Assembly (NCBI GenBank): GCA_944472135.2
Contig: OX235270.1
Span: 138,151,632-138,215,631, forward strand
Length of the DNA stretch: 64,000 nt
Source: Trichobilharzia regenti
Taxonomy: Eukaryota > Platyhelminthes > Trematoda > Strigeidida > Schistosomatidae
Direction of reading: 5' to 3'
Notes under the pieces: generated by a model
What the model was told of the DNA's origin: nothing
Database searches by the model: none
The model's input: only the letters and a program-made list of their open reading frames with translations
Program-made: the position numbers and the translations under genes
In this document: in pieces, positions 1 through 64,000 of the stretch
Position numbering within the stretch: the first letter of the stretch is position 1
Layout of the letters: each line of letters opens with the position of its first letter

Positions 1-250
1 GATAGGTTGCACTCCTTATGGATAGGTAGCCCTACGATGTAGTGTTCTTGAATCCATTCAGACAAGATACCCACGAAATGATCAAAATACCTGGTACCAC
101 ATAAACAGTTAAATGTGAGATCTTGCCACCCAAGTTTCTGTAAAACGAGTGGGCGACCGTCGGATTGCTGCTAAGAAAATCTTTCTCAAAGATGTTAAAG
201 TTCTATTCTTTGGTAGATCAACCTTGAAATCAAGATTCCTACAGTGTACT
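1..250 (-). pseudogene. PLE-B relic, GIY-YIG tail
   Basis: On the minus strand around 35-115 the translation keeps the cysteine-rich entry of the PLE-B GIY-YIG domain (CLCGTRYF, then a degenerate RI-EH segment ending IQEHY), preceded by a diverged linker at about 120-250. This is the same module as at 19.0 kb, 25.9 kb and 37.5 kb. In PLEs this domain nicks target DNA for reverse transcription. The copy is cut by the window edge and has stops, so it is dead. Assignment rests on my translation only. Confidence 0.6.
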
Positions 251-254
251 TCAT

Positions 255-1300
255 CTGTCACCCTTATTTAACTTCTCTTATTCATTGACTAATATTAGTG
301 GCTATCTTTTTGATGTGGTTTTGTTCTCTGAGCTGGATAGTTGATTTGCGAAGCTTTCATCACGCTACTGGGTCACATCTTCAGCTCAAGCTTCAATTTG
401 AAGTGAGCTTTTTACGTTTCTCCACGAGTTTATTATTCATCTCTCCCCAGTGACCTTGGACGTGATTGGTTGTTAATGTGTGTTTTCACACCTTCTAGGC
501 AGTTACTTGTATTGGAACTGGTTGTTTCTTCGACTTAAACTTTGGCCCTTTGTGTGTGAAGTTTCTTTCTTATCGGTTGATAAATTTTGTTGATTTCAAT
601 GTGTCTATTGACTGATGATTCACTGGAATGCCAAGCTTCTAAAAGTTCTGTAGCATTTTTGTTATTTCCTCTGTCTAATATTTGAGCGTTGTCACAGTCA
701 AATTGATGTCCGACGTTGTCAGTATGTAATGATATGAGGGAGTGGATATCGTGTCTTTTGACGGCTAGCTTATGTTCGTGAATACGAAGACGAAGGGGAT
801 GTCCACTTTGGCCGATGTAGTGTTTTTCTCAGTTGTTGCAATTTTATTTTGTAGATGGTGTTGGTTTTATCTTCTTTCGCTGTTGAGTCTTTTGGTTGAC
901 ATAGAGCCAGCTGGGTGAAGTGACTTTGTTGGTTTGTGTACGACGCCAATTCCTAGAGGTTTGAGGAGTCTTGTAGTTATTTCTGAGATATCCTTTATAT
1001 ATGGTAAGGCGATTTTCTTTGTGCTTTCCTTGGTGGCTTTTGCTTTGATAGGTTGGCTTGGGGGTATATATCTTTTGATGGAATTCCGTGGATATCCATT
1101 CATTCGTCCATGAGATACTTTTCTTCAATTTTCCTTAAGGTGAGAGTGCTGCAATTAGTTTTTCCCCTCTTGAATACTGTTTGTATGCGATTCCTTTTGT
1201 GTGTTATTAGATTGTTGCTGTTGTAAGTCAGAACTTGGTCTCTGTGGGTTTATTTTCTATAAACTTGAGTTTCTAATTCTATCATTGTGACAATTTCCCT
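255..1300 (-). pseudogene. PLE-A relic: linker, GIY-YIG domain and 3' region
   Basis: Minus-strand translation from about 1128 downward shows a basic linker, then the GIY-YIG motif HYIGQS (around 809-822) followed by an RIHEHK segment, a Dxx-ILDRG stretch and a C-terminal SVNRHIEIN block. These are typical of the C-terminal endonuclease of Penelope-like elements. Stops and a frameshift break it. The reverse transcriptase is mostly absent; only a short trace lies at 1130-1300. A parallel copy lies at 13790-14690 and includes the same 3' non-coding segment (here about 255-420). Confidence 0.75.
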
Positions 1301-1820
1301 CTTTCATTACAAATTATTTGCGAAAAAGAAGTGAATGTGAACGCGACTGTAAAGGTCAAGCGGATGAAATCGCCCTCTTCTCTGAACTACTTATTTTGTT
1401 TTTCATCAGTGGTTTTCTTGATAATAAAACTTCCGACGATAACATACTTATGTAAAGATTTCTCATGTTCAAACTGATATTACTTTTGAAAGCAAGCAAA
1501 CATTTTTTCATAAAAAATGTACATTCCTATGCATTACATAATCAAAATTAATAACGTCACAAATGAAATTCCAGAATCTTTTGAATATAACTTGGCATTT
1601 ATATATGTTCATGATTATGTATATGTGTCAGGCTTCATATAAATACTGGTATATACAAATGCCTAACATTTCCTCAATAGCCTTCCCGTGTTTATAATAT
1701 TAGGGACAGTCTGAATAAATTAAGCAAGTATGACAAATTTTTTTATTCTCGATTAACGTTAATTCATTTAACGGCAGTGCTGTGGTATCCATTTCCGAAA
1801 GCCAGTGACTACAGTGCTTA

Positions 1821-1870
<50 letters not shown>

Positions 1871-2402
1871 ATACATAAATTCACTGAAAAAAAATTAAAA
1901 AGTGTGTTTTACGGATGCGGAACCTTTAATATTCACTTGGGAATAGGATAATTATTAACTTCACCTAAAATACACTGGATAAGAACGATCATCCTTTAAG
2001 ACAAAATGTGAAATGCCATCCTCCTAATTTAGTGAATAACTTTCAGTTGGTTTACACTATAGCTTTTGAATAAATGTACCATTTTTTTCCAGTATTTTGT
2101 TTTAACTTTAAGTCTTCCTGACATGGCTATGTCAAAACTATACAAACTTCACTTGTTTTCCTTTCTTTCCATCTAACTTTATTACTTTTAGAAATCTAGT
2201 TCTTTTCCACCCTATTGTACGAGTGTGCATTATTTAGTGATCATCTAATCACTGTTCATCGAATCCACATCAAGCACTTGCAGCAGGAATGACTCAACAC
2301 CGGCTTTGGAAGTAGCAATAAAGTTAAAGGATAAGAAATAATAAGAATACCTCAACAAAATTCAAAAGAGTTTAAGTAACAGTACCATGATATGATTATT
2401 GG
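1301..2402. other. No gene seen; AT-rich spacer
   Basis: No coding, tRNA-like or recognisable repeat signal on either strand except a TA microsatellite at 1824-1865. Confidence 0.5.
1824..1865. repeat. (AT)n microsatellite
   Basis: Uninterrupted TA dinucleotide run of about 40 bp, read directly. Confidence 0.95.
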
Positions 2403-2415
2403 CGGTAAATATTTA

Positions 2416-2870
2416 CCAAGGAAGGTTTAATGTGATGACAAATTGTTTTTGAACGCATAAAGGTGGCTTGAACTTTCCAATTTGAATGTACGTGTGGACA
2501 CATATACATAGGGAGGACTCATCGACCTCTGCAAGTAATGGCTTCATAACATATTCCAAAATGGCTCCAGAAACAAATGGAATCATCAGAACCTATTAAC
2601 AGTAAGAACAGGAGACCTAGCTCTTCTATTGCGAAACATATTATAGAGACAGGTCATAAAATTGATGTTAACAGATCTTTTAAACCTATCTATAAAACGT
2701 GTTTGGGGCGTATCCTAAAGTTTGTAGAACCTCTAGCAATTAGAAAGTTCAAGCCATCTTTATGCGTTCAAAAACAATTTGTCATCACATGAAACCTTCC
2801 GTGGTAAATTTTGTTTTAATACCACAGCAGATGTACTATTGCCTCTGCTATTTGGTTTAGTGGCCTTCAT
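2416..2870. mobile_element. PLE-B insertion, back-to-back inverted, 13-bp TSD
   Basis: The insertion is bounded by the perfect 13-bp duplication CGGTAAATATTTA (2403-2415 and 2871-2883). The left part (about 2416-2475) is a minus-strand copy of the sequence at 2746-2809 (about 64 bp, 3 differences). The right part (2476-2870) reads on the plus strand and carries the GIY-YIG tail. Both 3' ends therefore face outward. This is the shape expected if both nicked target ends primed on the same RNA (twin priming). Confidence 0.85.
2476..2792 (+). pseudogene. PLE-B GIY-YIG tail fragment
   Basis: Translation shows FECTCGHIYIGRTHRPLQ, then a stop, then SSSIAKHIIETGH-IDV and the terminal block EPLAIRKFKPSLCVQK. 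These match in order the endonuclease and C-terminus of the other PLE-B copies here. The open stretch after the stop is about 71 codons. The reverse transcriptase is missing, as expected for a 5'-truncated copy. Not a functional gene. Confidence 0.8.
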
Positions 2871-2883
2871 CGGTAAATATTTA

Positions 2884-5040
2884 GGCAGAAAAGAACAAGG
2901 AGTTCAGCGAAGACAACTTTTCGCTGATTCAACTCTAAAAAGCAGCTGTAAAATCATATTTGTATACATTGCCTTACATAGATACAATTATTACTTATAT
3001 TCCACATAATAACAGAAGGAGGGATTAAAGGTGATAATAATTTTCATCTTGATATGAAAGTTTAAAGGTGGGGATACAGATTGCAAGAAGCACAAAAACA
3101 AAATTACACTGGATTAGAAAATGGTTGCACAATATGTACAACAGATTTTTTCACGAATACGTGTGTTTTTAAAAAAGGCGCATGGACACAAATCGAAATA
3201 ATAATAGTTTATATGATTGAAGACGAAAAGAAGTGAGGCAGTCCAGAAAAACGAAAGCTTAGGAGTCAAACTGAACTAGATCCAGGATGAATATAGAGGT
3301 TGGACTAGTTTCTCGAAACGTCATCGTCAGTAGAAAAAAAAACACTAAACCACTTTGTTATACCAAATGACATTATTCTACTATCAAAGTAAACAATTTC
3401 AACTTTTGTTAGTTCATAGATAAATTGTAGCGTAAACAATGAAATGTGTACAGAAATCTCTAGTCTTCTTCTTAAATAAGAAACAAATTGTTCATATATG
3501 TCTTTAAATTTTATATTTGTTCAGGTGTTTGCCGTTTAGCGAGACATGACTAGCTTTCATATTTTGCATAACACTCTAATTCATATTCAGCTTATCAAGA
3601 TTGACATCGTGTCAATATCTTTATCGAAAATGAAGCTTTCATTTAATTCGCATAACTTGTCAATTTATGTAAAAGTGATACGGAGCAAAACTTGATTGTA
3701 TCTTTCAATCTGAACAACAAACAGTTGAAGGTTATAACTTGCAAAAATTCACTTTGTTTATTCATCATTTTTCCAAGGTATGTCATGACCTTAAAAAAAA
3801 ATTGAACAACAAGAAGCAAAGAGGTTTTCAAAACTGCTACGGGAGATTTTAAAAACAATGGAAATCAGAAGGATTTTGGTAAATTATTTCCCCTCCCCCT
3901 CCTTCAACACATACATTAAATCTGTATTTCTGCTATAGTTTTGGGGATGGGAAAATTATGCCTCACTTATTTGTAAACAATTGAACACTGACTAAAGCGA
4001 AATAGCATGTTTCTGCAGAATAAGACAGTCTCATCACTTACTTCGTCGGCTTCCTATCAGCTGCTCACAACCTAAAGAAACAATCAAGATTATATGTGGT
4101 GTCACTTTTTAAATAACTGCAAACTTGACATGTCAGCTGACAGGAAATTCAGAGATAACACTGTTATAGCTTATACCCTGAATGTAACGTAGGTGTGAAG
4201 GTTTAACTGCCGAAAACCGCTGGAAAAGAAGCCAATCTTCATTCAACTTGACTTTAATGGTGATAATATCATAAAAGTAGTCAACAGAAGGTGGAATACC
4301 TCATTTTTCATCTTATTCACCTCTTGTCTCTATTATGTAACTCTTTCATCAGTATATCCAAGCATTTATTTTTTTTTATTTCAACTTGCACACTCTTGGT
4401 ATAAACTATATAAATGTAATTTTATGATCACCGTTTATCAAGTTTTGAGTTTCCTGTCAACTGACATCATGTGACACTTCCAAGTATGCTGAAAGCTGTT
4501 CTGTACATAAAGTTAATAATTTGTTTAGACTGTACACAGTTGATGAGAGGCCAACTAGATAAATAATGGTGCCATCTTATTCCGTGAAAATGTTGTTTTT
4601 GCTTTACTCAAATCTATACAGGGAAGTAAGTATAAAAACACGGTTTCACGTAACTGCATCTGCAAATAGTTAGAAGATAATATTCAAGAGGATTGAAAAG
4701 CAGTATACCTTACACTTGTGTAGTGAAATTTCGCTATTAATTTTTGACGCTTGACCACACTTGTCATCTATGACTCTGTTACTCAGGAAAATGCCCCAGA
4801 AAGTCAACAGCATATGATGAAAACGGTTTTCCATACGATTAATGAATTTAACTTTCATTTTCAGTATTAATTCCAATAATGAAGATATCAAATCACTAGA
4901 AAGTACTAACGAAGTAGCTTATTCTTTTTCTGTTAATATCATCTGTGTCATTATTAACAGAACAAATTTATTAGGTCTTTTGTATTTATGGTTAACCGAA
5001 TAGTTCCGCAACAAAATTCTGATAAGTAACCATGAATACA
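2884..5040. other. No gene seen; contains an unclassified dispersed repeat
   Basis: No coding signal stands out. About 3994-4090 resembles 36990-37110 (both hold a CTGCTCAC core followed by AGAAACAAT). An imperfect inverted pair of about 25 bp lies at 4123-4152 and 4438-4475, around TGACAGGAAA / TTTCCTGTCA. Nothing else recognised. Confidence 0.4.
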
Positions 5041-5500
5041 CCTTTGCTGAACGTGAGTGGAATGTATTTAAATACCTGCTAAAGTCAACTATCCGAGTTA
5101 TTGTCAGGCGATTAAAAGCAGTCGTGGGAGGTTATCACTACGGCTTGCGTGCTTATTTCAACCATCAGGGTACCAACATCCCTCTGGAAATCAGATCTGT
5201 ATCACCGGCTTGTGCAGTCAGTTGTGAGTTACCACTGATCTATTCGGAAGTACTACTGACCTCTTGTAAAGGTATAAAGGGTTTTATTGGGTTCACCGAT
5301 GGAGAGTAACTGGTGCTTAGCGTCTATACCATGCTGATGAGTGTCAGTAAGCACTAAACCAAGTTCCAGGGTTTCCTACTGATTTGGTAGAACCATCTAT
5401 GAATTCGAAATTTCCAAGTGTTGGTTAGCAGTGACTTAATTGTTTCAACGTAGATAAACGTAGACAATTACTGTATAACAGTGTAAGACTTTATCAGAAT
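5041..5500. other. Unclassified GC-richer segment
   Basis: Richer in GC than its surroundings and looks like part of a repeat, but it matches no family I can identify. A 61-codon open stretch at 5124-5309 has no recognisable domain and is probably not coding. It is followed directly by a PLE-C 3' end. Confidence 0.3.
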
Positions 5501-5502
5501 AA

Positions 5503-5563
5503 ATTTTACCCATAATGGAATTATATTCTACCACAGTGCACAAGTTTTATTCTTATATCAAAA
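5503..5563 (+). repeat. PLE-C 3' terminal fragment
   Basis: Carries the terminal signature TAATGGAATTATA, CTACCACAGTG, then AAGTTTTAT that recurs at 49071-49121, 56425-56470 and (minus) 8196-8262, 8361, 45370 and 58010. Only the last 60 bp or so of the element is present. Confidence 0.6.
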
Positions 5564-6203
5564 AGGCAACTACCCCGTGGCCCTCAGTCCACTACTTACT
5601 GAGGTCATCTAACTTAGCTAAGTTGCACTAGGAATAGAATCAAAAGCAGCAATGTAGTCTAAAAATGATGGAGCAAAAGTTATACCTTCATCTAGACCGG
5701 AGATATTGTTGTACAGTACAATGATAGCATCTAAAGTCTCTGTACTGCATTTTTAAGCAGATCGGTGAAAAATTTAATGAGGTTTTGAAAACAAGGTTTC
5801 ATAAATGGCGACAAGATGGCTGTTGGCATAAACTTTAAATCTGATTCAGAAGATGATGATTCTGGAAACCAATATTTCATTTAGTTTTGCTAATCAGATT
5901 TTCTATCTTAGTTTAGCGTATAAGCAAGCAACTCTTTTAAATCTAATCAGTACTTCTAGAAATATTCTCACATATATACTTACAAATGATAACTGTGTAA
6001 TCAACAGATTATTTCTTACTGATTTTTTTAGGAATTCAGAATTAGGCGTATTCCTTCATCATTTCGACGTAGTCTTCATGAAGAGATAAACGTTTATGAG
6101 AACATCAAATAGGTTTTATTCAGTGATTTTCGCAGAACACTTTTTTCACTTTGAACAAGTCAAAAGTGAGTATTAGTTAACACGCTCTTTCGAATCTACG
6201 AGT

Positions 6204-6345
6204 TACAGGATTTCACCATGAGCTGACATTAGTTAGAGAACCATTGGAAAATCTGGGAGTACTGGACAGCTGTTTCGTCCTAGTTTGTGACTCTTCAGCA
6301 GTACGCACCCACCGGGATCCGAACCCTGGACCTTCCGGTTACAGT
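6204..6345 (-). repeat. HHR-SINE-1 fragment
   Basis: Minus-strand copy covering the 3' part of the tRNA-like head (B box GGTTCG degenerated to GGATCCG-like), the hammerhead and the 3' tail (ATGAGCTGACATTAG on the plus strand). It is truncated inside the tRNA-like region at 6345. Same family as the 19.7-23.0 kb array. Confidence 0.8.
6259..6304 (-). ncRNA. Hammerhead ribozyme, intact core (HHR-SINE-1)
   Basis: Read on the minus strand: stem I GTACTG/CAGTAC, core CTGAAGA (fits CUGANGA), stem II closed by GTC/GAC, GAAA, a loop-less stem III ACAGCTGT, then the cleavage triplet GTC followed by CAGTAC. All core positions fit the consensus, so this is the best preserved HHR-SINE-1 ribozyme here. 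The short stem III suggests it may work best as a dimer. Activity is not tested. Confidence 0.75.
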
Positions 6346-6743
6346 TAATTTGTTTCAATTACGGACTCTTAGAAATCCCATGTAGAAGCAACATAACTCA
6401 GGAATTCAGTTGGAATTGAATACTCATTTCATCCTAACCTCCGCCTGTTTGTAATTAACAAGAAGGATTCACACAGGGTTTTTTCGATAAAGCACTTGAA
6501 AAACTCACGAACAGATATTGAAACAAAACTCAAGACAGATAGATATCAAACACTTAGGAAGCTTAGGTTTACTCTGTAGCTCTGGTAGTTCGGATCTGAT
6601 AACTACTACTCCATTTATGGTAAACAATTAGTCATCTGTAACCGTACCAGCTAATTATCATAATTTATTCATCGAATTCACTGAAATACTCAAAGGTTCT
6701 GCATGAACTACAACTCAAAAAGTGTATTTCTTTTTTAATTAGT

Positions 6744-6745
<2 letters not shown>

Positions 6746-6787
<42 letters not shown>

Positions 6788-6802
6788 ATGATATGATATG
6801 AT
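6746..6802. repeat. (AT)n plus (GATAT)n microsatellite
   Basis: A TA run of about 38 bp followed by four GATAT-type pentamers; read directly. Confidence 0.9.
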
Positions 6803-7254
6803 ACTCACTTCTTCCTAGCTGTTAATTATCATCTTCTCTATTCTCTTGGGCACTAAATATGTCGGCTCTATGGAACTAATCCATTTCGAGGTCAAATAAA
6901 AATGCCAATGCCTAATCACACCATAATTTCTACGCTTATCATAGTGGACAGATTTAGGTTAAAGAGTTCAGAAAAAAACTGGAGAAGAAAAACAGTTTGG
7001 AATATAACTCCGAAAAAAAAAATTTATTTTACTCATTTGATACCCACTTTTTTTCAAATAGCAGAGATTATTTATGGCTTAAGGTCTTATAAGTAGTAAC
7101 ATTTAATCCGGATACAATCATCAGTTCTATCTGAAATTTGATGTGTATATCGGTAAGAAAATCCTGTTGTAGAATGATGTTAACCTCAAAAAAATACTTT
7201 TTTTTAAGGGAAACACGTGAGATAAAACACAGGCTTATACTCGTAACATGAAAA

Positions 7255-7622
7255 GCATTTGCAACAGACTATTGCAGACACTCATCAACAGCTGCCTTCA
7301 CTTGATACTGACCAGCCAGAAAGGAAAAACACCGAGTAATTCTGGCAGGAAGTGAGACTGGGGCTCTGTTTTCTTCAGAACGAAATACAAATGGACTGAT
7401 TATACGCTTAAGAAAGGCATAAGCGACATCACAGTTCAGGACGTTGAGTGAAACCGGAATGGGAAGTGATCTGTTCAGAGTCGGTCTGAGGGTGAAATGT
7501 AGAAGATCATATATAGAGGAGTGGAAAGCTTGTGGATTGTTGTGGAGGCAGGTGATAATGATGGCTGAGAACCGAGTGCCATGGAGACGTGTTATTAAGA
7601 CTATACGTTTCAACAGACAAAT
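7255..7622 (+). pseudogene. RTE LINE 3' fragment
   Basis: Begins with LLQTLINSCL (compare LQTFINNCL in the copy at 58.6 kb) and ends with the RTE C-terminal block EEWKACG..., MAENRVPWRR. The middle is compressed by deletion and frameshifted. No catalytic motif remains. Confidence 0.65.
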
Positions 7623-8195
7623 CGGATGAATGGAAAATCCCTCCTCGACGATCTATTTATGATATGTATGCTTATTTAGCCGTTTCAACTAGCCTTGTAA
7701 TTATTAAACATCATGTCGCTAGACTATGTATGTTGATTTTGGCCTTTGTTATTTGCCTTTGTCCCTGTCTAATCTTTAACTGCAATACTTGTATGTACTG
7801 TGACAACGTGCTTTTTAACTGTGTGAGATTGTTTGATTCAGCGAAGATAATTCTGACTATCTGTGGGAAGTCTTGGTGTGTGATTCATGTAGATAGCGCT
7901 TTTGTTTCCATCTCTTTAGGGATATTCTCTTTGGTTCTAAGGTAATTATCACTGTTGAAATTCGGTTCACTAATTTTGACTTACACTATTTGTTTTGTGT
8001 CTACAACCTGCATTGCCTGAGCATCTAAATCACGGCAGTGTTGAGGTAAACTTAAGTTTTGATGCTATTATTGTTTTATAGAATCGCTAAAATATTGAAG
8101 AGTAATCGTCTTATTCCTGCATTCAACACAATTCATGGTAGCATGTGCCTCAACGAATTCTCATCGGCCATACAGTAGAACGTGGAGATCAATTT

Positions 8196-8262
8196 TTTGC
8201 TATAAGAATAGAACTAAGACACTGTGGTGGAGTAAAATTCCACTATGAAATGGAATCATATT
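8196..8262 (-). repeat. PLE-C 3' terminal fragment
   Basis: Reverse complement carries the CACAGTG and ATTCTTATA terminal signature of PLE-C (plus strand: CACTGTGGTGGAGTAAAATT). Confidence 0.5.
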
Positions 8263-8348
8263 TCTGCGCTCACACCATTACCGGATAAATTTGCTTGCTC
8301 CACATGGACTTCTGGGATTAAATAACAATAATGGGATTGATTAAGTTA

Positions 8349-8712
8349 ATATATGTTTAAAAGATGAGCACTGTGGTAGTAAGTAATTCCATGTTAGTTT
8401 GTTTATTAGATGTATCACACAGTGAAACAGTATTACTTACTGGATGACGTCACAGGGTGGACGGAGAGATTTGTTTTATCGAATCAACTTTAAATACATG
8501 TAATAGGAATGATTCACCACCTGTCCCTGATATCTGGAAAATTCTACTAACCCTATAACGAATAGGAAGAAACAAAGAAAACTATATAACTCAAGTTTCG
8601 AAGTCGTGTGATTATAACTGACGATATGATTATGAACAATAAATTTTGTTCGAAACGTCATCCAGTAAATAATACTGTTTCACTGTATGATATTTCTAAT
8701 AGACAAACCAAT
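8349..8712. mobile_element. PLE-C 3' region, back-to-back inverted
   Basis: The left part (8349-8449) reads minus, with the CACTGTGGTAG terminus outward. The right part (8450-8712) reads plus and is the reverse complement of 58035-58280. The arms 8402-8450 and 8653-8702 pair over about 49 bp with a few mismatches. No clean target duplication was found. Non-coding 3' region only. Confidence 0.7.
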
Positions 8713-8871
8713 AAGGATTGATAAACAGCTGGAATCAGTTGGAGGACCACTGAAAAGTCAGAAAGTACTAAACAGGTGTTTTGGACTCCTCAGCAGTACT
8801 CACTCTCCGGGGTTTGAACTCATGACCTTTTGGTCACAAGACGAGCTCATAGATCATTTAGTTACTGGGCA
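8713..8871 (-). repeat. HHR-SINE-1 fragment, diverged
   Basis: Plus-strand order is tail (GGATTGATA), degraded hammerhead, TTTGAACTC-type B box and the CACTGGG motif of the tRNA-like head. It stops abruptly at 8871 and runs into RTE sequence. The hammerhead core is damaged. Confidence 0.7.
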
Positions 8872-9108
8872 CTCGCTGAGGAGACCCCTGGGTGATATCG
8901 CGCGTCAAGCCATCGAGTGGAACCCGAAAGGGAAGCGGCGAGTGGGACGTGTCCAAGGGTGACAAGGAGGAGACAGTGTGAAGAGGAGTTGAAACAGTAT
9001 GGACTAACAAGGATGCAGGTGAAAAGTACAGCAAAGACAGAAGCAAGTGGAGACGTGCAGTTGAAGCACTATGTTCCACTAGGAACCCAATAATAATATT
9101 ATAATAAT
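8872..9108 (+). pseudogene. RTE LINE 3' end fragment
   Basis: Matches the last 230 bp of the 58.6-kb RTE: CTGAGGA, then GTGGAACCCGAAAGGGAAG, then the terminal CTATGTTCCACTAGGAACCC and an AT-rich (ATA)n tail. A single-base difference and frame changes break the protein. Confidence 0.85.
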
Positions 9109-9412
9109 TCTCACAGCCTATGCAAAAGGCTGACTAATCATGCGACAACAGACAAGGATATTTGGAACAAACTGAACATCATTAGTAATACACATATTTG
9201 ATTTCATTGAGAAAACATCTAGTCCATTTGAAATTCAACTAGAGTACTCCAGCGTTATGTGTATCCTGACATTTGACAAGCCTGAATTCTAAACTTTCAT
9301 TTACAAATTATTCTCCTTGATTATAGTATACAATCTGTTAATTGTCAAGGTTGACACATAAACAACTAGTCAGTATAACTTAATAAATGTAAACACTTCA
9401 TGTAAAACAAAC

Positions 9413-9611
9413 ATTTTTTTTATTTTTTATTTTTAATTTACAGCTTGATTCCACACTGTATTTTTGGTACAAGTATGGAATTTTCAGCATGGATATCGGT
9501 AGCCCAAATTTTGCAGGCCGACCATAGATATCAGGTGTGCGCCGGCGTGGGCTCGAACCCCGGACCATGTGGATGGTCGGCGAGAGTCCTAACCACTGTG
9601 CCACCGACGCA
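9413..9611 (-). repeat. tSINE-a, complete
   Basis: On the minus strand the element starts TGCGTCGGTGGCACAGTGG (pol III A box), has the B box GGGTTCGAGCCC, and ends in GCTGTAAAT plus an A-rich tail (T run at 9413-9440). The same unit lies at 18266-18457 and 31050-31219. It is tRNA-derived and non-coding; apparent open frames are fortuitous. Confidence 0.85.
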
Positions 9612-9674
9612 TATGTTGACTAAAAGAAGAAGAATAATTCGCTTTTGAAATGAAAGACAAGATTTGTAGCTCAG

Positions 9675-10368
9675 GTGAATGATTTGCAATTCGTAGTGTT
9701 CTCTAAGCTGGTTGGTTTAATTGCTGAGCTTCTGTCGTCTTTCTGGACAACATCCCTTTTCAGAGCAAGTTTTAGTATAGAACAAACTGATTTAAATTCT
9801 CCATGAATGATGGAATTGCGTCTCCTGGTAACCATCTTCGTGACTGATAGTCAATTTACATTTGTACTGATGATTTTATATTGACTTGGACTTTAAACTT
9901 TTTCGTCACATGATTGACTTTTTATTAGTTGGCATATTTGGTTTAGATTAATGTGTTTGTTAAACGCGTATTCGTTTGAGCACCAGACTTCTAGGAATTC
10001 TCTGGCACTTTTGGTGTCTCTTGTGTTTAAAATTTCGACATTATCCCAATAGGATTTATGTCCATTGATATGGAAGAATAAACATAATGTTTTATCACAG
10101 CTAATTTTTGTTCCTGGATTCTGATTTGAAGGAGACGCCAGCTTTGGCCGATGTATTGTCTGTAAGAGTTCATCCAAGTCAATAAAAAATGGTCAGTACA
10201 TATGTAAAGATGGTTACCGGGAGACGCAATTCTATCACTGATGGAAAATTTAAATCAGTCCACTTTATGCTGAAAATTGTGCTGAAGATGTTGTCCAGAA
10301 GGACGACGAAAGCTCCGCAACTAAATCAATCAGCTAAGAGAACACTACTAATTGCAAATGATTTGCTT
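9675..10368. mobile_element. PLE-A copy, back-to-back inverted
   Basis: The minus-strand part (9675-10180) runs from the GIY-YIG domain to the 3' region. The plus-strand part (about 10191-10368) repeats the 3' region of 9675-9850 in inverse orientation (for example TTGCTGAGCTTC at 9720 against its diverged inverse at 10300). Both 3' ends face outward. It ends against a CR1 3' tail at 10369. Confidence 0.7.
9893..10190 (-). pseudogene. PLE-A GIY-YIG tail relic
   Basis: In one frame the start reads QYIGQSWRLLQIRIQEQK (GIY-YIG core). In the next frame the C-terminal part reads HINGHKSYWDNVEILNTRDT, then FLEVW and FNKHINLNQI. One frameshift separates the halves. Same module as at 0.4-1.1 kb. Confidence 0.75.
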
Positions 10369-10437
10369 TGTTCCAAAACAGTATTTATGATACAGCATGG
10401 AATTCTGGGTATTTGGTACAATATCTGCACGACTTGA
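10369..10437 (-). repeat. CR1 LINE 3' terminal fragment
   Basis: Reverse complement reads ATTGTACCAAATAC, ATTCCATGCTGTATCATAA, then GTTTTGGAACAAAG, closely matching the 3' end of the CR1 copy at 40220-40290. Confidence 0.6.
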
Positions 10438-11390
10438 TGACTAACTATGCATAGCACTAATTCCTGATGTATGTTTTGCGATTTTCGGCATATTCTCGGA
10501 ATAGATGTTCCACCTATTTCGATAGGGTGTGTCTGATGTTTATTCGAGGAATAAAAATTCCTTCAGACTAGCATATGTATATATATGTTAGAAACGTGGT
10601 TAGATTGTTAGTTCAGAGGTATATAACTGGACTTATCACAAGGTCATGTATTCATTATTTAAATAATGTTCAAAGCTGCTTAGTATTTTTAGGTTATCAT
10701 TGGTCGTTTAAGGAATCTTGAATTCTGAGTTAGTCTACTTTCACTGAAGTATACTTATTAAAGGTGACTTATCTGTCAAGTAAACAGCCTTTGTTTACTG
10801 ACTTCTACAAGGATACGAACTGTTTCATGAACTTCAGATATTGTAGATAATGTCGAATGAATTTTTCTTGGCTGTAGATTTTATGTTAATGAAATATTCT
10901 AACTTTTACGCAATATGTCTACAGCGGTTTTTGTAATTAACAGCTTTCCTTCATAAGTTTTTAAGAACCATTAACTTCATTTTCTGGACTCAGATTAATT
11001 CACTTGACTTCAGAATATGTCCACACAGGACTCACTTTACAACTTCTAACTCTGCCTGGAAACTACAGTCTTATCATTAAAGTGATATTTTTAACGCCAC
11101 TATTAGCAAAACAGTTAGTTTTTGCCAGTGAGATCATAATTAGGTAGGTTTATAACTGGAGTTTGGAACGATATGAAACTGTCCATGAGCTCTAACTTTT
11201 GCCACTACTAGTGTTGTTTCTAAATACGCAACTTCACGCCTGTCTGGACGGAACCCATTAATCATGACGTCCCAGCGGGACTCTATGCACTTCATCCTAC
11301 AGTCGGTCACTGGTAATTCATGGTGAGTGTCTGAGCGGCTTTCTTCCGGATGCTCTCTAACTGAAATAAAACAACTTTCCTCCAATGCCA
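10438..11390. other. No gene seen
   Basis: AT-rich spacer. An open stretch at 11140-11391 has no recognisable domain; the region near 11330-11436 may be degraded HHR-SINE-1. Confidence 0.4.
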
Positions 11391-11436
11391 CGTTATCAGT
11401 GGTTCTCTAATTGATATTAATTCGTCATGTAATCTG
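11391..11436 (+). repeat. HHR-SINE-1 3' tail fragment
   Basis: GTGGTTCTCTAATTGATAT matches the tail AATGGTTCTCTAACTGATAT of the 394-bp unit. Confidence 0.5.
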
Positions 11437-11684
11437 AAATTAATCAATTTTCTGCAAACAGACACTTGGTATTTTTGTTTACTTAGATTTTATAAGTCTG
11501 AATAATTTTTTCATTTAAAGGGAAAGTATCATAAGTGAATTCACAATAGGACTAGTAGTCGCATCATGTTTACCTGAAGAAATTCATGGTACCGGTTTAC
11601 ACTTTAAGCAGTTAAGTAGTCTGGTGGAGTGTGAAGCTGGAAACACATATGATTTTCAAAAACTTATTTGTAGGCATTTGTTTG

Positions 11685-11830
11685 TTTCAAGTTTGGTCGC
11701 AGATCGGTAGAAGTTAGAATCCTTGCGCCAGTGAATTGGGTGCAAATAGCTAATCGGTCTACGAGGTCTCCTTGTTCCTGGAAGGTGCTGGGTTCAAACC
11801 CTCTATGGTGGTTGATCACGAAACGAAGGA
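11685..11830 (+). repeat. HHR-SINE-1 head fragment
   Basis: Contains GTAGAAGTTAGAAT, a degraded A-box region, CTCCTTGTTCCTGGAAGGT and the B box GGGTTCAAACCC. It matches the unit upstream of its hammerhead. The hammerhead itself is barely recognisable. Confidence 0.7.
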
Positions 11831-11883
11831 AGAAGCAACTGAATGGCATTTCATGAATATTACTGAGACAATACTGATACACA

Positions 11884-12465
11884 TCAGAGAGGAGTAGAGA
11901 AGTCTTTTCATAAAAGTAGACAAAAGTCTGGGTATGCTAAGAAACGATTGGGCAATTAATTATTTGATAAAAGAGGCTCAAGAGATTAAAATAATATCTA
12001 TACACACAGTGGCGATAATTTTATCATTCTCACCCCATTCTGTTCATTTATCTGATTTTCCAGATGTGAATATTTTATCGGAAATAAATCTGTTTAAGGT
12101 ATTTACTAAATACTTAGCGAATGTACTTTTGCAGTGAGTAGCATTTATTCTCCCGACATATCTCAGTTTCATATTTAGTTAACTTTGTAAAAATGTGATT
12201 GTGATGCTCACCAACCATTTTCAGTATGGGAAATTTTTAGAATTTACTGATGAAAAAAATCCATCTGATCATCTATTGGCTGTATTCGAAGTAAATATTT
12301 TCAGGAAGCGTCTTGCAGATATACCACTCCTAGATTGTATAATAATGTAATTATTGGGTGTATCACACATGGTATAAGACTCGTTTACTGACTAACGTTT
12401 CTTAAACACTTCATTATGCATAGTCATACCAACTAAAACTACGTAAATGTAAAACTATATTTGTA
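11884..12465. other. No gene seen
   Basis: AT-rich; a 67-codon open stretch at 11934-12137 has no domain and AT-driven composition. Confidence 0.4.
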
Positions 12466-12704
12466 AGATCTCATCAAAATTGAAATGAGTTATTAAAATG
12501 TTTGCTTCGGCAAACTGATCCGAACTTCTTCAGGAAAAGTAATCGAAATTAGAATAACAAATTTTGACATATAATAAAGGGCACATCTTTTTTTCATAAG
12601 CTTTATCCAATCATATGATTCATGAAACAGACGTCAAAATATGATTTAAAAGATTGCATGAACTGTGATCAACATTTCACCTCAGACTTAGTCTACTTTT
12701 GAAA

Positions 12705-13010
12705 TTTAATCGGTAGATGGTGAGTAGCAGTGGAATCCAGGATGTGCATTTCGTCCTATTTGGGACTCGTCATCCTGATGTACCTGCATTCCCTAGTGAC
12801 TGATGATATTCCCACCGAGGCTCGAACTCAATGCGCATAGTTTTAAACGCCAAAGCGTTATCCACTAGATCACTTGGGCCACAAGAGAGCCACCTCCTGC
12901 GCAACGGGTCATATCAATTATTTAATTCAATTTTAGATTTTCCTGTCGATTGATTGGACCGAAGTTCTCGGCCTCAGGTTGACATGTCCGGTCCTTGTGC
13001 AGATGCTTGA
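12705..13010 (-). repeat. HHR-SINE-2 (SMalpha-like) copy
   Basis: Minus-strand element with tRNA-like head (A-box region TGATCTAGTGGATAACG, B box GTTCGAGCC), hammerhead near 12731-12786 and the upstream GACATGTC segment. Same family as 61136-61485. Confidence 0.8.
12731..12786 (-). ncRNA. Hammerhead-like fold, core C3 changed
   Basis: Minus strand: stem II GTCCCAAATAGGAC, then GAAA, then a GTGCATC cleavage arm followed by CTGGATTCC. The core reads ATGACGA instead of CUGANGA, so the invariant first C is lost. Likely inactive. Confidence 0.6.
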
Positions 13011-13150
13011 AGCACCTGTGTCCTTTTTATGTAACAACCTTTGTTATTTTTATTCCGATTAAATTCCCTGGCGAAGTTTGGACCAGTTTGCTGAAGGAAA
13101 CATTTTAATGACTCATTTCAATTTTGATGAGATCTTACAAATATAATTCC

Positions 13151-13249
13151 CAACTATGTCTACTTCTCCTTCTGCACCCAGTTTTTTTGGAACTATTCGG
13201 TGACATTTTGGTCACTGTTCATATAAAACTACACAACTACAATGCATGA
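13151..13249. other. Short spacer
   Basis: No feature seen between the inverted pair and the RTE relic. Confidence 0.3.
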
Positions 13250-13700
13250 CCTTCATAGATCTTCTTTATTTCTTTTTACTTGCTCATAGGCTCTCATTCC
13301 ATCCTGAGACGATATAACGTCCGGCTATTCATTTCACTCGTGGGTCTGCTGTGTGATACCATTTAGTAGTCACCTCGACTTATGTTTAACCTACTCCCAC
13401 TCCCTTGTGAGCATTTGTTCGGCGGTTGACTCTTAGTTGATCCTTCACCAGACTGTTTCATCCTTTCTAACCGTCTGGTCTTTAAGACTAAAGCAGCAAG
13501 GGACGATGCTGATGACGCTTGCACCACGTTTCGGAACCATACAGAAACGCTGACTAGAGATTAGTATGAAAGATCAGGATTTTATTTCTTACAGTACAGT
13601 AATTACCACACTGATTTCAGAGTGGTAAAAGTCTGATGTGCTTTCCAAGTCCCACCTGTCTTTGACATCGGTTACAGGTTCCCCTGTGTCGTACATCTAA
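13250..13700 (-). pseudogene. RTE LINE relic
   Basis: On the minus strand a FLYGSETW motif (VLLYGSETW in the 58.6-kb copy) follows a degraded TLKSVW block. Downstream C-terminal sequence is unreadable after multiple frameshifts. An old copy. Confidence 0.6.
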
Positions 13701-13789
13701 TAAAATACTACAGTGTCTAAGTTTTGCACGTATATTACTGCAAATTAACGTTGATTTTGTCTGTTATGTTCTACTCGTTAATTTCAACA

Positions 13790-14690
13790 TAAAGCTGTCT
13801 CGCACCCTAGTTTACTGTAGGATATTAATTTTGATGTAGTTGTGTTCTCCCAGCTGGACATTTCATTTGCGAAGCTTTCATTGCCCTACTAGGCAATATC
13901 TTTAGCCCTTACTTCAATTTGAAGTGAGCATTTCGGATTTCTCCACGAGTTTATTAGTCATCTCTCCTGGTCGCCTTGCACGTGATTAGTTGTTTCTGTG
14001 TTTTCATACTCTCTAGACTACTTGTATTGAAACTGACTGTTTCTTTGACTTGAACTTTAGCCCTTTGTGTAGCATTTCCTTCTTATCGATTGGTAAATTT
14101 CGTCTGTGTCGGTATGTCTATTGATTGACGATTTACTGGAATACCAGGAAGGCTTCTAAAAATTCTCCAGCATTCCTGGTCTTTACTCTGTCCGATATAT
14201 TTGAACGTTGTCCAAGTAGAACTGATTTCCGTCTTTGTCTGTATATTGCAATATGAGCGACGGACTAGGTGTCATTTATTTTGATGGCTTGTTTATGTTC
14301 ATGTATACAAAGATGAAGAGGACGTTCACTCTGGCCAATGTAGTGCTTTTCGCAGTCGTTACACTTTATTTCGTAGATGATGTTTGCCTTATCTTCTTTC
14401 ACTGTTAAGTGTTTTGGTTGACTCAGAGCCAACTGCGTGAAGTGATCTCGTTGGTCTGTGTGCGACATCAATTCCTATGGGTTTGAGGAGTCTTGCAGTC
14501 ATTTCTGATATGTCTTTTATACATGGTAGAGTGATTTTCCTTTTACTTTGCTTGAGGGCCTCTGATTTGGTAGGCTGGCTTGGGGTAGATGTTCTTTGAT
14601 AAAGTTCCATGGATATCCATTCTTTTAGAAGATATCCATGAGATATCTTTCTTTAGTTATTTTGAAGGTGGGGGCTTCTGCAGGATATTA
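13790..14690 (-). pseudogene. PLE-A relic: linker, GIY-YIG domain and 3' region
   Basis: A linker reads KITLPCIKDISEMTARLLKP (about 14480-14550), then one frameshift, then IIYEIKCNDCEKHYIGQS (about 14320-14375), the GIY-YIG core. The 3' non-coding part (13840-14060) parallels 300-560. It lacks the reverse transcriptase. Similar break points to the copy at 255-1300 suggest both derive from similarly truncated transcripts. Confidence 0.8.
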
Positions 14691-16020
14691 AATATTAGAG
14701 GACTGTTTGAGTGTTCTTTACAATGCAAGACATAGAAATAACGACTGCACTCATCGTATTGTTTTTTAACCAATGATAATAATGACTAATTTTAGCATTT
14801 GAATTAGATTCAACCTAAATTACTCAATATACTAGCTAGCTTACTAAACAAGAAAGTGGAATACATCTAAACGCAGTAAAATAATGCATGAAAGCAAAAT
14901 TCCCATGTTAATTAGAATCACAGTTACTTGAAAACTTTGTCTACATCCATGCATAATGGAAAGTTCCGTTTTCAGCGCATCGATCAAGCGAAGAAACAAC
15001 TTTCATTATTGTTTCTTTTCGCTCTGGAAAAAAATCTACTTTTCTAATTAGCTAGTATGAATAGCGTGCTCTCTTTCTTAGTGATCAATACTTCGCAAGT
15101 TTACACATGACGAGTTGACGAGTTGTGTTATTTTTTTTGAATTGCGTTATTTTTTCGTCCCTTTGCTTGTTTCGCCTGTTCACTGATAAATCTTTTGTTG
15201 TCAGTTCGAATTAACAAATTGTTTTTCAAACTGAGCAAAAAAAAATAATAACCAAACAAAATGAAATGAGTATTTTAAAGGTTATGTAAGGTAAAGAAAA
15301 TCAAAAATGCCTAAAAATTATTCAAGTTTAAATACATCTGGTATGTTGAAAAGAACAAATTCTGAACATATCTGGGAATGCTGTGATTAGTCGAAAGGGA
15401 ACAAAATTTCGTCAGACAAATGAATGAATATACACATTGGATGTTTGACATTGAATAAATAGTTTTTGTGACATCGATTTTCAGACGAATTCAGTTTTGA
15501 TGTTAAGACCTCAAAAAAAAAAAAAACAATATCGTTGACGGCCTGCTTAAATCATCTATGGGCTACAAGAAATCCCATCTATCAAAAGGCTAGAACTCTT
15601 AGGCATATCTTATTATTTAAATTATTCAGTGATTTCTTTTTAATAATAATAAAGCTCTCTTTCAGACAATATGTGAAGGCATAGTACAGACATTTTTTCA
15701 GCGTATATTTCCTTTTACTACAGAATTTACGTGTAAAGTAGTAATATCAAGTGTACCATGTGTTGTGGAGCTGTTTCATATGAGGAGAGAACCAAATCTG
15801 TACATTTTTTCTTGTTTTCTTTCAAGAATTGTACAGCGTTCTGTAGAAAGCTTATTAAATATGTTAAATACAATTACGATTGTACAGTTTATGAAAATGA
15901 ATCGTCAAAAAGAAACTTTTCTTCACTGGTTTACGCCTTTTTCTTAAATGCATGCCCGAGTTCATGTAGGAAATATTTAGGGACTAAATACGCTGAAAAT
16001 TTCTGTAAACTATGTTCCAA
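14691..16020. other. No gene seen
   Basis: AT-rich spacer with short A runs (about 15514-15526). An 88-codon open stretch at 15758-16024 has no recognisable motif. Confidence 0.4.
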
Positions 16021-16086
16021 TTAGATATTAATTGGTGGATGGTGACTAGCAGTGGAATTCAGGATGTGCATTTCGTCTTATTCGGG

Positions 16087-16859
16087 GCAAAGTTCAACAA
16101 TAGCGTCCCAAGGGATGCGAACGCACGAGTGTCCTTCAGCCGACCAATCATAGGAGTGGGGAGGTTTTGCATGAAAAATAACGTACATTTACAAGAAAAT
16201 GCATGGAAGCACATTAAACAGGGTATCTTTCTCTGACATAACTTAAAAATACGTCCCAGTTATGATGAGGGGTAGCAGTGGCTAAGTTAGACTAGTTTCT
16301 GTACATGCATTCACTGAGGTGACTCAAGATGAGCGCTTTTGTGAATCGTTTATCTCCTTTATCTTGTTGTGCAATCCTCTCCAAAGCCCTCGGTTGAATT
16401 ACTATGGTTTCGATTAAGAAGATAGACGACTACTTACCAGGAAAATGTGGATAATAAAAACAATTAAAATAAAATGACATTAACTCTAAATCTATCCCTA
16501 ATCTCAACCCTAACCTTTATTGTTACCCTAGCATTGAACTTAACACTAACCCTAGCTTTAATCCTAACCCTAATTACAACTCTTATCTTAACCGTGAGTC
16601 TAACCCTAATTCTAATTATGACCTTGATCCTAGCCCTAACCCGAATACTTGTCTCAACCCTTATCCAAACCCTAGTGAGCTATTAAAACATTGTCCAAGT
16701 AGTACTTAAGAACATGATCTGGGTAAAATTTGCTCCTTAGTTGATGAATATCACTGATATTTCAGATTTGGTAATGACAGGTGCCAAAAGCCAACGGCTA
16801 GCATGCGTCCAAGGTCATTGGAATGTTTGCGCTTCCGGGACGCTATTGTTGAGCTTTGC
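16087..16859. mobile_element. Non-autonomous TIR element, about 773 bp
   Basis: The ends are inverted: GCAAAGTTCAACAATAGCGT at 16087 and its inverse ending at 16859, 22 of 23 positions matching, with weaker pairing for about 30 bp more. The flanks TATTCGGG (16079-16086) and ATATTCGAG (16861-16869) suggest an imperfect 6-8 bp target duplication, compatible with hAT or Merlin type transposition. It has no transposase. The interior contains telomere-like repeats. Family not recognised. Confidence 0.7.
16464..16680. repeat. Degenerate telomere-like (CCCTAA)n array
   Basis: About 215 bp of diverged CCCTAA-type hexamers (TAACCCTAA, ACCCTAGC, TCTAACCCTAA). The reading frame through it (LTLTL repeats) is a by-product of hexamer periodicity. 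Interstitial, inside the TIR element. Confidence 0.85.
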
Positions 16860-17035
16860 CATATTCGAGATTCGTCACTTCGATGTACCTGCATTTCGCA
16901 GTGCTTGATGATACTCCCATTAAAGCTCGAACCCAGTGCGTACAGTTTCAAACGCCAAAGCGTTATCCACTAGACCATTTGGTCCACGAGAGCCACCTAT
17001 TTTGCAACGAGTCATTTTAATTTAATATGCTCGCT

Positions 17036-17880
17036 TGGTAGGATTTTCATATTTAGTAGCTGTAGGAGCGTAGATTCTTATGAAGTTACTTCTGCTTTCA
17101 CCCGGAAAGATACCAGACAAAAGTTGCGAATAAGGGGGATGTTCTGTATCACACAAGATATTTTTAGCTAAGTGCTTGCAATAATAGAAGTGCCTATTGA
17201 CAATAATGTCAGTTAGCTAAGTCAAAGGCACACCACTAATCCTTCCTACAGTCTTCAGTGTTCTACGTAATATAACATGGTGTGTTTTTAGAAGTCCAGA
17301 GAGGAGGAATAATGGTGAATAATAGGGGAGAATGGGCAGAATACATGAATTACCAAATTATGAGAGACAAGGTTCTGTTATGATGCCAGAAAGCCTCAAC
17401 TTCTGTATGTTATAGGTCCAAAGAAAAACTTTCTTTAAAATCAACAGGATTTGAGATGATCAACAGAGATTCGAAGAGGAACTGATGCCAAGATGAGAGA
17501 TATTCGATTTAGTCCCTATCGCAGTTCCATCAACATTACAGAAATCATGCGACCCAATCAGTCCATGCAAGGCTTGTTCGCATTTGAAACTAAAATCAAC
17601 AATATGACATTTAGATGGATTCACTTTAAGACCATTTGAGTGAGACCGCTTATTAACTTCAGAGAAGGATCTGTTCATATAACAATACTCCAAATCAGAA
17701 ACTCCGGGGGCAGAAACGGTTAGATAACTGGTATATTTAATGAAGTTAGCTTTGGAAGAATATGGAATGTCATACAAAAAAAAAGAAAAAAGGAAAAGAG
17801 AGAGTACAGAGACATGACGCACACTATTTTCTATTAGCAAGGAAGTGGAACGCTTTCTATTAAAAAACAGTATGATCCGT
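17036..17880 (-). pseudogene. CR1-like LINE reverse transcriptase relic
   Basis: On the minus strand about 17840-17460 gives LFLFSFFLYDIPYSSKANFIKY, where the catalytic YADD is replaced by YTSY. Then comes SHSNGLKVNPSKCHI, a typical post-catalytic CR1 block, and at 17100-17440 the thumb and C-terminal block with RLSGI, NSCILPIL and LLKTHHVILRRTLK. It is 5' truncated and has stops. Same family as 39135-40310. Confidence 0.8.
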
Positions 17881-18265
17881 TAATCAAAGATGGAATGAAC
17901 GATGCAAAATTCATTTAAACGTATCGATTGTGCTGCATACTTCATATTTTTGGAATGCATTCAAATAAGTAAAACTTTTGCACAAGAATCAACAGCTTTG
18001 ATACTGTGCAAAAAATATATTCTTGCAGAAGAAAAAATTTACGGCAAAACTAAAAGAAGACATAAATTGATAAAGAGAAGACGTTCAGTGAAGAGACTTT
18101 TTTCGGTGAATTCATTCACATAGCTGTACAATCGCATTTATATATATAATTATTTGTGTGTGTATGTACATGAGGTTTGCTAAGTTTAGATAATTGATCA
18201 GGTAATACAAGGATGATCTAATATAGAAACGAGGTTATTTAGATAGCAGCTAAAGTAAGATTGAG

Positions 18266-18457
18266 TGCGTCGGTGGCACAGTGGTTAGGACTCTCGCCGA
18301 CCATGCACATGGTCCGGGGTTCGAGCCCACACCGGCGCACACCTGATATCTATGGTCGGCCTGCAAAATTTGGGCTACCGATATCCATGCTGAAAATTCC
18401 ATACTTGTACCAAAAATACAGTGTGGAATCAAGCTGTAAATCAAAATAAAATAAAAA
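18266..18457 (+). repeat. tSINE-a, complete
   Basis: Starts TGCGTCGGTGGCACAGTGG (A box TGGCACAGTGG). B box GGTTCGAGCCC lies at 18318-18328. The first 74 nt can close as TGCGTCG/CGGCGCA like a tRNA acceptor, but the anticodon arm is replaced by GACCATGCACATGGTC. The 3' end GCTGTAAATC runs into an A-rich tail. It sits inside the PLE-B 3' region. Confidence 0.9.
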
Positions 18458-18819
18458 AGTTAGATGACGTAATATAACTGACTAAAATGTTTCAACTTAG
18501 GTCAGGGTAGCAACAGAAGTAATTACAGGTAGAGATTAAGCAGAAGTGGGGTAGATAATAATTCTATTTAAATTAGGACTTAATTTGAGTAAATAAACTG
18601 GACGACGTAACATAAATGACTAGAAATTGAGTGCTGGCCAAGTCAGTAACAGTGGTAATGAGGTTCAGAAGTTAAATCGGGTGGGGGGTAGAGAACAAGA
18701 AGGTTGAAAGTGTAAAACATTGCATTTGAGAAGACAAAATAATACTAATGAAGAGACAGAAGAGAAAATAATAAAAATAGGGTAGAACTTACCTGTCGGG
18801 TAATAAGATATATTACATC

Positions 18820-19688
18820 CATTGCAAGTGTAGTGATTGAACGAACTTCTTCTGTATGCAGAGTTCAGGACTTAGCAAGTGAATCGTCATTGCCTCTGCA
18901 GTTTGAAGAAGTCTGATTTGTACACCTTTAGGAAGGCTACTTCGTATTCTGTAGAGGACTTTGAAGCTTGTTTCCGTTGTAGCTTGATGTCCGGAATCTA
19001 TCAGATGTTATAAGATGGAGCTGCGAGGGCATAGTTTTTCTCATTTGTAAAACCATGTTTGGGAAGCGAACTCTGGGTACGGCCGAAGTACCTGGCTCCA
19101 CACGAGCATGTGAATTGTTTAATACACACTGATGGGGCCAGTAGTTTTAGGTTATCATTCACGTCCATATGAATCATAGGTTTTGTGGAGAAGGTTAGTC
19201 GTAGTTCAGCTGCGAAGAATGTGTCCTTGAGTGGGTGCGACAGTCGATTTTTCAATGTTTCCGCAGATATATCTCCAATAAATTGAAGGCTCATATAGAG
19301 TAGTTTTTCCGGGACGCTAAGCGTGAGCGGCTTCTGGGGTCTAGGATTCATGGATTTTGCAATAAACCGTTCTAGACGAGGATTCTCTCGAGATTTTCTA
19401 CTTCATCTTCTATGGTGTCCGCTGTGCAAACTCCGCGAGCTCTATAGCTGAGTGAACGGACCAGGTTTCGTTTGGCGTATAGAGGTACACAACTGTGATA
19501 GTTAGTAAGCTATCTGTTCCATGTTGACTTTCTGCAGAAAGATCTTTTAAGTGTCCATCCTTTTCTCGTCTTGCTAGTTGAACGCCAAGAAAATATATTG
19601 TGGAGTAGAACTCTTTCTCCAGTGTGAACTGAATCGTGGGGTGGCAGTTGTTAAACGACTTCAAGATGTCATCTTGATTTTCCTCATT
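18820..19688 (-). pseudogene. PLE-B RT C-terminus and GIY-YIG endonuclease
   Basis: From 19688: DNEENQDDILKSFNNCHP and FLGVQLARREKDGHLK (RT thumb). Then the connector with LQFIGDISAETLKNRL, then FTCSCGARYFGRTQSSLPK (GIY-YIG core), and at about 18850-18990 the tail ASFKVLYRI-like segment and a CIQKKFV-type end. A few stops and frameshifts are present, but long stretches stay open (84 and 116 codons). This is the RT/endonuclease of a Penelope-like element. Confidence 0.85.
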
Positions 19689-19706
19689 GTCAACAATAAT
19701 GAAAGT

Positions 19707-21801
19707 TTTGTATAGTTTGGTTTGTAAGGATTAGTTATGTTTTACGGGTTGATCACGGATTGATATCAGTTAGAGAACCATTGAAAACCAGGGAGTACTG
19801 GACAGCTGCTGTTTCATCCTAGTTTGGGAATCATCGGCAGTACGCACCCACTGGGTTTCGAACCCGGGACCTTCCGGTTACAAGGCAAGCTCGTATACCA
19901 TTCAGCCACTGGGACCCGATTCAATGGCTCGTGAATTCTAACTTCTACTAATTCGTGATTTAGCGCGACCCCAACCATTGTCGTTGGTGGGACATCCATC
20001 CACACACGTGACATCTAGTTGGACCTCACTGGTCACGACTTCTCACTAGAACTCAGGAAACTCCAACCTGTAGCAAGTCACTAGCGAGCATCAGATTAAC
20101 TTTGTATAGTTTGGTTTGTAAGGATTAGTTATGTTTTACGGGTTGATCACGGATTGATATCAGTTAGAGAACCATTGAAAACCAGGGAGTACTGGACAGC
20201 TGCTGTTTCATCCTAGTTTGGGAATCATCGGCAGTACGCACCCACTGGGTTTCGAACCCGGGACCTTCCGGTTACAAGGCAAGCTCGTATACCATTCAGC
20301 CACTGGGACCCGATTCAATGGCTCGTGAATTCTAACTTCTACTAATTCGTGATTTAGCGCGACCCCAACCATTGTCGTTGGTGGGACATCCATCCACACA
20401 CGTGACATCTAGTTGGACCTCACTGGTCACGACTTCTCACTAGAACTCAGGAAACTCCAACCTGTAGCAAGTCACTAGCGAGCATCAGATTAACTTTGTA
20501 TAGTTTGGTTTGTAAGGATTAGTTATGTTTTACGGGTTGATCACGGATTGATATCAGTTAGAGAACCATTGAAAACCAGGGAGTACTGGACAGCTGCTGT
20601 TTCATCCTAGTTTGGGAATCATCGGCAGTACGCACCCACTGGGTTTCGAACCCGGGACCTTCCGGTTACAAGGCAAGCTCGTATACCATTCAGCCACTGG
20701 GACCCGATTCAATGGCTCGTGAATTCTAACTTCTACTAATTCGTGATTTAGCGCGACCCCAACCATTGTCGTTGGTGGGACATCCATCCACACACGTGAC
20801 ATCTAGTTGGACCTCACTGGTCACGACTTCTCACTAGAACTCAGGAAACTCCAACCTGTAGCAAGTCACTAGCGAGCATCAGATTAACTTTGTATAGTTT
20901 GGTTTGTAAGGATTAGTTATGTTTTACGGGTTGATCACGGATTGATATCAGTTAGAGAACCATTGAAAACCAGGGAGTACTGGACAGCTGCTGTTTCATC
21001 CTAGTTTGGGAATCATCGGCAGTACGCACCCACTGGGTTTCGAACCCGGGACCTTCCGGTTACAAGGCAAGCTCGTATACCATTCAGCCACTGGGACCCG
21101 ATTCAATGGCTCGTGAATTCTAACTTCTACTAATTCGTGATTTAGCGCGACCCCAACCATTGTCGTTGGTGGGACATCCATCCACACACGTGACATCTAG
21201 TTGGACCTCACTGGTCACGACTTCTCACTAGAACTCAGGAAACTCCAACCTGTAGCAAGTCACTAGCGAGCATCAGATTAACTTTGTATAGTTTGGTTTG
21301 TAAGGATTAGTTATGTTTTACGGGTTGATCACGGATTGATATCAGTTAGAGAACCATTGAAAACCAGGGAGTACTGGACAGCTGCTGTTTCATCCTAGTT
21401 TGGGAATCATCGGCAGTACGCACCCACTGGGTTTCGAACCCGGGACCTTCCGGTTACAAGGCAAGCTCGTATACCATTCAGCCACTGGGACCCGATTCAA
21501 TGGCTCGTGAATTCTAACTTCTACTAATTCGTGATTTAGCGCGACCCCAACCATTGTCGTTGGTGGGACATCCATCCACACACGTGACATCTAGTTGGAC
21601 CTCACTGGTCACGACTTCTCACTAGAACTCAGGAAACTCCAACCTGTAGCAAGTCACTAGCGAGCATCAGATTAACTTTGTATAGTTTGGTTTGTAAGGA
21701 TTAGTTATGTTTTACGGGTTGATCACGGATTGATATCAGTTAGAGAACCATTGAAAACCAGGGAGTACTGGACAGCTGCTGTTTCATCCTAGTTTGGGAA
21801 T
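19707..21801 (-). repeat. Minus-strand array, 5.3 units of HHR-SINE-1
   Basis: Units start at 19707, 20101, 20495, 20889 and 21283; the partial one starts at 21677. Each has an A box (TGGCTGAATGG), B box (GGTTCGAAACC), hammerhead and 3' tail. The partial unit begins, in its own sense, within hammerhead stem II. Each unit also contains an identical 66-codon frame (first at 19814-20014) that only reflects the SINE sequence. Confidence 0.95.
19795..21419 (-). ncRNA. Five hammerhead folds with U4C core change
   Basis: Located at 19795-19843, 20189-20237, 20583-20631, 20977-21025 and 21371-21419. Stem I GTACTG/CAGTAC, stem II TCC/GGA, GAAA, stem III ACAG-CAG-CTGT and cleavage GTC are all kept. 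The core reads CCGATGA, so invariant U4 is C. Predicted weak or inactive. Confidence 0.8.
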
Positions 21802-21810
21802 AATAATAAT

Positions 21811-22988
21811 AACTAATCCTTACAAACCAAACTATACAAAGTTAATCTGATGCTCGCTAGTGACTTGCTACAGGTTGGAGTTTCCTGAGTTCTAGTGAGA
21901 AGTCGTGACCAGTGAGGTCCAACTAGATGTCACGTGTGTGGATGGATGTCCCACCAACGACAATGGTTGGGGTCGCGCTAAATCACGAATTAGTAGAAGT
22001 TAGAATTCACGAGCCATTGAATCGGGTCCCAGTGGCTGAATGGTATACGAGCTTGCCTTGTAACCGGAAGGTCCCGGGTTCGAAACCCAGTGGGTGCGTA
22101 CTGCCGATGATTCCCAAACTAGGATGAAACAGCAGCTGTCCAGTACTCCCTGGTTTTCAATGGTTCTCTAACTGATATCAATCCGTGATCAACCCGTAAA
22201 ACATAACTAATCCTTACAAACCAAACTATACAAAGTTAATCTGATGCTCGCTAGTGACTTGCTACAGGTTGGAGTTTCCTGAGTTCTAGTGAGAAGTCGT
22301 GACCAGTGAGGTCCAACTAGATGTCACGTGTGTGGATGGATGTCCCACCAACGACAATGGTTGGGGTCGCGCTAAATCACGAATTAGTAGAAGTTAGAAT
22401 TCACGAGCCATTGAATCGGGTCCCAGTGGCTGAATGGTATACGAGCTTGCCTTGTAACCGGAAGGTCCCGGGTTCGAAACCCAGTGGGTGCGTACTGCCG
22501 ATGATTCCCAAACTAGGATGAAACAGCAGCTGTCCAGTACTCCCTGGTTTTCAATGGTTCTCTAACTGATATCAATCCGTGATCAACCCGTAAAACATAA
22601 CTAATCCTTACAAACCAAACTATACAAAGTTAATCTGATGCTCGCTAGTGACTTGCTACAGGTTGGAGTTTCCTGAGTTCTAGTGAGAAGTCGTGACCAG
22701 TGAGGTCCAACTAGATGTCACGTGTGTGGATGGATGTCCCACCAACGACAATGGTTGGGGTCGCGCTAAATCACGAATTAGTAGAAGTTAGAATTCACGA
22801 GCCATTGAATCGGGTCCCAGTGGCTGAATGGTATACGAGCTTGCCTTGTAACCGGAAGGTCCCGGGTTCGAAACCCAGTGGGTGCGTACTGCCGATGATT
22901 CCCAAACTAGGATGAAACAGCAGCTGTCCAGTACTCCCTGGTTTTCAATGGTTCTCTAACTGATATCAATCCGTGATCAACCCGTAAA
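21811..22988 (+). repeat. Plus-strand array, 3 units of HHR-SINE-1
   Basis: Units start at 21811, 22205 and 22599. tRNA-like heads run at about 22024-22095, 22418-22489 and 22812-22883. The last unit stops at CCCGTAAA next to the target duplication. Confidence 0.95.
22098..22934 (+). ncRNA. Three hammerhead folds with U4C core change
   Basis: Located at 22098-22146, 22492-22540 and 22886-22934. Same sequence and same CCGATGA core as the minus-strand array, as expected if one RNA templated both arms. Confidence 0.8.
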
Positions 22989-23290
22989 AATAATGAAAGT
23001 GTCGTTTACGTATCTCTTATAGATTTCTGAGGTATCGATCATTTTCTTCAGGCATATGTTTTCGAGTTCTTCCATGAAGAAATCTGCAAGCAGTGGGCCT
23101 ACTGGTGAGCTCATACTACACCGTTCTCTTGGTGGTATATTTCGTTGTTAAAAGAGAATTTAACTTTTAGGGTACACCTCAGTAGGAGTTCTTTATGACG
23201 CTCGGTGGGTATACCGATGTTTATTCCTTTGAGTGATGTGTAATCTATTGGCACAGAACACTCCAGACATTCTTGGCATAAAGGATTAAA
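22989..23290 (-). pseudogene. PLE-B RT core, 5' part of the split gene
   Basis: Minus-strand reading: IDYTSLKGINIGIPTERHKE, then FSFNNEIYHQENGVV, a segment matching GSPVGPLLADFFMEELE in another frame, then YKRYVNDT. The catalytic motif expected as YVDD is YVND, so one catalytic aspartate is lost. The protein continues in frame across the array at 19706. Confidence 0.85.
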
Positions 23291-23314
23291 AGTGAATTCC
23301 TATAGGTCAGAATT

Positions 23315-23545
23315 CAGCTGACATCACGCATTAGGCCATTGATTGAAACCCGAATGGGAAACGACGATTTGGGTCTGAGGCCAAGGGTAACATGGGGGAT
23401 ATTATGTGAGTAGGGGGTGGGAGCTAATAGGCAATTGTGAGCCAACTAAAGAGGATTCCAGAGAACAGGGCAAAGTGGAGATGTGGAGTTGAAGCCCTAT
23501 GCTTTACTCGGAACCCAAGAGAATAATAATTTTATAATAACAAGT
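23315..23545 (+). pseudogene. RTE LINE 3' end fragment
   Basis: Shares GACATCACGCATTAGGCCAT with the RTE C-terminal region, then GAAACCCGAATGGGAAACG, and the terminal GAAGCCCTATG, TTACTCGGAACCC and an (AATA)n tail. It abuts the PLE-B RT relic. Confidence 0.75.
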
Positions 23546-24465
23546 CAGAATGTTGAATGGTCCAGATAATAATAGAAAAGAGGGAAGATAGCGCGGACGA
23601 ATATGTCGTTGCAAAAGAAAAAAACAGGTTTATTATGGAATTAACAGTGTAGATTCAAAGTAATAACAAGCAATTTCTCAATGCACACAACAGACGTAAG
23701 CCACTTTATGGCATAAGCTTCATCACGTCCAAGTATATGATTCAAACCTGTTTTATATTTGGGTTTAAGGGCACTGATAAAATCAAATTTATAATCAATC
23801 TGTGTGACGTGTTTCGTGACTGATCACGTTAAGCATCCTTTTAAAAGTCATTTGCATAGATAATAGTTGTTTTGGCAACCATTCAGGAATGCGGTGTTTT
23901 CAGCAGTGTGTATTATACGACTGATGACAGCCATCCTGAAATGAACTGTGATTCATAATCTATGGCCATTCATGAATGATTTCAATGAAGTGCTTGCAAC
24001 TGCTAAGACATCACACCGCCAAGTGTATAAGCCATTCGTCATAATTTTGTTAACTTGCGGTGTACCATCCGGTGGCGCGTGAAGGGAAATCGGAGTTATT
24101 TGGTATAAATTTGACCTATTTTCCACCAAGAGTTATATCACATACAGCATGGCTACTCAAATGATAAACATTACCTTAACAAGGTTATCGCGATAGACAG
24201 AAATGACCTTTACATTGCAGTAAGCGTTCAAAAATGTCATCCTTACTCAGTAAATGATAAACAATTTATCCTCCTTCTTTAAAATAAATATCTAATTCGC
24301 TAGGCTGTGCAGGGGATATTGAAGCCTTATCAATGTATCAATCATTGAAGCTAAATAAAGCGTGACATTTATTACGTCTGCATCCAGAGAGCATATATTA
24401 CTCATATTTTGGGTGCTTTTTTCCAAAAAGTCGGAAAATAAAGAATCTGACATTGTTTAAACCTA
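23546..24465. other. No gene seen
   Basis: No coding or tRNA-like signal detected. Confidence 0.4.
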
Positions 24466-24467
24466 AT

Positions 24468-24910
24468 TAAAGATGGTTTGGTGGATCATGATTAGCAGTG
24501 GAATCCAGGATGGGCACTCCGTCTTGCCTTGGACTCTTCAATTGCATGTACCTCCATTTCCTAATGATTGATTTTTCTACTGATGCTCAAACGCTGTGCC
24601 ACAGGCCAAGGCGTTAGCTGCTAAACCCCTTTGGACACAAAAGCCTCCCCGAGTCAATGGGTGCCCGTTATTTAATTTTTCATTTTTAATTCAATTTTGG
24701 TTTTTCCGTTCACTTATTGAACTGAAATGTTAGGCCTCTGTTGGCATGTCATCGCTTTGTATGAATGCTTCGATGGTCTCTGATGATTAGCTTCAATTTA
24801 TCTGATGGATCTCAGTTAGCAGTGGAATGTGTGATACTCATTTCGTCAGAATCGTGATTTATCAGCCTGATATACCTTTATTCCCCAGTAAGTGATACTG
24901 TCCTCAGTGT
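24468..24910 (-). repeat. HHR-SINE-2 tandem copy, about 1.4 units
   Basis: Two hammerhead 3' strands lie 324 bp apart (GTGGAAT at 24498 and 24822), with one tRNA-like head between. Both ribozymes are degraded: the first core reads TTGAAGA and its GAAA reads GGAG. A tandem arrangement fits rolling or multimeric transcripts. Confidence 0.75.
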
Positions 24911-25004
24911 TCCCACGATTAAGAATATTTTCTATAACAAACGACATCTGTACATTTAAAAACCAATTTAGGTATTAACGTAAAAACTCAAGCCAAGATG
25001 AAAT

Positions 25005-25635
25005 TCAAAGACTATTGAGCGAAGGAACTCATCTTCATAGGCTGTACAATCGTATTTATATCCACCAAAACTTTTTACATCCATCTATTATTGAGTAACC
25101 GGGGGGGGGTGCTGAAACAATAGATACAGCAGCTCAGAAGTGGTTTATGAAATGAAAAAAAATTACATAACAGTCAATGACACAATGGAAGAAAGAGTGA
25201 AAATTGTTATTCGAAGTGAAGTTAACTGAGTGTACAGAAAAAGTTTGTTCATTCTTTTATTCTGCCATGGTCTTTATTTCTCCCCTAATCGTTCGCTCTT
25301 ATTTTTAGTAGTTAAGTCACTATTATAACCCTTACATGTTCCTTTTGTACACTTTCTCACTCTCTTTTTACACATCTCAAGTGGGCACTTAACTACTTTA
25401 CACTTCTCATGGAATAGCAATTTTCAAATTTTAAACTCTTTCTTTCATTGTGCCTTTGACTATTATGTAATTTTTTTCGTTTTAGAAGCCACTTCTGGGT
25501 AATTACATCAATTTTGTCAGCTCCCACCCCCTCTTACTCAATATTAGACTACTATACGTATCTGGTAAATAGAAATAAGATTGTTAAGCCTGTGAAGGTA
25601 AATTCGTTGGTAAAGTAAATCTTCTACGCTAAAAT
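25005..25635. mobile_element. PLE-B 3' region, old inverted pair
   Basis: Minus-oriented 25005-25300 carries the terminal block (GGCTGTACAATCGTATTTAT). Plus-oriented 25310-25635 is its diverged inverse copy (for example AAAAAAATTACATAACAGTC at 25157 against GACTATTATGTAATTTTTTT at 25467). Both 3' ends face outward. No coding sequence. Confidence 0.65.
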
Positions 25636-25689
25636 GTCTTTCATCTTTACTATTATTGAATGTATATCCCTTTCACTTACGAAGGAGTA

Positions 25690-27315
25690 TACAACGACTA
25701 TGTGCAATTGCTCGACGTCTTACTAACGAAAAAAGAGAATGGTTTCAATAAAAGTTCCAATAAAAGAACCGTCTACAATTCAGGGGAGACTTCTGCGGAG
25801 ATTCCACTATGAAGTTTGAACAGAACGACGAAGAAGACCTCCTACTTTGCATATCTGCTCCTGTTCTTCTCCAGAGTTCGCCCAGAAACTGAAAGACATC
25901 TTACCTAACCTAACATCACCTGTCCCTGTGGTCAAAGTCATACAGGATGTCCGACTGATCAGGTTCATCAACGGATTCGAGAATATTTGCCAGCTTGGTT
26001 CAGAAATTAGGGAATGATATGCATAAAAAGTTCAATACTTGATCGGTACTGGACGTCACATCGACGCTAATATGGCCTTCGGGTTAAATACCAAAGACCG
26101 AAGTCGTTGTTCAGCACAGCTGGCTTATGCCTGCTACACATAGCTGAAGCTGTTGCAATACGATCGACTTAACTGAAACCTTTTATTCAAAATGTTGACT
26201 CTGAGGAGCTATTCCTACCCTAGCCAAACTTAAACTTTCTTTTCACCCCTCATCTCTTTCGTTTTATATCTTTTGCCTTGCTTATTATTATAATTATTAT
26301 TATTTTTCACTATAAATTATAGTCTTTGTTCTAGCATTTTTCAATAAAATCGTATCTCCATTTATACTATTCGAACTTATAATTAGTGGTATTATTTCTT
26401 TCTCCACCTGTTTCACTTGACATATTGGTTATTTCATGATGAACTTCTGATTGCAGTCCTACTATCTTCTCTTTCTATAACGTGTACTGATTTGTACAAG
26501 ACATTCACCTGACACCTTCTATAACCTTGAAATGACTTGTCAATTTTCGTTCCTCAAACTGTATGAAACTATTATGACTAATCACCATCATCGTCTCTAA
26601 TTTCACGATATTGTGTAGTTGAATTCAACCCAGCACGTTTGTCAAATGAATACTGCATATTTTTTCACCCCATAACTAATCTGTAATTTTAAGTTTGACC
26701 AAGGATCTTTATTTGTTAGAGAACCATTGAAAACCAGCGGATAGTACTGAACAGCTATTTCGTTCTAGTTTGTTACTTGCTACTAGTATACATCCACTGG
26801 GTTTTAAACCCAGGTTCTTCTGGTCACAAGTCAAACTCGTGGACTATTCGGTCACTGGGACCCAACTCAATAGCTCATGAATTCCAGGCGCTACCGTTTT
26901 AGTAAGGAAAAATGCATAATTCATATACAGTTCCGCATTAAGTGTCGGTTTGCATCACACCGCATTATCATTACGGATTTCTGAATTTCTGACATCATCT
27001 GATCCAGTTTAAACCTCCTTATACCAATTCGCTTCTTTCATGATCTATTGTTACTCTGTAATTCCTTCATTTCAACTCCAGTTCGTTAAATGTCATGTTA
27101 ATTATTTCTGTTACAGCAATTTTTCAGTACCACTTAGTATATTTGTGTGCAATACAAACTGGACTGCAGACCCTAAATGTTGGGTTGTCGAAAAAAAATT
27201 ACCTGATATATTATGTAAACTTGACAAACTTTATGTACACACACATAAATATATACATATATAAATGCGAATGTACAGTTGTGTGAATGAATTCACCAAA
27301 AAGTCTTCTCTTTTT
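25690..27315 (+). mobile_element. PLE-B copy with GIY-YIG relic and 3' region
   Basis: Coding relic about 25700-26230: ITCPCGQSHTGCPTDQVHQ then IREYLPAWF (GIY-YIG core), and a degraded C-terminus with HIDANMAF. A long 3' region follows, ending at 27250-27315 with ATAAATGCGAATGTACAG and GAATTCACCAAAAAGTC, the PLE-B terminus. An HHR-SINE-1 is inserted at 26705. No RT remains. Confidence 0.7.
26705..26900 (-). repeat. HHR-SINE-1 fragment
   Basis: Tail (TTAGAGAACCATTG), degraded hammerhead (plus strand ACTGAACAGCTATTTCGTTC), B box TTTTAAACCC and CACTGGGACCC head. Older than the array copies. Confidence 0.8.
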
Positions 27316-27875
27316 CATATGACTCAATGGGGATTTTCAAGCTACTTCAACTTTGCAAGGACCCAGTGGCGGTGAAGGAGCTGGATGGTTTCCTGCGTTA
27401 CTCCGTCAAGTTTGCGGTAGCGAAGACATAGATGAATTTCTTAAAGAAATATTTGTTCAATGAACAAAATCTTTGCGTTTCCTTTCAGTGCTTCCCTCAG
27501 ATACTATCAGTTATGTAAACCTGATTTGGTAGTGCTTAAATTAAATGTGACTAAACACAACTATTGAGTATTGAAAAAGTCACGCATGTACACTAGTTAT
27601 TTTCGTCCATCGTAAGTTTCTGTGGAAAAGAAACCTACTGCATTTCTTTAATTCAATTTCTTCACACAAATATGAAATCATTTTTCCTTTCGTTGGGATT
27701 GTTAGCATGAATACATATGTCGATATTTTAACAGATCCAGAGCATACAAGCATTTTGAAAGATACGCACCTAAAATACACTGTAGGTGAACAAACATATA
27801 CTTATTCATTACAGAATTCTTCTAAAACCAATTTAGAGTAAGTGTTCAAAAAAATAATGAAAATGTTTCAAAAAA
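27316..27875. other. No gene seen
   Basis: AT-rich spacer; a 66-codon minus-strand open stretch at 27580-27780 has no domain. Confidence 0.4.
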
Positions 27876-30184
27876 CGAGTGCAGAGAAGAAAATTTTCTT
27901 TTCGACGAAATCATCAACTAGGCTGTACATTCGTGTATTTATGATAAATGTGTGGGAAAGTTCCAGAATAATTTTCGGTCAAGGGTCAAACTAATAAAAT
28001 TACAATTAGGAATTAAAATGCCATAATAAACACGGGGGACGGATAAAACTCAAACGAAGTAGCACTATAAGTACTGAGAAGATTGATATATATTGTGCAA
28101 TTGGGGGCTAGAAATGTAGAAACAACAAAAATAGACAGGATGTTTGGACAAAAAATCTAGTGGGTTCATAACTAATGGGACGAATAATTGTTTGTGCAGT
28201 CAGGGAGTAAATATGCGGAAATAATAAAATGATAAAATAGACAGGAAGTTTAGATATGAAAATATGGTAGTGTAAATAGGGATTGAGAAAAACTTAAAAA
28301 TAAGATGAATAAACAGGAAGTTTGGATAAGAAAGGTAATAGGATGGTCATTACTAAAAGAATTACCTATGTTATGATGGCCATGGCAGGCACAACGGTGG
28401 GATACATAGCGTGGGTTTAAGCTTTCGTGTAGCTAGTGGCTCGGCTATGCCCAGATGTCTTAATTGATAGGTTCGATCGAATCTTGTATATTATTTTGAA
28501 GGACTTTTCAAATGGCGTTGAATGTCCTAAATTTACCAGATGTTCTATCACTGAACTATATACACGTTTTCATTGTCCTATTACTAGCCAGACTGGATAG
28601 TGTTCACGAGCGCGTTTTTCAAGTTGGCGCATGTTATGGTCGATGTACTGAACCCTGCACGAATAAGTAAACTGGTATATGTACGATGAAATATTTCAAT
28701 GCGACAGATTGTCTTTCGCGTTCTAGGTGAACAGTTTTTTACAGGAAAACGTTAGTCGTAGGCTCTCGGAGAAAGATTTTTTTCTGAGATTTAGAGAGGT
28801 GTTTACTAAGGCTTTCTGCTTCAGTGTCACCTTTGAATTCTAGATTAAGCAGAAGCATCTTCTTCAGGACAGATCGGACTTGTTCAATAGTCTTGATTTG
28901 AGATTCTTGTCTATGAACCTGAGCGGAAGACCGTTTTCCACCCGAGTCCCTCAGAAATTACTCAGTTCTGCGTCAATCACTTGCTCGCTGCATATCTTCC
29001 AAATCCTCGAGGAAAGAGCGTATATCAAGGTCCCCTTTCTGCTTAGAAGCACGAAGGTTTGAAAGTTCATGAATTGTCCATTCCATGTAGGCTTTTTGTA
29101 TATGGACATTTTCAGAGAGTTGTTGGCGTTTCTTTTCAGATGGACATTGAGGAAGTGGCACATTCCGCCGGACTTAGTAAAGTCTGTGTTTTGGTGATCA
29201 CTGTTGAAGGATTGAAGTAAGTTTTCTAGGTTTATGTTCTCATGACAAATGACGAAAGTGTCATCAATCTATCTCTTGTAGAGATGGAGTTCGTCGACAG
29301 TTGATGGAAAAGAGTTGTTTTCTAGGCTAGCCATAAAGCAGTCAGCAAGGTGGGGTCCTGAGGGAGAAGCCATTGCTACTCCATCTACATGCCTGTGTAT
29401 TTCGTTGTTGAAACCCAAGTATACATTGAAACTGCATTGTAGTAATGTGCTTGTGAACACTATCCAGTCTGGCTAGTAATAGGACAATGAAAACGTGTAT
29501 ATAGTTCAGTGATAGAACATCTGGTAAATTTAGGACATTCAACGCCATTTGAAAAGTCCTTCAAAATAATATACAAGATTCGATCGAACCTATCAATTAA
29601 GACATCTGGGCATAGCCGAGCCACTAGCTACACGAAAGCTTAAACCCACGCTATGTATCCCACCGTTGTGCCTGCCATGGCCATCATAACATAGGTAATT
29701 CTTTTAGTAATGACCATCCTATTACCTTTCTTATCCAAACTTCCTGTTTATTCATCTTATTTTTAAGTTTTTCTCAATCCCTATTTACACTACCATATTT
29801 TCATATCTAAACTTCCTGTCTATTTTATCATTTTATTATTTCCGCATATTTACTCCCTGACTGCACAAACAATTATTCGTCCCATTAGTTATGAACCCAC
29901 TAGATTTTTTGTCCAAACATCCTGTCTATTTTTGTTGTTTCTACATTTCTAGCCCCCAATTGCACAATATATATCAATCTTCTCAGTACTTATAGTGCTA
30001 CTTCGTTTGAGTTTTATCCGTCCCCCGTGTTTATTATGGCATTTTAATTCCTAATTGTAATTTTATTAGTTTGACCCTTGACCGAAAATTATTCTGGAAC
30101 TTTCCCACACATTTATCATAAATACACGAATGTACAGCCTAGTTGATGATTTCGTCGAAAAGAAAATTTTCTTCTCTGCACTCG
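27876..30184. mobile_element. PLE-B copy with 732-bp inverted arms
   Basis: The left arm 27876-28607 and right arm 29453-30184 have identical length (732 bp) and look essentially identical as inverted copies, so the event is recent. The 845-bp spacer holds the RT and GIY-YIG start of a minus-strand PLE-B. The left arm continues that element into its C-terminus and 3' region; the right arm is a second copy of the same 3' region in plus orientation. No clear target duplication was found. Some PLEs have inverted terminal repeats, so the shape can be read as element structure or as an inverted insertion. Confidence 0.9.
28480..29480 (-). pseudogene. PLE-B reverse transcriptase and GIY-YIG relic
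   Basis: From 29460: LLQCSFNVYLGFNNEIHRHV, DGVAMASPSGPHLADCFM (RT palm), then a stop and IDDTFVICHENINLEN, where the catalytic pair DD is kept. Next LNVHLKRNANN, IYKKPTWNGQ (thumb) and, near 28620-28690, YQFTYSCRVQYIDH, a decayed GIY-YIG core. The tail with LATRKLKPTLC lies in the left arm. Several stops; not functional. Confidence 0.85.
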
Positions 30185-30465
30185 GTTATTTTATAATTGT
30201 TTTGATCGAATGTGGATATTCCGTTAACTAATGGAATTCTCAAGGTTTGTGTTAAAATTATGTGAAATCCATTACTCTGACCAATTTTGTCTTATTTGTC
30301 CCTAATTTGTTTTAATTACGTTTTCATTCTTATAATAAGTTCTGCATCTGTGAGGAGATTAAGAACAAAGAGTGTTACAAAACAACATGGATTTAATTTA
30401 TTTCGTCGGTTCTTGTCAGCTGCGTAAACCTTATTATCTTTAATAATATAAGTTAGCGTAAAATT
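30185..30465. other. No gene seen
   Basis: Spacer; 30395-30430 (TTTCGTCGG, GTCAGCTGCG) resembles the unclassified motif at 4045 and 37045. Confidence 0.3.
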
Positions 30466-30474
30466 CCTACACAC

Positions 30475-31030
30475 TTTTGCCTATGTAACTGCAGTTACTT
30501 TGGAAGAGCAGAAATAAGTCTCTACGCCAAATTCTTTAAACATGTACGAAAGAGCTTCCATTTAAAGGGGACATATAGTTTAAGCTCTTCTATCATCAAA
30601 CACCTGATGGACATAGGTCACTGAGTCGACGCGCTGGCATCATTTAAATTAATCAACACACAAAATAGCTCAAGTCTTCTAAGGTTATTCGAGGCTATCG
30701 CAATAAAACGGCTGAAATCTTATCTATGTGTCCAAAAGGATTCTGTCCTTGGACTTCAGTTACCCTGGTGACTCATCCCTTAGTTACGCAGCGTTTTCTG
30801 ATTTCCTAGACTTATCGTTCCTACCCATCTTTCTTCCTTTTGACTTCCATATGAGATAATTTTTCTTGACATTATGAATTCTACTAACCGTATTAGATCA
30901 TCCTTTTATTTGATTCTATACACATTAAATTTTGGTCTTCTTTTACCTAACTGCGAAACCATTACTAATTTTCGTTGCCCTCTAACAACAAATTTGTCAA
31001 TTAATTTTCTAGAAACTTCCCTCCATCAAG
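30475..31030 (+). pseudogene. PLE-B GIY-YIG tail fragment and 3' region
   Basis: In one frame: LCNCSYFGRAEISLYAKFFK, then LSSSIIKHLMDIGH, a stop, VDALASFKLI and FEAIAIKRLKSYLCVQK. These match the PLE-B C-terminus in order. Only two stops interrupt. 3' non-coding sequence follows to about 31030. Confidence 0.8.
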
Positions 31031-31049
31031 ATATATATATATATTATCA

Positions 31050-31219
31050 CAGCTTGATTCCACACTGAATTTTGGTGCAATTATGAAATTTTCAGCATGT
31101 GATATCTGTAGCCCACATTTAGTAGGCGGACCACTGATATTAAGAGTGCGCCGGCTGGGGGTCGAACCTCGGATCATGTGCATGGTTCCGACAGTCCTAA
31201 CCACTGTACCACCAACGCG
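31050..31219 (-). repeat. tSINE-a copy
   Basis: Minus strand: B box GAGGTTCGACCCC, A-box region degraded (GTGGTTAGGACTGTCGG), 3' end CAGCTTGATTCC (plus strand). It adjoins a short (AT)n at 31031-31043. Confidence 0.8.
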
Positions 31220-32415
31220 TACTTAAACTGTAATACTTCAGCTACCCTGTCATCCTGATGTTTTATCTCTCTATGACGGCTATACAGTATTCCTGTTGAC
31301 AGATCACATTAAAAATTTTCACCAACTTTTTTTATTAAAGGTTATAAGTTGCACGCAGTTTATGCAAACCAACGAAATCAAATGACTCCACGTTATTCTG
31401 CATCATTGTTTGTTCCTTCTCTGGTCAAATTTATAAAGAGGAATTCTCATTTGAAATTATGTATCTTTCTTGAACTGCAATTCCACTGATCTTAAAAAAT
31501 CAATGTTATTTAAAAACACGTCAATATTGTTAATGGCAATCATTCTAGAATATTAAATATGCGTACATATTTATGTATATACAATTGTAGAGCAGGAAAC
31601 GAGATTCATCGAAACGAATATATTGTTTGCTCAAAATTTCTTTTGTCTTCTAAATGTTTGAGTGGGAAATCTCCCTATATTGAAATTCATTTTAATTTAA
31701 AGAATACAAAACAATGTCTCTAGCATTATAGAATTATATATATATATATATATATTTAAGTGATACCAATGAGTATTTCTATAATGTGACTGCAAAGTTT
31801 GTGATTTACGTGAACGGAAAAGGCAAGATCACGTTGTAGGCGAAAACAATATACTGTGTCAGTTAACTTGTTCTTTTGCATTTCTATTCACATATAGATT
31901 TAACAAGAGATGGCTTTATTGTTTGCATCCAATAGTATAATTGACCCTAGGAACACACTCTTATTTCTAATAGTCTGTTGTTCAGCGTAATTCTTCAGTG
32001 AATGAAAATCTTTCAAACTAAATTTTCCTGAATATTTCCACTTTGCAGAAATACGTTGCTGTGTATCACAATAAAGTCGTTTCTATCGATATGACCTTAG
32101 CTTCAAGATTGTTTCGCACGTTGCTGTATAATATTTTGGGTAAACAATCAACATTTCACTTTCATTTTGAGTTTTATATTTCTTCTTCTTGTGTATAACA
32201 TTACTGATTTTGTGTTTATCTAGAAGGGATTCTTTCTGAGCTGCTTTTTGCTATCATCCTGTGTTTGAATATCGTTTAGATTTAGCATGAAACTGATAAA
32301 TGCTCAAAGACACTTCTTCGCTAACTGACACTACTGCATGGATTTAGCTGATATTTTTCAGTGGATTTCTAAATACCCAACTGCAATGAGATGTTAAAGA
32401 AGTGAATATCTGTAC
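31220..32415. other. No gene seen; (AT)n at 31736-31756
   Basis: AT-rich, one TA microsatellite, no coding signal. Confidence 0.4.
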
Positions 32416-32419
32416 TCAT

Positions 32420-33780
32420 CTATTATTATTATTCCTCTGGGTTCCGACTGAAAAATAAAGCTGCTATAGGACATCTCCATTTTGTCTCGTTCACTCCTGG
32501 CCAGCCATCTGATACTCCGTATAGAGCCGGCACAGGCAGCTGTTGATAAAAGTCTGCAGTAGCTTGTTGTAAATGCTTTTCAGGGCGTTCCACGTTTCTG
32601 ATCCATATAAAAAGAAAGACTTAACATTGGTGTAGGAAATCCAAAATTTTTTTTTTGTGCTGAGGAGTAGAGAAGAACTCCGCACTAATTTCAGAGTGAT
32701 GGAGGTCTGTCTTCATCCGTTGGGCGTACCCGTAATTGAAACGATGCAGCTTAGATAAGTGAAGAATGTGACCTCTTTCAGATCTTTCCCGTTGACATCG
32801 ACTGATGCTGGTATTTTTTGGTGGTCGGTGGCTATCTTTGTCACCTTCATCTATCTACTTCTATTTGCTGTCAGCCTCTTCTGCTAGTTTATTGATTTTC
32901 GCCCTTGGGTCTTCGAGTTTGTGTGACATTATACATAAACCTTCACTCTATACTGAAGATCAGATGGCCGGCCGGAAAGAATCACAAACAACAAGAAACT
33001 ATGGGAACAAACAAACGACACAAGAACCAATCGCCAACCAACAAATATGCAGGAGAAAATGGAGATGGATTAGACGCTCGCTCGCTGAGGAGGCCTCTGG
33101 GTGACATCGCGCGCGCGTCAGGCCATTGCTCGAGTGGGACTCGAAGGGGAAGCGGAAAGTGGAACATCAGTGCAAGGGTGACATGGAGGAGATCGTGTGA
33201 AGAGGAGTTGAAACAGTATGAACTAACATGGATGCAGGTGAAAAGTACAGTAGAAGATAGAAGCAAGTGGAGACGTGCAGTTGAAACCCTATGTTCCACT
33301 AGAAACCCAAAGGAACAATAATAATATACATAAACCGCTCTCGAGGCTCACTTCTTTTAGATTCTTCTTATCACCCCAACATATTCTTCTCTTCTTGCTT
33401 CTCATGACCTTTTGCATGATCCAGTTCACTACAATTAGCATTACCATCTGTGATAGCAGGCAGACAGCCTTCTCTTACTCCCGTCTTCGTTTTAAAGGTT
33501 TCCATCCTGAATCACTTGACATGTGATGTTGTTATAAAGCTGGTGAATGAAGTCAATAAAGATTTGGAGCACCGCTCTCAACAGTGTTGAATTACTTTCC
33601 GAATTACATCACGGCCAACACTGTTAAAAGCCGCTTCAAACTCGATGAAATTGAGGCAGCAATTCGATGGCCAATCTATGCTCTGCTCGATAGTGATGCG
33701 TAGCGTTGCAATCTGATTCACGCATGATTCTCTTTTCTTGAATTCAGCTTGTTTCGGGGTGAAGTTTAAGAGTGATTAAA
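32420..33780 (-). pseudogene. RTE LINE relic, split by an antisense RTE
   Basis: Upstream half (33775-33337): PKQAEFKKRESCVNQIATLR and IEQSIDWPSNCCLNFIEFEA (RT finger and palm), then a region matching GVRQGCL. Downstream half (32930-32440): CIMSHKLEDPRAKINKLAEE, FLYGSETWNALKSI and LLQTFINSCLC. The FADD site itself is altered (SLESG). 5' truncated and frameshifted. Confidence 0.85.
32942..33324 (+). mobile_element. RTE 3' fragment inserted antisense, 12-bp TSD
   Basis: Target duplication TATACATAAACC at 32930-32941 and 33325-33336. The insert holds only the last 380 bp of RTE: KIRWPA-like start, WRWIRRS, then the tail CTATGTTCCACTAGAAACCC and (ATAAT)n. Severe 5' truncation, no inversion. The target lies about five codons downstream of the host FADD position. 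Confidence 0.9.
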
Positions 33781-34489
33781 ATGCGAAAGCAGAAAACAAA
33801 CAAAAGCGTTAAGTGTTTGGGAAAGGTTTAGCACTTATAATTGATATTCAGGAAGGTTTTCGCTTCAGTTCACATCATAAGACAATTTATCCTCTTCAGT
33901 TTCGAGTTTCCTTCATTTCGTTTCTAATTCGTTTATAGATTATTTTAGAAAACCTTCATGTGCACCTTAATTTTATGTCTTATTGACAAATATATATACA
34001 TACTTCTTGTGAAAGCTTGAATACTTTTAAGTGATAATGAAAGCTTCGAAAGATGAGTTTTTTAAACCAGTTCATTCTTTTCACAAATAAGTATCAACTT
34101 ACTTACAGGTAAGCTGACAGTATTATATGAATGGAGTGAAAAGTTTTCTTCTGGTAAATACGGCTGCTTTGTTTCCAGATAAAGTTTTATATGAGCTAAT
34201 GTAGCCTCTATTATTTAAGTGTGATTCCGTGGTTTTCCCCAGTAGTAAAAACTAACATCCTTTATTGGGGCATTTGTCTCGAGAGAAACTCGGTAAAATG
34301 AAATGTCAGCTTATTTACTTCACTGAGATGAAACGTGTATACTGTAATAGAATAACTGTTAGGAAATCCTTCCTGAACGATTTAGTTACGATATTGCTAT
34401 TCATTTAGACATTTTAACTAATTTGGTCATTATTAGTCGTTTTTCTTCCTGACGGTATATCACTGTTCTGATATTTGCATATCGTATGT
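33781..34489. other. No gene seen
   Basis: AT-rich spacer. Confidence 0.4.
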
Positions 34490-34845
34490 TGACGCCATAC
34501 GAAAACACGGGAGCAGTGGACAGCCACTTCATCCCCTTCTGAGAATTTTCAGCAGTAGATACTCACCACTGGGGTTTGAACCCAAGGCCTTCCAGTTAAA
34601 AGGCGAGCTCGTAGACTATTCAGCTGCTGAGACGCAGTCTAATCGCCCATGAATTCCAACATTTGCCAGTTAACTATATATTTATGTCACGGAAGAGTAG
34701 CTAACTCCTACCTGACTTTTTGGCCCAGATGGTTATGACTTCTGACTACAATTCGAAAAAACTTCCTGTATAGAGCCAAACAGTAATCAGCACAAGCTGA
34801 ATATAATATCAGTTACAGGTTTGATCACGACTTGACATCATATCG
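34490..34845 (-). repeat. HHR-SINE-1, slightly more than one unit
   Basis: Tail, degraded hammerhead (34500-34560), B box GGGTTTGAACCC-type, head GCTGCTGAGACG, the upstream region GACTTCTGACTACAATTCG, and then the start of the next unit's tail (GGTTTGATCACGACTTGACA). So the insert is longer than a monomer. Confidence 0.75.
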
Positions 34846-35356
34846 AACCCCAGTGAATGCGTCTCAAAGTAAGACGAAGAAAAGTGTCAGTACTTCCAGG
34901 CTCTTCAAGAGACGTCGACTCATGATCAAATCTGTTACCAATAAAATTCTTGCGAACCAACACCTGATGATACTAAATTTCATCAAGAAGTGCACATTCA
35001 AAAAGTATTACTTCGAAATAGTTTAAATAGTGACCGGATGTGAATACATTTTATCTTCATCATTACTGATGCATTATTTTTTGTCATAACAACTTACTAT
35101 TTCTGGCTTTGCGAGACAGGAAGGCAATGATTTACTGGTTCAATTTTTAAAAAAATATGAGTAATTTTGACATTCATAAATGAACATTCAAAGGTAAATA
35201 CTACTACAATTCTGGTACTCTTGGAAATAGTATGAGCTGTTTGAGACTACAGTTTCGTAAAACTGAGTGAGCTACAAAACTTCGTAGTTTGAAATCTGAA
35301 AATGCAAAAAGCAGATATTTTGGGATTATTCATCGTATAATACTTTCATTGCATTG

Positions 35357-35550
35357 TGCATTGGTGGCCAACCACGCAAGTGGTCTGAGGTTCGATTACT
35401 GGCCGACGCACCCCTAAAACTCCACTTAGCCTGTAGTAAGCTACGTAAAGAGGGAAGGTTTGATGTGAAGTTAGCGACCCGCCACCCCATAAGAAACAAT
35501 GAACCCGCCCGCTTTGTTCTACTAGGAATGCAAAGGTATAAAAGCATACT
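35357..35550 (+). repeat. tSINE-b copy, A box deleted
   Basis: TGCATTGGTGGCC then CAACCACGCAAGTGGTC, B box AGGTTCGATTAC, body GTAAAGAGGGAAGG and an RTE-like end TTGTTCTACTAGGAATGCAA. About 20 bp of the A-box side is missing. Confidence 0.75.
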
Positions 35551-36985
35551 CAAAATTCTGCATTCACCTTTAATCCTTTTGGTGACAGCCTATTTATTCA
35601 CCATATTCGTGAAGTAAATCTAAAACAACCAATATAAAACCACTGGCCATCATTAGATTTTTTTATTCCCACATATCTTAATGACGTCATTTTACAGTAA
35701 GCAGTATTATAAATTTTAAAAAATCAAACAAACAAAATAATCACTCAATATTTTCTGTTCACTTTGTAATCAAACTTTAGCCAGAAACAATAAAACAGTT
35801 TGTTTTCAAACAAAACGTGTGGAAAAACAAAACAGAAATAGTGTTTCACAGTCAGTTTCAAAAAACAAAAAAAAGGGACACGTGCACACATCAAAAATGA
35901 ATGGCAAATCAAGCACAGTTTTTTTTAAAAAATTCTTTTCTCCTCTTTTTTTTCCTTCGTGTATATCTCAGAGAAACAAAAGACGAAGATAAGAAGAAAA
36001 CTGGACATTGTTCATCAGGGAGTAGCGCAAACTGTCTTTCCGCCAAGTTTAAATAATCTCTCTCTTCACAGTTAGATGCAAATATTCACTTTTTGGTTTA
36101 ATCTTTAAATACTTTTAAACATTCAGGAAGAGGTGAAAAGATTATACATATATATATATATATAAGTATTTCTCGTTTATGTTTTACTATTTTAAGAAAT
36201 TACTGTTCTAATTACAAGACTCTGCTATTTTTGTCATTATCAGTAGAATTTGTAGAATCCTCTTTATTGATGTTTATCACAATGGTCTCTTTCATTTAAG
36301 GAGTTGAAGTGTGCAAATTTATACTTGTATGTAAACAATAAGAACAGCAAGAACCTTTCATTGTTCTGTGAACCTGTTGACAAAATGGCAGGGGAAAAAA
36401 GAAAGAGGAAAGTTATCATTCTCTACTGTTTATCTTTTATTCAGTTTGTCTCTAAAGAAAACAAAACATTCTCTATTCAAAAAGCGATGACAGTATCCGC
36501 TTCTTAGTCAAAAACCAAACAAACAATAATGATGATAATGATAACAAAAAAGTAAGAACAAAAATTACCGATATATTTGTTGCAATGTGTTTGATGGATC
36601 TCAGGAGAGCAATCAGTAAATAATTTCACCGATGATATAGAGTAATGACAGTGTGAAGATGACAACATACTTTAACACTGAATTCTATGTGAGAAATAGC
36701 TGAACAGTATTGAATAGTTTCATCCCTCTGAAAACGAGCAACGAATTAAAACTTCATAATAATAAATAACTCAAGATTTCTTTTAACTATACTCAGTACT
36801 CGCACTGTTTTATCGTGAGACTAAATTTATCAGGATTGAGTTTTACTGGTAATACAACTATGTGGATATCGCCACCGGTTAGAAAGTCTTGAGTACCAAG
36901 CATATCATGGATGAAAAGATCTAAAGATTAAATATTAGATGAAAAGAATGACAACATTTCATGCATTTATTCCCCTTACTGAATT
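35551..36985. other. No gene seen; (AT)n at 36147-36166
   Basis: Very AT-rich. Open stretches such as 36304-36507 have no domain. Confidence 0.4.
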
Positions 36986-36989
36986 TGAA

Positions 36990-37110
36990 TAAAGCAATAG
37001 AAACAGCTTTTGCAGAATAAAATGGTAACATCATTAATTTCGTTGGCTTGTCATCCGCTGCTCACAGGCCTTTAGTCATTATTAGGTATATCTAGAGAAA
37101 CAATTTTAAG
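36990..37110 (+). repeat. Unclassified repeat shared with 3994-4090
   Basis: Shares GCAGAATAA, TTTCGTTGGCTTGTCATC, CTGCTCACAG and AGAAACAAT in the same order and spacing class as 3994-4090. Family unknown. Confidence 0.4.
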
Positions 37111-37259
37111 ATACTTGCACAGAGTTTATTTTTAAACAAAAATCAAACAATATATGCATACAATAGTAATATACATGTAATAATAAACAGTTTATCCCGA
37201 ATAATAGTGGTCATGCACATTGTAAACATTCGATGTTACGTAATCAGATGAAAGACATG

Positions 37260-37590
37260 ATAAAAATATCTAGTTACCAGGGCAGGGGAGACTGATAACC
37301 TCTTCTTAAGAAAGCATGAATCGAATTTCAGGCGCTTGATGGAGATCACTTCGGCAAACTTAAGCAGAATTGAACTGTCTTACCTATTGACAATTTAGAA
37401 CAATCTTGCGACATCCTCCTCATGACGTGTGTCAAGAAGATGGCCGGCGATGACATTACTGAAAGCATTTTTCCCCGTGAGACGTAGTATTTTTTTGAAA
37501 AAGTTCGGAAAATCGAAGGAATATCCTTCTTTCTGTTCTTCCAATGTAAGTGCTCCTGCAGATACACGTGAATTTGCATATACCATATGA
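37260..37590 (-). pseudogene. PLE-B GIY-YIG tail relic
   Basis: Minus strand: CKFTCICRSTYIGRTERR (GIY-YIG core, about 37510-37575); in another frame NVIAGHLLDTRHEEDVARLF; then ILLKFAEVISIKRLKFDSC. Order and motifs match PLE-B. Frameshifts break it. Confidence 0.8.
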
Positions 37591-37594
37591 GGAG

Positions 37595-37715
37595 GTGGAG
37601 GTGAGAATCTGTGTACAGTTTTGATGCCAGCTAAAGAGGACTGCAGAGAATTGGACAAAGTTGAAGTGTGTTTTTAAGGCGCTGTGTTCCACTCGGAACT
37701 CAGGGAATAATAATA
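37595..37715 (+). repeat. RTE 3' terminal fragment
   Basis: Last 120 bp of RTE: ACTGCAGAGAATTGGACAAAG, GGCGCTGTGTTCCACTCGGAA, then (AATAAT). It sits against the 5' side of the PLE-B relic. Confidence 0.7.
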
Positions 37716-38454
37716 TTTTATCTGAAGGTGAATTGTCACATTACCAGCTTCACAGATCAACCGACAATTTACTCGGGAAACACCATATATTTCGAAATCA
37801 ATAGCTGGTAGCACCGAAGTATCTAAAAAAGTCATCACACAGCTGTCGGACAATCTCTGTCTTCTAATAATACTATGCAGATTTATTAAAGGGGCTAATT
37901 GTTTTAAATATCATACTCCTGTCGAAGTGTATCCACTGACCCTTATTATGGAAATCGACAGAACTACTGAAACGAATGGCATGTTTGTTGACTGACTTAT
38001 GTTTCCCATGACAGTGTGCCGAAACAATAGCAATGGCCAATACTTGTAAAACTAAGGCGCATACTCAAGAGAAACTTTGAGAACCTTATACCTTTTATAA
38101 CCTTGTAAGGGACCGGCTGTTTATATTATCCCTGATCTATCAGCGTATCAAATTTTCAAAATGCCTCTGCATCATATTTAATAAGCAACCAAACTATTAC
38201 AAATGAGGCATATTCATCAGCAAGTGTGTGCTGTTTACGCTGCAGAATTAGATACACGGATCATTAAGCTCCCTCAGATCAAGTCTTGATTGATAAATGA
38301 AGTGGATAAGCACCGCCTGTTCTCATGTTCAATGTTTTATCCCAACTATAAGTATGTAACTCAAAAACCTTAAAATCGATGCACTAATGACTCACAATGG
38401 CAAGCAACATTAAGAACTTTCGAGAAATTGTATGCAGCTGTTCTTCATTATTCC
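37716..38454. other. No gene seen
   Basis: No domain recognised; may include unrecognisable 5' PLE-B sequence. Confidence 0.3.
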
Positions 38455-38676
38455 TTTTCTTTCCCAGTGAAACATACAGCTTCAGCCAAAGCTTTGAAGT
38501 TTCGGTAGCAAGGGTGTTTACTTTTTAACGGATGGGGTTGGTAGCCTCATGCCCAACCTTCCCTCTTTACAAGTCTTATTACTGATTTGGCTAGGTAAAA
38601 GAGAGCATCGGCCGGGGATCAAAGCTCGAATCACCTGTGTGGTTGGCTAGCATTCTACCGCTGTGCTACCAACGCA
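38455..38676 (-). repeat. tSINE-b copy
   Basis: Minus strand: TGCGTTGGTAGCACAGCGG (A box TAGCACAGCGG), degraded B box ATTCGAGCTTTG, body TGTAAAGAGGGAAGGTTGGG, 3' end with ACTTCAAAGC and TGTATGTTTCACTGGGAA. Confidence 0.8.
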
Positions 38677-39134
38677 ACTGTTCACTCACACACATTTTTC
38701 TAATTCAGATTTTCTTACTGCATACTGGGCCAAATCTTGATCACAGTTTGAGCAATTTCGTTTACTGTGTTTTCGATGACCATTCATGATTGATCAATGC
38801 AAGAAGAATATTCTTTCCTATAACTTCATCAGATTCTGAAGTTATATCAGTAATAATTAAAGGGCTATGATTACTAACCAAATGTAAGTTTTTGTTTAAA
38901 TTACATACCGATAGATTACAGCTCAAAATCATCCGTGAGTGATAATGTGCACCAATTTAACACTAAACTGATCGAATACCAGATAACCTAAGGGAAGTAA
39001 CACATAATTTATGAATCTGTAGGTTAAATAACATGCCATAGTGGCAATAGTGGCTGAACCTGCTTCTTTTGCATACACAGCTCCAGCTATCTTAAGTGGG
39101 TTCCAATGACATCTGCTTTTTAGAGTGCTCGGTG
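38677..39134. other. No gene seen
   Basis: AT-rich spacer. Confidence 0.3.
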
Positions 39135-40310
39135 TTTAGAATCCTTTGGTAATTCACTAGAAGACGGCCAGTTATTGCTACAGGAACCTAATTTTTTTCT
39201 CTCAGAAACACCAATTTGGTTAAATAAAGGTGCTGTTAAAGCCATCGGCAGTTCTATACAGAATCGCGTCTCCCCAACAGGACACAAAGCTAACAGAATT
39301 GAAGAGTATTTGCCTATCATCTATCGGGTATCCAATATATTACTTGACTTTACTTTCAAGCATCGACGTGACTTACTTGAACTAGTTAACTCTCATGATC
39401 CCTGTAGCATAGATGGCACGGAAATTGAAACCAAATCAAGCATTAAATACCTTGGACTAGTTTTTTCCTCTGACCTTTCATGGTAATCCCATATCTTATC
39501 TAGCTCTAAGAAAATGTTTCGTCTTACCCTCTACATTAAAAAGTTAAGACAATCAGGTATCAACCAACCTTTAGTTTTGCAATTTTAAACTCCTGTATTT
39601 TACCTATTGTACTCTACTGCTCTCCATTAATCTTTCCTGGGCTTCTCAAAAAAGATTATATCATATTACGAAGAGTATTAAATGCTGTGAGTAGAGCTTG
39701 TGGTCTGCCACTGCATGAGCTCGCTAATACTATAGTCGAGAGGCATATAAATTCCTGTACGAAATGGGCAAAGGCTATAATGTCAGACCCTCTGCACCCC
39801 CTTTATTCACACCTGTCCCCTTGTATCTCATCAGGTAGGACGAGAAGTCAATATAAAAAGATATATGCTTGTACTACTAAGTATAGAAATTCTACAATAC
39901 CTTATTTAGCGCGTACTTTATGTGACGAAGACTCTGTTAGACGTGAAAATCACAAGTTACTATGTAATTAGCACAGTGAATCGACCCTTTTATCGTTCAT
40001 CTTTCTGTATTTTATGGTTTCACACTTTCTATCGTTTAAATCGTTACTCTGCTATTTTATATTAGTTGGTATTACTATTATTACTACAATTTTGTATTTT
40101 ATACATATTTTTCTCCGTATGGCACACAGTATTTTGCTACGTAGCTGCTACATCAATCGTTTTTATTACTATTATGTATTGTGTATTTTTAATTTTTTTT
40201 GTCGTTTTAGAGTAAATTAGATGCAATATTGTACTGAATGCTGAAAATTCCTTGCTGTATCATAAGTACTGTTTTTTGGAATAAAGCGATTATTATTATT
40301 ATTACTATTA
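39135..40310 (+). pseudogene. CR1-like LINE, 3' portion
   Basis: 39340-39480: FTFKHRRDLLELVNSHDPC and SSIKYLGLVFSSDLSW (post-catalytic RT block). 39500-39970: SSSKKMFRLTLYIKKLRQSG, LLKKDYIILRRVLNAVSRAC, then a 94-codon open C-terminus ending LARTLCDEDSVRRENHK. The 3' end 40210-40310 has ATGCTGAAAATTCC, GCTGTATCATAAGTACTG and an (ATT)n tail. RT palm is missing (5' truncated); an early stop and frameshifts are present. Confidence 0.85.
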
Positions 40311-40604
40311 CTAAAGGCCTTTGGATACCTAACACTGAAAACAGCAGACGCATTGCGATTCGCCTAAAACAACCGGAGGTCTGCGTGAAACAAACAGCTC
40401 CTGCTACCATTGCTACCCTGAACTGCTGTTGAGCCTGTAAATTCATAAATTGTGTCTTACTTCCCTTAATTTATTTGATATTTAGTTTAATGTTACATTA
40501 ACGCATGTCATCTCTTACAAATGCTTTTGAAATCTAATCTGTTACTACTGCTAATTGAATGTAATTTAAACACCATTAATTTTATTTATAACAATATAAC
40601 AACA
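40311..40604. other. No gene seen
   Basis: Spacer after the CR1 tail. Confidence 0.3.
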
Positions 40605-40880
40605 TATAAATGTAAAACCTATTGACGAATTTATCAAACAGAATATTCTTTGTTCATTAATCGGTCTTTTAATTTTTACTAGGCACCTTCAATGGACTAT
40701 TCACGATTCATACGAAGAGACAAGATATTTTAATGTATCTTTATATGTATGAATATACCTTTAATATTTTAATTTTGATTATATCCCTGAAGAAGGACAG
40801 ACCAGTTTGGCAAACGAAAGGTTGGAGTTATTTATTTCAGTTTAGATGAAACTTATGCAGATATAATTCTAGCATATATC
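40605..40880 (+). repeat. PLE-like 3' terminal sequence
   Basis: 40605-40660 resembles the PLE-B terminus (ATAAATGTAAAACCTATTG). 40790-40880 has CCTGAAGAAGGACAGACCAG and the perfect hairpin GTTTGGCAAAC followed by GAAAGG, matching 13065-13150 and (minus) 12470-12555. No coding part. Confidence 0.45.
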
Positions 40881-40911
40881 TCTATAAATTTCTATCAAAA
40901 TCAAACCTAAT

Positions 40912-41275
40912 CTGTTGCTAACTAGTCACTGACTAAAAGACCAAGCTACCTGGAGTTCATTTGAGAAGTCGCGACTAGTGGGATCCACCAAACCGGAAGT
41001 GAGGACAAAGACTCACCGATGATGTTGGCTGGCGGTCGTGCTAAAATCACCAAGTGACAGAAATTAGAATTCATGCGAAGTCACTGGATTCTGTCCCAGT
41101 GGCTGAGTGGTGAACGAGCTTGAACTTGTCAACTGAGTGCGCTGGTTTCACTCCCTGGTTGGGGTTGAGGATGCGTACTCCCGAAATGTTCCAAACTCGG
41201 ACAAAACTACTGTCCAGTACTCCTTAGTTTCCAGTGATTATCTCAATGACATCGATCCGTGATCAAAATTGAAAC
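40912..41275 (+). repeat. HHR-SINE-1 full-length diverged monomer
   Basis: All parts in order: upstream region, CCCAGTGGCTGAGTGG A box, degraded B box, hammerhead region (GTACTCCCGAAATG, then GGACAAAACTACTGTCC) and tail. The ribozyme core is lost. Confidence 0.8.
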
Positions 41276-42650
41276 AATTTAAATCTCTACAGAATAACCC
41301 CTCAAGACACTCATTGCAATCGCTTATTATCTTAATTTTATCTAATTTTATCCACAGTTGTTGAATCTGTCTTAGTTTATATATGTAGCATTCATTTTCT
41401 GATTATGGCTACTCTGTAGGATGACTAACCAAAATTGTGAGATCAGGCATATCTCTTGGGAGAAGAGATTATTACATGTGTCACTCAGAGATTATTACTG
41501 CCTAGTCCACCGGAATGAAGCCCATTCCATACCAAAATAATGTCGGCTGTTTGTTTTTACTTGACACCTTTCATCTTTGTCTTGAATATGCTGTATAGTC
41601 ACACACAGCCTTATACGAAAACGGCCATCTAGGGCCATGAAATTTACAGCTTTCGTTGATTTGTATGAACATATTAGATATTACAGTATAACACACTAAT
41701 AATACTTTTGAAAAACACATTTGTCCAAATTTTGTTCGCTCTTTTCTGATAGGCAAACATTTTCAAAAGAAATCACTTACATTTGATGCTATCAGTTGAT
41801 TTCAATGTCAAAAAACTTTTGGTAAATTGTGCGCTACACAAAATTTCTTGGCAGCACATATTTTCGAAAGATCTTATAAACATCTTTTGAATAGCTGAAA
41901 TTATTTTCTTCAAAATGTTTGGTGTGAAAATAAAGCAAACATTTCAATTCTAAGTCAACCTAATGATCCTACTTTATTTGGTCACATTTCGTTGTGCTTT
42001 TGTGTGTTTGCATGAGATATCGTAAGTGTGTCATATACTAGATGTCATAATAGATAAATAATTGTATTTCTGGAAATATTTTTTTGCAGCAATATGTTTA
42101 TTTTGTTTATTTCAAACATAAACTTTTTAGCCATATGGTATTATTTGTCTTCTTCAAGAATTTTTAATAAACATCTCTGCCATTTGTGAAAAAAGTTGTT
42201 TTCTAAAACGAAATTTTCGACAGAATAGGGTTTTGTAAAAAAAATTCAGAAACTTCATTTTCACTCGTCAGCCCTACAGTGAGTGGGTGATGGGTGATTC
42301 AAGGTGATGTGAAAATCTCTATGATAGCACAACCTCAACTGGCAGAGCAGAACAATTGTAACGGTAGATTATAGTGAAATTTAATCGCAGAATTATTTAT
42401 TTTTCGAAGTGATAGAAAAAATTGCAAAAAATCAATTTGCAAAAGTTATCTGTAATCTGTTTATTCTCCATTTTCTTGTCATACTTCCAGTAGAGTTCCA
42501 CAAAGATCTTACCGTTCCCTTCCCCCTCAGAACTTAATCCATTGTGTCGCAACTGAAGATTCTCGCAGATTGCACCCCATATAATATCCTGCTTACTTCC
42601 CAATTTAAAGTGCATGATTGTTTATAATGCCATGCAATGAAGGATTATAT
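41276..42650. other. No gene seen
   Basis: AT-rich spacer; minus-strand open stretches at 41571-41756 and 42397-42615 have no domain. Confidence 0.4.
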
Positions 42651-42654
42651 TTAT

Positions 42655-42995
42655 TAGATGGTTGGACACAGGAAGCCCTGGACCTTGGGTTTCATGTTTG
42701 TTGGCAGTCACTAGTCAGCAAGGCATATCTTCAGCCTTGAAGGAATTTATTTACCCTCTGAGATTCGAATCTGTGTCATTTAGTGCTGTAATCAGAAACG
42801 CTATCACCAAGCTATTTGATTTGATACTAGTAAATAGCTAGTGTAATAAGTTTAGTCTTTTGTTTGGTGAAAACCAGATTCTATCAGTCAAGTTTGCAAT
42901 GTGAATTGTTGATATTAGGTGGTTGGGGGCGATTAGCATGAAGCCTTGGACCTAGGTTTCGTGATAATTGGCACTCGTCAGCAAACAAAGGTCTA
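42655..42995 (-). repeat. HHR-SINE-3, about 1.3 tandem units
   Basis: The motif AAGCCYTGGACCT recurs at 42673 and 42941, giving a 268-bp unit. The head on the minus strand has a TGGTGATAGCG A box and GATTCGAATCT B box (about 42760-42800). Each unit carries a hammerhead. Distinct from HHR-SINE-1 and -2; seen only here in the window. Confidence 0.7.
42943..42991 (-). ncRNA. Hammerhead ribozyme, intact core (HHR-SINE-3)
   Basis: Minus strand: stem I TTTG/CAAG, core CTGACGA, stem II GTGCCAATTATCAC (GTG/CAC), GAAA, loop-less stem III ACCTAGGT, cleavage GTC before CAAGG. The sister fold at 42673-42726 has core CTGACTA and is probably inactive. Confidence 0.7.
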
Positions 42996-45360
42996 GACAC
43001 ATTACACTAGTTACTCTAACTAGTATCCAGTCACAACAGGGTTGATGTTGAACTGGTTGTGCTGTCCGAGTTGGATGAAGAGATAATTGTGCCATTCACA
43101 GAGAGTTCATCTATGTCCACTTCATAGTGAAGTTTTCGCTCAAGCTATTATCTAGAAAGACAGTGAAAGTTTCGTACTTAGGGGACACAGTAAAGAGAAT
43201 ACAAGCACATCAAAATACTGATTCACGACACACAATAACATTCAGTGAGACACAGCAACACAAGGTAAATAATCCAAACAAATTAACGTAAAATATGAAT
43301 ACTCATGATAGTAAAGAATGAAATGATAGTGGCCAAATTGAAACCATTAATTTAGATGGAGGAACTAGAAAATGCCTGAAGTCATGAAACCCTGTGCCTG
43401 TTGATGTGATTGTCATTTTTCAGTTTACCACGCCTGACATTCTCACGTAATGTGAACAGGTTTTTTAACACCGCTTTGTGTATTTTAAGGTGTCTGTACA
43501 TTTATTCTTTTCCCTCATTTATAATAGTGCATTGATCTTACTGGAATTTTCATCTTATCGCATTTTTCTTCCCCTTAAATACGCCTCTATAACAAACAAA
43601 TTCTTTATAACCATTGCCGATATTATCATGAATTGAAACATTTCTAGTATTTTGCTAATTTCATTATCATTATTTTTTAAATTTTATTTATTTGATTATC
43701 ACCGATTCTTTGTTATCAAACACACCTGTTGGTTGTTGAATGTTCTACCTAGAGTAACGCAACTGACTTTTAATTCCCTACGTTTCTGTTATCCCCTTAA
43801 GCATGTTTTCGCTCTCTGTCTGATCTATTAATAACCCAATATCATGCCTTACCCAGTCTCCTTCCTTGTATGCATTTCGAACATCCAACACATTTCGCTG
43901 ATGTTTCCAAATTTAACGGATTCTTCAATACCTAAGTAGGTTACATGGTTGAAAAGGAATTGTCTTCCGTTTGATGGTCATAATGTTGCTTTCTGTTATA
44001 CTTCAGTCATACTTTATCCTGTATAGCTGTTAAGTTACTGAAACGTTAGTATTTCACTGAGTCTATAATAAAATATCCCGCCATAGTTTGTAATCTGCGA
44101 AATACCAAGGCACTGTATGACATACAGTAACGTGTGTAATTGAACAGAAAGCCAAAACAGCCTTGAGATGTCATTCAGCCCGAAATACAAAATTGCTGCT
44201 AAGTTGTGAACTGTTCACCTTTAGAGGTGCATCAGCAATAATGCAACACCAATCATGAACATACAGGAACTGTTTATTGTTATTAACGTCTAAAACAACG
44301 CGACAGATTAAAAAGCCATGTAATTACTCATATAATTATTAGATCGGTTTAAAATTGGACTAAGTTTCTGCACATATCTTAACCTAACCCATAGTTTTCT
44401 TTGTCTTACATCTTAACTTTAAAGAATATGATTCTAGGATATATACATTCTCAGATTTTAGAGCTAGAACCTAGTGTAACCAAAGAGTGTCTCAAGAAAT
44501 TTTATCCGAAATGAAGATTCTCATCTTTGAGATTAGTAATGCGATTGATTGAGTGCTGGAATTCAAGCAAGATTCATAAATTTGCTCGCTGGCAGCTGTA
44601 TCAAATTCTTGAACAATGCAAAAACAACAAAGTGAACAGGATAACACAACGTCAATTTATCTGGTTTTTTCTTATCAGCTGCAAGCAACTCAAGAAAGTT
44701 ACTGTTTCAAAACTAAAACGTTTGCATAATCTAACTAAACAGTTACATGATATCAACTACTATTATTACGCGATAGAGTAAACTAGTAGTTAAAAGGAAA
44801 GAAAGACACGTGTAAGTAAGCTTATTAAGATATGTGTATAAAAGGTACATGAATGTTCCAGGCTAGAAAGCGGGATCTGAATGTTAATTAGGTGTGTAAA
44901 ACGAATAATAATAACAATAAGGATAATAATGAAATAAGAGGTATGTATTACGAAAGAGTCGTAAGAATAAAGGGGACAGCAATTTTCAACCTGATATGAA
45001 AGATTAATGTAAACCACAGGGGTATAGAGATAAAATATTCAAGGATTAGAAACACATTCATTGAGTATGTGACTCAGTTTGTCACACCTTTCTTTGTTAG
45101 GCGCTATTGTACATATTACAGAACTATTTTTCCAATCTCCTATTATTCTACTCCATTATACCTGTGGGCTTTAATATCAAGTTGAAAATTATTGTTCCCT
45201 TTAATCTTAGTGCTCCTACGTAACATGTGCTTCTTATTCCATTATTATTCGTTCGCTTTTGAGCCTGGAGCATTCATGTGACTTTTCCATACATTCCAAC
45301 AAGCTTATTGATACGTGTATTCCTTGACATTTGAAATACTCGTGTATTCCACTAAGTAAT
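42996..45360. other. No gene seen
   Basis: 2.3 kb without recognisable coding, tRNA-like or repeat signal. The 84-codon plus-strand frame at 44527-44781 has no known motif and is AT-driven. Confidence 0.4.
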
Positions 45361-45362
45361 CA

Positions 45363-46015
45363 TAGTGTAGAACTTGGGTACTGTGGCAGAATGTAATTTC
45401 ATATTAGATAAGTTTATTTTAAATATGATGCAGTGATACAGTACTAACAACTTGACGACGTTTTGAGCATAAATTATTGCTAATAGTCATATCAATTTAC
45501 TCACGGTTTCATAATTTATCTTATATATGTATTTTCTCTCCCTTTCTTCTTGTTATATACTGCATTTCCCCAGATCTTTTTTGTGGTCGTTGCACCATTT
45601 CATTTGCACATGTGCGGTGTTGAACCAATAAACAGAGATTCAGTGATTAGCCACTCCCTCTCTACACATAACTTTTACTTTTTAATACCTTCACTGTGTT
45701 CCACCCAATTTTGTGATTACATGTGATTGAATGCCATGCAATAGCTGACCTTTTTTCTAGGTTATTTAACTTAGCAGGGTCACTCATTCTAGCTCTAGCT
45801 AAATTTTCATATTCCAATAATCTAATTGACCCAGATCTAGTAGTTTGACATGAGTAATTGATTTGACAATCATTTCATGGTATTCGGTTAATCATATTAA
45901 TTTTTCTAATTAGATCAGTCGGGTCCTTAAGCAAACAAAGTTTATCTCTGAGTGAGCTGGATGGTTTAAATGCCACCATGACTAATTCTAGCCTCTCTGG
46001 AAATCCTGCTTAAGG
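45363..46015 (-). pseudogene. PLE-C relic: GIY-YIG tail and 3' region
   Basis: Minus strand: DCQINYSCQTTRS (GIY-YIG core, NYSCQ for YIGQ), IRLLEYENLARARMSDPAK, then ERSAIAWHSIT-like and CNHKIGWNTVKVLKS. The 3' terminus at 45363-45410 carries the TACTGTGGCAG signature. Same family as 58005-60445. Confidence 0.75.
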
Positions 46016-47265
46016 CCTCTGATGTTCCTTTTTTAAACTGTATCACTGTGTGTTATTTCAAATAAATTTCTAACTATTTAGCTTTTAATTTTTACATGGT
46101 AACTGAGTTAAGCTGCTTGCAGTTAATAATAACAAACGAAACAAATTCACATCGTGTTATTCTGAACAGTTTGCTTTGTTCAAGTTCATCCGGGGACTGA
46201 ATTGTATAATGCATCAAAGTCTTTTGGGGAATTTTTCCACAACAAGGATATTTAATAACCTCAGTCAAAAGTGTAAACTGTTCTATTTCAATATCTCAGA
46301 AATACAGCCTTCACAGACAGTAAAAAGCTTCTGTCTCACTAGTTTGTATCAATGAAATTCGAAATACTTGGAGAAATTTGTTTAATTATCTGTATTGCAC
46401 GTTTCTCTGATTACTTCCTCATATTAAACTGATCTTTCTTTCTGTGGTTAAGATGTACAAAGCATGACCTGACAGCTGACCTTATAAAATGTCGCGCTGC
46501 CTCTAAACTCTGACACGCATACATAGGCGTCATGAATACTAAGCTAAATTTGGAATACAACTGATATTTTTACATCTGAAACCGTAAAAGTTCGAATAAG
46601 CCTACAAAACCTGCGTGCAGCTGTATGGAAGAGATTCGAACACAGACGTTAAGTCGCCATTTTTTTTTCTATTAACTGATGAATTCGTGAATAACAACTA
46701 TTTAAAGAGGCGATGAAAAATATTAACAGTCGCAGAAAAAGTGGTAAATAACAACTTTATATAATTTAAAAAAAGACAGAGACAACAACAAAAAGAAACT
46801 TACATTACTTTGATACGTATTCTGTTTTGGTGCAGTAACTCGATCAGTTCTTCTCGTGAACACACTGTTTCAAAATTAATAAGAAAACACAAACATGTGA
46901 TGTTTGTTATGTTTATTAATTGGCGTGACATGTATCACAAACAAGTCTGTAAAAACTGTCTAATCCTCTTGGGAGAGAAAAACACATTCCTAATAATAAT
47001 ATTAACAACATGAAATTAATTTTTGAGAACAACAAAAAGCAGACAGTTGAAAATATCACACTATGCAGAGTTTCCTTTAATTAATGGGAAGTAGTCCAGA
47101 GATCTAATTTAAAAGAAACACAGAACGAAATTGTATATACATGCAATTACTGTTTTTTTAACATGTATTAGCCAACCTTGTATAATTTTCTAGGTGGTCA
47201 GTTAAATCCAGTAAAGTTTAACCATTATTATTTTCCAGGAGTTTGTCTGTGGAGATTTGATTTGT
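46016..47265. other. No gene seen
   Basis: AT-rich spacer. Confidence 0.4.
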
Positions 47266-47267
47266 TC

Positions 47268-47655
47268 CAGGTTTGATCACGGATTGTGATCAATCGGAGA
47301 AACACTGTGAGCCAACAAGGAATACTTGACATCTGTCTTCTCCTATTATGGGACTCATAGGTGGTAGACATCCCGCCACAGGGGGGTTCGAACTCACAAT
47401 CATGTGTTTACAAATCAAACTTGTGGACTATTGGGTCACTGGGACCTGAATCAATGACCAGCTTCTAACTTCTAACAATTAATGGTTTTAGCTTTGTAAT
47501 GGTTTAAGAGCCTCCCTTGTAATCTGAAGGTTGTGAGTTTGAACTTCTGTGGTGAGTGTGTACCGACGATAAGTCCCAAACTAGGAAGAAAAAGATGTTC
47601 ACCACTCCCTGGTGGTTTTCACTGATACTTTGATCAGAATGAATCAATGACCAAT
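47268..47655. mobile_element. HHR-SINE-1 back-to-back pair
   Basis: Minus copy 47268-47495 (B box on minus GAGTTCGAACCCC) and plus copy 47496-47655 starting inside the A-box region (TAATGGTTTAAGAGCC), with GATAAGTCCCAAACTAGGA hammerhead remains. Both tails face outward. No clear target duplication was found. Confidence 0.75.
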
Positions 47656-47809
47656 CTTATAAACATTTTTATGCATAAAATCACAAAATTTGAACTTTGG
47701 AGTAAAACTAAGTCCCTCAAAGTTGCTTTTAACTTCTGGCTACTTAATGGTTACATTTACTAAATTAGTATTCACGATTCTTTGCCCAAAAGTTCTGCAT
47801 TACCAATAC

Positions 47810-48940
47810 AGGCGTATCAGTGCCAGACATTGTGCATTCTAGATCACTGTATAATCTTTTCAAGTCAAGTATGTTCTATCATCTCCATTCAACGGCTTCA
47901 TGACAATGCCACGTGTCATGTGGTCAACAAGGGAAATTTCATTGCAGCCGAAGAAGTGAAGACAGGAGTAATAGAAGACTGCTTACCATAATCGATGATG
48001 AATCTAACTGTAATGCACAAGATTACGCTGCAGGCAGGGAGAAACGATCAGACAGGGATAGGTTAGGCTGATAAGAAGTTTCTAGGAGAACTGAGTTTTG
48101 CAGATGATTTGTGTCTAGTGCCACACAAACTCGAAGATTCACAGGGGAAGACCAAAGCGTAGGTTGAAGAGCCAACCACGAAAGATGAGACTTCAAGAGA
48201 ACGTAGACAAGACGAAAGTAATCGAGATAACCAACCAACACATTACCACCAACGACAACCAATCACCAACAACGAAAGGACTTTGAAAGATTTCACTTCC
48301 TTCACTTATCCATGCAGCATTCTTTAAACTACAAACACGTCACGCAGGTGCAAGGAAACACAAGACAGATTTCCATGACTCCAAAATCACTGTGGAAATA
48401 CTCTCCACTCAGAATGAAGAACGAAATACGGATTTCCAACACCAGTGTTAAGCCAGCCACTTCTTCTTTACTTGTCTCAGCATTGACAGGCGGGTCAAGA
48501 GAAGCATTTAAAACAAGCCGCTAAAGAGTCTTGCCAACAAACGCCTTCACCGGTTGGCTACGCACTGGAGATCACATGTCCGCCCGACTAGCCGATCAGC
48601 CAGACAGAAAAAATTAACAGCGGGAAACTGCCTAAGCTAACCAGTCATGGACAGCCTGCCCAACATATACTTTGAAGGGAATGCAGGGGGATCGGACACA
48701 CAAGGATGAAACTGTCCAATGACATTGCTCACTAATTCATTGCTCAAATGAAATTTGAATGGAAAACGACGAGTCAGGCGTGTGTGCGAGGGTGGAACGT
48801 AGGCGTTAGTGTGAGGAGAAGATGAGCGCTTATGTGAAATCGTGGGACTAGTGAGGGAGGCTTGTAGGGGACATGACAAAGTGGAGATAGGTTGTTACAA
48901 TCCAATGTTCCACTCAGAACCCGAAGGAACAGTAATAATA
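47810..48940 (+). pseudogene. RTE LINE relic, second subfamily
   Basis: QRLHDNATCHVVNKGNF and VKTGVIEDCL (RT, GVRQGCL in the intact copy), then LSFADDLCLVPHKLED with the catalytic FADD intact, then degraded C-terminus, and the tail CAATGTTCCACTCAGAACCC plus (AATA). Many stops. The 52.4-kb minus copy belongs to the same subfamily (shared CCAAAATCACTGTGGAAATA). Confidence 0.8.
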
Positions 48941-48959
48941 GTAGCCAAATATTCTATGG

Positions 48960-49121
48960 TTCCATTATAGATAAGATTTATTTTGATAAATCGCACAGTG
49001 TTTACAGTTATATCAGTTATATCAGTTCATATAACTGTAAACACTGTGCGATTTATCAAAATAAAATCTTATCTATAATGGAATTATACTCTACCACAGT
49101 GCCCAAGTTTTATAGTTATAT
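48960..49121. mobile_element. PLE-C terminus hairpin, 14-bp TSD
   Basis: Perfect target duplication CAAATATTCTATGG (48946-48959 and 49122-49135). Left arm 48960-49013 is the inverse of right arm 49035-49089 with one indel. The right part goes on to the terminal CTACCACAGTG and TTTTATAGTTATAT. Both 3' sides face outward. The duplication follows directly after the RTE tail. Confidence 0.9.
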
Positions 49122-49135
49122 CAAATATTCTATGG

Positions 49136-50299
49136 AATTATAGTCAGCCTCATTGTTACCATGCAAATTAATTTTAGCAGGAAAAAGCTGCAAGTATTCT
49201 TTGATTTCGGCTGACTATTTTGAAAGACCTACTGATTCAATGAGTTTATAAACACAGCGAAATCAACAAGAACTATGACAGCTTATTGAAAACAAAATTT
49301 TTCCAACCATTTGTAGCATGCTTTAACGTCTAATTCTGGTAGAACAAGATTCAGGTGATATGATGCAATGTGGAAATCAATAACGTGTATTGTCAGAATT
49401 TTACTTAACAGTCTGTTTTCTGAAGCACTTGATAATCGTTTACAATTCCTGTGACAATAATATCATTTACTATGATACAAAGTTCACTGGATTGGTTAGC
49501 GTTGAAACGACATGCGGTTCCTAGGTTCCCTGTTAATTGCTACTGATTTCATTCCTCGCTTTCTTGGGCGTCCGGTTGTGCAGCAATAAAGAAGTCGTGG
49601 GAGAGCTTTAAAAGTGTCCATCTTTCAATAGCTGCACCACTTAAGTTAATCATTTGTCATTACAGATACACAATAGCTAAACATAGTGTTATATATAATT
49701 TTGTAGACGTTTTCCTGAACATAATTTGCCACAATCCCTTTTTAATAAGTTTCATGTCTTCTGAAATCGTATGCACTATTAACAATAGATTCCTTTGTAT
49801 TTGACTAGCTGACGTATTTGAAATCAGTAATCATCCTACTGGCTGAGTACAATCACCTACGAACACGGAAAGTTAATCTGTGCTGAATGCATAACCTTGG
49901 ATGCATAGTTTATGTTGTGTTTTTCTATGAATATCCATGCAAATATCCGCATTTAGGTTAAGATGATTTCAACCACTACCACACCTACTTCAGCCCAGGT
50001 ATCTCCATAGTATCACTAGCCCCAAGATGATATTGAGAATGAGTCACAGCCTGATACAGACAAGATCTCTTCCAAATAATTTGCTTCAAACTTCAGGATT
50101 TGGCTATGAATGGATGCTAAGTATGTACAAAATTTCATTGCTTATGGGAAATATAGTCCTGTTATTACAAGTGATGTAATTAATTCTTGTGATACAAATG
50201 CGAACGCTAGAATCCTTGACAAAATGATATAACGTATTAACGAAGATAATGATTTAAAGATTGTTTTAGTGGGACAATTATCTTATTTATCTTAAGGGA
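49136..50299. other. No gene seen
   Basis: AT-rich spacer. Confidence 0.4.
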
Positions 50300-50545
50300 A
50301 TTGAATTCGGTCTAAAATTAGAATTGATGACATTTGACCTGTAATTCATTAATATAGAAATTTTTGTATTTCCCTATGAATGAAAAACAAAACCACAAAT
50401 TTTTTACTGACGTTCCGCTATTTAATGCTGCTGATAGCTTTATCAAATTATTATTAAACAAGAATTTACAAAATCTCACTTTATGTATAACAACTTGATC
50501 ATCGTTCATTAGCATAGGATAATTTGTAGGTTGTCAAGCTGGTTT

Positions 50546-50771
50546 TTTCCTCCACGTTCCCAGTGGAACATAGGGCTTCAGGCTAGTGGCTTGAAGTTTC
50601 ATTAGCAGTGTTTAATTTTACAGTATGAGGTTGCTAGCCTCATGCCCGACCTTTCCTCTTTACCAGCATTATTTCTGGCTTAGCGAGGTAAAGGTGTTCG
50701 TCGGGCGAGGATCGAACCCCGGACCATGTGCGTGGTCGGCGAGCGTCCTAACCGCTTTGCCACCGATGCAC
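50546..50771 (-). repeat. tSINE-b, complete, 11-bp TSD
   Basis: Flanked by CAAGCTGGTTT (50535-50545) and CAAGTTGGTTT (50772-50782), one mismatch. Minus strand: TGGCAAAGCGG A box, GGTTCGATCC B box, body GTAAAGAGGAAAGG, and a 3' end almost identical to that of RTE. Confidence 0.9.
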
Positions 50772-51144
50772 CAAGTTGGTTTAGAAGTAAATAACTCCCC
50801 GAAATTATTAGCCTACAGCATTCATCACTCAACACCAGATGATGACCTTTGCTGTAAAAATCGACTAGCTTACCTGAAGGCTCGCCATCGAGCATCCACG
50901 CTATTTGGCACAGCTTCGTGTTGCGACTGTTCGTTCGTATAACAACTTTAGCTAGTTACAAAATCATTCTCGCAATACGCTTTTAATCCCAAAATATGTT
51001 TCTTATTTTACACGATCAACTTGACATTTTGATTAGCCTTCGGTCTATGCAGAACAAATAATGTGGGAGTTGTAAGTACAAAAACATGCGTTAGTATACG
51101 TCGTACTTTCCGTAAACATCAACACTGCCTCGTCTTCTAAACTG

Positions 51145-51420
51145 GTCAACCCGACGTATATAAACCATCGGACAGACCTATCAAGAAATCAAACTCGGAA
51201 GGATGGAACATATTATAGCGTTTTTTCAACACTGAGAAATCCACCTTGCATTAGAAAATTCATCAGCTATAGAATCAGGCCAGAAAATTGATTTTGAGAA
51301 TATTGAAACAATTCAGAAACATTTCAGAAATCACAAAGATTGGCTAATATCAGAAGCACTTCATATAAAATGGAATTCCAAATATCTGAATAGGAATGAT
51401 GGACTAAGACGGAATTAAAG
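51145..51420 (+). pseudogene. PLE-D GIY-YIG tail relic
   Basis: TIGQTYQEIKLGRMEH, a stop, then NSSAIESGQKIDFENIETIQ and ISEALHIKWNSKYLNRNDGL. This is a GIY-YIG endonuclease tail with a different C-terminus from PLE-A, -B and -C. Nearly open: a single internal stop across about 80 codons. Confidence 0.75.
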
Positions 51421-51900
51421 CTGATTGCAACACGCCCTTCTCATGAGACTGCATAGTCAACACAAATGTGATAAACAATTACATGATGTAAACACATGCT
51501 GTTTTTATAATGTCATACGCTTATCTAATCCGACAATCTACACATGGCTCTGTTATCTTTACCAATTAATTGACCAACTTAACAAAATACAAATTATCCT
51601 ATATTGATGAATGGTGATTAAGTTAATATAAATAAACTGAGATTTTGTAAATTCTGGTTTAATAATAATTTGATAGTGCTATTATTAGCATTAAATAGCG
51701 GAACGTCAGTAAAAACAATATGGTTTTGTTTTTCATTCAATCGGGAATACAAAAACTCTTATAATAATGAATATCATATATCCAATGCTACATTTTTTCA
51801 AACTATTATAGATGAACTTGGTTTGACAACATAAAATTCACGTGTAAGCACAAAATTGGTAGCTTCTTGGTTGATATTCCACGAAAAAATAAAATATTCA

Positions 51901-52371
51901 GTTAAAAGTGAAAATGAGTACAGATGAAGCTGGACAACAATGTCTACCAGAAATCATTGAAATTAAATAGAAACTTGAACTTCACCCAAAAATTTTAAGT
52001 GTGGTTTTAAAGAGTTTCAACTACAAGGAACTTATGTGTTTCAAGTCTAAGAATAATATATTAGCTGTGAAGAGAAAGTTGAAAGTTTGTACACAGTATT
52101 TTGTCTTTCCAATGGCATATATAAATTAAGACCAGTGAGAATTAATCACACTATTTACTCTGCAGAAACAAGGCTACACTCTAATCAAACCTACTGAAAA
52201 CCTTAGGCAGTTGGGAGAAATAATAATCATACATGATCACTTAGCTAACACTGTATAATAATTTTTAAAGTAAATTTTTGTAATTTCATGCAGAAAAGTT
52301 GATGTTGTTGAAAGAGCAAAAGATATCAACATGAGCAGTTCTAGCCTCTCTTTCGAAAAAGTTAGTAATAT
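51901..52371. other. No gene seen
   Basis: AT-rich; may be further PLE-D 3' sequence. Confidence 0.3.
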
Positions 52372-52925
52372 TTAGTATTACTCCGTCGAGTTCCAAGTGA
52401 AAAATAGAGATGAAATACCACATCTCCACTTCGTCCTGTCCTACACAGTCTTCTCTCGCTGGCCACACAATCGCACATAGGTGCAAGTCTTCTCCGTTTA
52501 CAATCGCCTACATTTTGACCTTGGACACCCTTCGAACTCATCCTTTTCCACTCGGGTTCCATTCTAAACATGACCTGGTTAGTGATGTCATTCGACGGTC
52601 ACATGCTTGTATGTCGGATCTATCTGCATTTTCTTCAAAGTATTTCTTGGGCAGGTTGCCCATGACTAGTTCGCTTAAGTAGTTTCTCGCTGCTAATTCT
52701 TTCTGTCTGGCTGATCGATCGCTTGGACTGGCATGTGATCTTCAGTGTGCAGCCAGAGAGTGAAGCTGGTTGTTTAGGTGAGTCTTCAGATGAAGAGCGA
52801 TGAAGAATAAGTGACTGGCTTAACATTGGTGTTAGTAATCCGTATTTCGTTCTTCATCCTGAGTGGAGAGTATTTCCACAGTGATTTTGGGATGGTACAA
52901 GTCTGTGATGGCTTTCCTCACCAGG
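52372..52925 (-). pseudogene. RTE LINE 3' relic, second subfamily
   Basis: Minus strand from 52920: CCATCCCAAAATCACTGTGG and a C-terminal region with SHGQPAQEIL, then a GTGGAGATG block and the tail TCACTTGGAACTCGACGG. It parallels 48360-48940. Confidence 0.75.
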
Positions 52926-53040
52926 TTCTTTCAACTGTTGTGTATGTATGTGAAACTTGGATGACGACCTGAAGGAAGACAAGTTTACAAGTTTATTTCT
53001 AACGTAATGCATTCTATATGCTTATGTGCATATGATAACT
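52926..53040 (+). pseudogene. Small inverted RTE piece
   Basis: VVYVCETWMTT-type motif (YGCETW in RTE relatives) on the plus strand, directly against the minus-strand RTE. Possibly a 5' inversion of the same insertion. Confidence 0.45.
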
Positions 53041-53394
53041 TTGTCGATCAACGTTTAGGAAGAAGAGAATTACCGACTTCATGTTAATAATAATGATAAT
53101 GACTGCCTAAGTGATGTTTAGAACACTGTAGCAAGAAGGAAGGAGAAACAGATGTTCAAATAAGCGGTGTACTTGACAGCTTGATGCTGCGCAATGTTAT
53201 GCGACAAGAAAGCAAAGTAAACAAAGTCTGATAGCAAATATAAAAAGTATTTAAATAAAGAGTACAACTTAAGTAGGGAGAGGGACGTTATAAATAACAG
53301 AGATGGGTTAACTTGGCAGTTCTTTCCTGGGTTATGAATAAATTTTGTTATCACATAAACTGAGATTATTTATTGGAATTAATGTTGACCAGAC
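53041..53394. other. No gene seen
   Basis: Spacer; minus-strand open frame 53118-53354 has no domain. Confidence 0.3.
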
Positions 53395-53437
53395 TTCAAA
53401 GCTATGGTTACAGGGTTTTCATCATGAGCTGATATTA

Positions 53438-53878
53438 TTGAATTGAATTTTTGATTTTCCCGTCGATTGATTGGCCTGAAGTGCTCGGTCTCAGGTTGAC
53501 ATGTCCGGTTCTTGTGCAGATGATTCGACGATGATGTCTGGGCATTTAATCAGTATACAATTGGTGGATGGTGGCTAGCAGTGGAATCCAGGATGCACAT
53601 TTCGTCCTATTTGGTCGCATTCGGTTCAATCAATCGACGGGAAAATCTCAAATTCAGTTAAATAATTAATACGACCCGTTGCACAAGGGGTGGCTCTCCT
53701 GGCCTAATTGATCTAGTGGATAACGTTTTGGCGTTTGAAACTATGGGCACTGGGTTCGAGCCTCGGTGAGAACATCATCACCACTCACTGAGAAATGCAA
53801 GTACACCCAGATGAAGAGTCCCAAATGGGACGAAATGCGCATCCTGGATTCCACTACTAGTCACCGTCCACCAGTTGT
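53438..53878. mobile_element. HHR-SINE-2 back-to-back pair nested in HHR-SINE-1
   Basis: Flanks ATGAGCTGATATTA (53424-53437) and ATGAGCTGTTATTA (53879-53892), 13 of 14 matching. Minus part 53438-53628 begins in its own sense at the hammerhead stem II; the plus part from 53629 is nearly identical to 61190-61480. Plus hammerhead near 53808-53856 has core ATGAAGA. Confidence 0.9.
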
Positions 53879-54124
53879 ATGAGCTGTTATTAGTTAAAGA
53901 ACCATTGGAAAACCTGGGATCACTGGACAGTCGTTTCGTCCTAGTTTGGGACTCTTCATCAGTATGCACCCGCCACAGGGGTTCGAAACCAGGACCTTCT
54001 GGTTACAAGGCGAGCTCCTAGACCATTAAGCCACTTGGACCCGATACAGTGCCTATGAATTCCATGGTATGCAAGCTCGCCTTGTAAACAGAAGTTCCTG
54101 GGTTCGACCTCCTGTGATGGGTGC

Positions 54125-54170
54125 GTACTGCTGAAGACTCCCGAACTAGGACGAAACAGCAGTCCAGCAT
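54125..54170 (+). ncRNA. Hammerhead-like fold (HHR-SINE-1)
   Basis: Core CTGAAGA and GAAA are intact and stem I GTACTG/CAGCAT is partly kept. The first stem II pair is lost (C opposite C) and stem III is shortened (ACAGCAGT). Borderline. Confidence 0.55.
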
Positions 54171-54268
54171 TCCCAGATTTTCCAAGGCTGTCTAACCAAT
54201 ATCAACTCATGCTGAAATCCTGTAACCAATCAAATCCCTACAACCCAACACTTGAATTTCAAAGCTAT

Positions 54269-54315
54269 AGCTTGAAGCCTTATATTCCACTCAGAACGTA
54301 AAGGGATAAAATGAA
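54269..54315 (+). repeat. RTE 3' terminal scrap
   Basis: TTGAAGCCTTATATTCCACT, CAGAACGTAAAGG and an AT-rich tail resemble the RTE end. Confidence 0.5.
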
Positions 54316-54414
54316 ATAAATAGTAGATATGTGTAAAACACTTCTGAATAGACTTAGTTAGAAGTGAAAAAAATCAGTAAAGCCTTCACCATATTCTTCG
54401 TTTTAACTTGGTAT

Positions 54415-54720
54415 ATGTTGGCTAGCAGTTGATTAGAGGATGAGCACTTTAACCTATTTGGAACTCGTCATTTGGATAGACCCGCTTTCTTCAGTGAATT
54501 TCGGTATTCCCACTGAGTCCTGACTTTATTGCCCATCATTTCAAACACCATAGTGTTATCCACTTAAAGATTAGTAACACGAGAGCCACCTCTTGTTATA
54601 ACTTTGGTAAGAACATCATCACTCGGTGGGAATTTCAGGTACATCCACATGATAAGAACAAAGTAGGACGAAATGCGCGTCGTGGACTCCACTGCTAATC
54701 ACCATCCGCCAAACTTTTTC
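54415..54720. mobile_element. HHR-SINE-2 back-to-back pair, old
   Basis: Minus part 54415-54602 (hammerhead 3' strand, TTATCCACT and GAGAGCCACCTCTTG head). Plus part 54603-54720 starts just after the B box (GGTAAGAACATCATCACTCG) and holds a decayed hammerhead (GTAGGACGAAATGCGCGTC). Tails face outward. Confidence 0.75.
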
Positions 54721-55395
54721 ATGTTAATACGCAGAATCGTTGAAGCATTCGCACAAGGTGGCGATATTTCAACTGAGGGAGAACATTTCTGTCCAATCAG
54801 CCAGCGGAAAACCAAAAGTGAATTAAGAATAAGTAGTATCCTTTGTTCGCATATCCCCCATCAGGATACCTCATCTAATTGGAGTCATTATCAAACGGAC
54901 ATAATTTTCAAGTTTATTGAATCTGCATGAAAAATTGTCAGTATATAAGAGAAAATGGCCGATGATGGATACTACTGAAACAATGGTAACCTATTGCGTT
55001 TTTCCAAATCCGTTTGAAAACAGTAAAATGAACTCTGGAAAACGTGAAGCATCAACACTACTGTTTCTTTCTACTGAGTGATCTGTCATTTATTCACACA
55101 TAAGCAGTTTAGAAGGATTCAGCCCAGAGCTTTCAGGTTACTTACTATCTTAGGTGATCTTCTTGACAATGATTTCCTTAAGAAATGTTGGAAGTCAGTA
55201 ATCACCAACCTTTTGATTTGGATTTATTAGCTGAAAATAATTTGATCGCGTCATACTCTAAAGCCTCTTGGTTCAGTAACTGTAATGTTACTGGTGCATA
55301 TTGCTGAAATGTGAAAATTAGAGTTAAATAGCTATGCAGTATTTCTGTCAGATACTCTGCTTGTGCGGAAATCGCTCTTGAAAGAAGGTTACTGG
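54721..55395. other. No gene seen
   Basis: Spacer without recognisable features. Confidence 0.3.
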
Positions 55396-55399
55396 CTCT

Positions 55400-55515
55400 T
55401 ATGACTTTACATGACTGATCACCAGCCGACACCAGCTAGAGAACTGTTGGAAAGCCAGAGAGTAGTTGACAACTGTTTCGTGTTAGTTCAGGGTTCTTCA
55501 GGATTCAAAATCCAC
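55400..55515 (-). repeat. HHR-SINE-1 tail and decayed hammerhead
   Basis: Plus-strand ACTGATCACCAGCCGACACC, GAGAACTGTTGGAAAGCCAG and a decayed ribozyme (minus: CTGAAGA, GAAACAGTTGTC with stem II lost). Confidence 0.6.
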
Positions 55516-55689
55516 GGCAAAATAGTTCTGCTTCATTCCGTAACGCCATTACTGGATTTGATGGTGAAAGGTAATTAAATCTAGGATAGTATTCCACGAA
55601 AACCAGAATATTCAGTAAGATAAATATTTCTAGAAACAATTAATATCTGTAATTTAATATTATTTCCTCCCGTAACTATCATAATCTCA

Positions 55690-56690
55690 ATAACCACCAG
55701 AAGGATTTCCTTTTTTCATACGATCTCCTTAGTGTTGTATTCTCCTCCCATATCATCGCTTCACACTACACTCACCTTCGATGGACTGCATCGCCTGTGC
55801 TGTCATTCAGTCATCTCCTCCGTATATGTTCCATTCATCTGCCTGTGATTATTTGTTGGACGATATTTAGTTGGCGGTTTGTTGGTAGAGCTTCTTGTTG
55901 CTTATTCTTTCCACCTCACCATCTGATATTTGATAATGGGGAAAGCAGCTGATTATTGAAGCCTGTAGGTGACTCATTCATCAAGTCTATGAGTCATGTA
56001 GAATCATTGACAAGATTTTAGTGTCCCGAATTCACATCCTATTGCTTGTGCTCATTGCTGTAGATTTCATAACAATAAACACGATTCTTGCTTTTTCGAT
56101 TCCATTTCACCTGTCTTGATATCCTCTACCATGACGCCGCCTGTGATTTAAGTAACGCTGCCTGTTTAAATAAGTGAAACAAACGACTTCCTTTACATTC
56201 CACCCATTAATAGTGAATTGTGTTTGTTATTGTGGATGGGGTACCTTCGTTATACATATCGTCTCCATGCTCGCATAAAATCTACCTTAACTCTACCTTT
56301 CTTGCCAGCTTGTTGGTTTTAGCTTGCAAATCTTTGAGTTTGAGCTGCATGTGATATAAATCATTCGCAAAGTCCATAACCTCTAGGGCCTTTTAGCTGC
56401 TGTACAGTAATATTATCTCATCCATAATGGAGTTATGCTCTACCACAGTGCCCAAGTTTTATACTTATAAGTCTTTTAGCTGTTCCAACGTATCCTCGTT
56501 TTCTCACTCCACACGGCCTATCGTATGATACAATCCACAAAAGTCAGGAAGATAGTTGGTGATAGTAATTCTTTTTGCCTTACACCTATCCGAACTGCAA
56601 ATGTTCGTTGTAAATTACTTGGCCTGTGACATCATTATATTGCTGTTGGATTGGGCTATTATAATATTATTTATAAGCTGTGGGTAGGCA
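55690..56690 (-). pseudogene. RTE LINE relic
   Basis: Minus strand: LLSPTIFLTFVDCIIR (RT), then, across a small insertion, LEVMDFANDLYHMQLKLKDL (FADD changed to FAND), LQAKTNKLARKV, and a degraded C-terminal part. Frameshifts throughout. Confidence 0.75.
56400..56472 (+). mobile_element. 73-bp PLE-C terminus insertion, 10-bp TSD
   Basis: Duplication CTTTTAGCTG (56390-56399 and 56473-56482). The insert contains CATAATGGAGTTATG, CTACCACAGTGCCCAAG and TTTTATACTTATA, the PLE-C 3' terminus. It lies a few codons before the FAND site of the host RTE. Confidence 0.85.
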
Positions 56691-56795
56691 TTCCTTAGCC
56701 AAAAACATAACGAATATTTTCCAAATGTAGCATTATTGCCGCACAGAGACTAGATGACAAAGTAGTCACAATTAATACATCTACTGATATTAAGA

Positions 56796-57763
56796 CAAAG
56801 CTGTCTACTATCGCCAATGATCTTCCTGACTGCAGTAGATTGAATAATGCCACAGACAACGGGAGATGGGGAAACAGGCATAAAATGGAACCACACAAAA
56901 AAACTCGGAGGACTGGACTTCGCCGCTGATACATGTCTGATTTCCCACAAACTGGAAGATATGCAATTGAAAAACAACAAGTTAGCAGAACAAACATCCA
57001 CTGAAGATAGGACTTTTGGTGAACACAGATAAAACAGAGGTGATGAAGATTCCTGGCCAACACCAACAGCAACCACAACAACTGACAACAGTCAGCCAGC
57101 ATAAATAGGAGGAACCTGAAAGAAACAACCTCCTTTACCTTCCCACCTACCTGGGAAGCATCGTTTCAACTACAGGCCAGCGGAACTGATGAGGATATCA
57201 AAGAAGCGATGTTTGGGAAAACAAAACAAGCTTTCATTACTCTTAAGTCTATATGGAGGTCAACAGCAATCAGCATCAAAAATAACATCCGGATTTTCAA
57301 CTCCAATGTGAAGTCAGTGCTACTTTACGGATCAGAGAATTGGCGAGTCATAAAGAGCCTTTCAAACAAACTACAAACCTTCATTAACAGCTGTCTCCGC
57401 TCAATACTCAAGATCAGATGGCCAGAAAAGATCAGCAATAGGGATCCCAGGGAGCGAACCAATCAGGAACCGATTGTGAAACAAATAGACAGGAAGAAAT
57501 GGAGATGGATGAGGCAGACGCTGAGGAAACCATCAAGTGACATCATTAGACAAGCCATCGCTCGAGTGGAACCCGAAAGGGAAGCAGGTGGCGAGTTGGT
57601 CGTCAGTGCGATGGTGACTTGGAGGAGGTCATGTGAGGAGGAGATGAAAGCATGTGGACAGACCTGGAGCGGGGTGAAAACGTTGTCAGAAAACAGAAGG
57701 CAATGGAGATCCCCAGCTGAAGCCCTTTGTTATTCTAGGAATTAAAGGATATAATAATAATAA
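56796..57763 (+). mobile_element. 5'-truncated RTE LINE, 14-bp TSD
   Basis: Perfect duplication TACTGATATTAAGA (56782-56795 and 57764-57777). It starts at the GCLLSP region of the RT and ends in (ATA)n. FADD reads FAAD here and the first half is frameshifted, but the last 178 codons (57209-57745) stay open: LLYGSENW, then KWRWMRQTLRKPSSD and the terminal EALCYSRN. Very close to the 58.6-kb copy. Confidence 0.95.
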
Positions 57764-57777
57764 TACTGATATTAAGA

Positions 57778-58004
57778 TAGTTAAAATCCGAGTAATATGA
57801 GTAATCTACCGAAGTGCTTTTCTGTAAAGTGGTGTTCAGAACTGCTTAGCCTCCCATTACCTTATTACCATTTGAATTCTGTCGAAGTTTCTTTCCTGCC
57901 ACTTAACTAAAGCTAAAATCTATCTCAAAAATAAGTTCAAGCTATTTTACCCACTAAAATAATAATTTCAGAACTACGATTCTTGAATATGTGTAAAACC
58001 TGAG
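57778..58004. other. Spacer
   Basis: No feature seen. Confidence 0.3.
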
Positions 58005-58559
58005 CACTGGGGTAGTATGTGATTACGTATCAAGTTGTTTATTAGATATGTCACACAGTTAAACAGTATTATTTACTGGATGACATTTCCAAAACAATTT
58101 ATTTTTCATAATCATATCAATTGTAATCACACGATTCGAAACTTGAGTTTTATAGTTTTCTGTATTCTTTTCTATTTGTCGTAGGGGTAGTCAAATTTTC
58201 CAGATATCCAAATCGACAGGTTTTGACTGATGCCCATTACATGTATTTACAGTTGATTCGATAAACAAAGCTTCGGTCATCAATCTCTCCCTCCATTCAC
58301 CCTATTATATTATATTTTAAAACTGTCATTTTATTCCATCCTATTTTGTGGTTGTATGTAACTGCATGTAGTGCTATAGCTGAACTATTCGCCAGATTTA
58401 TCGTCTCATTTGGGTCAACCAATCTAGATTTTGCTAGGTTTTTATGTTTGGCTAATCTGACCGCTCTTGTTCAACTAGTTTGACCTATGTATTTGACCTG
58501 ACAATCACTGCAGTCAGGCAGTGTATTAGATAAACTAAATTGTTTTGTTTTAAAGGCTC

Positions 58560-60299
58560 TACCAAACAACTAGGAACCTTTCGGGCAAACGTTCGACACA
58601 GATTAAGCCAATAAAGGACGACAATGGAAAGTCAATCACCAAAGAGGTGGAACAGAGAAAGCACTGGGTTGAACACTTCAAAAGACTTCTAAATCGTCCG
58701 CCACCTACAACACGTCCAGCAATACCAACAACGGAAGCAGAACTACCAGTGAACACTGACCCCCCGACGAAATCAGAAGTCCTGAATGCAATCAAGATGC
58801 TTAAAGCTGGGAAAACACCGGGACCAGATGGAATCCCAGCAGAGGCTTTGAAAATAGACCCAGAGACAACAGCGGACTTGATGACACCACTGCTGGAGAA
58901 GGTGTGGAAAGAGGGCAAAGTACCCGAGGATTGGAAGAACAGTTACTTATTCAAACTTCCAAAGAAAGGAGACTTAAGTCAATGTAAAAACTGGCGTGGA
59001 ATTATGCTTCTGTCCATTCCAAGCAAGATACTAAGTCGCATCATCCTGGAGAGAATCAAACAAGCCCTAGATGAAAAACTTCGTCCGGAACAGGCTGGAT
59101 TCAGGAGAAACAAATCATGTATTGATCAAATCGCCACTCTACGGATCATCATTGAACAAAGCTTGGAATGGCAGTCACCTCTCTATCTCAACTTCATCGA
59201 CTTTGAAAAGGCCTTCGACAGCGTCGATCGAGAGGTCATTTGGAAACTACTTCGCTACTACGGGGTCCCATCGACAATTATACACCTCATCCAACAGTTA
59301 TACGACAATGCTGCATGCCAAGTAATCCACAACGGGAAACTTACGGAAGCCTTCGAAGTGAGGACGGGAGTGAGGCAAGGCTGTCTACTATCACCAATGA
59401 TCTTCCTGATTGCAATTGATTGGATAATGCGACAGACAACGGCAACCAACGAGGGAACAGGCATAAAATGGACTGACACAAAAGACTTGGAGGATCTGGA
59501 TTTCGCCGATGATATATGTCTGATTTCCCATAAACTGGAAGATATGCAAGTGAAAAGTAACAAGTTGGCAGAAGAAGCATCAAAGATAGGACTTCACGTG
59601 AACATAGATAAAACAGAGATGATGAAGATTCCTAGCCAACATCAACAACACCAACAGACCACAATAAGCATAAATGGGAAGAACCTGAAAGAAACAACCT
59701 CCTTCACCTACCTGGGAAGCATCGTCTCAACTACAGGCGGAACTGACGAGGACATCAAAGCCAGAATCGGAAAAGCAAGACAAGCTTTCATTACTCTCAA
59801 ATCTGTGTGGAGGTCAACAGCAATCAGCATCAAAAATAAGATCCGGATTTTCAACTCCAATGTGAAGTCAGTGCTACTATACGGATCAGAGACTTGGCGA
59901 GTCATAAAGAGCATCTCAAACAAACTTCAAACCTTCATTAACAACTGTCTCCGCTCAATACTCAAGATCAGATGGCCAGAAAAGATCAGCAACAGGGATC
60001 TCTGGGAGCGAACCAATCAGGAACCGATTGTGAAACAAATAGGCAGAAAGAAATGGAGATGGATTGGCCATACGCTGAGGAAACCATCAAGTGACATCAC
60101 TAGACAAGCCATCGCTCGAGTGGAACCCGAAAGGGAAGCAGGCGGCGAGTTGGTCGTCAGTGCGAGGGTGACTTGGAGGAGGTCATGTGAGGAGGAGATG
60201 AAAGCATGTGGACAGACCTGGAGCAGGGTGAAAAAGTTGTCAGAAAACCGAAGTCAATGGAGGTGCGCAGCTGAAGCCCTATGTTCCTCTAGGAACTAA
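58560..60299 (+). CDS. RTE-clade reverse transcriptase, 5' truncated, open frame
   Basis: Open for 579 codons from the insertion boundary to a stop at 60297. There is no ATG near the front; numbering here is from the in-frame GTG at 58647. Motifs in order: AGKTPGPDGIPAEALK (about 53-68), FIDFEKAFDSVDR (183-195), GVRQGCLLSPMIFLIAIDW (about 242-260), FADD catalytic site (286-289), YLGSIVSTTGG, VLLYGSETW (409-417), and the C-terminal KKWRWIGHTLRKP and WRRSCEEEMKACGQ blocks. RTE LINEs use this enzyme for target-primed reverse transcription. It lacks the N-terminal APE endonuclease and any promoter of its own, so it is probably not expressed as a working element, although the RT has all catalytic residues. 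Confidence 0.9.
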   Translation, partial: YQTTRNLSGKRSTQIKPIKDDNGKSITKEVEQRKHWVEHFKRLLNRPPPTTRPAIPTTEAELPVNTDPPTKSEVLNAIKMLKAGKTPGPDGIPAEALKIDPETTADLMTPLLEKVWKEGKVPEDWKNSYLFKLPKKGDLSQCKNWRGIMLLSIPSKILSRIILERIKQALDEKLRPEQAGFRRNKSCIDQIATLRIIIEQSLEWQSPLYLNFIDFEKAFDSVDREVIWKLLRYYGVPSTIIHLIQQLYDNAACQVIHNGKLTEAFEVRTGVRQGCLLSPMIFLIAIDWIMRQTTATNEGTGIKWTDTKDLEDLDFADDICLISHKLEDMQVKSNKLAEEASKIGLHVNIDKTEMMKIPSQHQQHQQTTISINGKNLKETTSFTYLGSIVSTTGGTDEDIKARIGKARQAFITLKSVWRSTAISIKNKIRIFNSNVKSVLLYGSETWRVIKSISNKLQTFINNCLRSILKIRWPEKISNRDLWERTNQEPIVKQIGRKKWRWIGHTLRKPSSDITRQAIARVEPEREAGGELVVSARVTWRRSCEEEMKACGQTWSRVKKLSENRSQWRCAAEALCSSRN

Positions 60300-60317
60300 A
60301 GGATACAATAATAATAA
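58560..60317 (+). mobile_element. 5'-truncated RTE LINE, 9-bp TSD
   Basis: Duplication TAAAGGCTC (58551-58559 and 60318-60326) around 1758 bp ending in (ATAATA)n. No inversion. The endonuclease domain is missing, but RT and C-terminus are open throughout. The target is the coding region of PLE-C, whose reading continues across it. Confidence 0.95.
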
Positions 60318-60445
60318 TAAAGGCTCCACAGGATTCATTAGGCAACAAAGCTTGTTTCTAATTGAGTTTGTGGGTTTGAATGCCGCTTTTATTCCTGACT
60401 TATTAAGAATTCACCGTAAAGTTCCTGAGTCTCTCTCTTCGTATG

Positions 60446-61124
60446 GAAGTACTACAGATAGTTTAAATTCCCTATTGTTGTTGTTGTCATAATCCTGTGC
60501 ACGTCTGACATACATGTCATCATTAATAATCATACGATTATTTTTAATTTTATTTTTACATTTTCCTACATTCCTCGTGATTACTTTTTCAGGTTATTTA
60601 TTAAGTATCAAAAATTCTCTTGTATGCCTCACTTCCTGTCTTAAATTCTTCTCGGTACTACTTAGTTTTTGTGACTTATTGCCTAAACACTTCGCCTATC
60701 CTATTTTTACTGACACAGTGTTGCATGATCCGAAATTGCAATATTAGTTTTAATATGTGAGCTTTCTGTAAACACTGGTGCTTAACTTCCCATCTTCTTT
60801 CTTTTTATGCTATGTCTAGCATAGGAAGATCCCTTCTTGACTTTTCAATTCAAAGGTGAACTGAATTGTCTCCATCATCGAGTTGATGTGTTCAACAAAG
60901 CTGTTTATGTTCTGCGTTTTAATCACATTGAATCGATGTTTATATACCTGCACTATACTTTTTAATCTTCAAATGACACCTAGTTATTCATCTACAGAAA
61001 ACTTAAAAACTCAGGTGTATTCATACTGGATATCACTGAAGACTATTTCGAAGAATCATAATAAATGCCATCTCCCGCACGGTTACTGATGGCTATGCCA
61101 GAATTTAATACACATGAAGTAGCC
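60446..61124. other. No gene seen
   Basis: AT-rich spacer. Confidence 0.4.
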
Positions 61125-61135
61125 TATATGACTCA

Positions 61136-61485
61136 ATCCATCCACCAATTGAATACTAATTAAATGCCCAGACATCGTCGAATCATCTGCACAAGAACCG
61201 GACATGTCAACCTGAGACCGATCACTTCGGACCAATAAATCGACGGGAAAATCTCAAATTCAGTTAAATAATTAATACGACCCGTTGCATAAGGGGTGGC
61301 TCTCCTGGCCTAATTGATCTAGTGGATAACGTTTTGGCGTTTGAAACTATGGGCACTGGGTTCGAGCCTCGGTGAGAACATCATCACCACTCACTGAGAA
61401 ATGCAAGTACACCCAGATGAAGAGTCCCAAATGGGACGAAATGCGCATCCTGGATTCCACTACTAGTCACCGTCCACCAATTAAA
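61136..61485 (+). mobile_element. HHR-SINE-2 monomer, 11-bp TSD
   Basis: Duplication TATATGACTCA (61125-61135 and 61486-61496) around 350 bp. The insert begins and ends with TCCACCAATT, so it is one unit plus a short overlap. A-box region CTAGTGGATAACG, B box GGGTTCGAGCC, hammerhead near 61416-61466 with stem II GTCCCAAATGGGAC, GAAA and core ATGAAGA (first C lost). Not inverted. Confidence 0.92.
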
Positions 61486-61496
61486 TATATGACTCA

Positions 61497-62925
61497 TTGT
61501 TTGTTTGTGTTCACCTGTGAGATAGTTTTTCTGAAGTTATAACAGGAACAGATGATTCACGATACTAAGAATGCATGCATTCCTATCAGTTGCATTAAGA
61601 AAGGTTAAGCGATACTGATGAAGTGTGAGCTGCAACAGAAATTGTCTACTATTGGATTTCATCAGCCACAAGAGTTGAATTCTGATGAATATCCAGCTAC
61701 GATGATCCTAATCGACACAGTCACTTATTAATCCTAATAAATGCTTAAAAAATCTACTTAGCACTGCCTGGGATTTCGCTTAGCTAAGAGTTAAACACAA
61801 AAGGAGCTAGTGTAAATGGTAATCGATTTGGATTACCTTTAATCCCCTGGCAGTAAACCTCACTTCAGTTCATTTTTTTCAGATCAAAAGAGTTTAAAAT
61901 TCTTTTTTTCTGTTCAAATTACTACTAATACAAACGTCTCAATGTTCACAGTCCACTGTTCTAACATGTAGGAATCACACTGGTTGTACAAGATGGCTGA
62001 TAAAAATCAATGCATAATCTGTTAATTGAAATTGAGTTGTCTACCTGGAAAGATAAACGGTAATAAAACTATGAAAATTTCGAGGTGCACAGTCTACACT
62101 ATTGATATATGTCTGTAATCTGAATGTGACAAACAAATAGCACTTTTTAGCCAGCATCAGGTAGCTTAAACACTGATTCTGTTATTGAATTCTCTAATAG
62201 TGAATCTAAATTCAGCTGAAACACTCAAATTATGACAGCTGTCTACTTGGAAGTTGATGAAATAAAGAATCAAACATATATTCTATACAAGACATGGTCA
62301 TACAAAGAACATTTGGTAAATTAGTGTATTCAGGCAGCAGTTTGGATGTCTGTGAATTCATTCAACTTAGCGACCAATACCACTAGTGTTATCAGCGGTT
62401 TTTATGCCTCTAAGCAAAAAATGGTAAGTGTGTGTGTGAGTGTGTAGGGTTAAGTCCTAGGAACTGTAGGACATGTTAATTCTTTGTCTCTTTGAATTTA
62501 AAAATCAAAATTAATCATTTTAAAATTAATTAATCCTAATAGTTAGTTGACTTACACATAGATAGATAGAAGAGTAAATTCTTAAAGAAGACTTTTCAAG
62601 TACTTCCCAAAACTTGTCAGCATACCACTATCAACAAAATATTCAGCTGTCATGAACTGTTTCAAAATTAGACAACAAAGATAAATGTCTGAGTCAACAT
62701 AAAACCTCAAATGGTCAAAACTTACACACTTATAGGATGAACTGAAAATACTTCGTTGTACATGTTGCAAATTAACTAAGAGAATATTAGTCTACATGCG
62801 AAGAAAAACCCTTTCAAAACTGAATTGTTCATGAAGGAGGAAATTAGTTATGTAACTGTAATTTGTCCCGAGATACTGTTTGGGTGCTACCATCCTATTG
62901 TTTTCAAAATCTGGATAATTACAGT
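61497..62925. other. No gene seen
   Basis: AT-rich spacer; no domain in any frame. Confidence 0.4.
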
Positions 62926-63153
62926 TTTTTATTTCCTTCACGTTCTCAGTGGAACATAGGGCTTCAAGCTAGTGGCTTGAAGATTCTGTATCAGTGTTTA
63001 TTTTACAGGATGGGGTTGCTAGCCCCATGCCCATCCTTTCCTCTTTACCAGCATAATTTCCGGCTTAGCGAGGTGAAGGAGTGGGTCGGGCGGGGATCGG
63101 ATCCCGGACCATGTGTATGGTCAGCGAGCGTCCTAACCGTTGTGCCACCGACG
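62926..63153 (-). repeat. tSINE-b copy
   Basis: Minus strand: CGTCGGTGGCACAACGG A box, degraded B box GGGATCCGATCCC, body GTAAAGAGGAAAGG and RTE-like end AAGCCCTATGTTCCACTGAG. Confidence 0.85.
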
Positions 63154-64000
63154 AGAATTACTGTAAAAATGATTTATTTTACGATCGCATTGCAGACAAG
63201 TAATCGCATACTGTGTACACTGTTTCAGTGTTCTGGCTAGATTATTGTCTTAATTAATCTATGGAATACATAATGATAACAACATATGGGCGTAACGAAA
63301 ATCTCTACGTTTACATACTTGTCAATATATGCATGGGACCTGCTTAGATATTTGAAGTGGATTGTTCCGGAGATCCGTTTAGACGTTAACTAACTGAGAA
63401 ATATGTACTTTTCGACGGCGTATCAGTTAGTAAAGATTGTCAATCTTTTATCACTAAATTAGACACCATAGTCGGCATCCATATTTCAACTGAACATTTT
63501 AAAAAATACAACAATTACGTACATAAATATTCAACTAAATGTTTAGTGATGTATTTCACTATAAAGTGCTAGGAAAATAACCATTTGAAAGAAAGACAGA
63601 AAACTCCAACTGGAGGTGTGATATAAACTAGTTACTTCTATAAAATTCTATAAATCATTATTAGTGTATGTGATGGTTTATAAAGAGTTTTTCAAATTCA
63701 TACGACACTTCTGTTCACATAAGCTTACAAAGAAATAAAACCGCCAGAATATTTACAATCTAAGTTACATGTATTCGCTGGATTATAAACAGTAAAATGT
63801 AAAAAGCGTTTTGTACAATTGCACCGGAATGGCACTCAGTATAATTGCTGTATCATTAGAACTTTGTCAAGAATTTTGCCTTCGAAACAACCAAAATATA
63901 TCTGCTACTGTGTGTGTTTGTAAACTCGACTTTACGTTGTTTTATCCCTGAATATTCACTTTAAGAATGTTTGATATTTACCAGTCACTAAATCTTAACA
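63154..64000. other. No gene seen
   Basis: AT-rich to the window end. Confidence 0.4.

Follow-up and report, generated by a model that had tools for sequence, protein, structure and literature searches.

A two-armed tandem array of a hammerhead SINE in Trichobilharzia regenti with outer ends resembling those of Penelope-like elements

The locus analyzed in this study, an array at positions 19695-23000 of a 64,000-nt stretch of the genome of the bird schistosome T. regenti (contig OX235270.1, hereafter the window), was probably formed by one retrotransposition of a 394-nt tRNA-like hammerhead SINE, carried out by the enzyme of a Penelope-like element (PLE) on a multi-unit RNA template. Both the PLE enzyme and the RNA template are what we infer; PLE-type priming on multi-unit RNA is proposed because the arm ends resemble the PLE signature described in PMC11167929 and PMC3846280. 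The main features of the array, its target and the older insertions of the same (first) family are listed in Table 1.

Table 1. Features of the array, its target site and older first-family insertions in the window
Feature	Positions	Strand	Remarks
Left target duplication	19695..19706	.	AATAATGAAAGT; perfect 12/12 match with right copy
Right target duplication	22989..23000	.	AATAATGAAAGT again, 12/12
Left arm	19707..21801	-	2,095 bp = 5.32 units of 394 bp; 0 mismatches to periodic unit
Filler at head-to-head joint	21802..21808	.	AATAATA, 7 bp
Right arm	21809..22989	+	1,181 bp = 3 x 394 - 1 = 2.997 units; 0 mismatches to periodic unit
G-free AC-rich tail, outer 3' end of left arm	19707..19739	-	33 nt; unit 362-394
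Internal tail copy between two right-arm units (one example)	22202..22234	+	
A-box-like motif of tRNA-like part (one example)	22033..22043	+	TGGCTGAATGG; unit position 193
B-box-like motif (one example)	22077..22087	+	GGTTCGAAACC; unit position 237
Degenerate type I hammerhead (one example)	22098..22146	+	30.3 bits; cut would follow 22140
Target, downstream part: RT and endonuclease remnant	19001..19694	-	open frames, two frames
Target, upstream part of same RT-like frame	23001..23120	-	frame restored across empty site
Older two-armed insertion	47232..47659	.	left tailed, 96 nt; right tail-less, 60 nt
Older two-armed insertion	53406..54257	.	left tail-less, 65 nt; right tailed, 93 nt
Older head-to-head pair	34502..34961	.	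left arm appears to pass unit boundary into preceding unit

The array, with copy numbers as in assembly GCA_944472135.2, consists of two arms, which together show no differences from one periodic unit in 3,276 bp. The left arm extends from unit position 270 at its inner end to position 394 at its outer 3' end, which carries the tail; the right arm runs from position 363 at its inner end to a tail-less outer 3' end at 360/361, its final base (22989) being common to the arm and the target duplication. The sequence-only reading had described a 12-bp target duplication enclosing the array, 5.3 units on one strand and 3 on the other, apparent identity of the units, and outer ends that both lie on the SINE 3' side and finish in AAA. 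All of these hold on measurement, with a 12/12 match, 5.32 units on the minus and 2.997 on the plus strand, and zero mismatches when the units are compared with one periodic unit, whereas the filler, given as 9-10 bp, is shorter. That the outer ends fall at different unit positions (394 and 360/361) is a point on which that reading is silent. The unit has a G+C content of 47% and a TTTT at position 314, and the open-frame listing of the window contains no ORF of at least 100 aa lying wholly inside the array.

The name hammerhead SINE stands as regards the type I motif, and has to be qualified as regards its condition. The hammerhead of the unit scores below the Rfam cut-off (30.3 bits against 34); a C replaces one U of the core and stem II has lost a pair, and the motif is probably crippled. 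None of the array units is listed as a hammerhead in the whole-window scans; among the older first-family copies listed there, two pass (46.1 and 38.0 bits) and one fails (26.3). Despite the A- and B-box-like motifs, no tRNA was found in the unit by ARAGORN.

The flanks, when joined with one copy of the duplication, form a single open reverse-transcriptase (RT)-like frame spanning a YV(N)DTF-like motif, and because of this frame the array is regarded as one insertion. The restored frame and the perfect duplication bear out the earlier claim of a single insertion event, and we infer that both arms were made in it. The chance of a 12/12 duplication at the exact register is about 1.3e-7; if any register in the flanks is allowed, one of 150 random window pairs equals the duplication of the array. 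The best protein matches are to T. regenti; an entry labelled with this species is 70% identical, over 74%, to the endonuclease piece of the target. We take the target remnant to be Penelope-like, a name that relies on motifs, since the PLE-like pieces of the window are unrecognized by Pfam and NCBIfam and the structure model of the PLE-like protein P0121 (mean pLDDT 45.5) is too poor to search with. A sequence search of PDB gave no useful match, and one protein search found nothing.

The two outer ends of the array lie 94 nt (left arm) and 60 nt (right arm) after the predicted hammerhead cut, and they differ by the AC-rich tail. The A+C content of the tail is 79%, and no 33-mer of the unit is richer, although ten overlapping ones with starts at 350-362 tie. 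It sits in the longest G-free run of the unit (38 nt, the next longest being 12), and its predicted fold is weak. The same combination of ends is seen in two older first-family insertions. The tailed ends are at 94, 93, and 96 nt and the tail-less ones at 60, 65, and 60 nt, with one of each per insertion, a pattern that would arise by chance in 1/8 of cases for three insertions if arms choose their site randomly. This count is for three of the four first-family two-armed insertions, all but the one at 34 kb, and does not include the two second-family pairs.

All three insertions have head-to-head arms with outward 3' ends inside one duplication, matching at 12/12 in the array, 11/11 in the 53406-54257 insertion and 11/13 in the 47 kb one, where the match is weak (its score is reached by 12 of 150 random pairs). 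The 11/11 duplication, TTCAAAGCTAT at 53395-53405 and 54258-54268, is equaled by none of 150 random pairs, and the left arm of this insertion is broken by a nested second-family insertion at 53438-53878. In the 34502-34961 pair, the upstream part scores 79 against 51.8 for the best of 300 shuffles, and the profile E-value of the preceding-unit piece by itself is only 0.081.

Of the 13 family matches outside the array, 11 terminate within one of the two zones, as judged by profile or alignment. Seven of these 11 have no duplication; the distance from the cut to the end is 58-65 nt in four of them and 73-85 nt in the other three. The ends of the remaining two matches, 34502-34679 and 11701-11814, lie outside both zones. 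The assignment of the 34 and 11 kb copies to the tail zone is profile-based (measured distances 73 and 84 nt), the profile end being set by hand-trimmed sequences, and in plain BLAST the alignment of the 11 kb copy stops short of the tail. For the copies at 26 and 8 kb and for the second-family pair at 54.4 kb, the search for duplications gave chance-like matches or none. The 40907-41299 copy, considered as a one-lap monomer, was dropped as evidence for a circle because its duplication and 5' edge are ambiguous.

Neighbors of the same family within 200 bp are head to head in five cases and tail to tail in none. Five head-to-head neighbors were reached in 0 of 100,000 random placements (mean 0.2), a result that informs on orientation and proximity only, as fragments of a single insertion are non-independent. 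The placement test used hand-entered coordinates with the array excluded, and comprised 13 first-family matches with E at most 3.4e-7 (nine weaker profile rows were left out) and 10 of 13 second-family rows (two with E near 0.6 and one first-family cross-match were excluded). Two of the nine weaker first-family rows left out, 34855-34810 and 53441-53405, later resembled parts of real copies.

The arrangement of ends is close to that of PLEs. In vitro, a PLE cuts and extends both strands and initiates at two neighboring internal sites that are separated by a tail of 30-40 bp; initiation is mostly in an AC-rich stem-loop, 111-118 bp from the start of the ORF, and the hammerhead cut is 26 bp into the ORF (PMC11167929). 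From these values, the spacing from cut to start is 85-92 nt if the stem-loop is the outer site. According to PMC3846280, genomic PLE copies have head-to-head pLTRs with a 31-bp tail on one and, in some, duplications of 8-10 bp, and the head-to-head arms are explained there by self-priming. The array shares with PLEs the head-to-head arms with outward 3' ends, one arm bearing a tail of about 30-36 nt, a pair of adjacent internal start sites spaced similarly from the hammerhead cut, an AT-rich target, a short duplication, and tandem units; with some 34 nt between them, the start sites resemble the Penelope-like tail. In contrast to PLEs, it is non-coding and tRNA-like, with arms of 3 and 5 units, and the PLEs of the window have no sequence in common with the SINE profile. 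For a PLE-like copy with 747-bp arms at 27870-30190, no duplication was found and no tail was seen by eye.

Other known elements are matched in part. Like the animal non-LTR retrozymes (PMC7229834), defined by a unit of about 150-450 bp, G+C below 50%, and a duplication of more than 4 bp, the array has a type I hammerhead motif, a 394-bp tandem unit of 47% G+C, and a 12-bp duplication. It differs in its hammerhead, which at 30.3 bits is not the intact type I motif of retrozymes, and in being two-armed with one tailed arm. The hosts of the SMalpha and Sjalpha elements belong to the same parasite family as T. regenti, and the second hammerhead family of the window looks closer to SMalpha. As described in PMC8490949, the SINE-like SMalpha and Sjalpha hammerhead elements and the W-elements are similar to the array as short hammerhead repeats that are both dispersed and tandem.

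Mobilization by an RTE element through a shared 3' end was rejected, there being no first-family SINE profile match just downstream of the RT ORF. This ORF (58554-60299), which is presumably of RTE type, matches RVT_1, and a weak profile row at 61315 is a second-family copy. In LINE-1 twin priming, only one arm has the 3' end of the element and the arms do not overlap. An inverted copy within one target duplication and priming on both strands are common to that process and the array; both arms of the latter, however, start on the 3' side and overlap, and there is no poly(A). The twin priming proposed earlier stands in so far as both target ends prime and the template exceeds one unit; its LINE-type form is unlikely because the arms, both begun on the 3' side, have sequence in common, and a LINE-1 product was rejected, as the arms end at the same side and share whole units.

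We propose that the PLE enzyme would nick both target strands, 12 bp apart, and that each target 3' end would prime reverse transcription within the SINE RNA. Priming may occur at two neighboring positions of the AC-rich tail: the left arm would start 94 nt past the hammerhead cut, and the right arm 60 nt past it. The template would be a multi-unit RNA, either a circle or a linear multimer, copied over 5.3 and 3.0 units, and the two cDNAs would then be joined head to head with the 7-nt filler between them.

As to the nature of this template, a linear multimer, that is, a read-through transcript of a tandem array with dead hammerheads used by the same enzyme at both target ends, is quite possible, if short of probable, and accounts for almost all that a circle would explain. 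The hammerhead lesions would leave such a transcript multimeric, and in vitro the PLE that was studied mainly uses unprocessed RNA, while mutants of the hammerhead insert as well (PMC11167929). In Schistosoma mansoni, repeats of this kind have been described in tandem arrays (PMC8490949). On the other hand, the absence of differences in the array demands a perfectly homogeneous source, and other read-through would be needed because the TTTT at position 314 would tend to stop Pol III.

A rolling circle, the template preferred in the sequence-only reading, is a possibility of a more tentative kind: the primer of each strand would lap an exactly 394-nt circular RNA several times. The identical units fit a single-molecule template, and the right arm is one nucleotide short of three laps, ending beside its own start (361 versus 363), a match within one base with roughly a 1% chance of coincidence. 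This match was spotted post hoc and also fits an enzyme parked at its start site on a linear multimer, and the left arm, at 5.32 laps, is not a whole number. In other animals, hammerhead repeats are documented to occur as circular monomers, and these have been put forward as templates from which RT would make multi-unit cDNA (PMC7229834, PMC7761336). The changed core base and the lost stem II pair make the usual route to a circle doubtful; the classical retrozyme circle is weakened by these core lesions, and a circular retrozyme-type intermediate is no more than a possibility.

Amplification after insertion, in which unequal crossing-over or replication slippage later enlarged arms that began with about one unit each, is unlikely. 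Unequal exchange alters copy number in whole units, which fits the right arm, and of the window's three older two-armed insertions of the first family, two have arms shorter than one unit; still, the arms would have to expand separately and yet remain mutually identical, and the older 34502-34961 copy also seems to have an arm longer than one unit. Self-priming, in which a single primed cDNA folds back and copies itself, was proposed for Adineta PLEs with palindromes at the joint (PMC3846280) and is very improbable here, as the inner ends at unit positions 270 and 363 make the joint non-palindromic and a fold-back copy should mirror the first arm, while the outer ends are 33-34 nt apart. Least likely of all is a palindromic or repeat-driven misassembly, common as this is for identical inverted repeats. 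A palindromic artefact should show one and the same flank and end twice, in mirror image; here the ends are offset by 33-34 nt, and the flanks supply the two halves of a single open frame with one 12-bp duplication between them.

Returning to PLE-type priming on a multi-unit RNA, the end points of the array look like the mark of a Penelope-type enzyme, which is suspected, though not proven, to help such elements move; PLEs have been only suspected as the helper of retrozymes (PMC7229834). A 2020 review states that animal retrozyme repeats have no conserved motif betraying a helper retrotransposon (PMC7761336). A pair of ends roughly 60 and 94 nt past the hammerhead, with each arm contributing one, would serve as a motif of that kind. 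We suggest, as a rather speculative extension, that a PLE enzyme may have rolled round a circular SINE RNA from both target strands to give a satellite-like array in one insertion, the AC-rich tail being the module by which schistosome hammerhead SINEs borrow the PLE machinery. The locus shows a possible one-step seeding of a tandem satellite.

The two-armed array is bounded by a 12-bp direct repeat and is built of a 394-bp tRNA-like SINE unit with a hammerhead, which occurs in 5.32 copies on the minus strand in the left part and in 3.0 copies on the plus strand in the right part. A single periodic unit fits both arms with 0 mismatches in 3,276 bp, in agreement with the sequence-only reading, which had described a 12-bp duplication enclosing 5.3 and 3 identical units; the filler between the arms, given there as 9-10 bp, measures 7 bp. 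The filler looks like the start of the target duplication, which might reflect copying of the target or slippage.

The array flanks are coding-like on the minus strand. Joining 120 bases from either flank through one copy of the 12-bp repeat gives one frame that is open across all 84 codons and passes through a YV(N)DTF-like motif. Therefore the array is one insertion, which interrupted an older reverse-transcriptase gene, and the single event proposed from the sequence alone is borne out. By its motifs we take the interrupted gene to be Penelope-like; it gave no useful match in Pfam and NCBIfam. The endonuclease piece beside the array has two relatives at E up to 0.01, both labelled T. regenti.

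Features of the array and of related or neighboring elements, in window coordinates
Feature	Position	Description
Direct repeat bounding the array	19695-23000	AATAATGAAAGT, 12 bp, bounding 3.3 kb
Joint between array arms	21802-21808	AATAATA
Type I hammerhead of the unit	22098-22146	30.3 bits (cut-off 34)
Candidate duplication, first-family insertion	53395-53405 and 54258-54268	TTCAAAGCTAT, 11/11
Candidate duplication, first-family insertion	47219-47231 and 47660-47672	11/13, weak
Old head-to-head pair	34502-34961	Left arm seemingly longer than one unit
Second-family two-armed insertion	53438-53878	Head to head, nested in a first-family left arm; 14-bp duplication, 13/14
Second-family type I hammerheads	53805-53849 and 61411-61455	Identical, 58.4 bits, 7.6 kb apart
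Second-family head-to-head pair	54409-54711	Gap 7 bp
Presumed Penelope-like copy	27870-30190	Inverted arms of 747 bp, 99% complementary; reverse-transcriptase remnant between them
Inverted arms around a second-family copy	12453-13148	125 bp, 84%
Reverse-transcriptase ORF (RVT_1)	58554-60299	581 aa, long open frame; possibly a young LINE
AT-rich palindrome	48978-49064	Near-perfect

The outer ends of the array start at different unit positions, 394 in the left arm versus 360/361 in the right arm. The 33 nt that separate them contain no G and fall within a 38-nt stretch, the unit's longest without this base (the runner-up is 12 nt), and their A+C content is unsurpassed by any 33-mer of the unit, with ten overlapping 33-mers starting at 350-362 tied. 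Two further two-armed insertions of the same (first) family each carry a candidate duplication: none of 150 random pairs equals the 11/11 match, and 12 of 150 equal the 11/13 match at 47 kb, which is therefore weak. Each of the three insertions has one end with the AC-rich tail, 94, 93, and 96 nt from the hammerhead cut, and one without it, 60, 65, and 60 nt from the cut; such a pairing would arise in 1/8 of cases if every arm chose at random. This argument is drawn from three insertions in 64 kb, one of them with the weak duplication. Other first-family copies are 66.5-82% identical to the array unit and therefore represent older events. Among the 13 first-family hits outside the array, 11 end in either zone and two in neither. 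No duplication accompanies seven of the 11; their distances from the cut are 58, 61, 63, and 65 nt in four and, in the three that the profile assigns to the tail, 73, 84, and 85 nt. Plain BLAST stops earlier than the profile in the copies at 11 kb and 40 kb.

The head-to-head arrangement is the rule in the window. Same-family neighbors less than 200 bp apart, taken over both hammerhead families, form five head-to-head pairs, no tail-to-tail pair, and one pair in the same direction; random placement averages 0.2 head-to-head pairs, and none of 100,000 trials reached five. Further, the array may not be the sole case of arms longer than one unit. The left arm of an old head-to-head pair seemingly extends beyond its unit into the 3' portion of the preceding one; its upstream part scores 79 versus a maximum of 51.8 in 300 shuffles, and the preceding-unit piece scored alone has E = 0.081. 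The second family, another hammerhead SINE, contributes a nested two-armed insertion whose 13/14 duplication is equalled by 0 of 150 random pairs. By eye, the end sites of its two arms are much further apart, and its left arm crosses a unit boundary. For the other second-family pair listed, a quick look found no duplication.

The unit has an A-box-like motif at position 193 and a B-box-like motif at position 237 of the sense strand, despite which ARAGORN reported no tRNA. In its sub-threshold hammerhead, a C replaces a U of the core and one stem II pair is broken, changes that probably cripple cleavage. Of the three older first-family copies in the hammerhead scan listings, two exceed the cut-off, at 46.1 and 38.0 bits, and the third falls below it (26.3). 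Two templates are considered, a linear multimer and a circular RNA, of which the multimer is slightly favored. Circular templates have been proposed to yield cDNA of more than one unit (PMC7761336, PMC7229834). A single circle would account for the perfect identity of the units, and the right arm ends where it had started, a single nucleotide before completing its third lap; however, a transcript from a young homogeneous array would look nearly identical, the left arm holds a non-integral number of units, and the unit hammerhead is degenerate.

Several other elements were noted in the window. One copy, which we take from its motifs to be Penelope-like, looks recent; its arms are read, from their frames, as head to head, and a target duplication was looked for and not found. 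The best of 2,392 matches to the reverse-transcriptase ORF is a T. regenti-labelled protein, with 97% identity across the length of the ORF. The inverted 125-bp arms may, as a guess by eye, be solo pLTRs of a Penelope-like element (PLE) around captured DNA. The palindrome, whose mir-3688 score is below the cut-off on both strands, is more likely a MITE-like hairpin.

The SINE insertions resemble PLEs in the orientation of the arms, in the length of the tail and its restriction to one arm, in the spacing from the hammerhead, and in the size of the duplication. The purified Anolis PLE protein is reported to cut and extend both strands, with a preference for AT-rich targets, and to initiate reverse transcription internally in the RNA, at a pair of neighboring sites lacking homology to the target; the sequence that separates these sites is the 30-40 bp tail (PMC11167929). 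Starts are most frequent in an AC-rich stem-loop located 111-118 bp into the ORF, 85-92 nt after the hammerhead cut at 26 bp into the ORF; the passage does not specify which site of the pair it is (PMC11167929). The start site is alike for the top and bottom strands, and hammerhead mutants insert equally (PMC11167929). Another source describes head-to-head pLTRs, one bearing a 31-bp tail, and duplications of 8-10 bp in some copies and absent in others, and attributes inverted PLE arms to self-priming (PMC3846280).

No sequence common to the SINE and a PLE was found within the 64-kb window. Among the matches listed in the open-licence PMC literature, none was found to describe this tail signature for hammerhead SINEs, and the signature may be new, though a prior description is possible. 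PLEs are suspected in the literature to be helpers of retrozymes, and it is from the anatomical match that we infer that PLE-type machinery probably inserted these SINEs.
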